NCBI RefSeq assembly: GCF_002795405.1
Contig: NZ_PHGZ01000003.1
Location: 1-64,000 of the forward strand
Direction: 5' to 3'
DNA: 64,000 bases
Source: Caviibacterium pharyngocola
Lineage (GTDB): Bacteria; Pseudomonadota; Gammaproteobacteria; Enterobacterales; Pasteurellaceae
Of this stretch, positions 1-64,000 are shown one piece after another. Within the stretch, counting starts at the first letter, position 1; every line of letters begins with the position of its first letter. The notes beneath the pieces were generated by a model that saw nothing but the letters and a program-made list of their open reading frames with translations, was not told the DNA's origin and did no database searches. A program made the position numbers and the translations under genes.

Positions 1-52
1 TAAAGCCCATCCTACATATAAAATACGATTTAAATCAGGTTTGTCATCAGTC
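1..52. repeat. Dispersed repeat, partial copy at window edge
   Basis: These 52 bases match 54466-54517 at 50 of 52 positions; the only difference is AT versus CC at the 16th-17th base. The left part contains GCCCATCCTAC, the right arm of a REP-like palindrome, and the right end is TGTCATCAGTC. The rest of the element lies outside the window. It ends directly beside the htrA terminator hairpin, as the other copy ends beside a terminator hairpin. Confidence 0.8.
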
Positions 53-77
53 AAAAACGGCACATTATGTGCCGTTT
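53..77 (-). terminator. Intrinsic terminator of htrA
   Basis: Inverted repeat AAACGGCAC / GTGCCGTTT with a 5-base loop. Read on the minus strand it is followed by a T-rich run, 12 bases after the htrA stop codon. Confidence 0.75.
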
Positions 78-89
78 ATCAGTTTAATA

Positions 90-1463
90 TTATTGGATCA
101 GCAAATAGAAATTCGAATCGCCGCGTAAAATATTTAACGCAACGGCGGATTTTTGATCTTCCAACGCTTTACGCAACTGAGCAAGATTTTCAATCGGTTG
201 GCGATTTACGCCGATAATAATATCGCCGTTTTTCAATCCGCGTTGTTCCGCCATTGAACGGGCTTTAATTTTGCCGATTGATACGCCTTTTTGACCTTTG
301 CTGTCATAATTGCTAAGTTCCGCACCGTCTAATGCCGGCAGCACGCCGCTTGCATTGGCTTGTGTTTGCTCGTCGGATTGTAAGGTAACTTTTGTCGTTG
401 CGCTTTTACCGTCGCGTAAATAGCTTAATTCGATTTCTTTACCCGCGCCGGCGGTGGCGATTTTCGCGCGTAATTCCGCAAAACCGGCGAGTTTTTGACC
501 GTTGATTGCCGTAATCACATCGCCCGCTTTAATGCCGGCTTTTTCCGCCGCGGAATTCGGTAACACTTCGCTGACAAAGGCGCCTTGTTGCGCTTCTACG
601 TTAAAAGCTTTGGCTAAATCGGCATTTAATTCGCCGCCTTTAATGCCGAGCAATCCGCGACGCACTTCGCCGAAATCAAGAATTTGTTGAACTAAACTGT
701 TCGCCATATTGCTCGGAATAGCAAAGGCGATACCCGCATTTCCGCCGCTTGGGGAAATGATGGCGGTGTTAATACCGATTAGCTCGCCGTTCAAATTAAT
801 CAACGGGCCGCCGGAATTTCCGCGGTTAACGGCGGCATCGGTTTGAATATAATTTTCATAAGTACCGCTGTCGGAACCGGTTGAACGACCTAATGCGGAG
901 ACAATCCCTGAAGTAGCGGTTTGTCCGAGACCGAAAGGATTACCGATAGCAACGGTGAAATCGCCGACGCGTAATTTATCGGAATCGGCAATTTTAATTT
1001 CGGTGAGGTTTTTCGGGTTTTCCAGCTGAATTAATGCCACGTCTGACATTTCGTCTTTACCCACGACTTTGGCTTTAAATTCGCGTCCGTCTTGTAATTT
1101 GACGGTGATTTTATCCGCTTGATCGATAACGTGATTATTGGTTAAGGCATAGCCTTTTTCTGCGTTAATGATCACGCCCGAACCGATGCCTTTAAAATTA
1201 CGCGGCGAGCTGTCGCCGAAAGCATCCGGTCCGAAGAAAAATTTAAATTCTTCCGGAATATTATCGTTTTGGAAAGAGGATTTTTGTTTACCTTCGACCG
1301 CAATCGAAATAACCGACGGCAATACTTTTTCCAACATCGGCGCAAGGCTTGGTACTGCTTGATTTTCCACGAAAGAGGGAAGGGCGGCTTGGGCTGAAAC
1401 TGACGCCGTTAAGACGGATAATCCGAGCATAATACTACTTAATAGAAAGGTTTTTTTCTTCAC
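90..1463 (-). CDS. htrA: Periplasmic serine protease/chaperone, DegP/DegQ (HtrA) family
   Basis: A 457-residue Do-family protease. It has a cleavable signal peptide (residues 1-26, ending SAQA), a trypsin-like domain with the triad His111 (TNNHV), Asp141 (DVALI) and Ser217 (GNSGGP), and two PDZ domains at about 265-350 and 370-450. Two PDZ domains and this length fit DegP/DegQ rather than DegS, which has one PDZ domain and a membrane anchor. The family degrades or refolds damaged envelope proteins in the periplasm. The gene is monocistronic, with its own terminator and a candidate sigma-E promoter upstream. DegP and DegQ cannot be told apart here, so the general name is used. Confidence 0.93.
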   Translation of the reverse strand: MKKKTFLLSSIMLGLSVLTASVSAQAALPSFVENQAVPSLAPMLEKVLPSVISIAVEGKQKSSFQNDNIPEEFKFFFGPDAFGDSSPRNFKGIGSGVIINAEKGYALTNNHVIDQADKITVKLQDGREFKAKVVGKDEMSDVALIQLENPKNLTEIKIADSDKLRVGDFTVAIGNPFGLGQTATSGIVSALGRSTGSDSGTYENYIQTDAAVNRGNSGGPLINLNGELIGINTAIISPSGGNAGIAFAIPSNMANSLVQQILDFGEVRRGLLGIKGGELNADLAKAFNVEAQQGAFVSEVLPNSAAEKAGIKAGDVITAINGQKLAGFAELRAKIATAGAGKEIELSYLRDGKSATTKVTLQSDEQTQANASGVLPALDGAELSNYDSKGQKGVSIGKIKARSMAEQRGLKNGDIIIGVNRQPIENLAQLRKALEDQKSAVALNILRGDSNFYLLIQ

Positions 1464-1517
1464 TTTGAGTTCTCCATTTCAAATAAAAAAGAATCATTGC
1501 GTTAACAATGTATGCAC

Positions 1518-1545
1518 TAAGACAAGAAAAACAAGGGAATGTTCG
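1518..1545 (-). promoter_or_regulatory. Candidate sigma-E promoter of htrA
   Basis: On the minus strand, CGAACAT is followed after 16 bases by TCTTA, close to the extracytoplasmic stress promoter pattern GGAACTT-N16-TCTGA. It lies 55-82 bases upstream of the htrA start. The family is a classic sigma-E target in enterobacteria; binding here is inferred. Confidence 0.4.
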
Positions 1546-1654
1546 GGGGTTTTAGGCGGAAATGCAATAAAGTTGAAAAAAAGTTGAAACGGACTGGAAA
1601 TCGTAAAAATCGATCTTATATTAGCGAAATTTATCGCTTTTTGTAATGAAACAT

Positions 1655-1681
1655 AAAAAACGGCGAGTCGTCCCGCCGTTC
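1655..1681 (-). terminator. Intrinsic terminator of zapG
   Basis: Stem AACGGCG / CGCCGTT around an 8-base loop, followed on the minus strand by TTTTTT, just beyond the zapG stop codon. Confidence 0.75.
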
Positions 1682-1688
1682 GATTGTA

Positions 1689-2111
1689 TTATTTTTCCGT
1701 TTTTAAGAGACCGGACGATCCTTCCGAATAATCGCGCGGCGGGCTATCTTGATCTTCCGCCGGATTTTCCGCGTTTGCAGGCGCCGAATGATCCGCGATC
1801 AGATTTTTTCCGAACCATTCTTTATCGGCTTGTTCCGGCAATAGCGCGACGGAAGAACTCGCCAAATGACGATAGAGTTTTTGATAGTCTTGCGCCAAGG
1901 TTTTAAGCAAATCGGCACTTTCGGCAAAATGTTTTTCAAGCTGTTGTTTTTGCTCGTTTAATTCGGTTTTCACCTGATTTAATTCCGCTTCCGTTTTCAC
2001 TTGTTTTTTCACGGAACCCTTGGTTAAACGCACAAGAATATAGCCGATAACCACGCCCACAACCAAACCGATTAAGATACCTTGCCAGACTTCGGGTGAT
2101 AAATTTTGCAT
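1689..2111 (-). CDS. zapG: Inner-membrane cell-division/envelope protein ZapG (YhcB, DUF1043)
   Basis: 140 residues with one N-terminal membrane helix (about 8-28, rich in Gly, Val and Ile), then a long charged coiled-coil stretch (about 33-75) and a polar, Pro/Asp/Ser-rich tail. This is the layout of the YhcB/ZapG family, which links the division machinery and envelope synthesis in gammaproteobacteria. In E. coli the gene sits beside degQ-degS; here it neighbours an HtrA protease in the same orientation, so that synteny is kept. An SD-like GAGGAGT lies just upstream of the start. Confidence 0.85.
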   Translation of the reverse strand: MQNLSPEVWQGILIGLVVGVVIGYILVRLTKGSVKKQVKTEAELNQVKTELNEQKQQLEKHFAESADLLKTLAQDYQKLYRHLASSSVALLPEQADKEWFGKNLIADHSAPANAENPAEDQDSPPRDYSEGSSGLLKTEK

Positions 2112-2241
2112 AAAATACTCCTCATCATTATAAAAATAACTTTGTTATCATAACGTTAAATGAAGAAAATTTCTTTGCACCGGATCACAATATTAAATAT
2201 TACGCGCCAAAAATTTTTTAATCGGCACGTAATACATTGTT

Positions 2242-4002
2242 TTACTTCCAGTTTTCGCGTTTGGCTTTTTGCAATTTTGCGTAAGCGGCGAGTAGTTTTT
2301 GATGTGCTTGGAAATGTTGCAAATGCTCGTCGTCGGCAAGCAAATCATAGAACGGATTGCCGCCTTGCACCGCTTTCCACGCAAAATCCACCGCACTTTT
2401 ACCGTACATTTTTTCAAAAACCATACGATATTGTTCCGGTTCGCGTGTTTGATCCAAGAATAATTCGATACTACTAATCAAACAGCGATAATAGTTTGCG
2501 CGCGCCGGCGTAAATACTGAGCCGTTCATATTCATTGTCCAGTTTGCCCAATCCAATGCGGCGTCAAGATCATTTAAGGCAAGATACAGCATTGATTTTA
2601 ATTCGCCGATACGCAAGGTTGTCCAGCCGGATTGCGGCGGTGCAACGATGCCGATAAATTCGCGCACGCGTGTGGCGTCGTCAATGCCTTGCTCATCCAG
2701 TTCGGCTAATAATTCTTCGTAAGTGCCTTGATCGTGATGAAAGTGCGGTAGATCCAACAGGATTTCACGCCAATCCATTCCCATATTGTTGTTGGCGTAG
2801 ATTAAATCGTCCGGCGGATAAATATCCGACATTCCGGGCACGATAATCCGACAGGCGTAAACATCTAAATGGTTGTAATCCATTATGTAAACTTCTTTTT
2901 GTTCTTTTCGGAAAATCGCCATAAGATTGTCGTATTCTTGTTGCGTCGTGCCGGAAAAATCCCAATCGGCAAAGTCGAAATCCGCGTCTTGTTTGAATAA
3001 ATCCCACGAAATTAAACCGCTCGAATCAATAAAATGGGTTTCGAGGTTGGCGTGTTCCGCCACGTCTTCATTGTTGAACGATGGCGGGGTGAATACGTCC
3101 AAATCTTTTAAACTGCGCCCTTGTAATAATTCCGTGACGGTACGTTCTAATGCCACTTGGAAATTCGGATGCGCGCCGAAAGAGGAGAAGCACGTGCCGT
3201 TATTCGGGTTTAATAAAATCACGCAAATCACCGGATATTGTCCGCCTAAAGAGGCGTCATACGCCAAAATCGGGAAACCTTCGTCTTCCAATTTTTGAAT
3301 GGAGGCTTGAACGGACGGATAACGCGCCATTACTTCATCTGGAATCAACGGAAGACTGATGGCTTCGGCGATAATTTTATTTTTCACGTAACGTTCAAAT
3401 ACTTCGGATAAACCCTGTACACGCGCTTCGTTTTTGGTATTACCCGCCGACATTCCGTTGGAAACGTATAAATTAGCGATGATACTTTGCGGAATATACA
3501 CGGTTTGTTGATCCGATTGACGAACATAAGGCATCGTCACGATGCCGCGATCGTAATTTCCCGATTGCAAATCCACCAATAATTCCGGCGTTAATTCGCA
3601 ATCCGGATCGAAATAATTCGATAAATAATCGTCTAAAATGCCTTCCGGTAAAGTTTCGTCGTCTTCAATCGGAAACCATTTTTCGCTCGGATAATGAACG
3701 AAATCGCCGTTAGCAATATCCTGACCGAGATAAAAATCGGCAAAAAAGTAGTTGGTGGAAAGGCGCTCGAAATACTCGCCCAATGCGGAAGCCAGCGCCG
3801 CCTTTTTGCTTGCGCCTTTACCGTTGGAGAAACATTGCGGGCAATCTTTGTCGCGAATATGCACCGACCAAACGTTCGGAACGGGATTTAACCACGAAGC
3901 TTCTTCAATATTAAAGCCAAGTGCGGTCAGTTTTTGTTGAAATTTTGCGATACTGTCTTCAAGGGCGGCATCTTTACCCGGAATAAAAGTTTGTTCGGTC
4001 AT
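2242..4002 (-). CDS. ycaO: YcaO-type protein (beta-methylthiolation-associated factor)
   Basis: From the internal Met (MTEQTF) the protein is 586 residues, the same length as E. coli YcaO. An upstream in-frame Met at 4035 would add 11 residues and has no better SD, so the shorter start is used. The N-terminal half is the ATP-using YcaO fold (GKGASKKAALASALGEYFER; later EVFERYVKNK); the C-terminal part is TPR-like. YcaO proteins phosphorylate peptide-backbone amides. The E. coli protein is reported to assist RimO methylthiolation of ribosomal protein S12. No azole-peptide biosynthesis genes lie nearby, which supports a housekeeping rather than bacteriocin role. Confidence 0.9.
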   Translation of the reverse strand: MTEQTFIPGKDAALEDSIAKFQQKLTALGFNIEEASWLNPVPNVWSVHIRDKDCPQCFSNGKGASKKAALASALGEYFERLSTNYFFADFYLGQDIANGDFVHYPSEKWFPIEDDETLPEGILDDYLSNYFDPDCELTPELLVDLQSGNYDRGIVTMPYVRQSDQQTVYIPQSIIANLYVSNGMSAGNTKNEARVQGLSEVFERYVKNKIIAEAISLPLIPDEVMARYPSVQASIQKLEDEGFPILAYDASLGGQYPVICVILLNPNNGTCFSSFGAHPNFQVALERTVTELLQGRSLKDLDVFTPPSFNNEDVAEHANLETHFIDSSGLISWDLFKQDADFDFADWDFSGTTQQEYDNLMAIFRKEQKEVYIMDYNHLDVYACRIIVPGMSDIYPPDDLIYANNNMGMDWREILLDLPHFHHDQGTYEELLAELDEQGIDDATRVREFIGIVAPPQSGWTTLRIGELKSMLYLALNDLDAALDWANWTMNMNGSVFTPARANYYRCLISSIELFLDQTREPEQYRMVFEKMYGKSAVDFAWKAVQGGNPFYDLLADDEHLQHFQAHQKLLAAYAKLQKAKRENWK

Positions 4003-4167
4003 TTTTGATTCTCTTTCGGTAATGGAAAGCGGCAATAATAGGGGAGATTGAGGTGTTCGGCAAGTATAATATGACGATTATCACAAATTAATAAATTAAT
4101 GATTTGCAAACGGAAAAAATCGTTTTATGCTATTTTTTCAACTATTTCCAAATAATCGGAGGGAAAA

Positions 4168-4509
4168 ATGGCATTAGGTTGGTATGAATTAAAATTAGCG
4201 AAAGACGGTCAATTTATGTTTAACCTGAAAGCGGCGAATAGTCAGGTGATTTTGACCAGCGAACGGTATAAATCGCGCGCCGCGGCGGAAAACGGCATTG
4301 CTTCCGTGCAAAAAAACGGCGGCGATGAAGCGAATTTCGAATACAAAGCCACGGTGAACGGGCAGCCTTATTTCATTTTGAAAGCAAAAAATCATCAAGA
4401 AATCGGGCGCAGCGAGTATTATTCGTCCAAAGTCGCCGCTGAAAACGGGGTGAAATCCGTGATGAATAATGCCGCGACGACGGTGATTAAAGATAAAACG
4501 GCGGAGTAA
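4168..4509 (+). CDS. yegP: YegP family protein (tandem DUF1508)
   Basis: 113 residues formed by two copies of the DUF1508 unit: residues about 2-50 (GWYELK...AAAENGIASV) and 52-105 (FEYKAT...VAAENGVKSV). The second unit repeats the FxLKAxNxQxIxxSExYxSxxAAENG pattern of the first, which points to internal duplication. The family is small, soluble and widespread, and its function is not established. A clear SD (CGGAGGG) lies 7 bases before the start. It stands alone and is convergent with the methyltransferase gene. Confidence 0.85.
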   Translation: MALGWYELKLAKDGQFMFNLKAANSQVILTSERYKSRAAAENGIASVQKNGGDEANFEYKATVNGQPYFILKAKNHQEIGRSEYYSSKVAAENGVKSVMNNAATTVIKDKTAE

Positions 4510-4525
4510 ATATCTGCAAAATAGC

Positions 4526-4558
4526 AAAAGGCGATAGAGCAAGTTTATCGCCTTTTTT
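4526..4558. terminator. Bidirectional terminator between yegP and the methyltransferase gene
   Basis: Stem AAAAGGCGATA / TATCGCCTTTT with a 9-base loop and T-runs on both strands. It serves two convergent genes and overlaps the last codon of the minus-strand gene. Confidence 0.8.
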
Positions 4559-5261
4559 AATGCTCTTTAATTCTGCGAAACGCGGTTGCAGTGGCAAGTT
4601 CTTTGGTCGAATTGAAATTTAATTGCGGATCTGCGGAAATAACGCGATAAGTTTGCTTTTGTGCGATTAAAATGCTGAAAGGCGCAAAAGTGCGGTCGTT
4701 TTTGCTTAAGGATAAATTTTGTTGAAGCTGAAGGCGAAAACCGCGTTGCTCCAACCATTGCACAATAAGATGAGGAAAACGCAGATAAAACGGCACGGCG
4801 TGTTGTCCGATACCGAAAGCGTTTTTTAACATTGTCGGATTGTACGGATTAAACAGGGAAACAAACAAATAGCCGTCATCACTTAAAACGCGCAAAATTT
4901 CTCTTAATAAGACATAAGGATCTGCGCAAAAATTTAGCGTATTCGCTAATAAACACGCATTGATCGAACCTTGCACGAAAGGCAAGGCGGTGAATTCCGC
5001 TTGGATGACGGAAAAATTCGGGCGGGCGGAAAGTGCGGTCAAATTTTCGTGAATTTCCGGATGAAGAATTATTTGATGGCAATGCGGTGCGCACGGTATT
5101 TCGCCGCTTAACCCGCCCAGTTGTAAAAATTGTTCCTCCGCGACGGTGGAAAAATAAGGCGCAAAAAAGTCACCGAGTAGGGTACAATATTGCTCGCCCT
5201 GCGGTATTTCTTGCCAGCTTGCGGGCAAGCGAACCGTTGCAAAAAGGTCGTTTCGTTTCAT
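4557..5261 (-). CDS. SAM-dependent methyltransferase-like protein (YafS-like)
   Basis: 234 residues with a Methyltransf_11-like core. The post-motif region [19 protein letters not shown] followed by [20 protein letters not shown] is typical of class I methyltransferases. The SAM-binding glycine loop is degenerate (LQLGGLSGE instead of DxGxGxG), so activity is uncertain. The gene is divergent from gloB with only 23 bases between start codons, the same arrangement as yafS-gloB in E. coli. The substrate is unknown. Confidence 0.7.
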
Positions 5262-5284
5262 TTTGCCACCTTCAAGGAGTATTT

Positions 5285-5986
5285 ATGCTAATTCCGATTC
5301 CTGTTCTTAATGATAACTATATTTGGCTTTACGGACGAGAAAATTTATCCGTAATTGTGATCGATCCCGCTGAAACCGTGCAATTATTCGCTTATTTTCA
5401 GCAACAAAATTTGCAACCTGAAGCGGTGTTGTTGACTCACTATCACGATGATCACACTGCAGGCGTGGCGGCATTTAAACAACGTTATCCGAACGTGCCG
5501 ATTTTCGGTTCGGCGGAAACCCAATCCAAAGGCGCGACCCATATTGTTGCCGAAGGCGAAATTCGTACTACTAATTATCGTATTCAAGCGTTACCCACCG
5601 GCGGGCATACGGCGCAGCACCTCAGTTTTGTGGTGGACGGGCATTTATTTTGCGGCGATTGTTTGTTTTCTGCCGGTTGCGGACGCGTGTTTACCGGTGA
5701 TTATCATCAAGCGTTCGAATCTTTGCAACGGCTGAAGGCGCTGCCGGACGATACTTTGGTTTGTCCGGCGCACGAATATACCCTCGGTAATTTACGTTTT
5801 GCCGAAGCCGTAATGCCGGAAAATGCGCGGATCAAAGCCTATATGAATGAAGTGGAAAATCGGCGTGCGCAAAATCGCCCGTCCGTGCCGACTTTGCTAA
5901 GTTTTGAAAAACAAATCAATCCGTTTTTACAAGCGGCAGACGAAAATGAATTTATTCGCCTGCGTCAAGCAAAGGATAATTTTTAA
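5285..5986 (+). CDS. gloB: Hydroxyacylglutathione hydrolase (glyoxalase II)
   Basis: 233 residues from the ATG at 5285, which follows CAAGGAG; the open frame extends upstream but that part overlaps the divergent gene and is not family-like. It has the metallo-beta-lactamase motif THYHDDH, which binds two metal ions, then HTAQH and the metal-bridging Asp in FCGDCLF. It hydrolyses S-lactoylglutathione to lactate and glutathione, the second step of methylglyoxal detoxification. It is slightly shorter than E. coli GloB (251 aa). Confidence 0.93.
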
Positions 5987-6113
5987 CATTTTGTTAAAAA
6001 TTTGACGGGAAGGTTTGCTCAATGAGAGACAATTTATTAAAATGATCGGGTTTTCTTTTTTATTTTTCTTGTGGGCGATATAACCGCAAAGTGCGGTTAA
6101 ATTTCAATAAATT

Positions 6114-7415
6114 ATGACAATTCTTGTTCTGGGTATTAATCACAAAACGGCTTCCGTGGATTTGCGCGAAAAAGTGGCGTTTCCCGAGGAAAAGCGTTTG
6201 ACGGCGTTGCAAAGTATTGCGCAATCCGCCTTAGCGGACAGCGCGGTGATTTTATCCACTTGTAACCGAACGGAAGTGTATTTGCATAATAAAACCGTTG
6301 CGCCGCAAGATAATCCGCAATGGATCGAACAATGCATCGATTGGTTGGCGGAAGTGCACCGATTACGCAAAGATGATCTGATGCCGAGCCTTTATTCGCA
6401 ACAAAATCAAAATGCGGCGCATCATTTAATGCGCGTGGCGTGCGGATTGGATTCCTTAGTGCTGGGCGAGCCGCAAATTTTGGGGCAAGTCAAACAAGCA
6501 TTTCAAATTAGCGAGCAATATTATCAGGATCGACAACAAGCAATGTCGGGCGAGTTGTTGCGCTTATTCCAAAAAACCTTTTCTACGGCAAAACGTGTGC
6601 GCACGGAAACCGATATCGGCGAAAATGCGGTCTCCGTCGCTTATACCGCCTGTACCTTAGCACGGCAGATTTTTGATAGCTTGCGCAAATTAAATATTTT
6701 ACTGGTCGGCGCAGGCGAAACCATCGAGTTGGTCAGTCGTCATTTATTGCGTCACGGCGTCAAAAGTTTAACGATTTCCAACCGCACTTTGGCGCGCGCG
6801 CAAGCGTTGGTGGACAAATTAGATAGCAATCAGGAAATTCGTCTGCTTTCGTTGCAACAATTACAAGAAGGTATTGATCAAGCGGATATTATCATCAGCT
6901 CCACCGGCAGCCCGCATACGTTGATCAGCCAAGAAATGGTGCGCCAAGCGCAAAAAATCCGTCGCGGTAAACCGATGTTAATCGTGGATATTGCCGTACC
7001 GCGTGATGTGGAAAGTTCGGTCGGCGAGTTGGATAGCGTGTATCATTATACGGTGGATGATTTACAAACGATCATTCAACGCAATTTAAGTCGCCGTGAA
7101 CAAGCGTCGGCGCAAGCGGAAAAAATTATCCAAGAAGAAAGCGATGATTTTTTCGAATGGCTAAAAGTACATCAGTTTTCCGATTTGATTCGTGCCTATC
7201 GTGAAGATGCCGAACAAACGCGGCAAGAGTTATTGGAAAAATCCTTATCGGCGTTGCAACAAGGCGAAAACGCCGAACAAGTGTTGCAAGAATTAAGTTA
7301 TAAATTAATGAACAAACTGATTCATCAACCGACGCAAGCAATGCAAACAATGGTTCGTGCGGGCAATGCGCAAGGCTTGCAAGCGTTTTCACAGTTTGTG
7401 GAACGAAAAAAATAA
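6114..7415 (+). CDS. hemA: Glutamyl-tRNA reductase
   Basis: 433 residues. Catalytic Cys50 lies in STCNRTE, the substrate-binding region in [17 protein letters not shown], the NADPH-binding Rossmann loop in LLVGAGET, and a C-terminal dimerisation helix follows. It reduces Glu-tRNA to glutamate-1-semialdehyde, the first committed step of C5 heme synthesis. Heme-requiring haemophili lack this pathway, so its presence suggests an organism that makes its own heme. No strong SD is visible before the ATG. The gene is convergent with purU across a USS-pair terminator. Confidence 0.95.
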
Positions 7416-7453
7416 CGGAAAGAATGAAAATAGCGAAAAGCGTGAAAATAGAG

Positions 7454-7483
7454 AAAAGTGCGGTAAAAAAACCGCACTTTTTG
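7454..7483. terminator. USS-pair terminator between hemA and purU
   Basis: Head-to-head uptake sequences AAAAGTGCGGT / ACCGCACTTTT with a 6-base loop make a hairpin with T-tracts on both strands, between convergent genes. Confidence 0.85.
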
Positions 7484-7486
7484 CAT

Positions 7487-8323
7487 TTAAAGCACAATGG
7501 TTTTGTTTTGATAGACAAAAATCTTATCGTGCAACGCCAAATCCAAGGCGCGGCTTAAAACGGTTTTTTCTACGTCGCGACCGGCGCGCATCATTGCTTC
7601 GGCGCTGTAGGTGTGATCGATGTTGATCACGTTTTGCATAATAATCGGGCCTTGATCCAATTCGTTATTAATGAAATGGGCGGTGGCGCCGATAATTTTC
7701 ACTCCGCGTTCATAGGCTTGTTGATAAGGTTTGGCGCCGATAAATGCCGGTAAAAACGAGTGATGAATATTGATCACGCGGTTCGGGTAGCGTGCGACGA
7801 ATTCCGGATTTAACACGCGCATATATTTGGCAAGCACGATGTAATCCGGCGCGTACTCGTCGATTTTTGCCGCCAATAGTTTATCGTGTTCGACGCGGGT
7901 TAATCCTTCGTGGCTGACGCAATGGAACGGAATATCAAAGCGTTCGACCAAGGTTCTTAAGGTGTCGTGGTTTCCGATAACGGCGGCAATTTCAACGTCT
8001 AATCCGCCGTAATAATTTTTCATTAAAATATCGCCGATACAATGCGCTTCTTTGGTGACCAAGATCACGATACGTTTTCTCGCTGTGCCGAGTAAACGAC
8101 AATTCGTTCCCGCCGGTAAACTGAAATTTAAATCCGCCAAGAGGGTTTCTTCATTAAAAATACCCTGTAATTCGGTGCGCATAAAAAAATGTTTGGTTTC
8201 AAAATCCACAAACTCGTTATTATGAATGATATTGAGTTGGTGTTTGTAACATATATTGGTAATTTTAGCGATTAATCCTTTATCGTCGGGGCAATCGGTT
8301 AATAATATTTTATTTTCAATCAT
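7487..8323 (-). CDS. purU: Formyltetrahydrofolate deformylase
   Basis: 278 residues: an N-terminal ACT domain (about 5-80, opening LLTDCPDDKGLIAKIT) and a formyltransferase-type hydrolase domain with the signature HHSFLPAFIGAKPY and the catalytic Asp in NELDQGPI. PurU releases formate from 10-formyl-THF, supplying formate for PurT and balancing one-carbon pools. The ACT domain fits the known control of PurU by methionine and glycine. Length and domain order match the family. Monocistronic. Confidence 0.94.
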   Translation of the reverse strand: MIENKILLTDCPDDKGLIAKITNICYKHQLNIIHNNEFVDFETKHFFMRTELQGIFNEETLLADLNFSLPAGTNCRLLGTARKRIVILVTKEAHCIGDILMKNYYGGLDVEIAAVIGNHDTLRTLVERFDIPFHCVSHEGLTRVEHDKLLAAKIDEYAPDYIVLAKYMRVLNPEFVARYPNRVINIHHSFLPAFIGAKPYQQAYERGVKIIGATAHFINNELDQGPIIMQNVINIDHTYSAEAMMRAGRDVEKTVLSRALDLALHDKIFVYQNKTIVL

Positions 8324-8360
8324 AGTCGGAACAAATTTAAATATCAGGGTTTATAAAAAA

Positions 8361-8386
8361 GTAAAACCCATATATATGGGTTTTAC
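8361..8386 (-). terminator. Perfect 26-bp palindrome downstream of hns
   Basis: GTAAAACCCATAT and its exact complement form an uninterrupted palindrome, 16 bases beyond the hns stop codon and 38 bases upstream of purU. It probably acts as the hns terminator hairpin; the T-run is interrupted by AC. Confidence 0.6.
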
Positions 8387-8401
8387 TCCGAAACGGGCGA
8401 A

Positions 8402-8806
8402 TTAAATTTCGAATTCGTTTAATGAGCGACCGGCGTCTAATGCGCTTTGAATGGCGCGCGGCGTTCTGCCTTGACCTGTCCAAGTTTTTTGATTACCGTT
8501 TTCATCGGTATAGCGGTATTTTGCCGGACGCGGTTCTCTTTTTTTACGTTGAGTCACCACGCTTGAGCCGACGATTTCGGCAAGTTCGTCCGCGGTAATG
8601 CCGTCTTGTCTTAATAATTCTTTATATTTTTCGATGCGTTCTTGGCGTTCTTGTTCTTTACGTTGTTCTGCTTCGATTTCGGCACGTTTTTCTTCTAAAA
8701 CGGACGAAATTTTTTCCGCGATACTTTCAAGTTGCTCTAATGTTAATTCACGGGTAGCAACGCGCAAGTTACGAATATTATTTAATACTTTTAATAGATC
8801 ACTCAT
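8402..8806 (-). CDS. hns: Histone-like nucleoid-structuring protein H-NS
   Basis: 134 residues. The N-terminal two thirds is an oligomerising coiled coil (about 1-80). The C-terminal DNA-binding domain carries TWTGQGRTPRAIQ with the minor-groove QGR hook. H-NS silences AT-rich and horizontally acquired DNA. A clear SD (AAGGAGT) sits 7 bases before the ATG. Monocistronic, with a long AT-rich upstream region that could allow self-binding. It is the only nucleoid protein gene seen in the window. Confidence 0.93.
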   Translation of the reverse strand: MSDLLKVLNNIRNLRVATRELTLEQLESIAEKISSVLEEKRAEIEAEQRKEQERQERIEKYKELLRQDGITADELAEIVGSSVVTQRKKREPRPAKYRYTDENGNQKTWTGQGRTPRAIQSALDAGRSLNEFEI

Positions 8807-8971
8807 TTTTACTCCTTGTCTTTTTCATTGTTTATAATTTTATATCTTTAAAAGATTCTCGCATAATAACTAAAATATGTTTTCAGGTAAATCCAAAATT
8901 AAATTAAATTTGGTTTTTTCTGCAAATTCGGCGTTTTTATTTTATTCGATGAAAAATATTCGTCCGCACTA

Positions 8972-9000
8972 TTGGCATTTGAGCTATCTTATTGTAATCT
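8972..9000 (+). promoter_or_regulatory. Sigma-70 promoter of the riboswitch-lysW transcript
   Basis: TTGGCA and TAATCT separated by exactly 17 bases, ending about 10 bases before the first paired base of the riboswitch. Confidence 0.55.
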
Positions 9001-9007
9001 TTGCAGC

Positions 9008-9194
9008 ATCCTACTTGTGTAGAGGTGCAGCCATTATAAGTATTTTTTCTGAGTGGATAACGATGAGGAAAAATGAAAGGAATGGTTGCCGAAATCAGTT
9101 GAAAGTCATTTTAACTGGTTGGGGGCGTCTTTGAAAGAAACGTCACTGTCATAGTCTTTTTTAGTCACTATGGAGTGCTACTTGGTTAGGTTAG
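9008..9194 (+). ncRNA. Lysine riboswitch (L-box)
   Basis: The conserved L-box blocks appear in order: AGAGGTGC (9021), AAGTA (9036), GATGAGGAAAAATGAAAGG (9062), GCCGAAAT (9088), CACTGTCA (9145) and GGAGTGCTAC (9172). The closing helix P1 pairs GTAG (9019-9022) with CTAC (9178-9181) and continues CCTAC with GTTAGG. It is followed by 90 bases up to the start of an NhaC-family transporter gene, a gene type already linked to L-boxes in gammaproteobacteria. No strong U-tailed terminator is seen downstream. Two ACCT stretches (9205, 9248) can pair with the AGGT Shine-Dalgarno at 9273, so translational control is the likely output. The 478-base gap between hns and this transporter is filled by promoter and riboswitch; no protein gene is supported. 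Confidence 0.92.
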
Positions 9195-9284
9195 GTTCTT
9201 TTTCACCTGCCTTTATTTTAAATTTTTTACCATTCTTTAAAATAGTAACCTCAGTGGTTCTCCCTTAATTTTAGGTAGAACATA

Positions 9285-10808
9285 ATGGAACTTGCAGATT
9301 ATTCCACGTCGATTTGGTCGGTCGTACCGCCGCTTTTAGCATTATTTTTAGCGATTATCACCCGTAAAGTGATTTTATCTTTAACCGTCGGTATTGTGAT
9401 CGGGGCGTTAATGTTAGCCGATTTTAATCTCGGCAATACGGTCTCTTATTTATTCAACAACGTGTCGTCATTGGTTTACGGTGAAGACGGATTTAATTTC
9501 GATACGATCAATATCATTTTATTCCTATTATTATTAGGAATTTTAACCGCACTTTTAACCGTTTCCGGCAGCAACCGTGCTTTTGCAGAATGGGCACAGA
9601 AACGTATTAAAGGTCGTCGCGGGGCGAAATTAATGGCGGCGTCATTAGTTTTCGTCACCTTTATCGATGACTATTTCCACAGTTTGGCGGTAGGGGCGAT
9701 TGCGCGTCCGGTGACGGATAAATTTAAAGTTTCCCGCGCAAAATTAGCCTATATTCTGGATTCCACCGCCGCGCCGATGTGCGTAATGATGCCGGTTTCC
9801 AGCTGGGGCGCTTATATCATCACCTTAATTTCCGGCTTATTAGCTACTTATGCGATGACGGAATATTCACCGATCGGCGCGTTTATGGCGATGAGCGCAA
9901 TGAACTTCTACGCGATTTTTTCCATTATTATGGTGTTCTTCGTGGCATATTTTTCTTTTGACATCGGTTCGATGGCAAGACACGAAAAACTCGCGTTGGA
10001 AAGTGCGGATGCCGAGGAAGAAGAACAAAACGGCGTGGTCGGTCACGTGCGTAATTTGGTTTTACCGATTGTCGTACTGATTATAGCGACCATTGCGATG
10101 ATGTTATATACGGGAAATCAAGCCTTAAGCGCCGACGGCAAACCGTTCAGCGTATTAGGCGCATTTGAAAATACTACCGTAGGGATTTCCTTGGTAGTCG
10201 GCGGTTCCGCCTCTATTTTGGTTGCGACATTATGCATTTTATTCGACAAACAAGTCGGTTTGGCGGATTACTTCAAATCTTACGCAGTCGGAATGAAATC
10301 AATGCTCGGTGCAATCTTAATTCTTTGTTTTGCGTGGACGATTAATAATGTGGTCGGCGATATTAAAACCGGTACTTACTTATCTTCCTTAGTTTCGGGG
10401 AATTTACCGGTTGCGGTTTTACCGGCATTGTTATTTATTTTAGGTGCGGTAATGGCATTTTCCACCGGTACCAGCTGGGGAACTTTCGGGATTATGCTGC
10501 CGATTGCCGCCGCTATTGCAGCAAACGCCGCGCCGGAATTAATGTTGCCTTGCTTATCCGCAGTAATGGCGGGTGCAGTATGCGGCGACCATTGTTCACC
10601 GGTTTCCGATACCACTATTTTGTCTTCAACCGGTGCGAAATGTAACCATATGGATCACGTGACCACGCAATTACCTTATGCTTTAACGCTTGCAGCGGCA
10701 ACGACAATCGGCTATTTAGTGGTCGGGATAACCGAATCCGGCTTACTCGGCTTTGTTGCAACCGGCGTTGCTTTGGCGGGAATGATTTTCTTATTTAAGA
10801 AACGTTAA
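9285..10808 (+). CDS. lysW: NhaC-family transporter, probable lysine importer (LysW-type)
   Basis: 507 residues with about 11-12 membrane helices and the NhaC superfamily features (VFVTFIDDYFHSLAVGAIARP; AVCGDHCSPVSDTTILSS). By homology alone it would be called a Na+/H+ antiporter. The lysine riboswitch directly upstream argues instead that it carries lysine, as proposed by comparative genomics for this subfamily (LysW). It sits alone, followed by a terminator. The substrate is inferred from regulation, not from sequence; a Na+/H+ role or another cationic substrate remains possible. Start chosen by the TTAGGT SD 8 bases upstream. Confidence 0.8.
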   Translation: MELADYSTSIWSVVPPLLALFLAIITRKVILSLTVGIVIGALMLADFNLGNTVSYLFNNVSSLVYGEDGFNFDTINIILFLLLLGILTALLTVSGSNRAFAEWAQKRIKGRRGAKLMAASLVFVTFIDDYFHSLAVGAIARPVTDKFKVSRAKLAYILDSTAAPMCVMMPVSSWGAYIITLISGLLATYAMTEYSPIGAFMAMSAMNFYAIFSIIMVFFVAYFSFDIGSMARHEKLALESADAEEEEQNGVVGHVRNLVLPIVVLIIATIAMMLYTGNQALSADGKPFSVLGAFENTTVGISLVVGGSASILVATLCILFDKQVGLADYFKSYAVGMKSMLGAILILCFAWTINNVVGDIKTGTYLSSLVSGNLPVAVLPALLFILGAVMAFSTGTSWGTFGIMLPIAAAIAANAAPELMLPCLSAVMAGAVCGDHCSPVSDTTILSSTGAKCNHMDHVTTQLPYALTLAAATTIGYLVVGITESGLLGFVATGVALAGMIFLFKKR

Positions 10809-10863
10809 AAATGTGATCTTGCGCAAATTTTTAAATAAAAATTTTTAATTTTGTGAATTTTAT

Positions 10864-10892
10864 AAAATGCGGCATAATGTCGCATTTTTTTA
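10864..10892 (+). terminator. Intrinsic terminator of lysW
   Basis: Stem AAAATGCGGC / GTCGCATTTT with loop ATAAT, followed by a T-run. The remaining bases up to ilvI are AT-rich leader; no attenuator peptide rich in Ile, Leu or Val is present. Confidence 0.8.
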
Positions 10893-11089
10893 TTTTTAAG
10901 TTTATTTTTGTTTATAAAATATCGAAATTTTTATAAACTCGATATTTTTATATTAATGAAATGGGGTTTTTTCTCGTATTTTTGGTAAAATTTTCATAGA
11001 CAAAAATTTTCTATTCGGGTAAAACTAACACCAATGAAATACAAACTTAGTCATTCTTAGCAAAAGTGCGGTGGATTTGAGAGGTAAAA

Positions 11090-12808
11090 ATGAAAAAATT
11101 ATCCGGTGCGGAAATGATTGTGCAATCCTTGCGTGATCAAGGCGTTAAATTTGTGTTCGGTTATCCGGGCGGTTCGGTATTGGACATTTATGATGCGATT
11201 CATACTTTAGGCGGTATCGAGCATATCCTTGTTCGTCACGAACAAGCGGCGGTACATATGGCGGACGGCTATGCGCGTTCTACCGGCGAAGTGGGTTGCG
11301 TATTGGTGACTTCCGGACCGGGCGCGACCAATGCGATTACCGGTATTGCCACCGCTTATATGGATTCGGTGCCGTTAGTGGTGTTCTCCGGTCAAGTTAT
11401 GTCGAATTTAATCGGTAGCGATGCGTTCCAAGAATGCGATATGGTCGGCATTTCTCGTCCGGTAGTAAAACATAGCTTTTTAGTGAAAAATGCGGAAGAA
11501 ATTCCGGAAATCATTAAAAAAGCTTTTTATATTGCTTCGACAGGTCGTCCGGGGCCGGTGGTAATCGATGTACCGAAAGACGTAGTCAATCCGGCGAATA
11601 AATTCCCTTATCATTATCCGGAAGAAATGGCGTTACGTTCTTACAATCCGACCTTGCAAGGACATAAAGGACAAATCAAAAAAGCCTTAAAAGCCTTGTT
11701 AGTCGCGAAAAAACCGGTAATGTTTGTAGGCGGCGGCGCGATTACGGCGAATTGTCACGATCAATTAATTCAGTTGGCGAAACGGTTAAATTTACCGGTG
11801 ACGTCCTCTTTAATGGGATTAGGCGCATATCCGGGAACGGATAAACAGTTCTTAGGGATGTTGGGTATGCACGGCACTTTCGAAGCCAATACCGCAATGC
11901 ATCACAGTGATTTGATTTTAGGTATCGGCGTGCGTTTTGATGATCGTACCACCAATAATTTAGCGAAATATTGTCCGAATGCCAAAGTGATCCATATCGA
12001 CATCGATCCGACGTCGATTTCGAAAAACGTACCGGCGGCGATTCCGATTGTGGGCAGCGCGGAAAGCGTTTTAAACGAATTCTTAACCTTATTGGAAGAT
12101 GATAGCTTGGCGAAATCGCAAGCCAGCCTTGAAGACTGGTGGAAACAAATCGACGAATGGAAAGCGAAAAAATGCTTGGAATTTGATCGCCAAAGTAAGG
12201 TAATCAAACCGCAACAAGTCATCGAAACGGTGTATAAATTGACGCAAGGTCAAGCGTATGTTGCCTCCGATGTAGGACAACACCAAATGTTCGCCGCGTT
12301 GCATTATCCGTTCGAACAGCCGCGTCGTTGGGTGAATTCCGGCGGGTTGGGCACAATGGGATTCGGCTTGCCGGCGGCACTTGGGGTGAAATTGGCACAT
12401 CCGGATGCTACCGTAGTATGCGTAACCGGTGACGGTAGTATTCAAATGAATATTCAAGAGTTATCCACCGCGCAGCAATACGGCATTCCGGTTGTCATCG
12501 TTAGCTTAAATAACCGTTTCTTAGGAATGGTAAAACAATGGCAAGATTTGATTTATTCCGGACGTCATTCGCAATCTTATATGGATTCCTTACCGGATTT
12601 CGTTAAAGTGGCGGAAGCTTACGGTCACGTCGGTATTCAAATCGATACGCCGGACGAATTGGAAGAAAAACTAGCCCAAGCCTTTGCCGTAAAAGACAAA
12701 TTAGTCTTTGTGGATATTAAAGTGGATGAAACCGAACACGTTTATCCGATGCAAGTACGTGGCGGCGCAATGAACGAAATGATTTTAACTAAACCGGAGA
12801 ATGCATAA
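11090..12808 (+). CDS. ilvI: Acetolactate synthase large (catalytic) subunit, isozyme III type
   Basis: 572 residues with the three thiamine-diphosphate enzyme domains. The N-terminal catalytic Glu is in [18 protein letters not shown], a central FAD-binding domain follows, and the C-terminal ThDP/Mg motif is [19 protein letters not shown]...NN. It condenses pyruvate with pyruvate or 2-ketobutyrate, the first step of valine/leucine and isoleucine synthesis. It is coupled to ilvH by a TAATG stop-start overlap. SD is GAGAGGT. The leader has no branched-chain-rich attenuator peptide, consistent with the IlvIH isozyme rather than IlvBN or IlvGM. Confidence 0.94.
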
Positions 12809-13299
12809 TGCGTAGAATTTTATCAGTATTATTAGAAAATGAATCAGGAGCATTATCTCGTGTGGTAGGTTTATTTTCCCAACGGGCGTTTAATATCGAA
12901 AGTCTTACCGTGGCACCGACGGATGATCCAACCTTATCGCGGATGACCATTGAAGCTTACGGCGACGAACAAGTGCTTGAGCAAATCGAAAAGCAATTAC
13001 ATAAACTTATCGATGTGTTTAAAGTGATTAATTTAAGCGATTGCGAACATATCGAACGTGAAGTAATGTTAGTCAAAGTGCGCGCGCAAGGCAGTTCACG
13101 CGATGAACTAAAACGTTTGACCGAAATTTTCCGCGGACAAATCGTGGATGTAACGACAAAATCTTACACCATTCAGTTAATCGGTACGAAAGACAAATTG
13201 GATGCTTTTGTCGGTGCGATTAAAGAAGAAAGTTCGCTGATTGAAATTGTTCGTTCCGGTTTAATCAGTTTATCTCGCGGTGAGAAAAACTGCTTATAA
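12808..13299 (+). CDS. ilvH: Acetolactate synthase small (regulatory) subunit
   Basis: 163 residues. The N-terminal ACT domain ([34 protein letters not shown]) binds valine, and the C-terminal ALS_ss domain follows. Length equals E. coli IlvH. It gives feedback inhibition and full activity to IlvI. Its ATG overlaps the last base of the ilvI stop codon, so translation is coupled. Confidence 0.95.
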
Positions 13300-13378
13300 A
13301 TGCTAGTTTATCGATTCTTTCCCTTCGCTTTCAATGGTGAAGGGAATGTGATGAATATCGAACAGACCTTAGTTGAAT

Positions 13379-13420
13379 AAAATCCGCTCGTCGCCGTTGT
13401 TGCGAAATCGAGCGGATTTT
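13379..13420. terminator. Bidirectional terminator between ilvH and setB-like gene
   Basis: 12-base stem AAAATCCGCTCG / CGAGCGGATTTT, strong on both strands, between convergent genes. A smaller hairpin (TTCCCTTC / GAAGGGAA) lies just upstream at about 13317-13345. Confidence 0.85.
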
Positions 13421-13423
13421 GTT

Positions 13424-14617
13424 TTAGACGGATTTTACTTTGTGCAGACAAAACGCCGCGACCAATAAAATCAAAATAGACACATAAAATACGCTGTTAT
13501 AATGCCAAAATTCCGCGATAAATCCTGCCACCGGCCCGCCGATAATCCAGCTGCTTTTCGCCGTATTGCTGAATAAGGTCGTCGCCGCGCCCATTTGTCT
13601 CGGCATTAAATCTTGAAAATAAACCATTCCGATGGTGGCGATAATGCCGATAAAAATTGCGTTTAATCCCTGCAAAGCAATCAACATCCAAGTTTGTTGC
13701 ACAACGGATAAGCCGATATAAAATAGCCCGCCGCAAAAAAGTGCGGTGAACATTAACTGTTTTTTGCTGAGAAAACGGGTTAAATAGCCGGCTAATAGCA
13801 TTACCGGAATTTCTAGTCCCGCTGCCGTACCCATTAAAATACCGGCAAGTTGCTCCGGCAAATGTAATTGATGAATTAAATACAACGGCATATTGATGAA
13901 ATACATACTGTTACACATCCAACACAGCAAACAGTCCGCAAATAAAAACGCCGTACTTTTCCGCTGTGTTCGAGGTGCTTCGATTATTTCTCCGCTTTGT
14001 TGCGTTTTGGCAAGGTTACGCGAGATTTTCGGTAATAAACAAATTGTTGCCAAGGCGCAAAGCAAAAAGGCGGCGCCGGCAACCAAATACATATAACTGA
14101 ATCCCCAATTCAACGCGATCGCGAAAGATAACGGCGGACCGACGATCCACGCCAAGGAAATTTGCGTGCGCATAATGGTGGTGAACATCACACTTTCTTT
14201 ACCCGCACTTTCGGTATATTCGCGCGCCAAAGCGAAAGATTGCGGATTACTTGCCGAACCGAGTCCGAGCAATGTCGTGCCTAAAATAATTAAAATCCAA
14301 TAATTGCGACAATAAGCAAAAATCACACAACCGATAATGGATAACAAACAGCAAATCATAATGACTTTGCGGCGATCTTCTTGCTTATCAGAATAAGCGG
14401 CGATAAGTTGGCTTAACAAGATCCCGATAATCGCATTGGCGGAATAAAATAAGCCCACCATAAAAGGCGAGGCGTGAATTTCTTGCGATAAAAACAAGCT
14501 CAGCGTCGGTTGTTGAAAGGAGGAGGCGATACCGGTTAAAAATGCAATTAATAGAAACGCAAAGGCGATTAAATTAAGTGGTTTTTCCGAAGGAGGCGGC
14601 AATAAAGACATAATCAT
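13424..14617 (-). CDS. MFS sugar efflux transporter, SET family
   Basis: 397 residues with 12 predicted membrane helices. The early part (FLTGIASSFQQPTLSLFLSQ, then MVGLFYSANAIIGI) is typical of SetA/SetB sugar efflux transporters, which export glucose/lactose-type sugars and their analogues in E. coli. It could equally be annotated as setB; SetA and SetB cannot be separated here. A second in-frame Met at codon 3 is an equally good start, and no SD is visible for either. Monocistronic, convergent with ilvH. Confidence 0.8.
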   Translation of the reverse strand: MIMSLLPPPSEKPLNLIAFAFLLIAFLTGIASSFQQPTLSLFLSQEIHASPFMVGLFYSANAIIGILLSQLIAAYSDKQEDRRKVIMICCLLSIIGCVIFAYCRNYWILIILGTTLLGLGSASNPQSFALAREYTESAGKESVMFTTIMRTQISLAWIVGPPLSFAIALNWGFSYMYLVAGAAFLLCALATICLLPKISRNLAKTQQSGEIIEAPRTQRKSTAFLFADCLLCWMCNSMYFINMPLYLIHQLHLPEQLAGILMGTAAGLEIPVMLLAGYLTRFLSKKQLMFTALFCGGLFYIGLSVVQQTWMLIALQGLNAIFIGIIATIGMVYFQDLMPRQMGAATTLFSNTAKSSWIIGGPVAGFIAEFWHYNSVFYVSILILLVAAFCLHKVKSV

Positions 14618-14696
14618 TTAACGATAAAAAGAAAATGACGTTATTTTAGCGCGTAATTTGCACGGAAGAAATGAAAAAGGGAAAATCCAATGAAAA

Positions 14697-14720
14697 TCGG
14701 GCGACAAATTTGCCGCCCAA
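14697..14720 (-). terminator. Intrinsic terminator of the first tyrP-like gene
   Basis: Stem GGGCGGCAAATTTGTCGCCC on the minus strand, with one G-T pair, followed by a TTTTC tail, 24 bases after the stop codon. Confidence 0.65.
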
Positions 14721-14743
14721 GGTTTATTAAAATAAAGTTTGAA

Positions 14744-15955
14744 TTAGCCGACAACCGCCGGTAAATAACCCGCTTGAATTAAGAATGGCACGTTCATAAT
14801 TAATAAGCCTAATAATAAGGCGATAAATAAACTGATATTTCCGCCTAATACGCGATACGGCAAATCCGGATAGATTTTTCTTGCGCGCCACGCCATTCCC
14901 ACCGGCAACACTAAACCGTAGAAGGTGAACATTTGACCTGCATAACCTAATGCTGCGATAAAACCGTCCGGATAGAATAGAGCGAAAGCAAGCGGCGGCA
15001 GGAAGGTTAATAAACCTAATCCGATACGACCGGCGCGAATATTGACGCGTTTTAACAAATCGTCCAAGCAATCGAATAAAGACAGCGCCACACCAAGGAA
15101 AGACGTCACTAAGGCAAGGGTGGAGAACGTTCTCACCGCGCCGCTGATTAACGAACTTTCCGTTGCGTGATAAGTGGCGTTAACTAAGCCATTTAAGGTC
15201 GGATCCGTATTAATAATTTGCACGAATTGCGATTGCGGGAACACGCCGTGCGTCGCCATTTGCCATAAAATATAAGCCACCAACGGAATCGCCGTACCGG
15301 TAATAATGGCAATGCGTAAACGACGAATATCGCCGTCTAAATAGCTGTTAATACTCGGAATAATCACGTGGAAACCGAAAGAAGTGAAAAATACCGGACT
15401 GGCGGAGATGATCAAAAAATCTTTTAACGGCATTGCCATAAGATTGTCTGATTTGACTAACGGCAACATCATTCCCAACACTAAAACGAAAGCCACCAGT
15501 TTAATGATAAATAACAAACGAGTGAGTCCGTCCACCGCACCGGTACTGATTACAATGAATATACCTAACACCACGGTAAATAACACAATGGAAATCGGTG
15601 TGGCGTTGTCGCCTAAAAACGGCAGAATCCCCGCCAATAAGGAACCGCCGCCGGTGACATAGGCGGATAAAATGGCGTACATAAAGATGACTAAAGAGAG
15701 CGTGGCTAATACGCGACCCGTCATTCCGAAATATTGTTCGGCGAGGGTGGCGATACCCGCGTCTTTTCGTTCTGCTTTTTGATAGACCTCGACAAACAGT
15801 AAGGCACTGTAAGAAAGTAAAATCCATAGCGCAAATAACAGCGCAAGCGTGTAAGTGAATCCCATTTCTGCGGAAGTAAGCGGCATTGCCAACATTCCCG
15901 CACCGATTGTGGTTCCTGCGACTAATAAGGCGCTTCCGAAGGTTTTGTTTTTCAT
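14744..15955 (-). CDS. tyrP: Aromatic amino acid permease, TyrP type (copy 1)
   Basis: 403 residues and about 11 membrane helices. It starts MKNKTFGSALLVAGTTIGAG, the typical N-terminus of the HAAAP family (TyrP/Mtr), and carries SFGFHVIIPSINSYLDGD. TyrP is a proton-driven tyrosine importer. The downstream neighbour in tandem is a paralogue of identical length, and both end in FLIQAGYLPxVVG. A TyrR-like box lies over the promoter. Substrate difference between the copies cannot be read from sequence. Confidence 0.88.
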   Translation of the reverse strand: MKNKTFGSALLVAGTTIGAGMLAMPLTSAEMGFTYTLALLFALWILLSYSALLFVEVYQKAERKDAGIATLAEQYFGMTGRVLATLSLVIFMYAILSAYVTGGGSLLAGILPFLGDNATPISIVLFTVVLGIFIVISTGAVDGLTRLLFIIKLVAFVLVLGMMLPLVKSDNLMAMPLKDFLIISASPVFFTSFGFHVIIPSINSYLDGDIRRLRIAIITGTAIPLVAYILWQMATHGVFPQSQFVQIINTDPTLNGLVNATYHATESSLISGAVRTFSTLALVTSFLGVALSLFDCLDDLLKRVNIRAGRIGLGLLTFLPPLAFALFYPDGFIAALGYAGQMFTFYGLVLPVGMAWRARKIYPDLPYRVLGGNISLFIALLLGLLIMNVPFLIQAGYLPAVVG

Positions 15956-15977
15956 AAAGAAATTCCTTTATTACATA

Positions 15978-16007
15978 AAAAAGTGCGGTTATTCTACCGC
16001 ACTTTTT
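15978..16007 (-). terminator. USS-pair hairpin between the two tyrP genes
   Basis: AAAAAGTGCGGT / ACCGCACTTTTT with a 6-base loop. It lies after the stop codon of tyrP copy 2 and overlaps the promoter of copy 1: the -10 hexamer TAGAAT (minus strand) covers the loop. Confidence 0.7.
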
Positions 16008-16031
16008 GGTGATTGTAATTATTTTTTTACG
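15991..16031 (-). promoter_or_regulatory. TyrR-like box and promoter of tyrP copy 1
   Basis: TGTAAT-N6-TTTACG at 16014-16031 matches the TyrR consensus TGTAAA-N6-TTTACA at 10 of 12 positions. It overlaps a -35 hexamer TTACAA, which is 16 bases from a -10 TAGAAT (minus strand). The arrangement is the same as at copy 2, so TyrR probably controls this promoter. Confidence 0.6.
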
Positions 16032-16069
16032 TTAGTGTTTTAATTTCTTTACGATTTATATAAGAGCCT

Positions 16070-17281
16070 TTAACCGACCACGTTCGGCAAGTAACCCGCT
16101 TGAATTAAAAACGGCACGATTACGATAAATACACCGATAATTAAGGTGATCACTAAAGAAGGCGTGCCGCCTTTTACTTGATAAGGCAAATTCGGGTACA
16201 TTTTGCGCAATTTCCATACCATTGCGATAGGTAAAACAATGGCGTAAAAAGCAAACATTTGTCCTGCATAACCGAGGGCAGCGATAAATCCTTGCGGGTA
16301 AAACAGGGCAAAAGCAAGCGGCGGTAAAAAGGTCAGCACGCCTAAGAAAACTCGGTTGGTCGGCGCATTGACGCGTTTCAACAAATCTTCCAAACATTCG
16401 AACAAACCGAGCGCCACACCTAAAAACGAGGTGATCAAGGCTAAAGCGGAGAATAAACGCACTGCGCCGCCGATCATTTCGCTGCCGGTGATTTGAGTGG
16501 TGGCGGTGATAAGTCCGTTTAAGGTTGGATCTTGTTGCAAAATCGCTAAAAATTCCGTTTGGCTTAACACGCCGTGCGTTGCTAATTGCCATAAAATATA
16601 GGCGACAAGCGGAATAAACGTACCGGCTAAAACCGAAATGCGTAATGCTCTGACATTGCCGTCCAAATATTTATTTAAACTCGGAATCGATCCGTGAAAG
16701 CCGAATGAGGTAAAGAAAATCGGGCTGGCGGAAATAATCAACGCGTTATCGATCGGAATTTCTAATAAATTTTCCAACCGCACTTTCGGCAACAACAAGA
16801 ATAAAACCAAAATGAAGAAAACGATTTTACTGAAGAAAATAATACGGTTGATTTTATCAACGCTGCTTGTGCCGAGCACGATAAAAATGCCGAATACCAC
16901 AGTGAAAATCACGCCGGCAATACGCGATGTAGTTTCGGCGTCATTGATTACCGGCAACAGTGCCGCCAACAACGAACTGCCACCGGCGACATAAGCGGAA
17001 ACCAACGCGTAAAGAAAAGTCAACAGCACGGCGGTGGATAAAATACGTCCGAAACGACCGTAATATTTTTCCGCCAAGGAGCCGATTCCCGCGTCACTTT
17101 CGACGGTTTGATATAGTTCGACGAAAAGCAATGCGGCGAAAGAAAGCAATAACCATAATAAAATCAATAAAGTAACGGTGAAACCGAAACCGATTCCGGC
17201 GGAGGTCAACGGCATTGCCAACATTCCGCCGCCGATAGTCGTACCCGCAACAATTAATGTACTACCTAGTGTTTTATTCAT
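16070..17281 (-). CDS. tyrP: Aromatic amino acid permease, TyrP type (copy 2)
   Basis: 403 residues, the same length as the downstream paralogue and colinear with it, including VAGTTIGGGMLAMPLTSAG, SFGFHGSIPSLNKYLDGN and the C-terminal FLIQAGYLPNVVG. HAAAP family, about 11 membrane helices; the expected role is tyrosine (possibly phenylalanine or tryptophan) import. The two genes are in tandem but have separate, similarly built promoters, so this is an old tandem duplication rather than a simple operon. Confidence 0.88.
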   Translation of the reverse strand: MNKTLGSTLIVAGTTIGGGMLAMPLTSAGIGFGFTVTLLILLWLLLSFAALLFVELYQTVESDAGIGSLAEKYYGRFGRILSTAVLLTFLYALVSAYVAGGSSLLAALLPVINDAETTSRIAGVIFTVVFGIFIVLGTSSVDKINRIIFFSKIVFFILVLFLLLPKVRLENLLEIPIDNALIISASPIFFTSFGFHGSIPSLNKYLDGNVRALRISVLAGTFIPLVAYILWQLATHGVLSQTEFLAILQQDPTLNGLITATTQITGSEMIGGAVRLFSALALITSFLGVALGLFECLEDLLKRVNAPTNRVFLGVLTFLPPLAFALFYPQGFIAALGYAGQMFAFYAIVLPIAMVWKLRKMYPNLPYQVKGGTPSLVITLIIGVFIVIVPFLIQAGYLPNVVG

Positions 17282-17314
17282 TGATAGAGTCCCATTGTAG
17301 TGAAAAGTGCGGTC

Positions 17315-17355
17315 ATTTTAGCGTAAATTATTTATGATGTAATGTTATTTTTACA
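17315..17355 (-). promoter_or_regulatory. TyrR box and promoter of tyrP copy 2
   Basis: TGTAAT-N6-TTTACA at 17338-17355 matches the TyrR consensus at 11 of 12 positions. It overlaps the -35 TTACAT; a -10 TAAAAT follows after 16 bases (minus strand). The box starts 57 bases from the start codon, against 59 for copy 1. Confidence 0.65.
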
Positions 17356-17528
17356 CTTGTTAGGATTTTTATACACCTTACCAAGGATTCGAAGAAAAAA
17401 GACACTGCTCGGCGTAAATTTCACCGATTGCCTAAAAGGGAAGCTCGGTATTTTGTTACATCGACGGGCTTTTTATGTTAAAATCCGTAACCGATTTTTT
17501 ACTGAATAAATGACTATTAGGAAGGTAT

Positions 17529-18002
17529 ATGAAAGTATTAGAAGGCGCCGTGGCGGCACCGAATGCCAAAATCGCGGTTGTAATTGCGCGTTTTAACAGT
17601 TTTATCAACGAAAGTTTATTAGAAGGCGCGTTGGATGCATTAAAGCGTATCGGTCAAGTGAAAGACGAAAACATTACGTTGGTTCGTGCGCCGGGTGCGT
17701 ATGAATTGCCGTTGGTGGCGCGTCGTTTGGCAGAAAGCAAAAAATACGATGCTATCGTGGCATTAGGCACGGTGATTCGCGGCGGTACGGCGCATTTTGA
17801 ATATGTGGCGGGCGAAGCGAGCAGCGGCTTGGGTCAAGTAGCGATGCAAGCGGAAATTCCGGTGGCGTTCGGTGTGTTGACCACGGAAAATATCGAACAA
17901 GCCATCGAGCGTGCAGGTACCAAAGCTGGCAATAAAGGTGCGGAAGCCGCGCTTGTTGCCTTAGAAATGGTAAATTTATTGGCTCAAATCGAAACGGCGT
18001 AA
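17529..18002 (+). CDS. ribH: 6,7-dimethyl-8-ribityllumazine synthase
   Basis: 157 residues. The family signatures are [31 protein letters not shown] and [16 protein letters not shown], which holds the catalytic His. It condenses the ribityl-pyrimidine with 3,4-dihydroxy-2-butanone-4-phosphate in riboflavin synthesis and forms an icosahedral or pentameric shell. It is the first gene of a run with nusB, thiL, pgpA, a LysE-family gene and dapB. No FMN riboswitch is visible upstream. SD is GGAAGG. Confidence 0.95.
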
Positions 18003-18006
18003 CGAT

Positions 18007-18435
18007 ATGACTGAACAAGTAAAAAAAGCCTCGCCTCGTCGTCGCGCCAGAGAATGTGCAGTGCAAGCGTTATATTCTTGGTATGTGTCGCAAAATCCGG
18101 CGGAAACGGTGGAATTAAATTTCGTTACCGAACAAGAAATGAAAGGCGTGGATTTGCCTTATTTCCGTAAATTATTCCGTCAAACCATAGAAAACATTGA
18201 CACAGTTGACCGCACTTTAGCGCCGCATTTGGATCGTAATTTGGATGAATTGGATCCGATCGAAAAAGCGATTTTGCGTCTTGCGGTTTACGAATTGCAG
18301 TTTGAAACGGACGTGCCTTATAAAGTGGTGATTAATGAAGCAATCGAAGTCACGAAAGTGTTCGGTGCCGATGAAAGCCATAAATACGTCAATGGCGTAT
18401 TAGACAAAGTTGCGCCGGCATTGGCGCGAAAATAG
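18007..18435 (+). CDS. nusB: Transcription antitermination factor NusB
   Basis: 142 residues, all-helical NusB fold. Signatures are [17 protein letters not shown] at the N-terminus and [30 protein letters not shown] at the C-terminus. It binds boxA RNA with NusE (S10) and promotes rRNA antitermination. It starts 4 bases after the ribH stop, the conserved ribH-nusB pair. Confidence 0.95.
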
Positions 18436-18486
18436 CCGCATAATCGGTTGTAATAGGCATAATAACCATTGTTTGAGAGGTATCTG

Positions 18487-19524
18487 ATGAGTAATGGCGA
18501 GTTTGATGTGATTCAACGTTATTTCACCGCCTCGAAACGCCCGCGCCGTAAGGATGTGATTGTGTCCATCGGCGACGATTGCGCTATTACCGAACACAGC
18601 CGAAATCAACGTATTGCGATTACCACCGATACGATGGTGGAAAATACGCATTTCCTCCCGACTATTCGTCCCGCCGATTTGGCTTACAAAGCGGCGGCGA
18701 CGAATTTAAGCGATCTCGCCGCAATGGGCGCGGAACCCGCGTGGTTTTCTCTCGCGTTAACCTTGCCGAAAATCGATTCTCTTTGGCTGGATGAATTCAG
18801 CCAAAGTTTTTTTGAGGTGTTGAATCATTACAACGTCGATTTGATCGGCGGCGATACCACAAAAGGCGCGTTGCACGTTATCACCATTACCGCGCAAGGC
18901 ATTATTCCCAAAGGCAAAGCCTTATGCCGACACAGCGCTAAAGTCGGCGATTGGATTTATATCTCCGGTTCTTTGGGCGACAGCGCGGGCGGTTTAGCGT
19001 TATTGTTGCGGGAAAACGGCGCGACGACCAAAAGTGCGGTGGAAAATGTGTCGATTTCTTCGCTTAATGAATATGATTGTCGCTATTTAATTCAACGTCA
19101 TTTACGCCCGACACCGCGCGTGTTGCTCGGTTTCGAACTTGCGGTATCGTCGCTCGCCAATGCGGCGATTGATATTTCCGACGGGTTTCTCGCCGATTTA
19201 ACCCATATTTTAGAGCGTAGCCAATGCAGTGCGGTAATTCATCTGGAAAAATTGCCGTTGTCCGCATCGCTAATCAAGGTTTTCGGTGCGCAACAAGCGG
19301 AACGATTTGCCTTGACCGGCGGTGAAGATTACGAATTGTGTTTTACGGTTTCGGAACATAATCGCGCCAAATTGGAGCGCGCTTTAATGCATATGGGCGT
19401 GGCTTATACCTGTGTCGGACAAATTCACGGCTTTAACCCGCATCATAAAAAACGCTTGCGTTTTCAGCGCGACGGACAACTGGTGGAATTAGTCGATACC
19501 GCCGGCTTTGATCATTTTCGTTAG
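18487..19524 (+). CDS. thiL: Thiamine-monophosphate kinase
   Basis: 345 residues from the ATG at 18487 (MSNGEFDVIQRYF), which has GAGAGGT 7 bases upstream; an in-frame ATG at 18469 lacks an SD and is not family-like. AIR-synthase-type ATP-binding fold: SIGDDCAI, TTDTMVENTHF, NLSDLAAMGAEP, GGDTTKG, ALTGGEDYELCFT. It phosphorylates thiamine monophosphate to the active diphosphate. It follows nusB, a conserved order in gammaproteobacteria. Confidence 0.94.
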   Translation: MSNGEFDVIQRYFTASKRPRRKDVIVSIGDDCAITEHSRNQRIAITTDTMVENTHFLPTIRPADLAYKAAATNLSDLAAMGAEPAWFSLALTLPKIDSLWLDEFSQSFFEVLNHYNVDLIGGDTTKGALHVITITAQGIIPKGKALCRHSAKVGDWIYISGSLGDSAGGLALLLRENGATTKSAVENVSISSLNEYDCRYLIQRHLRPTPRVLLGFELAVSSLANAAIDISDGFLADLTHILERSQCSAVIHLEKLPLSASLIKVFGAQQAERFALTGGEDYELCFTVSEHNRAKLERALMHMGVAYTCVGQIHGFNPHHKKRLRFQRDGQLVELVDTAGFDHFR

Positions 19525-19532
19525 GAGCTCTT

Positions 19533-20024
19533 ATGCACTCGAAAAATTCGCCTTTATCACGCCTAAGTTTGCGTAACCCGATTCATTTTTGTGCCCTCGG
19601 ATTCGGTTCGGGATTAATGCACCCGGCGCCGGGCACTTGGGGATCGCTGGCGGCAGTCATATTAGGCGCGTTGTTGCAACCTTATCTCTCGCCCGTTTTA
19701 TTTATTATTTTGACCGCACTTTGTTTCGTATTCGGTTGTTATTTTTGCCAAAAAACCGCCGATGATATGGGCGTGCACGATCACGGCGCTATCGTTTGGG
19801 ACGAATTCGTCGGCATTTTTATCGTTCTTGCGGCATTGCCCGATTTTTCTTGGTATTGGTATCTTGCCGCATTCGGGTTATTTCGCTTTTTTGATATTTT
19901 AAAACCTTATCCGATTCGTTATTTCGATCAAAAATTGGAAAACGGATTCGGCATAATGATCGATGACGTGCTGGCGGCGATTTATGCAGTGATTGTTTTG
20001 CGTTTAATCGTGGCATTTGTTTAA
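19533..20024 (+). CDS. pgpA: Phosphatidylglycerophosphatase A
   Basis: 163 residues, an integral membrane protein with four hydrophobic segments. It has the PgpA motif GSGLMHPAPGTWGSLAA and the acidic DDMGVHDHGAIVWDEFVG. It dephosphorylates phosphatidylglycerophosphate to phosphatidylglycerol. AGGAGCTCTT precedes the ATG. It follows thiL by 8 bases and is followed by a LysE-type gene after 2 bases, so it is within an operon. Confidence 0.92.
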   Translation: MHSKNSPLSRLSLRNPIHFCALGFGSGLMHPAPGTWGSLAAVILGALLQPYLSPVLFIILTALCFVFGCYFCQKTADDMGVHDHGAIVWDEFVGIFIVLAALPDFSWYWYLAAFGLFRFFDILKPYPIRYFDQKLENGFGIMIDDVLAAIYAVIVLRLIVAFV

Positions 20025-20026
20025 TT

Positions 20027-20659
20027 ATGTTTACCGTATTACTTGTAAATTTAGCCGGCTTACTTAGTCCCGGCCCTGATTTTTTCTATATCAGTCGCAA
20101 AGCGGCGAGCGATACGCGCAATAATGCTATCGCCGGCGCATTCGGAATCGGCTTGGGCATCTTATTTTGGGCGGCGGTGGTTATTTTCGGATTATCCTTA
20201 ATTAACCGCGCCAATAATTTGATTCAATATGTAATTATGTGCTTGGGCGGCGGCTATTTGGCGTATTGCGGCATTAAAATGTTGCGCGTCACGCAAAATG
20301 CTTTGCTGTCGGCTGGCAAACCATCGCACGCGCGGCGTAATCTCGGACAAGAAATTTTAAAAGGCTTGCTGATTAATTTAAGCAACGTGAAAGTCGTGGT
20401 CTTTTTTACCAGCGTATTATCCGGTTTTATGGCGAATATTGCATCGATTTCGGAAATGATCGCGATCATTTTTCTGCTCTGTTTAGAAACATTCGCTTAT
20501 TTTACCTTGGTCGCTTTTTTGTTTTCACGCACGCCGGTGCGAAATTTTTATGCAAAATATAATCGATATATCGATAACTTTTCCGGCGCCGTGTTCTTAT
20601 TATTCGGCGTGGAATTGATTTACTCGGGCATATCCGCAATCATCAACATCACATCTTAA
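20027..20659 (+). CDS. LysE/RhtB-family amino acid exporter
   Basis: 210 residues with about six membrane helices. It opens with VNLAGLLSPGPDFFYISRKA, the LysE/RhtB signature, then GAFGIGLGILFW and GGGYLAYCGIKMLR. The family exports amino acids such as threonine, homoserine or lysine. The exact substrate cannot be read. It starts 2 bases after pgpA and precedes dapB by 15 bases, so it may be cotranscribed with lysine/diaminopimelate synthesis, but that is only context. Confidence 0.82.
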   Translation: MFTVLLVNLAGLLSPGPDFFYISRKAASDTRNNAIAGAFGIGLGILFWAAVVIFGLSLINRANNLIQYVIMCLGGGYLAYCGIKMLRVTQNALLSAGKPSHARRNLGQEILKGLLINLSNVKVVVFFTSVLSGFMANIASISEMIAIIFLLCLETFAYFTLVAFLFSRTPVRNFYAKYNRYIDNFSGAVFLLFGVELIYSGISAIINITS

Positions 20660-21487
<828 letters not shown>

Positions 21488-21490
21488 TTT

Positions 21491-21739
21491 TTAAAGTTCC
21501 AACTCCAAATCCTGCTCAACCTGACAGCAGCACAGCAGGATTTCATCGGGATTAACAAAGGCAAGGGGCGTTTCTTTATAGGACACCTTGCCTTTTCGCA
21601 TTTTTACCCGACAAGAACCGCAATAACCGGCACGGCATTGGTATTCGTGATGAATACCGTGGCGTTCCAGATTCTCCAATAAAGAAAGCTGATTATGATG
21701 TTCGATCGTCAAATCGGAACGGAGTAAATAAATTTTCAT
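21491..21739 (-). CDS. yfaE: 2Fe-2S ferredoxin-like protein for NrdB cofactor maintenance
   Basis: 82 residues, plant-type ferredoxin fold. The cluster ligands are CRAGYCGSC (C-x4-C-x2-C) and a later Cys in LLCCCQ. YfaE reduces the diferric centre of NrdB and helps restore its tyrosyl radical. In E. coli it directly follows nrdB; here one hydrolase gene lies between them. It is the last gene of the nrd group. Confidence 0.88.
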   Translation of the reverse strand: MKIYLLRSDLTIEHHNQLSLLENLERHGIHHEYQCRAGYCGSCRVKMRKGKVSYKETPLAFVNPDEILLCCCQVEQDLELEL

Positions 21740-21763
21740 TTCGACAAGCCATAAAAAGTGCGG

Positions 21764-22342
21764 TTATTTTTCTTCAAATAATGCGCAAAGTTTCGCTAAA
21801 ACCAGAGGAAATTCATACCAGCCTTGACGATCTAAAAAATGCCCGCCTTGCGGCAAACGAATGTATTCGGCATTTAACAAGCGAGCGAGTTGATCGCTGT
21901 GAGAATGCGCCACCACCGGATCATCACAAGCGGCGATAACTGTCGGCGTGCGGCGAAAAATTTGCGCGAAATGATCGTGCGGCAGTTGTGCGAAAGCCGT
22001 AGCGAACGGCGTGAGTTCGGGTAAATTATCAAGCGGTTGATAAAAGCCAGAAACGAAAATTCCGCCGAGAATCGGGGGCAGATTATGCGTCGAATAGCGA
22101 TCGGCTAAAAAATTTAACGTGGCGATACAACCCAAACTGTGCGCGACAAACAGGGTTTCTTCACTTAATTCGGTATGCGCGGAAAGATAAGCACGCCATT
22201 CCCGTTCGTTCGGCTGTGCGGAATTCGGCATTGCCAAGCTGTCGCAACGAATGTGACGGCGCTGCAATTCTCGGCTTAAATAAGGAAACCAATGGGAATT
22301 CGGTGAGGCGGTATAACCGTGAACGATATAAACTTGTTTCAT
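21764..22342 (-). CDS. RBBP9/YdeN-type alpha/beta hydrolase
   Basis: 192 residues from the internal Met (MKQVYIVHGYTASP); the longer frame has no better SD. Alpha/beta hydrolase fold: oxyanion-side HGYTASPNSHWFPYL, nucleophile Ser in VAHSLGC, and the catalytic His in GGHFLDR near the end. These are marks of the serine hydrolase family that includes human RBBP9 and bacterial YdeN. The substrate is unknown. It lies between nrdB and yfaE, separated from nrdB by a USS-pair hairpin, so it may be only partly cotranscribed. Confidence 0.8.
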   Translation of the reverse strand: MKQVYIVHGYTASPNSHWFPYLSRELQRRHIRCDSLAMPNSAQPNEREWRAYLSAHTELSEETLFVAHSLGCIATLNFLADRYSTHNLPPILGGIFVSGFYQPLDNLPELTPFATAFAQLPHDHFAQIFRRTPTVIAACDDPVVAHSHSDQLARLLNAEYIRLPQGGHFLDRQGWYEFPLVLAKLCALFEEK

Positions 22343-22356
22343 TTTGTCTCGAAAAA

Positions 22357-22387
22357 TCACCGCACTTTATGCGAAAAAGTGCGGTGA
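22357..22387 (-). terminator. USS-pair hairpin after nrdB
   Basis: TCACCGCACTTT / AAAGTGCGGTGA with a 6-base loop, lying 16-46 bases beyond the nrdB stop codon. It may attenuate read-through into the hydrolase and yfaE. Confidence 0.6.
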
Positions 22388-22402
22388 AAAATAAGTCGGT
22401 TT

Positions 22403-23533
22403 TTACAGATCGAAGTCGCCGAAATCGCTGGTATCGACTTTCGAATCGATTTGCCCCACAAGATAAGAACTTACTTCCACTTCTTGCGGCGCTACTTGTA
22501 CATTATCGGAAACCAACCACGCATTGATCCAAGGAATCGGATTGGAACGCGCTTGGAACGGCAACGGCAAGCCGACTGCCTGCATACGGATATTGGTGAT
22601 ATATTCCACATATTGCACCAAAATATCTTTATTCAAACCGATCATCGATCCGTCTTTGAATAAATAATCCGCCCATTGTTTTTCTTGTTCCGCCGCAGCG
22701 ACGAACAAATCATAGGCTTCTTGACGACATTCTTCGGCGATTTCTGCCATTTCCGGATCGTCTTGACCCGCCGCCATAATGTTCAAAATATGTTGCGTGC
22801 CGGTGAGGTGCAAGGCTTCATCGCGGGCGATGAATTTAATGATTTTCGCGTTGCCTTCCATTAATTGGCGTTCGGCAAAGGCGAAAGAGCAGGCGAAAGA
22901 CACGTAGAAACGAATGGCTTCCAAGGCATTTACGCTCATTAAGCATAAATAAAGTTGTTTTTTCAAGTTGCGCAAGTTTACCGCGCATTCTTTGCCGTCA
23001 ACCTGATAAACGCCTTCGCCGTACAAGCCGTAAAGTTGGCTGTCGCGAATTAAATCATCGTAATAAGCAGAAATATCTTTGGCCCGTTTAATGATTTCTT
23101 CGTTGGTCACGATGTCATCAAACACAATGGACGGATCATTGACGATATTGCGGATAATATGGGTGTAAGAACGCGAGTGGATGGTTTCCGAGAACGTCCA
23201 AGTTTCAATCCAAGTTTCCAATTCGGGAATGGACACCAACGGCAACAAAGCCACATTCGGGCTGCGTCCTTGAATGGAATCCAATAACGTTTGATATTTT
23301 AAGTTACTGATAAAAATATGTTTTTCGTGTTCAGGAAGCGCTTGATAGTCGATACGATCTTGCGAAACGTCCACTTCTTCCGGACGCCAGAAGAAAGAAA
23401 GTTGTTTTTCAATCAGTTTTTCAAAGGTTTCGTATTTTTGTTGATCGTAACGCGCGACGTTAACATTCTGACCGAAAAACATCGGTTCTTTTAATTGATC
23501 GTTTTTATGTTGGGAAAAAGTCGTATATGCCAC
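22403..23533 (-). CDS. nrdB: Class Ia ribonucleotide reductase, beta (radical) subunit
   Basis: 376 residues, length as in E. coli. Ferritin-like fold: [24 protein letters not shown] contains the radical tyrosine, and iron ligands are in [15 protein letters not shown] and [15 protein letters not shown]. The C-terminal tail [10 protein letters not shown] docks on NrdA. The start is GTG at 23533 with AAGGA 10 bases upstream. That SD directly follows the stop codon of the inserted SLATT gene (TAAAGGA), so the insertion leaves nrdB translation signals intact. Confidence 0.95.
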
Positions 23534-23546
23534 AGCCTATTATCCT

Positions 23547-24140
23547 TTATTTTAAATAATTTACAAAAATTTGTGTTATCCCTAATAAATCAGATAAAAA
23601 AAACACTTCTAATAGAATTAGGATACATGGAATTATATATGGAAAAATGTATAAAAATATAAATTTGCAGAATAGCGCCATTCTATGTAGTCCAGTAATA
23701 GTGTATATATCACTTAAATCTAATTGTGCATAAATATAATCAGCTCGATTATGATTTTCACAAGATTCAACTAATTCATTATATTTTTCCGTGTATTTAT
23801 CTAGTTCATTCATTAGAGCATCATCATTTGTTTTTGCTCTATGAGCCCTTATTTCACGGATTAAATTTTTAATTTTTACGCCACACGAGTCAAGCTCTTT
23901 AGCTCTAACTTCGTATTTAGCTGTCCCAATAATAGTGGAGTAAACTAAAACTGAAACAGCTAAAAATACTTGCACGATATTTAGAGTTTGAGAGCTAAAC
24001 GTTTCTTCTTTTATGATCATACTCAGCATTGGGATTAATATTAATCCTAACGATAGAATAGTTGTTGTTATAAAAGAAATTTTACTAATGAAAAAAATCC
24101 TAGTAGAAGCATTGAATCTACTTTTTGATGTTATCTTCAT
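23547..24140 (-). CDS. SLATT-domain membrane protein inserted in the nrd operon
   Basis: 197 residues. Two N-terminal membrane helices (about 17-42 and 51-73) are followed by a long charged cytoplasmic helical region opening YEVRAKELDSCGVKIKNLI and including YNELVESCENHNRADY; a hydrophobic C-terminal segment lies at about 157-185. The RFNASTR start, the paired helices and the Y..RA..L...C..I..L helix are typical of SLATT proteins, which are predicted pore-forming effectors of conflict systems signalling by nucleotides. DNA here is visibly AT-richer than nrdA and nrdB and holds no uptake sequences, so it looks acquired. It lies in the operon between nrdA (110 bases upstream) and nrdB (13 bases downstream). 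Function in this context is unknown. Confidence 0.7.
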   Translation of the reverse strand: MKITSKSRFNASTRIFFISKISFITTTILSLGLILIPMLSMIIKEETFSSQTLNIVQVFLAVSVLVYSTIIGTAKYEVRAKELDSCGVKIKNLIREIRAHRAKTNDDALMNELDKYTEKYNELVESCENHNRADYIYAQLDLSDIYTITGLHRMALFCKFIFLYIFPYIIPCILILLEVFFLSDLLGITQIFVNYLK

Positions 24141-24225
24141 CGTATTTAGTAATTTGTCTATAGGATCCGATATATATCTCTTTAGGGTTCAGTGAGAATA
24201 TCCAATACCATGATGTTTTTAACAT
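24118..24225 (-). CDS. Possible 35-residue ORF overlapping the SLATT gene start
   Basis: An ATG at 24225 opens a 35-codon frame (MLKTSWYWIFSLNPKEIYIG...) that ends at a TAG 23 bases inside the SLATT gene. It lies in the same AT-rich block. It may be a small leader ORF that couples translation, or the lost N-terminus of a longer SLATT protein: removing one base in the AAAAA run at 24122-24126 would fuse the two frames into one. No similarity is recognised. Confidence 0.3.
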   Translation of the reverse strand: MLKTSWYWIFSLNPKEIYIGSYRQITKYDEDNIKK

Positions 24226-24250
24226 ATCTAAAATTTTTCCATGCCAAACT

Positions 24251-26521
24251 CTAAATTTTACACGCACCGCCTGCGCAGCCGTCGTCCAAATCCTCTTGCG
24301 CGTCTTCCGCGCCGTCACGGGTGTTTTGGTAATAAAGGGTTTTTAAGCCGTATTTATATGCGGTGAGCAAATCTTTTAACAACACTTTCATCGGCACTTT
24401 GCCGTCTTCAAAGCGTTTCGGATCGTAATTCGTGTTGGCGGAAATCGCTTGATCGACAAATTTTTGCATAATGCCCACAAGGTGCAAATATCCGTCGTTG
24501 CTCGGAATATCCCACAGCAATTCATAATTGTCGCTTAAGTTTTCATAATCCGGCACCACTTGTTTCAAAATACCGTCTTTAGAGGCTTTCACGCTAACGT
24601 GTCCGCGCGGCGGCTCGATACCGTTGGTGGCGTTGGAAATTTGCGACGAAGTTTCCGACGGCATTAACGCGGTTAAGGTGGAATTGCGTAAGCCGAAGGT
24701 TTGAATATCTTTGCGTAAGCTTTCCCAATCGTAATGCAACGGTTCGTCGGTTAAACTATCGATATCTTTTTTATAGGTATCGATCGGCAAAATACCTTTA
24801 GCATAAGTGGTTTCGCCGAAATAATCGCACGCGCCGAGTTCTTTCGCCAAATTCATCGAGGCTTTCAATAAATAATATTGAATGGCTTCAAAGGTGCGAT
24901 GCGTTAAATTGTTGGCGCTGCCGTCGGAATAACGCACGCCGTTTTTCGCCAGATAATAGGCATAGTTAATCACGCCGATTCCTAAGGCGCGACGAGCAAG
25001 CGAACTGCGTTTCGCTGCAGCGACAGGGTAGTCTTGATAATCTAATAAGGCGTCTAACGCGCGCACGGCGAGATCCGCGAGATTTTCCAATTCATCCAAA
25101 TCGTCGATTTTGCCCAAGTTGAACGCGGATAGCGTACATAAAGCGATTTCGCCGTTTTCATCGTTAATATGTTCCAATGGTTTGGTCGGTAAGGCGATTT
25201 CCAAACATAAATTGGATTGACGAATCGGCGCCACCGCCGGATCAAACGGCGAATGGGTATTACAGTGATCCACGTTTTGAATATAAATTCGTCCGGTTGA
25301 CGCGCGTTCTTGCATTAATAACGAGAACAATTCCACTGCTTTTACCGTGCGTTTACGAATGTTCGGATCTTGTTCGTATTGTACATAAAGCTGTTCGAAT
25401 TTTTCTTGATCGGCAAAAAACGACGCGTACAGCCCCGGCACATCGGACGGGCTGAATAAGGTAATATCGCCGCCTTTAATCAGACGTTGATACATCAATT
25501 TGTTTAATTGAACGCCGTAATCCATATGACGCACGCGGTTATCTTCCACGCCTCGGTTATTTTTTAACACTAATAGGCTTTCCGCTTCCAAATGCCAAAT
25601 CGGATAATAAACCGTCGCCGCACCACCGCGCACACCGCCTTGCGAGCAGGATTTTACCGCGGTTTGGAAATATTTATAAAACGGAATACAACCGGTATGG
25701 AAAGCCTCGCCGCCGCGAATCGGGCTGCCTAGCGCGCGAATTGCACCGGCATTGACACCGATTCCCGCGCGTTGCGAAACATATTTCACAATCGCCGAGG
25801 CGGTGGCGTTAATGGAATCCAAACTGTCGCCGCATTCGATTAATACGCAAGAACTGAATTGACGCGTCGGCGTGCGCACTCCGGACATAATCGGTGTCGG
25901 CAGAGAAATTTTGAAGGTGGACGTAGCGTCGTAAAAACGGCGAACGTAATCCAAACGGGTTTCCGCCGGATAATTGGAAAATAAACTGGCGGCGACCAAT
26001 AAATATAAGAATTGCGCCGATTCGTAAATTTCGCCGGTAACGCGGTTTTGTACCAAATATTTGCCTTCAAGCTGTTTCACGGCGGCGTAAGAAAAGGTCA
26101 TATCGCGCCAGTGATCCAAAAAGCCGTCCATTTTGTCCCATTCTTCGCGGGAATAATCGGTTAATAACGCCGGATCGTATTTTCCCATTCGAACGAGTTT
26201 TTTGACGTGATCGTATAAACGCGGCGGATCAAAATGTCCGTAAGCTTTTTTACGCAAATGGAACACGGCTAAACGCGCCGCTAAATATTGGTAATCCGGC
26301 GCGTCTTTGCTGATCAAATCCGCTGCCGCTTTAATGATCGTTTCGTGAATGTCCGAAGTGCGAATGCCTTCATAGAATTGAATGTGGGAACGCAATTCTA
26401 CTTGTGAAACGGAGACGTTATCCAGCCCTTCCGCCGCCCAAGTAATGACTCGGTGAATTTTGTCTAAATCGATAGGTTCCGATTTTCCGTCACGTTTAGT
26501 GACCATCAACGCTTTATTCAT
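24251..26521 (-). CDS. nrdA: Class Ia ribonucleotide reductase, alpha (catalytic) subunit
   Basis: 756 residues. An N-terminal ATP-cone (about 5-95) gives dATP control. Active-site cysteines are in FSSCVLIECGDS, SNLCLEI (thiyl radical) and IALCTLSAFN; the C-terminal redox pair is CAGGAC in CAGGACKI. It reduces ribonucleoside diphosphates to deoxy forms with NrdB. It is the first gene of the operon, with paired NrdR boxes upstream. Confidence 0.96.
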   Translation of the reverse strand: MNKALMVTKRDGKSEPIDLDKIHRVITWAAEGLDNVSVSQVELRSHIQFYEGIRTSDIHETIIKAAADLISKDAPDYQYLAARLAVFHLRKKAYGHFDPPRLYDHVKKLVRMGKYDPALLTDYSREEWDKMDGFLDHWRDMTFSYAAVKQLEGKYLVQNRVTGEIYESAQFLYLLVAASLFSNYPAETRLDYVRRFYDATSTFKISLPTPIMSGVRTPTRQFSSCVLIECGDSLDSINATASAIVKYVSQRAGIGVNAGAIRALGSPIRGGEAFHTGCIPFYKYFQTAVKSCSQGGVRGGAATVYYPIWHLEAESLLVLKNNRGVEDNRVRHMDYGVQLNKLMYQRLIKGGDITLFSPSDVPGLYASFFADQEKFEQLYVQYEQDPNIRKRTVKAVELFSLLMQERASTGRIYIQNVDHCNTHSPFDPAVAPIRQSNLCLEIALPTKPLEHINDENGEIALCTLSAFNLGKIDDLDELENLADLAVRALDALLDYQDYPVAAAKRSSLARRALGIGVINYAYYLAKNGVRYSDGSANNLTHRTFEAIQYYLLKASMNLAKELGACDYFGETTYAKGILPIDTYKKDIDSLTDEPLHYDWESLRKDIQTFGLRNSTLTALMPSETSSQISNATNGIEPPRGHVSVKASKDGILKQVVPDYENLSDNYELLWDIPSNDGYLHLVGIMQKFVDQAISANTNYDPKRFEDGKVPMKVLLKDLLTAYKYGLKTLYYQNTRDGAEDAQEDLDDGCAGGACKI

Positions 26522-26555
26522 AGATGATTCCGAACAGTTAATGAGTAATATTAAA

Positions 26556-26602
26556 ACACAATATATAGGTATAATCTTAAAATCCGGTACAAGATAATGT
26601 GT
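26556..26602 (-). promoter_or_regulatory. Pair of NrdR boxes upstream of nrdA
   Basis: Box 1 (26556-26571) is ACACAATATATAGGTA and box 2 (26587-26602) is GTACAAGATAATGTGT. The NrdR consensus is ACACWATATATWGTGT. The two starts are exactly 31 bases apart, the usual three-turn spacing of NrdR pairs. They lie 35-81 bases upstream of the nrdA start, so NrdR repression is likely; nrdR itself is not in this window. Confidence 0.75.
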
Positions 26603-26739
26603 TCTAGAAAAAACTTCAAGAACAAAATTTTACGCGAATAATGTTGACAGGAAATAACTTACTTATAAATAAGAAAAAAATGTGTCGGCGTTAAAATTGT
26701 ATTATTAAAATTTGTGCAGTAGATCAAATTTTGTAATCT

Positions 26740-26753
26740 TTGATCTATATCAG
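26740..26753. promoter_or_regulatory. FNR-like palindrome upstream of nrdA
   Basis: TTGATCTATATCAG matches TTGAT-N4-ATCAA at 9 of 10 positions. It lies about 220 bases from the nrdA start. Its use is uncertain; oxygen control of the aerobic reductase would make sense. Confidence 0.35.
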
Positions 26754-26755
26754 TT

Positions 26756-26796
26756 AAAGTGCGGTAAATTTTTTTCACAAAATTGACCGCACTTTT
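26756..26796 (-). terminator. USS-pair terminator of ycbX
   Basis: AAAGTGCGGT and ACCGCACTTT flank a T-rich loop a few bases beyond the ycbX stop codon, at the end of the dacB-ycbX pair. Confidence 0.6.
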
Positions 26797-26800
26797 AAGC

Positions 26801-27595
26801 CTAGCGATAAGATAAAACTTCAACGGAATCGTGCAGGCGAATAATGCCGTGATTTAATGGAATTAAATTAATACCGAAAAGCGGTTTGCCTTCTTCGTTG
26901 GCATTGATTTTTTTCAAGGTGCGGAAGGGTTCCATTTTTGCATCGATCTCTTTAGTTTGCGGATCACGCGCGGTTAATACGCAGCGTTCGCAAGGTTTAG
27001 TATGCAAAAAGGTGACCTCACCGATACGAATTTTATCCCAAGTTTGTTCGGCAAAAGGCACTTCGCCGTCGATCACGATACTCGGGCGAAAGCGATTAAT
27101 CGTAATGGGACTTGGACAGGCTTGCTGCAGAAAATCGAAAGATTGACGCGTACATAACAAAAGCGGGTAGCCGTCGGCGAAAGAAAGCGGCGTGTCCGGA
27201 TAGCGTTTTATGCGGCGTTGAGAATGTTCGCCGAGCCAACGTAATTGCACCGCGCGTCCTATTTTTTCGCTAAACCAGTGGTTGATTGTTTCCGGTGCGA
27301 CGAAAGCGGCAAACTGATTTCCCCATACTTCACATTCGCTTTGTTGTTGAAAATCTTGATAGCGCACGAAAATTACACTGCCGTCGCGGTGATGAACTTG
27401 CAATCCAAGCGGCACGGGAAAGGCGGCGAAATCGTAAAGCGCGCCGTCTTTGCGCGCGGTGATGAATTTTCCGTCCGGCTCGGTCAGCATAAATTCGCGA
27501 TCAAAATTCAAGCCTTGCGTTTGCACGACGGCTTGTTCGACGCCGTAAGCTTGCGTAGATTTTATCGGGTAAAGATAAATATGTTGTAATTGCAT
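26801..27595 (-). CDS. ycbX: MOSC-domain protein, short YcbX type
   Basis: 264 residues: an N-terminal MOSC beta-barrel (IYLYPIKSTQAYGVEQAVV) and a MOSC domain with the conserved Cys in PCERCVLTARDP that is expected to coordinate molybdenum cofactor or its sulfur. E. coli YcbX carries an extra C-terminal [2Fe-2S] ferredoxin domain; this protein ends before it. YcbX reduces N-hydroxylated base analogues and needs electrons, so here a separate partner would be needed. It starts 2 bases after dacB, so the two are cotranscribed. Confidence 0.85.
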   Translation of the reverse strand: MQLQHIYLYPIKSTQAYGVEQAVVQTQGLNFDREFMLTEPDGKFITARKDGALYDFAAFPVPLGLQVHHRDGSVIFVRYQDFQQQSECEVWGNQFAAFVAPETINHWFSEKIGRAVQLRWLGEHSQRRIKRYPDTPLSFADGYPLLLCTRQSFDFLQQACPSPITINRFRPSIVIDGEVPFAEQTWDKIRIGEVTFLHTKPCERCVLTARDPQTKEIDAKMEPFRTLKKINANEEGKPLFGINLIPLNHGIIRLHDSVEVLSYR

Positions 27596-27597
27596 TG

Positions 27598-29037
27598 TTA
27601 ATCCTGATAGAGACCGAGATAAAGTCGATTTTCAAATTGTACTAGCGGCGCGCGTTTGGTTTTGCTTTCCAAATCGCCGGTAGAATAGCCGTTGATAAAC
27701 TGTACGAAAGCAATGCGTTCGCCGCGTTCGTTGGTTAAGAAACCGGCAAGATTATATACGCCTTTAAGCGCGCCCGTTTTGGCGGTGATATTTTTGACCA
27801 ACGGTGGATTAATCATCGAACCGCGCCCGCTTAATGTGCCGTCCACGCCGGCGACGGGAAAGGTTTCCAATAAATGCAATTCCGAATCGTTTTGTGCAAT
27901 GTATTCCAAAGCTTGCAACATTGTTTGCGGCGCAATTAAATTATGGCGGGATAAGCCGGAACCGTCGGCGATAATGCTGTTGCCGAATTTGATTTTCGCT
28001 TTTGACGCCAAAATTTGTCGCATTGCCAAGGCGCCTAATTGGAAGGACGCCGGACGTTTATAATATTGATATGCGATGGTGCGGAATAAGGCGTCGGCAA
28101 TTTGGTTGTCGGATTTTTTCATCATTTTTTTCAATAAATCCGGCAAAGGTTTAGAAAAGTGTTGCGCCAAAATTGTGCCTTGCTGCGGTTGATGCGGCTG
28201 GCGCACAACGCCGTCGAATTGAATACCTAAGCGTTTGAGTTGGCGTAAAATCGTCGCGGCGGCATAAGCGTCCGGATCTTGCACGGCAAAACTCAAGCCG
28301 AAAGGTTTGGTTTGGCGGGCGATACAGCCTTTGATTTGATAGCGGTTATTGTCGTGCACCACGGCATCCAGCTGGCAATAAGGCGCTTCTTCTTTCGACG
28401 CAACGCGCACTTGACCGAACACTTGAATCGGAAATTGCGACGGCACGTTGAATTTGACGTTTTCGCCTACCGGCTGATTGGCGTCTAAGTCCACATAAAA
28501 ACAGTTATTATCCAAATTTACTGCGGCGGGCGGCGAATTAAAACACATTGTCAAGTCGTTCCAAATCCAACCTAAACCGCGATCGTGTCCGACGAAAACA
28601 GAGGTATCTAAGATCAAATCGCCGTTGATTTTATTTACGCCTTGTGTTTTGAGTTGCGCCAACAAATTATAAAGTTGTCCGCTGGTTAAATCCGGATCGC
28701 CGCTGAATTTGGCGATTAAATCGCCGTTCAGTGTGCCGTTTTGAATTTTTCCGTTGGTGAGCAGGGTAGTTTCGAAACGAAATTGATCGCCTAGCGCCAA
28801 TTTGGCGGTTAATGCGGTAAATACTTTTTGCGTGCTGGCGGGCAGCATAAAGGTTTGCGGATTAAATTCGGCGATAACTTGATTTTGATTGAGATTTTTT
28901 GCAATAAAGCCGAGGGAAGCGCCTTCCGGCAAAACCGGCGCGATAGGATTGACATCCAGCACCGCTGTGGCATTAAAAGCTTGAGTGAATCCGAGAGTAA
29001 GAAGTCCGAGTTTGACGACTGTCGATAATTTATACAT
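27598..29037 (-). CDS. dacB: D-alanyl-D-alanine carboxypeptidase/endopeptidase (PBP4)
   Basis: 479 residues with an N-terminal signal peptide (about 1-25). Peptidase S13 motifs are SxxK in ASTQKVFTALTA, SxN in KKSDNQIADALF and KTG in AKTGALKGVYNLAGF, with the large insert typical of PBP4 between the first two. It removes terminal D-Ala and cuts cross-links in periplasmic peptidoglycan. In gammaproteobacteria dacB often neighbours greA divergently, as here. Confidence 0.94.
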   Translation of the reverse strand: MYKLSTVVKLGLLTLGFTQAFNATAVLDVNPIAPVLPEGASLGFIAKNLNQNQVIAEFNPQTFMLPASTQKVFTALTAKLALGDQFRFETTLLTNGKIQNGTLNGDLIAKFSGDPDLTSGQLYNLLAQLKTQGVNKINGDLILDTSVFVGHDRGLGWIWNDLTMCFNSPPAAVNLDNNCFYVDLDANQPVGENVKFNVPSQFPIQVFGQVRVASKEEAPYCQLDAVVHDNNRYQIKGCIARQTKPFGLSFAVQDPDAYAAATILRQLKRLGIQFDGVVRQPHQPQQGTILAQHFSKPLPDLLKKMMKKSDNQIADALFRTIAYQYYKRPASFQLGALAMRQILASKAKIKFGNSIIADGSGLSRHNLIAPQTMLQALEYIAQNDSELHLLETFPVAGVDGTLSGRGSMINPPLVKNITAKTGALKGVYNLAGFLTNERGERIAFVQFINGYSTGDLESKTKRAPLVQFENRLYLGLYQD

Positions 29038-29140
29038 AAACGATGGTGAAGGTTGCTATTTTTTTTCAGACGAACAATAATAGTACCTGAACGAACGAGA
29101 GTAAAATAGTTTCTCGTTAAAATAGAATTAATTTAAACTT

Positions 29141-29174
29141 CGGCAGGATGAATCATTCTGCCGTCGTTTTGTTT
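29141..29174 (+). terminator. Leader terminator hairpin upstream of greA
   Basis: Stem CGGCAGGATG / CATTCTGCCG with a 3-base loop, followed by TCGTTTTGTTTTT. It lies 28-61 bases before the greA start, on the sense strand. A terminator in a greA leader is known in E. coli, where it yields the GraL short RNAs; a similar role here is inferred. A second hairpin (AACGAGA / TCTCGTT) lies at 29094-29118. Confidence 0.65.
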
Positions 29175-29201
29175 TTATTTAAAAAAGGACGAATGTTATT
29201 T

Positions 29202-29678
29202 ATGCAACAAATTCCTATGACCGTACGCGGTGCGGAACAATTAAGACAAGAATTGGATTTTTTGAAAAATGTCCGTCGGCCGGAAATTATTAAAGCGATT
29301 GCCGAAGCGCGCGAACACGGCGATTTGAAAGAAAATGCGGAATATCACGCGGCGCGCGAGCAGCAAGGTTTTTGCGAAGGGCGTATTCAAGAAATCGAAG
29401 GAAAATTATCGAATTGCCAAGTAATTGATGTCACTAAATTACCGAATAACGGCAAAGTGATTTTCGGTGCGACGGTGGTGTTGCTAAATACGGCGACCGA
29501 GGATGAAGTGACCTATCAAATCGTGGGCGACGACGAGGCCGATATTAAACAAGGGTTGATTTCCGTCAATTCGCCGATTGCGCGCGGTTTAATCGGGAAA
29601 GAAACGGACGATACGGTCAATATCGTGACACCGGGTGGCACGGTGGAATTTGAAATCGTTGAAGTGGAATACAAATAG
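29202..29678 (+). CDS. greA: Transcript cleavage/elongation factor GreA
   Basis: 158 residues from the ATG at 29202 ([18 protein letters not shown]), which agrees with the family's N-terminus; an in-frame ATG at 29193 is also near the GGA sequence at 29187 and cannot be excluded. N-terminal coiled coil with the acidic tip [21 protein letters not shown] that reaches the RNA polymerase active site; C-terminal FKBP-like domain ending in [12 protein letters not shown] and [12 protein letters not shown]. It rescues backtracked RNA polymerase. Confidence 0.95.
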
Positions 29679-29713
29679 AAACGAAATTCGAATCGGCGAC
29701 GGATCATAATAAC

Positions 29714-29747
29714 AAAAAAGTGCGGTCAAAAATCACCGCACTTTTTT
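29714..29747. terminator. USS-pair terminator between greA and yhbY
   Basis: AAAAAAGTGCGGT / ACCGCACTTTTTT, T-tracts on both strands, between convergent genes. Confidence 0.85.
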
Positions 29748-29769
29748 CGCTAAATCGCTTTTTAACGGA

Positions 29770-30066
29770 TTACTTTTTCGGTAACTGAATTTTGGCTTCG
29801 TCACTCGGACGGAAAAGCACGAGAATATGTCCGATGGTTTGCACTGCGCTGGCTTGGGTCTCGCGCACAATAGCGTCGATGATTAACTGTTTGGTTTCAC
29901 GTTCCGCGCCGGCGATTTTCACTTTGATCAATTCGTGATGATTTAACGCGTTGTCGATTTCGGCAAGTACGCCTTCGGTTAAGCCGTTCGCACCGAGCAT
30001 AACGACAGGATTAAGGTGATGTGCCAAACCTTTTAAAAATTGTTTTTGTTTAGTTGATAATGTCAT
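29770..30066 (-). CDS. yhbY: CRM-domain RNA-binding protein, ribosome-associated YhbY
   Basis: 98 residues. It is a single CRS1/YhbY (CRM) domain: TLSTKQKQFLKGLAHHLNPV with VMLGANGLTEGVLAEID and the GxxG-like loop. The E. coli protein associates with pre-50S particles. It is divergent from rlmE, as in E. coli, which supports a ribosome-assembly role. Confidence 0.93.
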   Translation of the reverse strand: MTLSTKQKQFLKGLAHHLNPVVMLGANGLTEGVLAEIDNALNHHELIKVKIAGAERETKQLIIDAIVRETQASAVQTIGHILVLFRPSDEAKIQLPKK

Positions 30067-30186
30067 TGATTTATTTATCCTAAATAATAAGAAAAGTGCG
30101 GTCGTTTTTATAAAAAATAATAAAACCGACTTGAACAGGCAAATTTTAACCTCATATTGAGAAAACTACCACAGAATTTAAAAATT

Positions 30187-30816
30187 ATGGGAAAGAAAAA
30201 ACGTTCGGCGAGTTCGACTCGCTGGTTAAATGAACATTTTAAAGATCCGTTTGTCCAAAAAGCGCATAAGCAAAAACTGCGTTCGCGCGCTTATTTTAAG
30301 TTGGATGAAATTCAGCAAACGGATCGCTTGTTTAAACACGGAATGACCGTGGTGGATCTCGGCGCCGCGCCCGGTGGTTGGTCGCAATATGCGGTGAGCC
30401 AAATCGGCGCAAAAGGTCGCGTGATTGCGTGCGATATTTTGGAAATGGATCCCATTGTGGGGGTGGATTTTCTGCAAGGCGATTTTCGTGACGAAAACGT
30501 GCTAAACGCCTTGTTAACGCGTGTGGGCGAAGCGAAAGTCGATGTGGTGATGTCCGATATGGCGCCGAATTTCAGCGGAATGCCGTCGGTGGATATTCCG
30601 CGCGCGATGTATTTGGTCGAGCTGGCGTTGGATATGTGTAAGCAAGTCTTGGCGACAAAAGGTGCGTTTGTCGTGAAAGTTTTTCAGGGTGAAGGGTTTG
30701 ACGATTACTTAAAAGAAATTCGTTCTCTTTTTAGTGTTGTGAAAGTTCGTAAACCTGAGGCGTCTCGTGGTCGGTCCAGAGAAGTTTATATCGTTGCAAC
30801 GGGTTACAAATATTAG
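30187..30816 (+). CDS. rlmE: 23S rRNA 2'-O-ribose U2552 methyltransferase
   Basis: 209 residues from [14 protein letters not shown], the normal family start; an open frame extends 10 codons upstream without an SD. SAM motif [15 protein letters not shown], catalytic residues in SDMAPNFSG and [13 protein letters not shown]. It methylates the ribose of U2552 in the ribosomal A loop. The rlmE-ftsH order is conserved in enteric bacteria and Pasteurellaceae. Confidence 0.94.
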
Positions 30817-30901
30817 CGATAGATTTGATAGCTTTAAATTTTAATCCGAATATAGTAATCTTGTAACAAATTGTTAACTAAATAAAAAACGAGGTCAAAC
30901 C

Positions 30902-32833
30902 TTGAACGATATGGTAAAAAATTTAGTCCTTTGGGTGGTTGTCGCTGTCGTGATGATGACGGCATATCAAGGATTTAACAGCAGTTCCGGCGGAAATTTA
31001 ACCGATTATACGACCTTTATTACCGATGTCGGTAATGATCAGGTTCGCCAAGTTCGCTTTGAAGACAGCGAATTGGTGGTGACGAAATCCGACGGTTCCA
31101 AATATTCGACCGTAATGCCGATTTACGACGATAAATTGTTAAACGATTTATTGAATAAAAAAGTGAAAGTCGAAGGAACACCGCCGGAAAAACGCGGACT
31201 CTTATCACAGATTTTGATCTCTTGGTTCCCGATGGTGTTATTGATCGGCGTGTGGTTCTTCTTTATGCGTCAAATGCAAGGTGGTGGCGGCAAAGCGATG
31301 AGCTTTGGTAAAAGCCGCGCAAAAATGCTGACCAAAGAACAGATTAAAACCACTTTTGCCGATGTGGCGGGTTGTGACGAAGCGAAAGAAGAAGTGGGCG
31401 AAATCGTCGATTTCTTACGTGATCCGTCAAAATTCCAAAAACTCGGCGGTAAAATTCCGAAAGGGATTTTAATGGTCGGTCCGCCGGGAACAGGTAAAAC
31501 CTTATTGGCAAAAGCTATTGCCGGTGAAGCGAAAGTGCCTTTCTTTACCATTTCCGGTTCCGATTTCGTGGAAATGTTTGTGGGTGTCGGTGCCTCACGT
31601 GTGCGCGATATGTTCGAACAAGCAAAGAAAAATGCGCCTTGTTTGATTTTCATCGACGAAATCGATGCGGTCGGTCGTCAACGCGGTGCGGGTCTTGGCG
31701 GCGGTCACGACGAACGTGAACAAACCTTAAACCAAATGTTGGTGGAAATGGACGGTTTCGAAGGAAATGAAGGCGTGATCGTGATTGCGGCGACCAACCG
31801 TCCGGATGTATTGGATCCGGCATTAACCCGTCCGGGGCGTTTTGACCGTCAAGTGGTCGTCGGTTTGCCGGATGTGCGCGGACGCGAGCAAATTTTAAAA
31901 GTGCATATGCGTAAAGTGCCGGTTGCGCCGGATGTGGATCCGATGACTTTAGCGCGTGGTACGCCGGGCTATTCGGGGGCGGATTTGGCAAACTTGGTGA
32001 ACGAGGCAGCATTATTTGCCGCACGAACCAACAAACGCGTGGTGACGATGTTGGAATTCGAAAAAGCGAAAGATAAGATCAATATGGGACCGGAACGCCG
32101 CACGATGATTATGACGGAGAAACAGAAGGAATCTACCGCCTATCACGAAGCGGGACACGCGATTGTCGGTTATTTGGTGCCTGAGCACGATCCGGTGCAT
32201 AAAGTAACGATTATTCCGCGCGGTCGTGCCTTGGGCGTAACCTTCTTCTTACCGGAAGGCGATCAAGTCAGCATTAGCCAGAAACAGTTGGAAAGTAAAT
32301 TATCCACGTTATATGCCGGTCGTCTGGCCGAAGATTTGATTTACGGTGAGGAAAATATTTCCACCGGCGCGTCGAATGATATTAAAGTTGCTACTAATAT
32401 TGCGCGTAATATGGTGACGCAATGGGGCTTCTCGGATAAATTAGGGCCGATTCTTTATTCCGAAGACGAAGGCGAAGTGTTCTTAGGGCGTTCGATGGCG
32501 AAAGCGAAACATATGTCCGATGAAACCGCGCATACGATCGATGAAGAAGTGCGTGCGATTGTGACCCGAAATTATGACCGCGCCCGTCAACTATTGGTTG
32601 ATAATATGGATATTTTACACGCGATGAAAGATGCGCTAGTGAAATATGAAACCATTGAAGAAGTGCAAATCAAGCAATTAATGAATCGCGAACCGGTTAC
32701 ACCGCCGGCAGGGTGGGAAGAAAGCGGCTCGGCGAAACAACAAGCCTCGGAAACAGTGAAACCGGAAACGGACAATGAGAAAGCGGAAACGAAAAGTGCG
32801 GTTGAAAATTCGAAAGAATCCGATTCCGAATAA
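30902..32833 (+). CDS. ftsH: ATP-dependent zinc metalloprotease FtsH
   Basis: 643 residues if started at TTG 30902, which has a GAGG-type SD at good distance; ATG at 30911 would give MVKNLVLW, closer to E. coli. Two membrane helices (about 7-24 and 103-122) flank a periplasmic domain. The AAA+ domain has Walker A GPPGTGKT (193-200) and Walker B FIDEID, and the protease has HEAGH (415-419). It degrades misfolded membrane proteins, LpxC and others. The C-terminus is a low-complexity Glu/Ser-rich tail. Confidence 0.95.
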
Positions 32834-33043
32834 TTACCGCTGCGCGATTTGATCGTGCGTTAAAATCAATGAAATCACAAGGTTGATTAGGCTATTTTGC
32901 CGGATCAGCCTTTTGTTTTGTCTGCTTTGAGAGAATACCCATTTTCTAGCGATAGTTAAAACGGACAAAATAATTGCTAAAACAATATATTTAAAAATAT
33001 TATTATCGTTGATTATATGAATGATTTGCTATTCAGTAAAAAT

Positions 33044-33119
<76 letters not shown>

Positions 33120-33151
33120 GTTGAGGTGTTTTCGAATTAAAGATTTGAGAT

Positions 33152-33227
<76 letters not shown>

Positions 33228-33338
33228 ATTCGCCATCTTAAGCAAGACAACGAAGCTTATTATACGAAAAATTTTATCCTAGGCAAGAACAAGATTAAAA
33301 AAATAATGCGCTTGCCTATATATTCGACAGATTGTCCG

Positions 33339-33893
33339 TTATTTATCAGTCAGATTGATGAAATGTGTTCGATAATACGCCAATTCGGCGATAGACTCAC
33401 GAATATCGTCCAATGCTAAATGGGTATTTTGCTTCTCGAAACCTTTTAATATTTCCGGTTTCCAGCGAGACGCCAATTCTTTTAGCGTGCTGACGTCTAA
33501 ATGGCGGTAATGGAAATAATCTGCTAATTCCGGCATATAATTGAATAAAAAACGTTTATCTTGCGCCACGCTGTTGCCGCAAATCGGCGAAGCGCCTTTT
33601 GGCACCCATTTTTTTAAAAAATCAAGGGTTTGCAATTCAGCCGCTCGCTCGGTGAGTTTACTAGCGCGTACACGTTCGACCAAACCGTTCGCCGTATGGG
33701 TTTTCACGCACCAATCGCTCATTTTATCGAGCAGTTCGTCCGATTGATGAACGGCTAACACCGGACCTTCCGCCAAAATGTTTAAATCTTTATCCGTCAC
33801 GATGGTGGCGATTTCGATAATGCGTTCTTTATTCGGATCCAAACCGGTCATTTCCAAATCGATCCAAATAAGATTTTGTTTATCTAATTGCAT
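33339..33893 (-). CDS. orn: Oligoribonuclease
   Basis: 184 residues, DEDDh exonuclease: [11 protein letters not shown] (first DE pair), then a conserved [11 protein letters not shown] and a final [11 protein letters not shown] holding the catalytic His and Asp. It degrades 2-5 base RNAs and pGpG to mononucleotides and is essential in many gammaproteobacteria. It is divergent from rsgA, the same neighbours as in E. coli. Confidence 0.95.
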
Positions 33894-33965
33894 AATATAA
33901 GGTATCCTATTGATGATATATTTGATTATTTTATCTGAAAATAGACCGCACTTTAAGGATTTATA

Positions 33966-35015
33966 TTGGCTAAACGTAAATTAACTCAGAATCAACAACG
34001 TCGTATTCAATCGAATAATACGAAGGTATTGCAACGTTATCATCGAAAACAGAAAGCGGATATCGATTGGTCGGACGAAATGCTCGATGACGCGCAAGAA
34101 GGTGTGATCGTCACACGTTATTCCGTGCACGCGGATGTGGAAAATGCATCGGGCGAGATTTTTCGTTGCAATTTACGCCGAACTCTATCTTCCGTCGTGG
34201 TGGGCGACCGTGTCATTTGGCACAAGGGCAACGAGCAATTACAGGGAATTAGCGGCGTGATTGAGGCGGTACTACCGCGCAAGAACGAAATTTCCCGTCC
34301 GGATTATTACGACGGTTTAAAAGTGATTGCGGCAAATATCGATCGCATTATTATCGTTTCCGCCGTGCTGCCGGCTTTGTCATTGAATATCATTGATCGT
34401 TATTTAGTTATTTGCGAAACGGCAAATATTCCGGCGGTGATCGTATTGAACAAAACGGATTTGTTAACGCCGGAAGAATACGAAAATGCGGCGCACCAAT
34501 TACAAATCTATCAGGCGATCGGTTATCAAACAATGATGATTTCGGCAAAGAGCGGTGAAAATATGGAAAATTTCACCGCACTTTTATCCGAAGGTACGTC
34601 GATTTTGGTAGGACAATCGGGCGTGGGAAAATCCAGTTTGATTAATCACATTTTACCTGACGTACAAGCGCAAATCGGCGAAGTGAGCGAGCTGTCCGGA
34701 TTAGGGCAGCACACGACGACCTCTTCACGCCTATACCATTTGAAGCAAGGCGGCGATCTGATCGACTCACCCGGCATCAGAGAATTCGGTTTATGGCATT
34801 TGGATCAAGATAAAATCACCAAAGGTTATCGAGAATTTCAATATTTTTTAGGCACCTGTAAATTTCGCGATTGCAAGCACGAAAATGATCCGGGTTGTGC
34901 TTTGCGGGCTGCGGTGGAGCAGGGAAAAATTCATCCGTTGCGCTTTGAAAACTATCATCGCTTGATTGCCGGACTGCAAGAAAATAAATCGCAACGGCAT
35001 TTTTCCACTAGCTGA
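33966..35015 (+). CDS. rsgA: Ribosome small-subunit GTPase RsgA (YjeQ)
   Basis: 349 residues starting at TTG ([14 protein letters not shown] is the family start). N-terminal OB-fold, then a circularly permuted GTPase with the order G4 NKTD, G1 [10 protein letters not shown]3 DSPG; the C-terminal zinc finger is [14 protein letters not shown]. It tests and releases assembly factors such as RbfA from the 30S subunit. Confidence 0.95.
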
Positions 35016-35067
35016 AACGGTTAAACAAAAGTTAAGTTTAGATTAAAAAATAGGCAAATTAAGCATT

Positions 35068-35090
35068 TTTTTGTGACGAGCTTCAAATTT
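35068..35090 (+). promoter_or_regulatory. CRP-like site upstream of ptsH
   Basis: TTTTTGTGA-N6-TCAAATTT (35068-35090) matches TGTGA-N6-TCACA with one mismatch in the second half and the flanking T/A context. It lies about 160 bases before the ptsH start. CRP control of the pts operon is known in enterobacteria; here it is inferred. Confidence 0.45.
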
Positions 35091-35246
35091 TACAATGATT
35101 TGCCTTGATTAATTTCTGTCTAAGCCTGATACTACAACAGATTTATTTTTTAATTTAAAATAAATATAAAATTAATTAATGGGTTTGCGGTTTAAATCCG
35201 TTATCAACTGTTTAATTTAAATAACTACTAAATAGAGGATTCACCT

Positions 35247-35504
35247 ATGTACTCAAAAGATGTTGAAATCATTGCTCCAAATGGCTTACATACTCGTCCG
35301 GCAGCTCAATTCGTTAAAGAAGCAAAAGCATTCGCCTCAGATATTACCGTGACTTCCGGCGGCAAAAGTGCTAGTGCGAAAAGTTTATTTAAATTACAAA
35401 CTTTAGGCTTAACGCAAGGCACTGTCATTACTATTTCCGCAGAAGGTGAAGACGAACAAAAAGCGGTTGATCATTTAGTTGCGTTAATTCCTACTTTAGA
35501 ATAA
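35247..35504 (+). CDS. ptsH: PTS phosphocarrier protein HPr
   Basis: 85 residues. His15 in [13 protein letters not shown] takes phosphate from enzyme I; Ser46 lies in [13 protein letters not shown]. It passes phosphate to sugar-specific EIIA proteins. First gene of ptsH-ptsI-crr with a 110-base gap to ptsI. SD is AGAGGA. Confidence 0.97.
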
Positions 35505-35614
35505 TTCGAAGTCGGCCATAAAACCGTCGCTTTATCCTATGGGTAAACATCGTGTTTTATGGCTGTTGTCGTATTTAACGGGTTAATTTAATTTATTATT
35601 TTCAGAAGGTACAT

Positions 35615-37342
35615 ATGATTTCAGGTATTGCGGCGTCACCGGGCATTGTTTTCGGTAAAGCATTAGTGTTAAAAGAAGAAAAAATCGTTCTTGATATGCA
35701 AAAAATCAAGGATGATCAAATTGAAGCCGAAATCGCACGCTTTTATGCAGGTCGTGAAGCGGCGGTTGCGCAATTAACGGCGATTAAAGATCGTGCTTAT
35801 GCGTCTTTAGGTGAAGAAAAAGCGGCGATTTTCGAAGGTCATTTGATGATTCTTGAAGATGAAGAACTTGAAGAAGAAATCATCGATTATCTACGCAGCA
35901 ATAAAGTCAACGCGGGCGTGGCATCAAGTGCGGTTATCGATCAGCAAGTAGCGATGTTGTCCGAAATCGACGACGAATATCTGAAAGAACGTGCCGGCGA
36001 TATTCGAGATATCGGTAATCGTTTGATTAAAAACATTTTGGGAATGCATATCGTCGATTTGGGCGAGATTAACGAAGAAGTGATTTTAGTCGCATATGAT
36101 TTAACTCCGTCCGAAACCGCACAGTTGAATCTTGATAAAGTGCTCGGTTTTATCACCGACATCGGCGGCAGAACTTCACATACGTCTATTATGGCGCGTT
36201 CCTTGGAATTACCGGCGATTGTGGGAACCAATAACATTACCCAATCGGTGAATACCGGCGATTACTTGATTTTGGATGCGGTGAATAACGCGGTTTATGT
36301 TAATCCGAAACAAGAAGATATCGAACGTTTAAAAACCTTACAAGCACAACTTGCCGAAGAAAAAGCGGAATTGGCGAAATTGAAAGATTTACCTGCATTG
36401 ACATTAGACGGTCATCGTGTCGATGTGGTGGCTAATATCGGTACGATTCGCGATGTGGAAGGTGCGGATCGTAACGGCGCGGAAGGCGTGGGCTTATATC
36501 GTACCGAATTCTTATTTATGGATCGTGATCAGCTGCCGAGCGAAGAAGAACAATTTATCGCTTACAAAGAAGTGGTAGAAGCAATGCACGGTCGTTTAGT
36601 GGTATTGCGCACAATGGATATCGGCGGTGATAAAGAGTTACCGTATTTGAATCTTCCGAAAGAAATGAACCCGTTCTTAGGCTGGCGTGCGATTCGTATT
36701 GCGCTTGATCGTCGTGAAATCTTGCACGCACAATTACGCGCCGTGTTACGCGCTTCCGCATTCGGTAAATTGGCGGTAATGTTCCCAATGATTATTTCCG
36801 TGGAAGAAATTCGCGAACTTAAAAGCGTGATTGAATCTTTAAAAACCGAATTACGCAATGAAGGAAAAGCCTTTGATGAAAATATTCAAGTGGGCGTAAT
36901 GGTGGAAACACCATCTGCTGCGGTGAATGCTCGTTTCTTAGCCAAGGAAGTGGATTTCTTCAGTATCGGAACAAACGATTTAACGCAATATACTTTGGCG
37001 GTGGATCGCGGTAACGAATTGATTTCTCACTTATACAATCCGATGACTCCGTCAGTGCTTGGTTTGATCAAACAAGTGATCGACGCTTCGCACGCCGAAG
37101 GTAAATGGACTGGTATGTGTGGCGAATTAGCCGGAGATGAGCGCGCGACAATCTTGTTGTTAGGTATGGGATTGGATGAGTTCAGTATGAGTGCTATTTC
37201 CGTTCCGCGTATCAAGAAATTAATTCGCAACGTCAACTACCAAGATGCGAAAGAATTGGCGGATAAAGCCCTACAACAACCGACTGCGGCGGATATCGAG
37301 AGATTAGTTGTAGATTTTTTAGCTGAAAAAGCGTTAAACTAG
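35615..37342 (+). CDS. ptsI: PTS enzyme I (phosphoenolpyruvate-protein phosphotransferase)
   Basis: 575 residues. The phosphorylated His is in [21 protein letters not shown] (about residue 189); the PEP-binding barrel has [14 protein letters not shown] and the catalytic Cys in [11 protein letters not shown]. It transfers phosphate from PEP to HPr. Length matches E. coli. SD is AGAAGG. Confidence 0.96.
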
Positions 37343-37404
37343 ATACCAATCGCTAATTTTTTGCGCTAGAATAGATACAGCATTCACTTAGTAGGAGACT
37401 AAAA

Positions 37405-37905
37405 ATGGGTTTTTTTGATAAATTGTTTGGTTCAAAAGACAACAAAGCCGTTGAAGTGGAAATTTATGCGCCGCTTTCCGGTGAAATTGTTAATATCGAA
37501 GATGTTCCTGATGTCGTATTTTCAGAGAAAATCGTCGGTGACGGCGTGGCGATTCGTCCTTCCGGCAACGCAATCGTTGCTCCGGTTGACGGCGTCATCG
37601 GTAAAATTTTTGAAACCAATCACGCATTTTCAATGGAATCGAAAGACGGTGTCGAATTATTCGTTCACTTCGGTATTGATACCGTTGAGTTGAAAGGCGA
37701 AGGCTTCACCCGAGTAGCGCAAGAAGGTCAAGCGGTTAAACGCGGCGATGTGGTTATTGAGTTTGACTTGGCATTATTGGAAAACAAAGCGAAATCGGTA
37801 TTAACACCGGTCGTGATTTCCAATATGGACGAAATCAGCCATATGGATAAGAAAACCGGTGAGGTTATTGCCGGCGAATCCGTCGTGTTGGTATTGAAAA
37901 AATAA
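37405..37905 (+). CDS. crr: PTS glucose-specific enzyme IIA (EIIA-Glc)
   Basis: 166 residues. Active-site histidines lie in FETNHAFSME and FVHFGIDTVELKG (family His75 and His90). EIIA-Glc carries phosphate to EIIBC-Glc and, in relatives, sets adenylate cyclase activity and inducer exclusion. It is the last gene of the pts operon and is followed by a strong terminator. Confidence 0.95.
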   Translation: MGFFDKLFGSKDNKAVEVEIYAPLSGEIVNIEDVPDVVFSEKIVGDGVAIRPSGNAIVAPVDGVIGKIFETNHAFSMESKDGVELFVHFGIDTVELKGEGFTRVAQEGQAVKRGDVVIEFDLALLENKAKSVLTPVVISNMDEISHMDKKTGEVIAGESVVLVLKK

Positions 37906-37921
37906 TTTTATTATTATGTGG

Positions 37922-37955
37922 AAAACCCGCTTTGTTATAAGGCGGGTTTTTTATT
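37922..37955 (+). terminator. Terminator of ptsHI-crr
   Basis: Stem AAAACCCGC / GCGGGTTTT with an 11-base loop and a T-tail, 17 bases after the crr stop codon. Confidence 0.85.
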
Positions 37956-38074
37956 TCCGCTATCCGGAAAACTGAAAAAGTTCGTTATTATGCGACACTT
38001 GCACAAAGACTTGATTCATCATAACGATTAAAATCTCCGTTACTCTTGCAATGTAACGACGTTATAGTACAAAA

Positions 38075-38179
38075 GTTTGCCGAGTTTTAAATTGGCAAAC
38101 AAGAAATTATTAAATCCATAAGAACATTCGTTCTAAAAAATTGTTAAAAGTGCGGTAAAAATTAACCGCACTTTAACAA
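38075..38179. other. Structured intergenic stretch between crr and aceE
   Basis: Within the 561-base gap there is a hairpin GTTTGCC / GGCAAAC (38075-38100, 12-base loop), a short palindrome AGAACATTCGTTCT (38121-38134) and a USS-pair hairpin (38141-38179) extended by TTGTTAAA / TTTAACAA. No ORF with an SD is present. A small RNA ending at the USS hairpin is possible but not shown. The rest of the gap is AT-rich aceE promoter and leader. Confidence 0.35.
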
Positions 38180-38339
38180 TTTCCCGTTTATTTTATTTTG
38201 TATCAAACAAGTTGCCTTTGCTATTTAATTGATAGTCGAATTCTATTCGCGTCGGAATAAAAATTTCGTTATTTTATGGCAAAAAAAGACTATCTTTCTT
38301 TCAAAAAATTTAATAATATTTATAAAATTTGTTAAAAAT

Positions 38340-38368
38340 TTGTAAATGGGTTTCGTCCGATGTAGAAT
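38340..38368 (+). promoter_or_regulatory. Sigma-70 promoter of aceEF-lpdA
   Basis: TTGTAA and TAGAAT separated by 17 bases, about 98 bases upstream of the aceE start. No PdhR gene or clear PdhR box is seen. Confidence 0.5.
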
Positions 38369-38466
38369 ACCCGTATAAGAAGTCAAATTTAAAGAATTTT
38401 GTTATCTATCAGCGTTTAATTGTCATAATTAAACTTAATTTTAACTTAACAAATAAGGAAAAGACT

Positions 38467-41130
38467 ATGTCAGATATTTTAAGAAATGACGTAGATCCGG
38501 TCGAAACCAATGATTGGTTGTTGGCGATCGATTCAGTAATTCGTGAAGAAGGTGTTGAAAGAGCGCAATTTATTATTGAACAGCTAATGCAACACGCGAG
38601 AGCAAATTCGGTTTCTTTACCGACGGGTATTACCACCGATTATATTAATACGATTCCCGCTTCCGAAGAACCGAATTATCCGGGAAATTTGGATTTAGAA
38701 CGTCGAATCCGCGGAGCGATTCGTTGGAATGCGATTATGATGGTATTAAGAGCCTCGAAAAAAGATTTGGAATTGGGCGGTCATATGTCATCTTTCCAAT
38801 CTTCCGCAACCATTTATGAAGTCTGTTTTAACCATTTCTTTAAAGCGCGTACCGAGAAAAATGGCGGCGACTTAGTTTTTTTCCAAGGCCATATTTCACC
38901 GGGAATTTATGCGCGTGCCTTTTTAGAAGGTCGCTTAACGGAAGAACAATTAGATAATTTCCGTCAAGAAACCCACGGTAAAGGCTTATCTTCCTATCCG
39001 CATCCGAAATTAATGCCTGAATTTTGGCAATTCCCGACCGTATCAATGGGGCTTGGGCCGCTAAATGCGATTTATCAAGCACGTTTCTTAAAATATTTAC
39101 ATAATCGCGGCTTAAAAGATACTTCCGATCAAACCGTTTACGCATTCTTAGGCGACGGTGAAATGGACGAAGTGGAATCTCGCGGTGCGATCGCCTTTGC
39201 GGCTCGTGAAAAATTAGATAATTTAGTCTTTGTCATCAACTGTAACTTACAACGTTTAGACGGGCCGGTAACAGGTAACGGTAAAATTATTCAAGAACTT
39301 GAAGGTCAATTCAACGGCGCGGGCTGGGAAGTGATCAAAGTGATTTGGGGTCGTCGTTGGGATCGCTTATTACAACGCGATACGTCCGGCAAATTGCTTC
39401 AATTAATGATGGAAGTGGTTGACGGCGATTATCAAACTTTCAAAGCGAAAGACGGCGCTTATGTGCGTAAACATTTCTTCGGACGCTATCCGGAAACCGA
39501 AGCCTTAGTAGCGGAAATGACCGATGATGAAATTTGGGCGTTAAATCGCGGCGGTCACGATCCGTTAAAAGTTTTTGCTGCGTTCAATAAAGCGAAACAA
39601 GTAAAAGGCAAACCGGTCGTGTTATTGGTGAAAACCATTAAAGGTTACGGAATGGGTGACGCGGCGGAAGGTAAAAATATCGCGCACCAAGTGAAGAAAA
39701 TGGATATGTCCGGCGTGAAACACGTTCGCGATCGTTTCAATATTAACGTATCCGATGAAGAAATCGAAAAACTGCCTTATATCAAATTCGAACAAGGTTC
39801 CGAAGAATATAAATATCTGCACGAACACCGCCAAGCGTTAAACGGCTATTTGCCGACGCGTTTACCGCGCTTCACGCAACAATTAGACGTACCAGCGTTG
39901 GAAGAATTCGCGCAATTATTCGAAGAACAAGCGCGCCCGATTTCGACCACAATGGCATTTGTGCGTTCCTTGAACGTGTTATTGAAAAACAAATCCGTCG
40001 GCAAACATATTGTGCCGATTATTGCGGATGAAGCGCGTACTTTCGGTATGGAAGGTTTATTCCGTCAAATCGGAATTTACAACCCGCACGGTCAAAACTA
40101 TACCCCGCAAGATCGCGAGCAAGTATCTTATTATCGCGAAGCGGTGGACGGTCAAGTATTACAAGAAGGGATCAACGAACAAGGTGCGACGGCCTCTTGG
40201 TTAGCGGCGGCGACGTCTTATTCTACCAATGACGTCCCTATGATTCCGTTCTTCGTGTATTACTCAATGTTCGGTTTCCAACGCGTAGGCGATTTAATGT
40301 GGGCGGCGGGCGACCAACAAGCGCGCGGCTTTATGATCGGCGGAACTTCCGGTCGTACCACCTTAAACGGCGAAGGATTGCAACACGAAGATGGTCACAG
40401 CCATATTCAAGCCTCCGTGATTCCTAACTGTATCGCTTATGATCCGGCGTTCGCTTATGAAGTTGCCGTGATTATGCAAGACGGTGTGCGTCGTATGTAC
40501 GGACCGGAACAGGAAAACGTTTATTATTACATCACAACCTTGAACGAAACCTATGATCAACCGGCAATGCCGAAAGGTGCGGAAGAAGGTATCCGTAAAG
40601 GTATTTATAAATTCGAAACCGTCACCGGACAAGGAAAAGGTAAAGTTCAATTACTCGGTTCCGGCGCGATTTTACGTCACGTTCGCGAAGCAGCGAAATT
40701 ATTGGCGAATGATTTCGGTGTGACTTCCGATGTATATAGCGTAACTTCGTTCACCGAATTGGCGCGCAACGGCGCCGACGCGGAACGTTGGAATTTCTTA
40801 CATCCGAATGAAGAAAATCGCGTGCCTTATATCGCGCAAGTAATGAACGATGCACCGGCGATTGCGGCGACCGACTATGTGAAATTATTCGCTGAACAGG
40901 TTCGTGCTTATATTCCGGCACAAAGCTATCGCGTGTTGGGTACCGACGGTTTCGGTCGTTCCGACAGCCGTGAAAACCTACGCGAACATTTCGAAGTGAA
41001 TGCGCATTATGTTGTTGTGGCGGCATTAACCGAATTGGCGAAACAAGGTGTTATTGCGCAAAACGTCGTTGCGGAAGCGATTGCTAAATACGGTATCAAT
41101 GCGGATAAAATCAATCCGTTATATGCATAA
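38467..41130 (+). CDS. aceE: Pyruvate dehydrogenase E1 component
   Basis: 887 residues from the ATG at 38467 (MSDILRNDVDPVETNDWL), equal to E. coli AceE and preceded by AAGGAAA; an open frame extends 46 codons upstream but is promoter/leader DNA. The ThDP motif is FLGDGEMDEVESRGA, followed by NCNLQRLDGPVTGN. It decarboxylates pyruvate and reductively acetylates the AceF lipoyl groups. Confidence 0.96.
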   Translation: MSDILRNDVDPVETNDWLLAIDSVIREEGVERAQFIIEQLMQHARANSVSLPTGITTDYINTIPASEEPNYPGNLDLERRIRGAIRWNAIMMVLRASKKDLELGGHMSSFQSSATIYEVCFNHFFKARTEKNGGDLVFFQGHISPGIYARAFLEGRLTEEQLDNFRQETHGKGLSSYPHPKLMPEFWQFPTVSMGLGPLNAIYQARFLKYLHNRGLKDTSDQTVYAFLGDGEMDEVESRGAIAFAAREKLDNLVFVINCNLQRLDGPVTGNGKIIQELEGQFNGAGWEVIKVIWGRRWDRLLQRDTSGKLLQLMMEVVDGDYQTFKAKDGAYVRKHFFGRYPETEALVAEMTDDEIWALNRGGHDPLKVFAAFNKAKQVKGKPVVLLVKTIKGYGMGDAAEGKNIAHQVKKMDMSGVKHVRDRFNINVSDEEIEKLPYIKFEQGSEEYKYLHEHRQALNGYLPTRLPRFTQQLDVPALEEFAQLFEEQARPISTTMAFVRSLNVLLKNKSVGKHIVPIIADEARTFGMEGLFRQIGIYNPHGQNYTPQDREQVSYYREAVDGQVLQEGINEQGATASWLAAATSYSTNDVPMIPFFVYYSMFGFQRVGDLMWAAGDQQARGFMIGGTSGRTTLNGEGLQHEDGHSHIQASVIPNCIAYDPAFAYEVAVIMQDGVRRMYGPEQENVYYYITTLNETYDQPAMPKGAEEGIRKGIYKFETVTGQGKGKVQLLGSGAILRHVREAAKLLANDFGVTSDVYSVTSFTELARNGADAERWNFLHPNEENRVPYIAQVMNDAPAIAATDYVKLFAEQVRAYIPAQSYRVLGTDGFGRSDSRENLREHFEVNAHYVVVAALTELAKQGVIAQNVVAEAIAKYGINADKINPLYA

Positions 41131-41131
41131 T

Positions 41132-41172
41132 TTGTAGTAAATTTTCTAATGGCGGGTGATTCCCGCCCTACA
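41132..41172. repeat. REP-like palindrome between aceE and aceF
   Basis: GTAG ... GGCGGG-TGATT-CCCGCC-CTAC: a hairpin whose outer ends are GTAG and CTAC, just after the aceE stop codon. It shares the GTAGG/CCTAC end type with the palindromes at 43071 and 54414. It may be a remnant of a REP-type repeat or a processing or attenuation hairpin. Confidence 0.6.
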
Positions 41173-41190
41173 AGTAAAGGATAAGATAAT

Positions 41191-43065
41191 ATGGCTAAAG
41201 AAATTCAAATCCCCGATATCGGCGGAGATGAAGTGACCGTAACGGAAGTTATGGTGAAAGCGGGCGATGCGGTTGCACTTGATCAGTCCGTCATCAGTGT
41301 TGAAGGTGATAAAGCATCAATGGAAGTACCTTCGCCGGAAGCGGGTATCGTGAAAGAAGTGTTGGTGAAAGTGGGCGATAAAGTTTCTACCGGCACACCG
41401 ATGTTTATTTTGGAAGGTGCACAAGCCGAAGCTGCCGCCGCACCGGTGCAAAATGCCGAACCGGCGGTACAACAAAGTGCGGTCAATTCTGTGATAGAAA
41501 TTCAAGTACCGGATATCGGCGGCGACGAAGTAAATGTCACCGAAATTTTAGTGAATGTCGGCGATCAAGTCGCGGAAGAACAATCTATTTTAAGCGTTGA
41601 AGGCGATAAAGCTTCAATGGAAGTTCCTGCGCCTGTAGCCGGTGTGGTAAAAGAAATTTTAATTAAAGTCGGCGATAAAGTTTCGACCGGTTCGCTTGTG
41701 ATGAAATTCGAAGTGGCGGGCGGCGCGGCACCGGCGGTCGAACAACCTGTAGCGGCAGCACCGGTTGCAAGCGCAAGTGCGGTACAAGATGTGAATGTAC
41801 CGGATATCGGCGGTGATGAAGTGAACGTGACTGAAATTATGGTTGCCGTCGGCGACAGCGTTTCCGAAGAACAATCCTTGATTACCGTGGAAGGCGATAA
41901 AGCCTCAATGGAAGTCCCTGCACCTTTCGCCGGTGTGGTAAAAGAAATTTTGGTGAAATCCGGCGATAAAGTTTCAACGGGTTCATTAATTATGCGCTTT
42001 GAAGTACAAGGCGCTGCACCGACTGCGGTGGCGGCACAACCTGTTGCAGAAAATAAACCGGCAGCACCAGCCGCCGAACAAGCAGCACCGACAAACCAAG
42101 CTGATGTCACGGCAAGTTCGGTCTTTGCTCACGCAACACCGGTCGTTCGCCGATTAGCACGCGAATTCGGCGTAAACTTGGATAAAGTGAAGGGAACCGG
42201 ACGTAAAGGTAGAATCTTAAAAGAAGACGTACAGGCTTATGTCAAAGCGGCGATTCAAGCGGTTGAGAGCGGCGCGGTTGCTGTGGCTCCGGCAAATAAC
42301 GGTGTGGCAAACGGTGCAGGTTTAGGCTTATTACCTTGGCCGAAAGTCGATTTCAGCAAATTCGGCGAAGTCGAACAAGTGGAATTGGGTCGTATTCAGA
42401 AAATTTCCGGTGCGAATTTACACCGCAACTGGGTAATGATTCCGCACGTTACGCAATGGGATAAAGCGGACATTACCGATTTGGAACAATTCCGTAAAGA
42501 ACAAAACCTGTTAGCGGAAAAACAAAAACTTGACGTGAAAATTACGCCGTTAGTGTTTATTATGAAAGCCGTGGCGAAAGCGCTTGAAGCTTATCCGCGT
42601 TTTAACAGTTCATTATCGGAAGATGCTCAAAGCCTGATTTTGAAAAAATATGTTAACATCGGCGTGGCGGTGGATACGCCGAACGGACTTGTAGTACCGG
42701 TATTTAAAGATGTAAACAAAAAAGGTATTATTGAACTCTCGCGCGAATTGGCGGAAGTGTCTAAAAAAGCGCGTGCGGGTAAATTAACCGCAGCCGATAT
42801 GCAAGGCGGTTGTTTTACCATTTCAAGCTTAGGCGGTATCGGCGGAACGCAATTCACTCCGATCGTCAATGCGCCGGAAGTGGCGATTTTAGGCGTATCG
42901 AAGTCCGAAATGTCACCGGTATGGAACGGCAAAGAATTTACACCGCGTTTAATGTTGCCGTTATCCTTATCTTACGATCACCGTGTTATTGACGGCGCCG
43001 ACGGTGCAAGATTTATTACTTTCATTAATGGCGTATTAAGCGATCTTCGTCGTTTAGTGATGTAA
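41191..43065 (+). CDS. aceF: Dihydrolipoamide acetyltransferase (E2 of pyruvate dehydrogenase)
   Basis: 624 residues. Three lipoyl domains (about 1-75, 103-178, 206-281), each with the lipoylated Lys in GDKASMEVP, joined by Ala/Pro-rich linkers. An E3/E1-binding domain follows ([22 protein letters not shown]), then the catalytic domain with [13 protein letters not shown]. It forms the 24-mer core of the complex. Three lipoyl domains match E. coli; some Pasteurellaceae have fewer. Confidence 0.96.
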
Positions 43066-43070
43066 TTGAT

Positions 43071-43118
43071 GTAGGGGCGTATGACATACGCCCGCGGACG
43101 CACTCGGTGCGTCCCTAC
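43071..43118. repeat. REP-like double palindrome between aceF and lpdA
   Basis: Two adjacent hairpins, GGGCGTATG / CATACGCCC and GGACGCAC / GTGCGTCC, enclosed by GTAGG ... CCTAC. It fills most of the aceF-lpdA spacer and ends 18 bases before the lpdA start. Elements of this shape are common as RAYT-type REP repeats in many bacteria; a RAYT transposase gene is not in this window. Confidence 0.7.
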
Positions 43119-43136
43119 ACAACAGAGGAAGAAAAA

Positions 43137-44558
43137 ATGAACAAAGAAATTAAAACTCAAGTTGTTGTATTAGGTGCAGGGCCTGCAGGTTATTCGGCTG
43201 CTTTCCGTTGTGCCGACTTAGGTTTAGAAACGGTTATCGTTGAACGTTTTTCAACACTGGGCGGTGTATGTTTAAACGTGGGTTGTATTCCGTCTAAAGC
43301 ATTATTACACGTCGCCAAAGTGATTGAAGAAGCGAAATCTTTATCTGAACACGGTATCGTTTTTGGCGAACCGACTACCGATATTGAAAAAATTCGCGGC
43401 TGGAAAGAAAAAGTAATCACGCAACTTACCGGCGGTTTGGCGGGAATGGCTAAACAGCGTAAAGTCCAAGTGGTAAACGGCTACGGTAAATTCTCCGGCC
43501 CGAACACCATTATCGTTGCAGGCGAAGAAGGCGAAACCACCATTACCTTTGATAATGCGATTATCGCAGCAGGTTCGCGTCCGATTCAATTACCGTTTAT
43601 TCCGCACGAAGATCCTCGTATTTGGGATTCTACCGACGCGTTAGCATTAAAAGAAGTGCCGAAAAATCTCTTGATTATGGGCGGCGGGATCATCGGGCTT
43701 GAAATGGGAACGGTTTATCACTCGCTAGGTTCTTCCATTGATGTGGTAGAAATGTTTGATCAAGTTATTCCTGCTGCGGATAAAGATATTGTTCAAATTT
43801 ATACCAAACGTATCGAGAAGAAATTCAACTTATTGCTTGAAACTAAAGTCACCGCCGTAGAAGCGAAAGCAGACGGTATTTATGTTTCAATGGAAGGCAA
43901 AGCTGCGAATGAAACCCGTCGTTATGATGCCGTGTTGGTTGCTATCGGTCGTACACCGAACGGCAAACTGATTGATGCGGGCGTTGCCGGCGTAGAGGTG
44001 GATGATCGCGGCTTTATTCGTACTGATAAACAAATGCGCACCAATGTGCCGCACATTTTCGCTATCGGCGATATTGTCGGACAGCCAATGTTAGCGCACA
44101 AAGGCGTACACGAAGGTCACGTTGCGGCAGAAGTTATTGCGGGCAAAAAACACTATTTCGATCCGAAAGTGATTCCTTCTATCGCTTATACCGAACCGGA
44201 AGTAGCTTGGGTCGGTAAAACCGAAAAAGAATGTAAAGCCGAAGGCGTAAATTATGAAGTAGCGAAATTCCCTTGGGCGGCATCCGGTCGTGCGATTGCG
44301 TCCGACTGTGCCGACGGAATGACCAAATTGATCTTCGACAAAGATTCTCATCGCATTATCGGCGGTGCGATTGTCGGTACGAACGGCGGCGAATTATTGG
44401 GCGAAATCGGTCTTGCAATCGAGATGGGTTGCGATGCTGAAGATTTAGCCTTAACGATTCACGCACACCCGACATTACACGAATCCGTCGGATTAGCGGC
44501 GGAAGTATTCGAAGGATCGATTACGGATTTACCGAACCCGAAAGCGAAGAAAAAATAA
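43137..44558 (+). CDS. lpdA: Dihydrolipoamide dehydrogenase (E3)
   Basis: 473 residues from MNKEIKTQVVVLGAGPAGYS; AGAGGAAG lies before this ATG, and an upstream in-frame ATG at 43107 would start inside the REP-like element. FAD loop GAGPAGYSAA, redox disulfide GGVCLNVGCIPSK, NAD loop GGGIIGLEMG, and the catalytic His-Glu in AHPTLHES. It reoxidises the lipoyl groups of AceF and of the 2-oxoglutarate dehydrogenase complex. Confidence 0.95.
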   Translation: MNKEIKTQVVVLGAGPAGYSAAFRCADLGLETVIVERFSTLGGVCLNVGCIPSKALLHVAKVIEEAKSLSEHGIVFGEPTTDIEKIRGWKEKVITQLTGGLAGMAKQRKVQVVNGYGKFSGPNTIIVAGEEGETTITFDNAIIAAGSRPIQLPFIPHEDPRIWDSTDALALKEVPKNLLIMGGGIIGLEMGTVYHSLGSSIDVVEMFDQVIPAADKDIVQIYTKRIEKKFNLLLETKVTAVEAKADGIYVSMEGKAANETRRYDAVLVAIGRTPNGKLIDAGVAGVEVDDRGFIRTDKQMRTNVPHIFAIGDIVGQPMLAHKGVHEGHVAAEVIAGKKHYFDPKVIPSIAYTEPEVAWVGKTEKECKAEGVNYEVAKFPWAASGRAIASDCADGMTKLIFDKDSHRIIGGAIVGTNGGELLGEIGLAIEMGCDAEDLALTIHAHPTLHESVGLAAEVFEGSITDLPNPKAKKK

Positions 44559-44577
44559 TCGTCGGTTTTTATTCGAT

Positions 44578-44609
44578 AAGCCTTTCCTCTAACGGAAAGG
44601 CTTTTTTGA
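44578..44609 (+). terminator. Terminator of aceEF-lpdA
   Basis: Stem AAGCCTTTCC / GGAAAGGCTT with loop TCTAAC and a T-tail, 20 bases beyond the lpdA stop codon. Confidence 0.85.
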
Positions 44610-44743
44610 TAGAAAATCTCATAAAAAATACGATCAAGATCGCAAAAATAATAAAAAAACGGAATAAAAACTGGCTATTTCATAAAAACTTCGGTAGTAT
44701 CTTGCCCATATTTTTGTAAATTAGTTATTTAGATTTTAAGTTT

Positions 44744-45262
44744 ATGTTAAAAAAACTATTAATTGTTGTTGGCTTAGGTCTATTGACCGCGTGCGGTAGT
44801 TCGCACAATGTACAGAGGAATGAGCCGGCGGAAACTCGCGATGATGCGCAATTAACAAGCTTTATCGGCACGTTGAAAACCAATAAGCCGCAAGAGTATT
44901 CTTTAATAATGGATAAACGGTTATCCGAAATCTATCGCGAATGGAGCGGTACACGCTATCGTTTAGGAGGTTTAAGTAAACTTGGTATTGATTGCTCCGG
45001 ATTTACTCAAACTGCTTTTGCCAAGGCTTTCGGGATTGAATTGCCGCGTTCGACTTCCGAACAACAATACCTAGGTAGAAAAATCGGAAAAGCCGATTTA
45101 AAATCTGGTGATTTGGTTTTCTTCCGTTCTAATCGTCACGTCGGAATTTATATCGGTAACAATCAATTTATGCACGCCAGCACAAAAAACGGCGTCACAA
45201 TTAGTTCTTTAGACGAAAGTTATTGGAGCAGAACTTATACACAATCCCGTCGTATTTTATAA
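44744..45262 (+). CDS. NlpC/P60-family lipoprotein (MepS/Spr-like endopeptidase)
   Basis: 172 residues. Lipoprotein signal with lipobox LLTAC (lipidated Cys17). NlpC/P60 catalytic Cys in GIDCSGFTQTAF, His in NRHVGIYIG and a third polar residue in QFMHAS. E. coli MepS (Spr) and NlpC share this layout; MepS cuts peptidoglycan cross-links to let new strands enter. The match to MepS versus NlpC cannot be settled here. Monocistronic with its own USS terminator. Confidence 0.88.
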   Translation: MLKKLLIVVGLGLLTACGSSHNVQRNEPAETRDDAQLTSFIGTLKTNKPQEYSLIMDKRLSEIYREWSGTRYRLGGLSKLGIDCSGFTQTAFAKAFGIELPRSTSEQQYLGRKIGKADLKSGDLVFFRSNRHVGIYIGNNQFMHASTKNGVTISSLDESYWSRTYTQSRRIL

Positions 45263-45289
45263 TTTATAAGAGATTGTCGAAAGTTATCG

Positions 45290-45317
45290 AAAGTGCGGTG
45301 AATTTCACCGCACTTTT
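45290..45317. terminator. USS-pair terminator between the NlpC gene and the UmuD-like gene
   Basis: AAAGTGCGGTG / CACCGCACTTT with a 5-base loop, between convergent genes. Confidence 0.8.
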
Positions 45318-45355
45318 GCTTTTCCGTGTGTTTTTCTTGCATTGAATTTGATTGT

Positions 45356-45805
45356 TCAAGCGGCAAACTTCATTGTTTTCTTCGGTTTAATTTGATGAAT
45401 CGTATTCGTCACTACGCCGATAATCGGTAACTCTGTCCATTGTGCTGTTTTTATCGCTTTCATTTTGGCGTCAAGCGGCAGAAAAATAAATTCGCCGTTA
45501 TCGTGCGCGATAAATTCATACACCATAAATTGATTGTCGGATTCGATCACGACTAAATCACCGACAGACAAACTGTTACTTTTTTCAACAACCAGAATAT
45601 CACCGGTTTCGATACCCCAAGCCAACATATTCGGATTGCTGACTTGAATAAAACAGGTTTGCTGAGGGCGTTTAATACAATAAAGGTTTAAATCCAATTT
45701 TTTATTAAAAGATCGCATAGGGCGATTGGTATCATTATAAAACGGCATAGGACGATAGGAATATAAATTATCGCGTTGCGCCATTGTTTCGGTGACATAA
45801 CTCAT
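45356..45805 (-). CDS. UmuD-like S24-fold protein without catalytic dyad
   Basis: 149 residues from the second of two adjacent ATGs (45805), which is the better spaced from AGAGG; the first is at 45808. The C-terminal half follows the LexA/UmuD fold: SNPNMLAWGIETGDILVVEK, then VGDLVVIESDNQFMVYEF and LPIIGVVTNTIHQIK. UmuD has SGDSM (Ser60) and TVKKL (Lys97); here the equivalent positions are Asn (NPNM) and Tyr (MVYEF), so self-cleavage should be impossible. There is no HTH and no umuC beside it. Two LexA boxes control it. It may act as a dimerising partner or regulator of a Y-family polymerase; that is inference. Confidence 0.8.
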   Translation of the reverse strand: MSYVTETMAQRDNLYSYRPMPFYNDTNRPMRSFNKKLDLNLYCIKRPQQTCFIQVSNPNMLAWGIETGDILVVEKSNSLSVGDLVVIESDNQFMVYEFIAHDNGEFIFLPLDAKMKAIKTAQWTELPIIGVVTNTIHQIKPKKTMKFAA

Positions 45806-45825
45806 CATATACCTCTTAAATTTAC

Positions 45826-45875
45826 CTGTTAATTTATACAGTTTTATAATACTGTTTTTTCATACAGGTCGTCAA
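45826..45875 (-). promoter_or_regulatory. SOS promoter with two LexA boxes
   Basis: Two perfect CTGT-N8-ACAG boxes, at 45826-45841 and 45852-45867. On the minus strand the -35 TTGACG (45870-45875) and -10 TATTAT (45846-45851) are 18 bases apart; one box fills the spacer and the other covers the start region. The next gene is the UmuD-like one, 21 bases away. Confidence 0.85.
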
Positions 45876-46007
45876 TAGAGAAATGATAAATTTTTATAAA
45901 ATAGATTATTTTTAAATTTATTGTGATTTTTTGTAATTTTATTTAGAAATTCCGAAAAAATTTATAATTCGATATTTTCTTTAGATAAAAAGTAAGCTAT
46001 CTTTACT

Positions 46008-46062
46008 CTTGTCAGGGGGATCTCTAAACGGATCCGAAGATTAACGACAAGATTATCTTGTC
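46008..46062 (+). promoter_or_regulatory. Structured sstT leader with mutually exclusive stems
   Basis: CTTGTC (46008-46013) can pair with GACAAG (46046-46051), enclosing a hairpin GGATC / GATCC (46018-46022 with 46031-46035). The same GACAAG can instead pair with CTTGTC at 46057-46062. The two folds exclude each other. A TATAAT (45963) lies upstream. No known riboswitch family was recognised. Confidence 0.4.
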
Positions 46063-46082
46063 CAACATTGTGTTATAGATTT

Positions 46083-47324
46083 ATGAATTCATCACGCTTA
46101 TATTCACTATTTTTTCACGGAAGTTTGGTAAAACGTATTTCCGTGGGCTTGGTTCTCGGATTGTTGGTTGCCTTAATCGCACCGACATTGCAACAATCGC
46201 TCGGATTTAATATTGCCGAAAAAGTCGGTTTTTTAGGTAAAGTCTTTGTCCGTTCTTTACGTGCGGTGGCACCGATTCTGGTCTTTTTATTGGTAATTTC
46301 CGCGATTGCCAATAAACAAATCGGCACGAAAAGCAATATGAAATCCATTATCGTACTTTATTTATTAGGTACGTTTTTAGCCGCACTTACAGCCGTCTTG
46401 GCAAGTTTTGCGCTACCGACTAAAATTGCCTTGGTAACTCAAGCGGATTCATTGTCGCCGCCAAGCGAAGTAACGGAAGTATTAAGTACGCTAGTAATGA
46501 ATATGGTGGATAATCCGGTAACCGCATTATTTAATGCGAACTTTATCGGAATTTTGGCTTGGGCGATCGGTTTGGGTCTTGTGCTTCGTCACTCTTCCGA
46601 AACTACGAAAAACGTAATGAACGATTTTTCCGAAGGCGTATCAAAGATCGTACATTTCATTATTAGTCTTGCGCCGATCGGGGTATTCGGCTTAGTGGCG
46701 GAAACTTTAGCGGATCAAGGTTTGGGTGCGTTATTGGATTATGCGCAATTACTTGTCGTTTTAATCGGTTCAATGCTATTTACTGCCTTTGTAATTAATC
46801 CGATTTTGGTGTATTGGAAAATCCGTCGCAATCCGTTCCCGTTAATTTGGACTTGCGTGCGCGAAAGTGGTTTAACAGCCTTCTTCACACGAAGCTCCGC
46901 AGCAAATATTCCGGTAAATATGGAATTGGCAAAACGCTTAAATCTTGATGAAGAAACTTATTCCGTATCAATCCCGTTGGGTGCGACTATTAATATGGCT
47001 GGCGCGGCGATTACCATTACCGTTTTAACCTTATCCGCCGTTTATACGTTAGGTGTGAATGTTTCCGTTCCGACTGCAATTTTATTAAGCGTTGTGTCCA
47101 GTATTTGTGCGTGCGGCGCATCCGGCGTGGCGGGCGGTTCATTGTTATTAATTCCGCTAGCTTGTAGCTTATTCGGTATTTCTAACGATATTGCCGCGCA
47201 AGTTATCGGCGTAGGCTTTATTATCGGCGTATTACAAGATTCTGCGGAAACTGCGCTAAACTCTTCAACTGACGTAGTATTTACCGCGGCGGTATGTATG
47301 GCGGAAGAAAACCAAAAAGCATAA
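46083..47324 (+). CDS. sstT: Serine/threonine:Na+ symporter
   Basis: 413 residues from [19 protein letters not shown], close to E. coli SstT (414 aa); an ATG five codons upstream lacks support. DAACS-family fold with eight helices and two re-entrant loops: [21 protein letters not shown] and [16 protein letters not shown] form the substrate and sodium site. It imports serine and threonine with sodium. Monocistronic, with a structured leader. Confidence 0.92.
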
Positions 47325-47384
47325 TTACTTATTTTCATTACAAAAAGCGGATTTTATATCCGCTTTTTTTCTAGGTTACGAATA

Positions 47385-48823
47385 ATGTTACACATTCAAC
47401 AAGCGAAATTTCAATTATCGGATCATCAACATTTAACGGTGGAAAATTTAATAATTTCACCGCATAGTTTTTGGACGGTCGTCGGCAATAACGGTAGCGG
47501 GAAAACCGCATTTTCTCTTGCGTTACAAGAAAAACTTCCGCTTTTACAAGGCGACTATGAAAATCGTTTTCGCGTGATCGAATCGCTATCTTTCGAAAAG
47601 CAGCAAAGAATTATCGAGCAAACCTTTAAAGATCGTAATAACGATAGCGTTAGTCCCGATGATTTCGGCAAAACGGCAAGAGAGATTATTTTAGAACGCT
47701 CGAATAACATCGCGTTATGTGATTTTTACGCAACTCGGCTAAAAATCACCGCACTTTTAGATCGACCTTTCATTCAACTTTCCACCGGAGAAAGTCGTAA
47801 AATTTTACTTTGTCGCGCCTTGGTGAACGAGCCGGAACTATTGTAGACGAGCCTTTCGAAGGATTAGATAAACAATCCGTGCAAGATTGGCTGCAATTAC
47901 TCGCCTCCTTACAAACGAAAACGGCGTTGGTGCTGATTATTAATCGTTTCGATAACATTCCGCCGGAAGCGGATCATCTGGCGTTACTGGATCGTAACGA
48001 ATTGATTTTGCAAGGTGAACGGAAAAGCATAGAAACGCAAAGCGTTTATCAACAGTTACGCTATGCGGAAACGGCGATCGATGTGCCATTGCCGACAAAA
48101 ATAGTCGATGCTGCTACCGAGTTGAACGGTAACACCTTTGAATTGCGTAAGTTAACGATTCGTTACGGCGAAAAAACGATTTTAGACGATTTAACTTGGA
48201 CGGTGAAACCAAAAGAAAATTGGTGGATAAAAGGCCCGAACGGCGCGGGAAAATCTACTTTATTATCCGTGCTTACCGGCGATCATCCGCAATCTTATGC
48301 CAATGATGTGACCTTATTCGGTCGCCGGCGCGGTAGCGGGGAAACCGTTTGGGAAATCAAACGAAAAATCGGTTATGTCAGTAGCCAACTGCATATGGAT
48401 TACCGCGTGAATTGCTCTGCGCTGGATGTGATTATTTCCGGCTTTTTCGACAGTATCGGCATTTATCAAAAAATTCCTGACGCGCTAAAAATCAACGCAA
48501 TGCAATGGTTGGCGCGCTTGAATATGCAAGCGTTGGCGAATCGCCCGTTTCGCAGCTTATCTTGGGGGCAACAACGTTTATTACTTATTACCCGCGCAAT
48601 GGTGAAATATCCGCCCGTGTTGATATTAGACGAACCTTTACAAGGCTTGGACGGCGTAAATCGTAAGCTAGTGAAACATTTTGTTGATCAACTGGTAAGA
48701 AATAGCGGCACGCAACTTTTGTTTGTCTCTCACCAAGATCAGGATGCGCCGGATTGTATTACTCATCTGTTTGAATTTGTTGAAAACAACGGAAAATATT
48801 GTTATATACAAAGTGCGGTCTAA
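47385..48823 (+). pseudogene. modF: modF, tandem ABC ATPase, interrupted by a frameshift
   Basis: Two reading frames together make one ModF-type protein of about 480 residues. Part 1 (47385-47846) has Walker A GNNGSGKT and signature LSTGES; it stops at TAG 47844-47846. Part 2 resumes in another frame with IVDEPFEGLD (Walker B of the first domain) and the complete second domain (GPNGAGKST, LSWGQQ, LILDEPLQGLDG). The expected join CTATTG-ATTG-TAGAC reads CTATTGTAGAC, so one ATTG copy appears lost. ModF resembles molybdate ABC ATPases but its role is unclear. The gene may be a pseudogene, phase-variable, or a sequencing error. Confidence 0.85.
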
Positions 48824-48866
48824 TTTGTTAGACTTTTGTAACATTTCAACATAAAAGGAGAAAAAA

Positions 48867-49796
48867 ATGGAATTGCTAGACGGTTTACCGATTGCCGCAA
48901 TTATTTTCGTTTTATTAGTGGTGTTCGTATTAACTTCTACCCTTAAAACCGTGCCGCAAGGCTATCACTGGACGATCGAACGTTTCGGTCGCTACACGCG
49001 CACATTAACGCCGGGCTTGAATTTTGTCGTGCCCTTTGTGGATCGCGTCGGACGCAAAATCAATATGATGGAGCAAGTGTTGGATATTCCTTCGCAAGAA
49101 GTCATTTCTAAGGATAACGCCAACGTTTCAATCGATGCCGTATGTTTCGTGCAAGTGATTGACGCACGCCGTGCGGCTTATGAAGTGAATCATTTGGAAC
49201 AAGCCATTATTAATTTGACGATGACAAATATTCGTACTGTACTCGGTTCAATGGAATTGGACGAAATGTTATCGCAACGGGATAATATCAACGGTCGTCT
49301 CTTGGCGATTGTGGATGAAGCTACGAATCCTTGGGGAATTAAAGTGACGCGGATCGAAATTCGTGATGTTCGCCCGCCGCACGAATTAATTGCCGCGATG
49401 AATGCGCAAATGAAAGCGGAACGGAATAAACGCGCCGATATTTTGGAAGCGGAAGGGGTTCGCCAAGCGGAAATTTTGCGCGCGGAAGGGGAAAAACAAT
49501 CGCGGATTCTAAAAGCGGAAGGTGAACGTCAAGAAGCGTTTTTGCAAGCGGAAGCGCGCGAACGGGCGGCGGAAGCGGAAGCGAAGGCGACGAAAATGGT
49601 CTCCGATGCCATTGCGAACGGCGACACCAAAGCGATTAATTATTTTATCGCGCAAAAATACACCGAAGCTTTAAAAGAAATCGGCGGATCCCATAACAGC
49701 AAAGTGGTGCTAATGCCGTTGGAAGCCGGAAATTTAATCGGCTCGGTTGCCGGTATCGCGGAATTGTTAAAAGGCGATAAAAATAAATTGCAATAA
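48867..49796 (+). CDS. qmcA: SPFH/Band 7 membrane protease-regulator QmcA
   Basis: 309 residues. One N-terminal membrane helix (about 8-28), the SPFH/Band 7 domain ([28 protein letters not shown]) and a long charged coiled coil (about 185-245, Ala/Glu/Arg rich). QmcA relatives scaffold membrane microdomains and interact with FtsH; here FtsH lies in the same window but not adjacent. Followed by an NfeD gene, the normal stomatin-NfeD pair. SD is AAAGGAG. Confidence 0.93.
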
Positions 49797-49844
49797 TTAT
49801 TACCGCACTTTATGTATTAAACGAACGCATAAAAGGAGCATAAA

Positions 49845-50297
49845 ATGGATTGGCTTACAACTTGGACGCTATGGCATTGGTTGATTTTAGGTTTTGTGTT
49901 ATTAATTGCCGAAATCTTGTTGCCGGGCGTGTTTTTGCTATGGTGGGGATTAGCCGCCTTGGTGATTTCCGCCGTTGCCGCGCTGATGCCCGATTTATCC
50001 TTGATTGCATTAACGATTGCCTATGCCGTTTTGGCGCTTTTATTCAGTATGTGCTGGTGGAAATACCAACATAAAAAAGATCAAAAAGACCAACGGCAAA
50101 CCTCGCTAAATCAGCGTGATCACGCAATGTTGGGCGCGAGAGGTACCGTGCAGGAAATCGCTCAGAATGGTATCGGACGCGGTCATTTCGGCGATACGAC
50201 GTGGCGGATCCAAGGAATGGATTTACAGTCGGGCGACGTTATTGAAGTGCAAAAAGTGGAAGGTATCACCTTATTGGTACGAAAAATAGAGAAGTAG
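49845..50297 (+). CDS. NfeD-like membrane protein (YbbK/NfeD1b type)
   Basis: 150 residues. Three hydrophobic helices in the first 75 residues (WLILGFVLLIAEILLPGVFLLWWG onward), then a C-terminal OB-fold (LGARGTVQEIAQNGIGRGHFG and VEGITLLVRK). These small NfeD proteins pair with SPFH proteins such as QmcA and help form microdomains. SD is AAAGGAG. It is 48 bases from qmcA and 1 base from the next gene. Confidence 0.9.
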   Translation: MDWLTTWTLWHWLILGFVLLIAEILLPGVFLLWWGLAALVISAVAALMPDLSLIALTIAYAVLALLFSMCWWKYQHKKDQKDQRQTSLNQRDHAMLGARGTVQEIAQNGIGRGHFGDTTWRIQGMDLQSGDVIEVQKVEGITLLVRKIEK

Positions 50298-50298
50298 A

Positions 50299-50925
50299 AT
50301 GAAACATTTAGTGATTTTTGCGCATCCGAACGTGAATCAAAGTTTTAACAAAGCGATTTTGGATCGCGTGATTGCGGCGGGCGAACAATCGGGAACGGAA
50401 ACCCTTGTGCGGGATCTTTACACGATGAATTTTAATCCCGTGCTTTCGTGGGAAGAATTGCAAGCGGCGAATCAAAAAATTACGCCGGCAGAAATTAAAT
50501 ATGAACAGCAACTGATTGATCAGGCGGATTTGATCACCTTAATTTATCCGATTTGGTGGATGGGTTTTCCGGCGATTTTAAAAGGTTATTTGGATCGTAT
50601 TTTAAGTCACGGCTTTGCTTATAAAACCGAAAACGGCGTATCCGTCGGATTGTTACAGGGTAAAAAAATGCAGCATTTCATTACCCTCGGCAACAGCGTG
50701 GAAAAATATCAAGAATGCGGTTTTGCCGATTCGTTGCGTGATTGCTTGGTAGATGGACTGTTTAATTATTGCGGAATTAGTGACATACAACACCACATTT
50801 TCGGCAATGTTCACGGCGTGGATGATCAAGCACGCCAAGCAATGTTAGATGACGCCGAACAAATAACGCGACAAAATCTGACCGCACTTTTGAATCAAAC
50901 GGAGAACAACGGAGACGCGCAATGA
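50299..50925 (+). CDS. NAD(P)H quinone oxidoreductase, flavodoxin-like fold
   Basis: 208 residues. KHLVIFAHPNVNQSFNKAIL at the N-terminus and YPIWWMGFPAILKGYLDRIL are the hallmarks of the NQO1/MdaB/KefF family of FMN or FAD oxidoreductases. KefF relatives regulate the KefC potassium channel, while MdaB and YwrO reduce quinones; the subtype is not clear. It overlaps the following TorD-type gene by 4 bases (ATGA). Confidence 0.85.
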   Translation: MKHLVIFAHPNVNQSFNKAILDRVIAAGEQSGTETLVRDLYTMNFNPVLSWEELQAANQKITPAEIKYEQQLIDQADLITLIYPIWWMGFPAILKGYLDRILSHGFAYKTENGVSVGLLQGKKMQHFITLGNSVEKYQECGFADSLRDCLVDGLFNYCGISDIQHHIFGNVHGVDDQARQAMLDDAEQITRQNLTALLNQTENNGDAQ

Positions 50926-51491
50926 CGACCGAAAATAATTTGAATAATTTTTCTCTCGTCAGTCGTTTATTCGGTAACTTGTTTTACCGAGCACCGACGG
51001 ATCCGATTTTAAAAAATATTTTTGTCTGGCTGCGTCAAAACGGGCTGTCGCAAGTATGGGCGTTGGAAGGCGATACGCAAAGCAAACAAGCGCTGGAAAA
51101 CCTGCAATTACCGCTTGAACCGCAGTTATTAGAACAAGAATATCAACGCTTATTCGGCGGAGAAACACCGTTGGCGAATCCCGCGTTATCCGCTTACGGC
51201 ATTGATGTGGCGGCATTCGAAAGTTTTCGACAAGAACGCGGAATGCCTGCGCTGGAAAGTGCGGATCATTTCGGCTTAGTTTTTTTAACCGCCTCTTGGA
51301 TAGAAGATAATTTAGATTCTGTTGCGGCGCAAAAAGAATTGTTCGAACGCTTTTTATTGCCTTGTGCCACACAATTTTTAGCGCGCACGGAAAGTCAGGC
51401 GAATTTGCCGTTTTATCGTGCTTTAGCCGTTTTATCGCGTGATATTCTTGCCGCCGCCGCGGATGAATTGGACGAAACCGACGAAGAATAA
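50922..51491 (+). CDS. TorD/DmsD-family molybdoenzyme chaperone
   Basis: 189 residues, mostly helical. LLEQEYQRLFGGETPLANPALSAYG is the signature of TorD-like chaperones, which hold Tat-exported molybdoenzyme precursors until the cofactor is inserted. No molybdoenzyme gene is adjacent, so the client is unknown. The ATGA overlap with the quinone reductase gene suggests coupled translation of two redox-related genes. Confidence 0.85.
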   Translation: MTTENNLNNFSLVSRLFGNLFYRAPTDPILKNIFVWLRQNGLSQVWALEGDTQSKQALENLQLPLEPQLLEQEYQRLFGGETPLANPALSAYGIDVAAFESFRQERGMPALESADHFGLVFLTASWIEDNLDSVAAQKELFERFLLPCATQFLARTESQANLPFYRALAVLSRDILAAAADELDETDEE

Positions 51492-51542
51492 GCGCATAAT
51501 AAAATCATCTGCGCCGATAAAATTTATCGTTGCGGATAGATA

Positions 51543-51588
51543 AAAGCCTTTTTGTAGCAAAACGATTTCCGCTTCAAAAGGCTTTTTT
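51543..51588 (+). terminator. Terminator after the TorD-type gene
   Basis: AAAGCCTTTT / AAAAGGCTTT flank a 25-base loop, followed by TTTATTTTT, 52 bases beyond the stop codon. Confidence 0.75.
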
Positions 51589-51650
51589 ATTTTTGTTCCT
51601 TTCAATATTCCGTTATAATTGACCGCACTTTTTTCTAAAAAATACTCGTT

Positions 51651-52481
51651 ATGAAACTCAATGCAAACAATAAAGTATTAGATCTTACCGAACCGCAAGT
51701 AATGGGGATCTTAAACTTTACGCCCGATTCTTTTTCCGACAGCGGGAAATTTTTTAGCTTGGATAAAGCCTTATACCAAGCGGAAAAAATGTTAGCGGAA
51801 GGCGCGACGATTATTGATATCGGCGGAGAATCTACTCGCCCGATGGCGGAAGAAGTCAGTCTTGAACAAGAATTGGCACGCGTCGTTCCTTTGGTAGAGG
51901 CTGTGCGTCAACGCTTTGATTGCTGGATTTCCGTTGATACCTCAAAAGCCGAAGTAATGCGCGAAAGTGCGGCGGTGGGAATGGATTTAATTAATGATAT
52001 TCGCGCCTTGCAAGAACCTGCGGCATTAGAAATGGCGGCAGCGCTGAATTTACCCGTTTGTTTAATGCATATGCAAGGTCAACCGCGTACAATGCAAAGT
52101 AATCCGCATTATGAGGATGTGGTGATGGATGTGATCGAATTTTTGCAAAATCGCACCGCACTTTGCCTACAAGCAGGAATGAAACGCGAACAAATTATTT
52201 GGGATCCGGGGTTTGGGTTCGGCAAAACCGTCGAACATAATTATAAGTTATTGCAACAATTATCCCGTCTTTGCGCGCAAGGTTTCCCTGTTCTAGCGGG
52301 ATTATCGCGCAAATCGATGATTGGTGCGGTGTTGGATAAACCGGTGGAAGAACGTTTAATCGGCAGCGTCACAGGCGCATTAATCGCCGCGATCAACGGT
52401 GCGAGCATTTTGCGTGTACACGATGTAGCGGAAACGGCGCAAGCGTTAAAAATTTGGCAGGCTACGAAGGTAGCGAAATAA
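51651..52481 (+). CDS. folP: Dihydropteroate synthase
   Basis: 276 residues, TIM barrel. Pterin-site loop VMGILNFTPDSFSDSGKF, then IDIGGESTRP and DPGFGFGKTVEHN, and a final INGASILRVHD. It condenses p-aminobenzoate with the pterin pyrophosphate to dihydropteroate. In tandem with glmM 19 bases downstream, the same pair as in E. coli. Confidence 0.95.
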   Translation: MKLNANNKVLDLTEPQVMGILNFTPDSFSDSGKFFSLDKALYQAEKMLAEGATIIDIGGESTRPMAEEVSLEQELARVVPLVEAVRQRFDCWISVDTSKAEVMRESAAVGMDLINDIRALQEPAALEMAAALNLPVCLMHMQGQPRTMQSNPHYEDVVMDVIEFLQNRTALCLQAGMKREQIIWDPGFGFGKTVEHNYKLLQQLSRLCAQGFPVLAGLSRKSMIGAVLDKPVEERLIGSVTGALIAAINGASILRVHDVAETAQALKIWQATKVAK

Positions 52482-52500
52482 TTAATTTGAGGAATGAATT

Positions 52501-53835
52501 ATGGCAGAACGTAAATATTTTGGTACGGACGGCGTGCGCGGTAAAGTCGGCACTTCACCGATTACGCCGGACTTTGTGTTAAAACTCGGCTGGGCAGCCG
52601 GTAAAGTGCTGGCAACCCAAGGTTCGCGCACGGTATTGATCGGTAAAGATACGCGTATCTCCGGTTATATGTTGGAATCCGCCTTGGAAGCAGGGCTTGC
52701 GGCGGCAGGGTTATCCGCTGCCTTTACCGGTCCGATGCCGACACCGGCAATCGCGTATTTAACGCGCACCTTTCGTGCCGAAGCGGGCATTGTGATTTCC
52801 GCGTCGCATAATCCTTATTACGACAACGGGATTAAATTTTTCTCCACGCAAGGAACAAAATTGCCGGATGATGTAGAAGAAGCCATCGAAGCAATGTTGG
52901 AACAACCGATGGATTGCGTCGAATCGGCGGAACTCGGACGTGCCAGCCGAATTAAAGACGCAGCGGGACGTTATATCGAATTTTGTAAAAGTACCTTTCC
53001 GGCGCATTTAAGCTTGGAAAATTATAAGATCGTGGTCGATTGTGCCAACGGTGCGACTTACCATATTGCGCCGAACGTAATGCGCGAATTAGGTGCCGAA
53101 GTGATCGAAATCGGCACTTCGCCGAACGGTGTGAATATTAATGAGAAATGCGGTGCGACGGATATTAAATCGTTACAAGATAAAGTATTGGAAGTGAAAG
53201 CGGACGTCGGCTTGGCGTATGACGGCGATGGCGACCGTTTGATTATGGTGGATCACTTAGGTAATAAAGTGGACGGCGACCAAATTTTGTTCATTATTGC
53301 GCGTGAAGCCTTACGCGCCGGAAGTCTGAAAGGCGGCGTGGTCGGTACGTTAATGAGTAATATGAGCCTTGAATTGGCGTTGAAACAGTTGGCGATTCCG
53401 TTTGTTCGCGCGAATGTCGGCGATCGTTATGTGTTGGAAAAAATGCAAGAACATCAGTGGGGATTAGGCGGCGAAAATTCCGGTCATATCATTATTTCCG
53501 ATAAAAACACCACCGGAGACGGTATTATCGCATCTTTGGCGGTATTGGCGGCAATGGTGCAACATAAATTATCATTAAATGAATTGGCAAGTGCGGTGAA
53601 ATTATTCCCACAAGTGTTGATCAACGTGCGTTTTGCCGGCGGTGCGAATCCGTTGGAAAGCGAAGCGGTGAAAACCGTTGCACGGAATGTCGAAGAAAAA
53701 TTAGCCGGAAAAGGGCGAATTTTATTGCGTAAATCCGGTACGGAACCGTTAATTCGCGTAATGGTGGAATGTGAAGACGGCGAACTGGCACAACAATGTG
53801 CGGAAGAAATCGCCGAAGTGGTGCGTAACAGTTAA
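52501..53835 (+). CDS. glmM: Phosphoglucosamine mutase
   Basis: 444 residues. The phosphoserine loop is [15 protein letters not shown], the metal loop [12 protein letters not shown], the sugar loop GGENSGH and the phosphate loop [14 protein letters not shown]. It converts glucosamine-6-phosphate to the 1-phosphate for UDP-GlcNAc, peptidoglycan and LPS. SD is TGAGGAA. Confidence 0.95.
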
Positions 53836-53897
53836 TTTTTAAAGGTGTCGGGATTGTCTCGACGCCTTATTTTTCTATTTTTCGGAGAAAGCAATTT

Positions 53898-54362
53898 GTG
53901 AAAATTTTTATTATGCGCCACGGAGAGGCGGCGGTGGTTGCACAATCGGATCAAGAACGACGATTGACCACGCGCGGACAACTTCAAGCGAATTCCCAAG
54001 GAAATTGGCTGAAATCCGTTGAGTCACGATTCGATAAAGTGATTGTCAGCCCTTATGTGCGTGCGCAAGAAACCTTTGCGCAGATTAATCAAGTGTTTGA
54101 AAATCAACTTATCAATGTGTTGGAAACTTGGGACGGAATCACGCCTTACGGTATCGGCACCAATGTAGCGGATTATCTCAGTGTGTTGGCGGCGCAAGGA
54201 AAAGAACGCGTATTATTGGTTTCGCATTTACCGCTGGTCGGTGAAATTATCGCCGAATTGTGCGGTAAAAATCCGGCGAGTTTCTATCCTGCAACGATTG
54301 TCGGCGTCGAGTGGGACGGGCAACACCAAGGCAAAGTGGTTGAAATCAAATATCCCGATTAA
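53898..54362 (+). CDS. sixA: Phosphohistidine phosphatase SixA
   Basis: 154 residues starting at GTG (MKIFIMRHGEAAVV). It is a histidine phosphatase with the RHG motif (RHGEAA) and the second catalytic His in LLVSHLPLVGEI. In E. coli SixA dephosphorylates phosphohistidine on PtsO/NPr and the ArcB domain. SD is CGGAGA. The gene is followed by a split terminator and a repeat element. Confidence 0.92.
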   Translation: MKIFIMRHGEAAVVAQSDQERRLTTRGQLQANSQGNWLKSVESRFDKVIVSPYVRAQETFAQINQVFENQLINVLETWDGITPYGIGTNVADYLSVLAAQGKERVLLVSHLPLVGEIIAELCGKNPASFYPATIVGVEWDGQHQGKVVEIKYPD

Positions 54363-54366
54363 AAAA

Positions 54367-54389
54367 ACAGCGCATTAGTAATGCGCTGT
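54367..54389. terminator. Terminator hairpin of sixA, left half of a duplicated site
   Basis: ACAGCGCATT-AGT-AATGCGCTGT, preceded by an A-run but not followed by a T-run. A near copy (21 of 23) lies at 54520-54542 and has the opposite arrangement, with a T-run but no A-run. Confidence 0.6.
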
Positions 54390-54519
54390 CAGTTTATTGA
54401 CAAAGTATACTTAAGTAGGATGGGTTTTAGCTCATCATATTGAAATAATTATATTTTTGATGGGCTAAAGCCCATCCTACCCATAAAATACGATTTAAAT
54501 CAGGTTTGTCATCAGTCTG
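54390..54519. mobile_element. MITE-like element with REP-like palindrome
   Basis: About 130 bases between two near-identical 23-base hairpin copies. Its ends are imperfect inverted repeats (CAGTTTATTGACAAA versus CAGACTGATGACAAA read inward from the other end, 11 of 15). Inside are GTAGGATGGGTTTTAGCTCATC and GATGGGCTAAAGCCCATCCTAC as opposed arms. The right part, 54466-54517, recurs at 1-52. No coding sequence is inside, so movement would need a transposase supplied elsewhere. Confidence 0.55.
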
Positions 54520-54545
54520 ACAGCGTATCAGTAATGCGCTGTTTT
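54520..54545 (-). terminator. Terminator hairpin of dolP, right half of a duplicated site
   Basis: ACAGCGTAT / ATGCGCTGT stem close to the dolP stop codon (minus strand), with TTTT on the sequence's right side. It looks like the original bidirectional sixA-dolP terminator, now split by the repeat element. Confidence 0.55.
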
Positions 54546-54551
54546 AATGAG

Positions 54552-55145
54552 TTAATTCAAGTATTTAAATACTTTTACAACCTTATTTACACCCGACACA
54601 TTGCGCGCAATTTCTGCTGCTGCATCGCCTTGTTCAGCGGTGACATTACCCATTAAGAAAACTTCACCGTTTTCGCTGATCACTTTAATATCGGTGGTTT
54701 TCACGGCGGAATCCACTAACATTTTCGATTTGATTTGTGTAGTAATCCAGCTGTCTTTACTAATTTGTCCCACGGTAATTTTCGGCGCGACGCGCAATTC
54801 GTTATACACGTCATTCACACCATCCACGCCTTTCGCCAACGAAGTGGCAATATCTTTTAAGCCTTCGTTCGGAATTTGTCCGATTAAAAGAACGCGGCTG
54901 CTGTAAGAGACAACATTCACACGCGCTTCCGATTTAATCTGTTCGTCTTGACGAATGGCGGAAAGCACTTTTTCTTCAAGGGTTTCATCGTCAACTTGCG
55001 TGCCGACGGTTCTCGGATCTGTGGCGACTTTGGTTGCTACGGCTGCCGTGCCGGCAATGCCGGCGACCGTTGCGGTGACACAGCCTTGTAAGATAAACGC
55101 GGCACCTAAAAGTAACGCGAGTTTTTTCAATTTATCGTTTTTCAT
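54552..55145 (-). CDS. dolP: Outer-membrane lipoprotein DolP (YraP), double BON domain
   Basis: 197 residues. Lipobox FILQGC (Cys22). Two BON domains at about 55-118 and 128-195 (ISENGEVFLMGNV). DolP (YraP) sits on the inner face of the outer membrane, at division sites, and keeps the outer membrane intact. SD is AAGGAGT. Fourth gene of the lpoA-yraN-diaA-dolP cluster. Confidence 0.92.
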   Translation of the reverse strand: MKNDKLKKLALLLGAAFILQGCVTATVAGIAGTAAVATKVATDPRTVGTQVDDETLEEKVLSAIRQDEQIKSEARVNVVSYSSRVLLIGQIPNEGLKDIATSLAKGVDGVNDVYNELRVAPKITVGQISKDSWITTQIKSKMLVDSAVKTTDIKVISENGEVFLMGNVTAEQGDAAAEIARNVSGVNKVVKVFKYLN

Positions 55146-55204
55146 TATAAAAGACTCCTTTTCTATTTCCTTAAGTTTGGCTTGAAACCGGCACTTTTGT
55201 CAAG

Positions 55205-55789
55205 TTACGGATGCGAAAATAGCGCGTGATCGATAAGCTCACAAATCGCATTTACAATAAACAAATGATTTTCCAGAATACGGCTTTCCTTACTGGTAGG
55301 CGCGGCGATTTCCAAATCGTTTTCGGTTAAAAAACCTTGAATATGATCATTATGCGCACCGGTTAATACGATCACATCGACTTCTTTATTTAAAGCGCAG
55401 TTAATGGTGTCTAAAACCGTTTCTTCATTGCCGAAAGGCGTAAATGCCACCAAAATATCGCCTTGCACGGCGACCGCATTAAATTGGCGCTGATAAAAGC
55501 CGCCGGATTCATTATCGGAAATAATTGCAGAACCCACCGCACTATCAAGACTTAATAAGACGGAAGGAAAACTCGGGCGTTCCAATTCATAGCGGTTTAA
55601 TAGATTGGCGACCAAAAACTGTGCATTAGCGTAAGAGCGCCCGTGTCCGCAAACAATGATTTTGTGTCCGGAGAGAAGGCAAGTGACGATTTTTTGTGCC
55701 GCCGCAACAATAGTTTCCGACAATAAGCTGGAAGCGGAAATTTGAGTTTGAATACTTTCGGTATAAAGATCTTTAAGCTTATCTAACAT
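55205..55789 (-). CDS. diaA: DnaA initiator-associating protein DiaA
   Basis: 194 residues, SIS domain: HKIIVCGHGRSYANAQFLVANLLNRYELERP (phosphosugar-type loop) and LVAFTPFGNEETVL. DiaA tetramers bind DnaA and time replication initiation. The usual GmhA-like catalytic residues are not retained, consistent with DiaA. 7 bases from yraN. Confidence 0.9.
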   Translation of the reverse strand: MLDKLKDLYTESIQTQISASSLLSETIVAAAQKIVTCLLSGHKIIVCGHGRSYANAQFLVANLLNRYELERPSFPSVLLSLDSAVGSAIISDNESGGFYQRQFNAVAVQGDILVAFTPFGNEETVLDTINCALNKEVDVIVLTGAHNDHIQGFLTENDLEIAAPTSKESRILENHLFIVNAICELIDHALFSHP

Positions 55790-55796
55790 AATTTAA

Positions 55797-56159
55797 TTAA
55801 TCATCAAGAAAATTGGGAATCCATTCAATATCGGTCGCCGATTGACCGAATGCGACCAAATCAAAACGACAATCCGTATCTTCTAAACTGCGCCCTTGTT
55901 TGGCGAGCCAAAGTGCGGCGGCATTAATCCATTTTTGCTGTTTTTGCCAATCGACGCTTTCGATAGCCGAACCGAATCGATCGTTTTTGCGTTGGCGCAC
56001 TTCCACGAAAACCAAAGTGGATTGATCGGACATAATCAAATCCAATTCGCCGCCTTTCACATATTGATTGGCGGCAATAAATTTCAATCCTTGCGATTGT
56101 AAAAAAAGGCGAGCTTGATGCTCAAAGCTCGCCCCTTTTTGGCGTTTGGAAGTAAACAT
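55797..56159 (-). CDS. yraN: YraN family nuclease-fold protein (UPF0102)
   Basis: 120 residues. A PD-(D/E)XK-like fold: [12 protein letters not shown], then [23 protein letters not shown], which has the ELDLI...FVEVR metal site, and FDLVAF. Function is unproven; the fold suggests a nuclease. It starts 2 bases after lpoA. Confidence 0.88.
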
Positions 56160-56161
56160 TG

Positions 56162-57886
56162 TTAATTACTTAATATGCCGATTTCGCCGTTTTGATATTG
56201 GAACCACGTCATATCGCGTTCAATGTTACAGTTCGGGCCTGCGCTTAATTTGCCGGTTAAACCGGTAATGCTAAAGCCCGGAACTTGACGTAACTCATTG
56301 AATTGATTGATTAACAACCACGCATCCGATCCCATTGCATACAAGCGCATTAAGGAATAATCCCCGTTGGTAAATGCAGCGACTTTTTTGTATTGATCGG
56401 AATCAATGTCTTTGAAGAACGGAATATCACTAAATTGTAACCCGTTCATCAATAAACGATATTCCGGGCCGTTGTTCGGCGAATTGCTGCGTGAGCTGGC
56501 GTACAATTTTAAGTTCGTTCCCGCATTGTCGATAACGGTTTTGATTTCCGCTAATTGTTCGCTGGTCGCCACGATATAAAGGGCTTGGGCGTTTTCGCTT
56601 AAACCGGATTGCAAGGCAAAATTAATATCGTCGGCTTGATTGTAGAATTTAATATTCGCATCGGTCGCCGCCAAACGTTGCCAACGCACGTTAAAGGCGG
56701 AGGCGGTGCGTTGACCTAAATCGCTTTGCGGTACAATCACCAACGGATTGCGAATACCTTCGTTCCAAATGCGATCGGCGGCGGATTCCGCTTCGTCTTC
56801 CGGCGCTAAACCGTAATAACAAAGTTGTCCGATAGCACGCGCGCCGGCTGTGGAGTTCAAGGTAAGCACATTTAATCCTTGCACGGCAGACGGATTATTT
56901 AAAATCATATCCACATTTTGTTTTAATAACGGCCCGACAACGGTAGAAATACCTTGTTGCTTCGCTTGGGCAAGAATATCATCGATAGAAGCGGACATCG
57001 TATCGAATACTTGAACCTGAACGGCGGAATCGCCTTTTGCGTCGTCAAAGCCTTTTTTGATCGTATTACCGATTAATTGCGCGTCGCCGCTTAATGGCAA
57101 TAACAGCGCAATTTGATTTAAATTGGTTTGTTGGAAATTGAACAAACCTTGTAATTCCGTCGGGAATAAATAAGCGGCGCTGTGGTTAGGGTAGGCGGCT
57201 TTCCAATTTTGTAACGCCATACTTAACTGCGAAGGCTGATTTAAATTGTCGTTATAGGCTCTTGCCAATGCCAACCAACCGCCTAATGCCGCGCTACCTT
57301 CGGCGGAAGCATTGTTGATCGCACCTTTATTGGCACTGCGTAATAACGCCCAAGTGCGGTCATTATTGGCTTGTTTTCTTTGCGTATCGGTTAAAAAAGT
57401 ATCCACTTGAATGCGTGCTTTTACTGCGTCGATCGGATTATTACGATTTTCCGCAATACGCGCCGCCACTTCATAATAACGAGAACGTTGAGACGGTGAT
57501 AACAAACCTAAATTGATCAATTTTAATTGATTTTCCGCCGTTTCATTATTGCCTTTCACTGCGGAAATATGCGCATCGATAATGGATTTATCCAACAGCT
57601 GTTCTTCTTTCAGATCTTTCAACTCGGCTAATAACGCTTCGGCTTGCGCGGTTTTATTTTCGGTGACTAACACACGTGCCGCCAATAATTTATAGGTTTG
57701 TTGATCTTCAAGATCCGGCGTTTGCTCAATTTTATTCATATAAAACTCGGAATTGGCATTCGCATCATTTTTTAACACGCCGGTGAAGCTACTGCCGAAT
57801 AAGGACGAACAGCCGGCAAGCAGCAGCGCGAATAAAAAAGGCATTAATTGATTTTTTAAATTAATGCGTTGTAATAGAATAGTCAT
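56162..57886 (-). CDS. lpoA: Penicillin-binding protein activator LpoA
   Basis: 574 residues. Lipobox LLLAGC with the lipidated Cys at about 26. The N-terminal part is TPR-like (about 60-250); the C-terminal part is a periplasmic-binding-type domain ([28 protein letters not shown]). LpoA is an outer-membrane lipoprotein that reaches through peptidoglycan to activate PBP1a. It is divergent from rsmI, as in E. coli and H. influenzae. Confidence 0.93.
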
Positions 57887-57962
57887 AATTACTCCGTTGT
57901 GAACACAATCGGAATGATCTTACTTATCTCAATGATTAAAATCAAATAAAAGAAGTTAAAAA

Positions 57963-58811
57963 ATGAATAATTCAATCGGAACTTTGTATATCGTCGCCAC
58001 ACCAATCGGAAATCTGCAGGATATTACCCAGCGCGCACTGGAAACTTTTGCGCAAGTGGATTTAATTGCGGCGGAAGATACGCGTCACAGCGGGTTGTTA
58101 TTAAGTCATTACGGTATCAAAAAGCCGTTTTTCGCTTTACACGATCATAATGAACAGCAAAAAGCCGGCTTGCTCGTGGAAAAATTGCGGCAAGGTACGA
58201 ATATCGCCTTGATTTCCGATGCCGGTACGCCGTTAATTAGCGATCCGGGGTTTCATTTGGTCAGACAATGTCGCCAAGCGGGAATTAAAATCGTGCCGTT
58301 GCCGGGCGCTTGTGCGGCAATTACCGCACTGTGCGCGTCGGGTATTGCATCCGATCGGTTTTGTTTTGAAGGATTTTTACCGGCAAAAAGCAAAGCGCGC
58401 CGCGATAAATTGGAAAATCTCGCGCAAGAAGACCGCACTTTGATTTTTTATGAATCCACTCATCGTATTTTAGATTGCTTGGCAGATATTGAAGCGGTTT
58501 TCAGCGCGGATCGTTATGTTGTTTTGGCGCGTGAAATCACCAAAACTTGGGAAACCATTCACGGTGATCTCGTCGGGCTTTTGCGCCAGTGGGTTGCGGA
58601 GGATCCGAATCGCACCAAAGGCGAAATGGTGTTGATTATTGAAGGGCTGCCGCAAAAGCAAGAAACGGAATTTTCCGCGCAAGCAGTGAAAGCCTTAACC
58701 TTAATTGCGCAAGAATTGCCGTTGAAAAAAGCGGCGGCAATCGTCGCCGAACTTTACGGTTATAAGAAAAACGCGTTATATCAATTTGCATTGGAAAAAA
58801 ATAAAGATTAA
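57963..58811 (+). CDS. rsmI: 16S rRNA 2'-O-ribose C1402 methyltransferase
   Basis: 282 residues, tetrapyrrole-methylase fold: [44 protein letters not shown], and [15 protein letters not shown]. It methylates the ribose of C1402 in the decoding centre. Conserved divergent neighbour of lpoA. The SD is weak, AAGAAG. Confidence 0.94.
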
Positions 58812-58909
58812 TAATCTTGGACATAGCGCCTATTTTTATGAAAAAAGGTTATATAAAGGCGGCGATTTGTGTATAATTGCGCCTAATTTAGTTTTAAGAG
58901 GAAAACGTA

Positions 58910-59533
58910 ATGAGTCAGTTTTTCTATGTTCATCCCGAAAATCCGCAACCGCGTTTAATTAATCAAGCCGTTGAAATTTTACGCAACGGCGGCGTGATCG
59001 TTTATCCGACGGATTCCGGCTATGCGTTGGGATGTTCGGTGGGCGATAAACACGCAATGGATCGAATCGTACAAATTCGTCGCTTGCCGGAAAATCATAA
59101 TTTTACTTTGGTTTGCAGCGATTTATCCGAATTATCGACTTATTCGGTGGTGAGTAATACTGCATATCGATTGATTAAAAATAATACGCCGGGACGTTAT
59201 ACTTTTATTCTGACGGCAACCAAAGAATTACCGCGTCGTTTAATGACGTCCAAACGCAAAACCATCGGGATTCGCGTGCCGGATAATCGCATTGCCTTGG
59301 CGTTGTTGGACGCTTTGGGCGAACCGATTTTATCTTGCTCGTTGATGTTACCGGGCGAAGAACATATTACTCAATCGGATCCGGAAGAAATCCGTGATCA
59401 TTTGGAACGCCAAGTGGATTTAATTATTCACGGCGGTTATTTAGGTCAAGAACCGACGACGGTGGTGGATTTAACCGAAGACACACCGGTGATTTTACGC
59501 GAAGGCAGCGGAGAAACTGCGCCGTTCGTCTAA
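58910..59533 (+). CDS. yciO: YrdC/Sua5-fold protein, YciO type
   Basis: 207 residues. YrdC-domain motifs: GGVIVYPTDSGYALGCSVGDKHAMDRI (nucleotide site), KRKTIGIRVPDNRIALALL and PTTVVDLTEDTPVILREGSG. Length and sequence match YciO rather than the slightly shorter TsaC. TsaC makes threonylcarbamoyl-AMP for t6A tRNA; the role of YciO is less settled, with weak or separate activity reported. SD is AGAGGAAA. Confidence 0.88.
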   Translation: MSQFFYVHPENPQPRLINQAVEILRNGGVIVYPTDSGYALGCSVGDKHAMDRIVQIRRLPENHNFTLVCSDLSELSTYSVVSNTAYRLIKNNTPGRYTFILTATKELPRRLMTSKRKTIGIRVPDNRIALALLDALGEPILSCSLMLPGEEHITQSDPEEIRDHLERQVDLIIHGGYLGQEPTTVVDLTEDTPVILREGSGETAPFV

Positions 59534-59576
59534 TTTTAACAGCTAAGACGCTTGTGAAAGCGACAACAGAGGAAAT

Positions 59577-60563
59577 ATGAAAGAAAAAACCACAAACACG
59601 CGCGAAACGAAATCTTATTCTACGTCTAAATCCGTAGCGCAAGGGAAAAGCTCCGCCACGGGAAATAAAGCAAATACGCCGATTAATGCGAATAAAGCGG
59701 CGGCAGACGGGGAAAAATTACAGAAAGTGCTGGCGCGCGCCGGTCAAGGCTCGCGCCGCGAGATTGAAGCAATGATTGCCGAAAATCGCGTCAGTGTGGA
59801 CGGAAAAATCGCCGCATTGGGCGATCGCATTGATGTGCATTCCGGCGTTAAAGTGCGTATTGACGGGCATTTGGTCAATTTAACCCAAGCGCAAAAAGAA
59901 GTTTGTCGCGTGTTGATGTACTACAAACCGGAAGGCGAGCTTTGTACGCGGCGGGATCCGGAAGGACGCGCCACGGTATTCGATCGTTTACCGCGTTTAA
60001 CCGGTTCGCGTTGGATTGCGGTAGGACGGTTGGATATTAACACCTCCGGTTTACTTCTATTTACCACCGATGGTGAATTAGCGAATCGCTTAATGCATCC
60101 GAGCCGTGAAGTGGAACGGGAATATTCGGTGCGCGTTTTCGGTCAAGTGGATGACGCGATGATCAACCGATTGAAAAAAGGTGTGCAGTTGGAAGACGGT
60201 CCGGCGAATTTTAAAGCGATTAAAGCGGTCGGCGGACAGGGCATCAACCAATGGTTTGACGTCACGTTAATGGAAGGACGCAATCGCGAAGTGCGCCGTT
60301 TGTGGGAATCGCAAGGTATTCAAGTCAGCCGTTTGATTCGCATTCGTTACGGCAATATTAAATTAATGAAATCCTTACCGCGCGGCGGTTGGGAAGAAAT
60401 GGATTTGGCGAATGTCAATTATTTGCGCGAATTGGTCGGCTTGCCGCCGGAAACGGAAAGCAAGTTGGATGTGACCAAACAACGCCGCCGTCCGAAAACC
60501 GGACAAATCCGTAAAGCGGTGAAACGTTATACGGAATTAAATAAACGTTATAAAAAAGCCTAA
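59577..60563 (+). CDS. rluB: 23S rRNA pseudouridine-2605 synthase RluB
   Basis: 328 residues: a low-complexity basic N-terminus (about 1-40), the S4 domain ([22 protein letters not shown]), then the pseudouridine synthase domain with catalytic Asp in [15 protein letters not shown] and [15 protein letters not shown]. RluB makes pseudouridine 2605 in 23S rRNA. The basic tail ([16 protein letters not shown]) fits RluB rather than RluE or RsuA. 43 bases after yciO, the same order as in enteric bacteria. Confidence 0.92.
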
Positions 60564-60569
60564 AAACAC

Positions 60570-60604
60570 ACCGCACTTTAAGTTTTTCAACGAAAAAGTG
60601 CGGT
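60570..60604 (+). terminator. USS-pair terminator between rluB and cysB
   Basis: ACCGCACTTT / AAAGTGCGGT with a 15-base loop, just beyond the rluB stop codon and 19 bases before cysB. Confidence 0.65.
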
Positions 60605-60613
60605 TAATTTTGA

Positions 60614-61594
<981 letters not shown>

Positions 61595-61711
61595 TCGGAT
61601 TCGTTAATATTTTCGCCTCGGATAAAAAGGAACCCGATAAAAAGGGTGTGTTTTGTGCGAAAATATGATAAAACTACGGCTTATTTTTTATTACTTCTTA
61701 TAGGAAACAGT

Positions 61712-62539
61712 ATGTCAAACTTACAAAATATCATTGAAGCGGCATTTGAACGTCGCGCCGAAATTACGCCAAAAACCGTTGATGCCGAAACTCGCGCGGC
61801 GATCGAACAAGTTATCGAGGGTTTAGATAGCGGTAAATATCGTGTTGCCGAAAAAATCGACGGTGAATGGGTGACACACCAATGGTTGAAAAAAGCGGTG
61901 CTTTTATCTTTCCGCATTAACGACAACCAAGTGATCGACGGTGCGGAAACCAAATATTACGACAAAGTGCCGTTGAAATTCGCCGATTACGATGAAGCGC
62001 GTTTCCAACAAGAAGGTTTCCGCGTAGTGCCTTCCGCAACCGTGCGTAAAGGTGCTTATATTTCTAAAAATGCGGTATTAATGCCGTCTTATGTGAATAT
62101 CGGCGCTTATGTGGGCGAAGGTACGATGGTGGATACTTGGGCGACCGTAGGTTCTTGCGCGCAAATCGGTAAAAACGTGCATTTATCCGGCGGTGTGGGT
62201 ATCGGCGGTGTGTTAGAACCGTTACAAGCGAATCCGACCATTATCGGCGATAACTGTTTCATCGGCGCGCGTTCCGAAGTGGTGGAAGGCGTGATCGTGG
62301 AAGACGGTTGCGTAATTTCAATGGGCGTATTTATCGGTCAAAGCACCAAAATTTATGATCGCGAAACCGGCGAAATCTTCTACGGCCGCGTACCGGCGGG
62401 TTCCGTGGTGGTTTCCGGCAGCCTACCGTCTAAAGATGGCAAATACAGCTTATATTGCGCCGTGATCGTGAAAAAAGTGGATGCCAAAACCCTTGGTAAA
62501 GTCGGTATCAACGAATTATTGCGTACTATCGACGAATAA
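61712..62539 (+). CDS. dapD: 2,3,4,5-tetrahydropyridine-2,6-dicarboxylate N-succinyltransferase
   Basis: 275 residues from [20 protein letters not shown] with TAGGAAA upstream; the frame extends upstream but that part is leader. A left-handed beta helix of hexapeptide repeats ([20 protein letters not shown] to [12 protein letters not shown]). It makes N-succinyl-2-amino-6-ketopimelate in diaminopimelate synthesis, the pathway that also uses dapB at 20.7 kb. Confidence 0.96.
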
Positions 62540-62554
62540 TCTGTCAATTTCTGA

Positions 62555-62589
62555 AAAAGCCGAATTGCCTGATGCTGTTCGGCTTTTTT
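62555..62589 (+). terminator. Terminator of dapD
   Basis: Stem AAAAGCCGAA / TTCGGCTTTT with a T-run, 16 bases after the dapD stop codon. The next gene's SD lies just beyond. Confidence 0.85.
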
Positions 62590-62606
62590 ATTTTAGGGAA
62601 AGAAAC

Positions 62607-63083
62607 GTGAGTAAAAATATATTGGTCAGCGCCTGTTTATTGGGCGAAAACGTGAAATATTCCGGCGGCAATAATTTTTCCTCAAAATTGACCGCACTTT
62701 TACGCCGATACGACGTAAATATCATCCCGATTTGTCCCGAAGTGCTGGGCGGATTGCCGATTCCGCGTTTGCCGGCGGAAATTATTGCTGCCGATATCAT
62801 TGATTGTAACGGACAATCCGTTCTAGCCGAATTTCAACGTGGCGCCGACGCTGTATTACAACGGGCGAAACAAACGCATTGCCGAATTGCCGTATTAAAA
62901 GAAAACAGCCCGTCTTGCGGCAGTCGATTTATTTATGACGGCACTTTTAGCGGCACTTTAATCGAAGGCGAAGGATTGACCACGCAATTATTACGTCGGC
63001 ATCATATCGAGGTTTTTTCCGAATTGAATTTGGCGGAATTGGAAAATCGTTTGAAAAAAGAATACCAAGATGAGGAAAAATAA
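62607..63083 (+). CDS. DUF523 family protein
   Basis: 158 residues starting at GTG 62607, with AGGGAAAG 7 bases before; the longer open frame upstream runs through the dapD terminator and is not credible. Conserved blocks are LVSACLLGENVKYSGGNN, CPEVLGGLPIPRLPAEI and KENSPSCGSRFIYDGTFSG, with three cysteines that may bind a cluster or act in sulfur transfer. Some family members are linked to desulfuration of thiouracil; a specific function is not assigned. Confidence 0.87.
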   Translation: MSKNILVSACLLGENVKYSGGNNFSSKLTALLRRYDVNIIPICPEVLGGLPIPRLPAEIIAADIIDCNGQSVLAEFQRGADAVLQRAKQTHCRIAVLKENSPSCGSRFIYDGTFSGTLIEGEGLTTQLLRRHHIEVFSELNLAELENRLKKEYQDEEK

Positions 63084-63114
63084 CGTCGGAAAGGGGGACT
63101 TTCCGACCATCGAA

Positions 63115-63930
63115 TTAGCAATATTGCTGCAAAATTTGTGCGATACCGTCGTCATCGTTGCTTAATGTGACTAATTTCGCTTGTCGCTTCACTTCTTCTT
63201 CCGCATTGCCCATCGCCACGCCTAAGCCGACGGCATTAAGCATACTGATGTCATTATGATTATCACCGAAAGCAATTACGTTTTCCGGACTGATTTGCCA
63301 AAGGGCTAACAGATCTTTCAACCGTCCGCCTTTGCTATTGCCGTTTTTCGCCACATCCACGCGATCGATCCAAGACCATTCGCAGCTAAATTGATCCGTC
63401 GGTAACTCGGCAACCGCTTGTTCCATTACGCTGCGCTGCGGATGACTGATAACGAATTTCCAAATAATTTCGTCTTCGCGTCGAATCAACTGTTCGAAAC
63501 TGTCTAATTGGCGTAAATTCGGGCGAATTTGTTCCGGGCAATGTTGCACCCACGCACTGAATTTTTGCATATGTTCGTTAATTTGTAGAAAATTCATCGC
63601 ATCGCGCGAATACATTAACAAATGCGTTTGATATTTTTCCGCCACTTTTACCACTTGCAAAGCTTGTGCTTTGGAAAGCGGATTTGCCAGTGGCATCGAA
63701 TTCGTTGCGGTGTCGTAAAGATAAGTGCCGTTACAACAAATAATCGGCGTATCCAGCTGTAATTCGTAATGATAAGGGCGCGCGGCGGTGTGATGACGAC
63801 CGGTCACTAAAACGACTTTAATGCCTTTTTCTACAAGACGTCGAATCGCCTGTTTACTGGAAGGCAGAATTTGTCCCTGACTATTTAATAACGTGCCGTC
63901 AAGGTCGAAGGCAACCACTTGATAGGTCAT
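63115..63930 (-). CDS. Cof-type HAD phosphatase (YidA/YbhA-like)
   Basis: 271 residues. HAD motif I AFDLDGTLLNSQG, motif II VTGRH, motif III Lys in NGNSKGGRL and motif IV FGDNHNDISML, with the C2 cap between II and III. This subfamily dephosphorylates sugar phosphates and nucleotides with broad specificity. The substrate is unknown. No SD clearly stronger than AAGGAAAT. Transcribed toward the DUF523 gene. Confidence 0.88.
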   Translation of the reverse strand: MTYQVVAFDLDGTLLNSQGQILPSSKQAIRRLVEKGIKVVLVTGRHHTAARPYHYELQLDTPIICCNGTYLYDTATNSMPLANPLSKAQALQVVKVAEKYQTHLLMYSRDAMNFLQINEHMQKFSAWVQHCPEQIRPNLRQLDSFEQLIRREDEIIWKFVISHPQRSVMEQAVAELPTDQFSCEWSWIDRVDVAKNGNSKGGRLKDLLALWQISPENVIAFGDNHNDISMLNAVGLGVAMGNAEEEVKRQAKLVTLSNDDDGIAQILQQYC

Positions 63931-64000
63931 AGATTTCCTTATTAACGATAGAATTTAACCGAATTATAGAGATTTTGGGCGATAAAAGAAATAAACCGCA

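Follow-up and report, generated by a model that had tools for sequence, protein, structure and literature searches.

A UmuD-like, probably SOS-controlled gene of the Pasteurellaceae whose product has lost catalytic dyad and cleavage segment

Full-length UmuD of E. coli and its non-cleavable variant S60A bind Pol III alpha, and S60A lowers the alpha-beta signal. With purified proteins full-length UmuD breaks the alpha-beta contact, an effect abolished by removing UmuD residues 1-17 and not by removing residues 1-7, and the UmuD variant N41D is monomeric (all PMC5342242). For E. coli in vivo, two further papers describe a UmuD checkpoint in which UmuD2 together with UmuC slows replication (PMC3901139, PMC4045847). 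Results on the full-length E. coli protein are hard to read because it is converted to UmuD' and is accompanied by UmuC.

Here we describe a UmuD-like gene of Caviibacterium pharyngocola (Pasteurellaceae), found in a window of 64,000 nucleotides, the whole stretch of DNA that was analysed (contig NZ_PHGZ01000003.1, positions 1 to 64,000). An earlier note on this DNA had described the gene as SOS-controlled and its product as UmuD-like with both catalytic residues replaced. That observation is confirmed overall, and the interpretation attached to it is supported in part. The gene is also a core gene of the Pasteurellaceae and probably impA of H. influenzae, both of which the earlier note had missed.

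Gene, fold and promoter

The gene encodes a 17.3 kDa protein (Table 1) whose sole Pfam match above cut-off is Peptidase_S24 (PF00717; 63.9 bits, cut-off 23.3); no DNA-binding domain, such as the winged helix of LexA, was found in it. Among PDB sequences it comes nearest to UmuD and UmuD' (best E 3.7e-10). Only three NCBIfam models match at E up to 1: UmuD (PRK10276.1, 71.2 bits, below the curated cut-off of 110), HumD (32.1 bits, below the curated cut-off of 120) and LexA (23.3 bits, below the cut-off of 110.95). The UmuD model was matched by all 20 members of one alignment (E up to 0.001). An AlphaFold2 model has block means of 79-92 pLDDT over residues 51-140 and an N-terminal arm without structure (pLDDT <50). 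Model residues 47-141 match residues 47-139 of the UmuD' chain 1ay9 with a Z of 10.3, and the LexA C-terminal domain 6a2t matches the model somewhat better (Z 12.3). Both the resemblance of the S24-fold half to UmuD and the lack of a DNA-binding domain are in line with the earlier note. No membrane-spanning stretch was found (highest 19-residue Kyte-Doolittle mean 1.09), and assignment of the gene to a defence system was rejected, there being no PADLOC match.

Besides this protein, the source genome encodes LexA and two further S24 proteins. One free-standing S24 protein of 122 aa (locus L002, 809-1788) keeps GDSM and has a lysine in the right region; it lies directly after a 178-aa frame that is a possible repressor part, and the two are perhaps a split phage repressor.

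Table 1. Features of the UmuD-like gene and its upstream region, in positions of the window
Feature	Position	Strand	Remark
UmuD-like CDS	45356..45808	-	150 aa + stop; ATG 45806-45808; second ATG 45803-45805
S24-fold domain	45410..45712	-	Pfam Peptidase_S24 match, residues 33-133
Codon 97, TAT (Tyr)	45518..45520	-	site of UmuD catalytic Lys97
Codon 60, AAT (Asn)	45629..45631	-	site of UmuD catalytic Ser60
N-terminal arm motif, S-Y-x-P-x-P-x-[YF]-x-D	45731..45760	-	codons 17-26
AAGAGG	45812..45817	-	likely ribosome-binding site, by eye
LexA box 2, CTGTTAATTTATACAG as read on +	45826..45841		just downstream of -10
-10-like hexamer, TATTAT	45846..45851	-	18-nt spacer
LexA box 1, CTGTTTTTTCATACAG as read on +	45852..45867		between -35 and -10
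-35-like hexamer, TTGACG	45870..45875	-	

The two perfect LexA boxes reported in the earlier note are both exact. They are the only exact boxes (CTGT-N8-ACAG) in the whole window, where 0.19 would be expected, and two or more such boxes occurred in 2 of 100 shuffled windows. The promoter hexamers of the note are likewise present, but promoter-like hexamers by themselves do not exceed chance here (3 found in the stretch against 3.4 expected).

The boxes recur across the family. In 92 of 136 copies an exact LexA box lies in the 320 bp that precede the DLN codons, and 30 of those 92 have two or more; the control, 1883 bins from the same loci, gave 6. With at most one mismatch the counts are 135/136 copies and 86/1883 control bins, and a pair of boxes 23-28 bp apart was found in 94/136 copies and in none of the 1883 bins. 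The sole exception among the 136 is genome G102, in which LexA is present yet no box lies upstream of the UmuD-like gene. LexA was found in 137 of the 140 Pasteurellaceae genomes; the three without a LexA match (G091, G107 and G115) have the UmuD-like gene.

Across the source genome the exact box occurs at 10 places, against 14 for a reversed control pattern; by itself it is weak evidence on this scale, and what counts is its position before SOS genes. Eight of the 10 sit 11-76 bp before lexA, recN, dinB (15 bp before the start), mfd, recA, uvrD and, twice, the UmuD-like gene. These genes were named by NCBIfam, the mfd and uvrD frames being cut by locus ends and hence scoring below the cut-offs. 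As far as the DNA itself can tell, the UmuD-like gene is under a LexA-controlled promoter. Of the two remaining exact boxes, one (L249, ~1501) precedes by 23 bp a 109-aa frame that no NCBIfam model matches, and the other (L252, ~1501) stands 107 bp ahead of a 251-aa frame that weakly matches repeat-type proteins.

Lost catalytic residues and retained features

In an alignment to PDB sequences, SGDSM of UmuD corresponds to SNPNM and TVKKL to MVYEF, with identical residue numbers, which places Asn60 and Tyr97 at the catalytic sites, as the earlier note had said. Across 136 intact Pasteurellaceae copies (intact at the conserved DLN motif), residue 60 is Asn in 116, Asp in 12, His in 7 and Ala in 1, and residue 97 is Tyr in 132 and Phe in 4; Ser60 and Lys97 occur in none. 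Our yardstick of 37 canonical UmuDs, a non-random sample made up of the better matches of the order and class searches plus two Pasteurellaceae UmuDs, has both residues in 36 proteins and neither in one. The tallies of orthologues cover 123 of 125 copies for the alignment and 136 of 138 for motif counts, the broken copies of G008 and G015 being left out.

A cleavage-type site, [CAG]GF, is present in 35 of the 37 canonical UmuDs, and a Cys/Ala-Gly cleavage site is absent from the arm of the UmuD-like protein. Searching the 40 residues before DLN returned a [CAG]G[FY] string in 2/136 family copies, one of them falling before the start codon; because both strings lie upstream of the arm motif, they are not cleavage sites. 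The segment between arm and DLN is shortened in most of 20 family rows aligned with canonical proteins. The dyad and the cleavage segment are both gone, and active site and substrate site have therefore been lost together.

The one canonical-sample protein with neither Ser60 nor Lys97 (L218; G401:C96:40159-46464; family f8) is a UmuD-like protein followed by a UmuC-like frame, and its cleavage site is lost as well. It is possibly an independent, fixed UmuD'-type protein.

Other parts of the protein are closely kept. In the arm, Y18 (119/123), P20 and P22 (122/123 each) and D26 (121/123) are nearly invariant; a looser form of the arm motif is found in 135/136 copies and the strict form Y.P.P.[YF].D in 117/136. 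The motif resembles, without being identical to, the canonical UmuD arm (P-[LF]-F), a segment which we take to be a clamp-binding motif. Asn41, the UmuD dimerisation residue, is present in 136/136 family copies. Trp64 is invariant (123/123), at a position where canonical UmuDs mostly have Ala (28/37). Among 24 hand-picked orthologue pairs, dN/dS was 0.02-0.23 in 22; in the remaining two dS was saturated, with pN/pS of 0.11 and 0.27. The UmuD-like protein is under purifying selection, a working protein with constrained residues.

These data bear on two readings of the lost dyad. That the protein is still a protease, acting through other residues, is scarcely credible. Six polar residues (D39, N41, T51, D70, E75 and H138) are indeed invariant in 123/123 orthologues, but H138 is also present in 26 of the 37 canonical UmuDs and is therefore not a new catalytic residue, and no cleavage-type site remains in the arm. 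Another Ser/Lys pair in the active site, the counter-case named in the earlier note, was looked for in the 123 aligned orthologues and not found: there is no conserved Ser or Lys near position 60 or 97 to take over near the cleft. The second reading, a decaying and functionless remnant of a umuDC operon, has practically nothing to recommend it as a probability. Canonical umuDC is nearly absent from the Pasteurellaceae (2/140), and one pseudogene copy and one truncated copy exist (G008 and G015), but a remnant is strongly contradicted by the presence of the gene in nearly every genome (138/140), by the low dN/dS in 22 of the 24 pairs and by the invariance of family-specific residues such as Trp64.

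Distribution, missing partners, relatives and names

A search of 140 Pasteurellaceae genomes found the UmuD-like gene in 138 of them and in 41 of 43 genera, the sample including Haemophilus, Pasteurella, Aggregatibacter, Avibacterium, Rodentibacter and others. The G008 copy is broken and the G015 copy truncated, and no match was found in G013 and G096, although both have LexA. It is mostly a solitary gene: in 6 of 138 loci another gene follows on the same strand within 60 bp, and the two commonest neighbour families are on the opposite strand, downstream in 62 loci and upstream in 61. In G015 a Y-family gene and the UmuD-like gene are both truncated, close together (L083; G015:C36, ~116684-118489). 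Of the IMS match there, just the end is left, and the N-terminal part of the UmuD-like gene is replaced, as if one rearrangement had broken both genes.

The usual partner of UmuD is largely missing. The earlier note had seen no UmuC next to the gene, and a look at the rest of the source genome found no umuC either, its sole Y-family match being dinB. UmuC is present in 2 of 140 genomes (G069 and G133), as a second Y-family match beside its own canonical umuD, with NCBIfam UmuC scores of 798.5 and 428.6 bits against a cut-off of 431. A Y-family polymerase match as such was obtained in 134/140 genomes. NCBIfam identifies the source-genome copy as DinB, along with seven others that were tested. 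For the other single matches the score was the sole criterion, whole domains reaching at least 163 bits against 122 and 132 for the UmuCs, and the matches in G015 and G085 are partial. Six genomes of four genera, H. influenzae among them, gave no IMS-domain match (G061, G062, G063; G070; G087; G102), and all six keep the UmuD-like gene; G013 and G096 have a Y-family polymerase and lack the UmuD-like gene. Pol II and SulA were each found in 0 of 140 Pasteurellaceae genomes and in the E. coli control of the same search. The Pasteurellaceae SOS regulon is without several classical effectors.

Outside the family, a search of the order matched 141 of 394 genomes, Pasteurellaceae included, and a search of the class 33 of 369, two of them Pasteurellaceae. 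Twenty outside loci were taken for reading, one of which (L217) gave no match on re-reading. Of 40 class places listed, 20 were examined; 18 have Ser and Lys, and the other two are Pasteurellaceae. Among the matches listed outside Pasteurellaceae, only two proteins, both of family f10, have a match that extends over part of the arm (query start at residue 20 or before). These f10 proteins (genomes G148 and G172; loci L199 and L200) are like the Pasteurellaceae protein in their arm type (TYRPVAFFND), in Tyr for Lys97, in their exact LexA boxes and in having no adjoining UmuC-like frame (~550 bp downstream examined in L200). They differ at residue 60, which is still Ser in L199 and is Gly in L200, an intermediate state. 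In addition, genome G148 carries a canonical umuD with umuC behind it.

A UmuD tree was built from 118 columns with 41 hand-picked Pasteurellaceae rows, 2 f10 rows and 30 canonical rows (seven canonical rows dropped). It puts the Pasteurellaceae proteins on one side of a branch (100/99) and the canonical UmuDs on another (99/96), with f10 between, in a tree where long branches meet. A duplicate of UmuD that would have lost first Lys and then Ser fits these sequences. An AceE tree (29/30 genomes, quick method) places f10 near, not next to, the Pasteurellaceae, with a support of 82 for another branching order; f10 as the sister of the Pasteurellaceae is not supported, and transfer is therefore possible. 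The f10 relatives may reflect either common descent with loss elsewhere or such a transfer. Spread by phages or plasmids was rejected: the 8 phage records matched and the plasmid matches listed (from a search covering up to 5000 records) are all below 60% identity and include no close copy, and the annotated ones among those listed are named UmuD or similar.

The gene has probably been met before under another name. In H. influenzae the orthologue is flanked by the genes of an SstT-like transporter and a DAHP synthase, presumably HI1545 and HI1547, and would therefore be HI1546. HI1546 exists as a locus (PMC2627913), and impA figures in a list of H. influenzae SOS-response genes that cites Sweetman 2005 (PMC6957337); impA of H. 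influenzae is probably this UmuD-like gene. The ImpA of P. multocida (PM0892) is given as 17.1 kDa (PMC3390355), which fits the UmuD-like protein. Papers on the Pasteurellaceae use the name impA for quite different things: besides the SOS gene, for a repressor, a type VI protein and two membrane proteins, one of the outer membrane and the other an inner membrane autoaggregation protein. Some of these labels may be the UmuD-like gene under wrong names. Mintz and Fives-Taylor, in 2000, are said to have described A. actinomycetemcomitans impA as the gene of an inner-membrane protein. With the name so muddled, the gene is easily overlooked. Among the open PMC papers searched, no description of the loss of catalysis or of family-wide conservation was found.

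Possible functions and comparison with known systems

We tentatively favor, at a little under even chances, a reading that leans on sequence and on analogy with E. coli: the protein would be a permanently full-length UmuD2-like dimer that is made under SOS, binds the replicase or the clamp and, with no UmuC involved, slows replication. DNA damage would inactivate LexA, and the UmuD-like protein, a dimer always in the full-length UmuD2-like state, would accumulate. Helped by its arms, the dimer would bind Pol III alpha and/or the beta clamp, as full-length E. coli UmuD does. The replicase would then be loosened and replication slowed, or a wasteful polymerase exchange blocked, until repair is complete. 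Such a brake would require neither UmuC nor self-cleavage, and it would be switched off by the return of LexA and by dilution or degradation of the protein, with no conversion to UmuD'. In favor of this reading are the loss of dyad and cleavage site, the kept arm motif, the LexA boxes, purifying selection, the rarity or absence of UmuC, Pol II and SulA, and the behavior of E. coli UmuD and S60A; the invariant Asn41 indirectly supports a dimer. Among the options that the earlier note had listed (a dominant dimerisation partner, a fixed UmuD or UmuD'-like cofactor for a polymerase, or a LexA modulator), a UmuD fixed in its full-length form agrees best with an arm that is conserved and a cleavage segment that is gone; a modulator of LexA or RecA is a less likely alternative.

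Several points count against this reading. The E. coli checkpoint in vivo is described as joint with UmuC. Two genomes are without the gene although LexA is present, and a third has the gene broken. The arm motif is not identical to the canonical UmuD arm, and the arm, the part that would dock, is modelled with pLDDT <50. Finally, G091, G107 and G115 have the gene and no LexA match, and G102 has LexA and no box.

The main rival, which we think unlikely, is that the protein serves as an uncuttable binder of RecA filaments that would compete with LexA or limit recombination, giving negative feedback on SOS. UmuD and LexA have both been solved on RecA filaments, and our model matches those entries (8gmt, 8gms). 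In E. coli, UmuD products inhibit RecA-mediated recombination (PMC5342242, PMC3901139). No polymerase would be needed for such a role, in agreement with the six genomes that have no Y-family match, but binding to RecA alone leaves unexplained why the N-terminal arm is conserved and just the cleavage segment lost. The same six genomes tell against a fixed UmuD that would act as a cofactor of Pol IV (DinB), suppressing its -1 frameshifts and regulating its access, which we consider quite unlikely as the function. UmuD2 modulates DinB in E. coli (PMC3901139), a Y-family match is present in 134/140 genomes, dinB of the source genome has its own exact LexA box, and in genus g5 a DinB match lies ~0.8-2.4 kb from the UmuD-like gene in 8 of 9 genomes. 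Six genomes of four genera nevertheless keep the gene without an IMS-domain match, and G013 and G096 have an IMS-domain match without the gene; a role with DinB is possible but cannot be the whole story. For these reasons the polymerase cofactor suggested in the earlier note is weakened, for UmuC as for DinB. Very unlikely, in our judgment, is a dominant partner that would pair in mixed dimers with LexA, with prophage repressors or with mobile UmuD, changing their cleavage. In its favor, the protein retains the S24 fold and the dimer residue, and the source genome also encodes LexA and two further S24 proteins. Against this, the LexA model scores only 23.3 bits (cut-off 110.95), and prophage repressors would not be expected in every genome, whereas the gene is nearly always present.

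Taking the permanently full-length UmuD2-like dimer further, the Pasteurellaceae might have rebuilt the SOS checkpoint around a natural non-cleavable UmuD-type protein, a dedicated SOS effector that slows the replicase directly. We regard this wider claim as doubtful. If it is true, the primary, UmuC-independent function of UmuD would be to brake replication at the clamp, and self-cleavage and Pol V would be separable additions. The Pasteurellaceae, which include major human and animal pathogens, make a UmuD function without UmuC and without cleavage directly testable. The UmuD-like protein may also explain DNA-damage tolerance in a family without several usual SOS effectors.

In comparison with known systems, the protein has in common with E. 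coli UmuD the S24 fold, Asn41, LexA boxes before the gene and a P-[LF]-[YF]-type segment in the N-terminal arm. E. coli UmuD has Ser60/Lys97, a Cys-Gly/Ala-Gly cleavage segment and a umuC partner, normally the next gene, whereas the Pasteurellaceae protein has neither dyad nor segment, its gene is without umuC, and it adds the arm motif Y-x-P and an invariant Trp64. Lacking dyad, cleavage site and UmuC partner, it is not UmuD in the strict sense, and as far as we can infer it would work like full-length UmuD. HumD, of the phage P1 type, is likewise a UmuD-like, single-domain protein; it is a pre-cleaved UmuD' and differs from the Pasteurellaceae protein, which has an arm. LexA differs in its N-terminal winged-helix DNA-binding domain, and in the source genome it is another gene. 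The UmuD mutant S60A is a permanently full-length UmuD, as the Pasteurellaceae protein would likewise be; it differs in being engineered, in having Ser alone changed and in a natural setting that includes UmuC.
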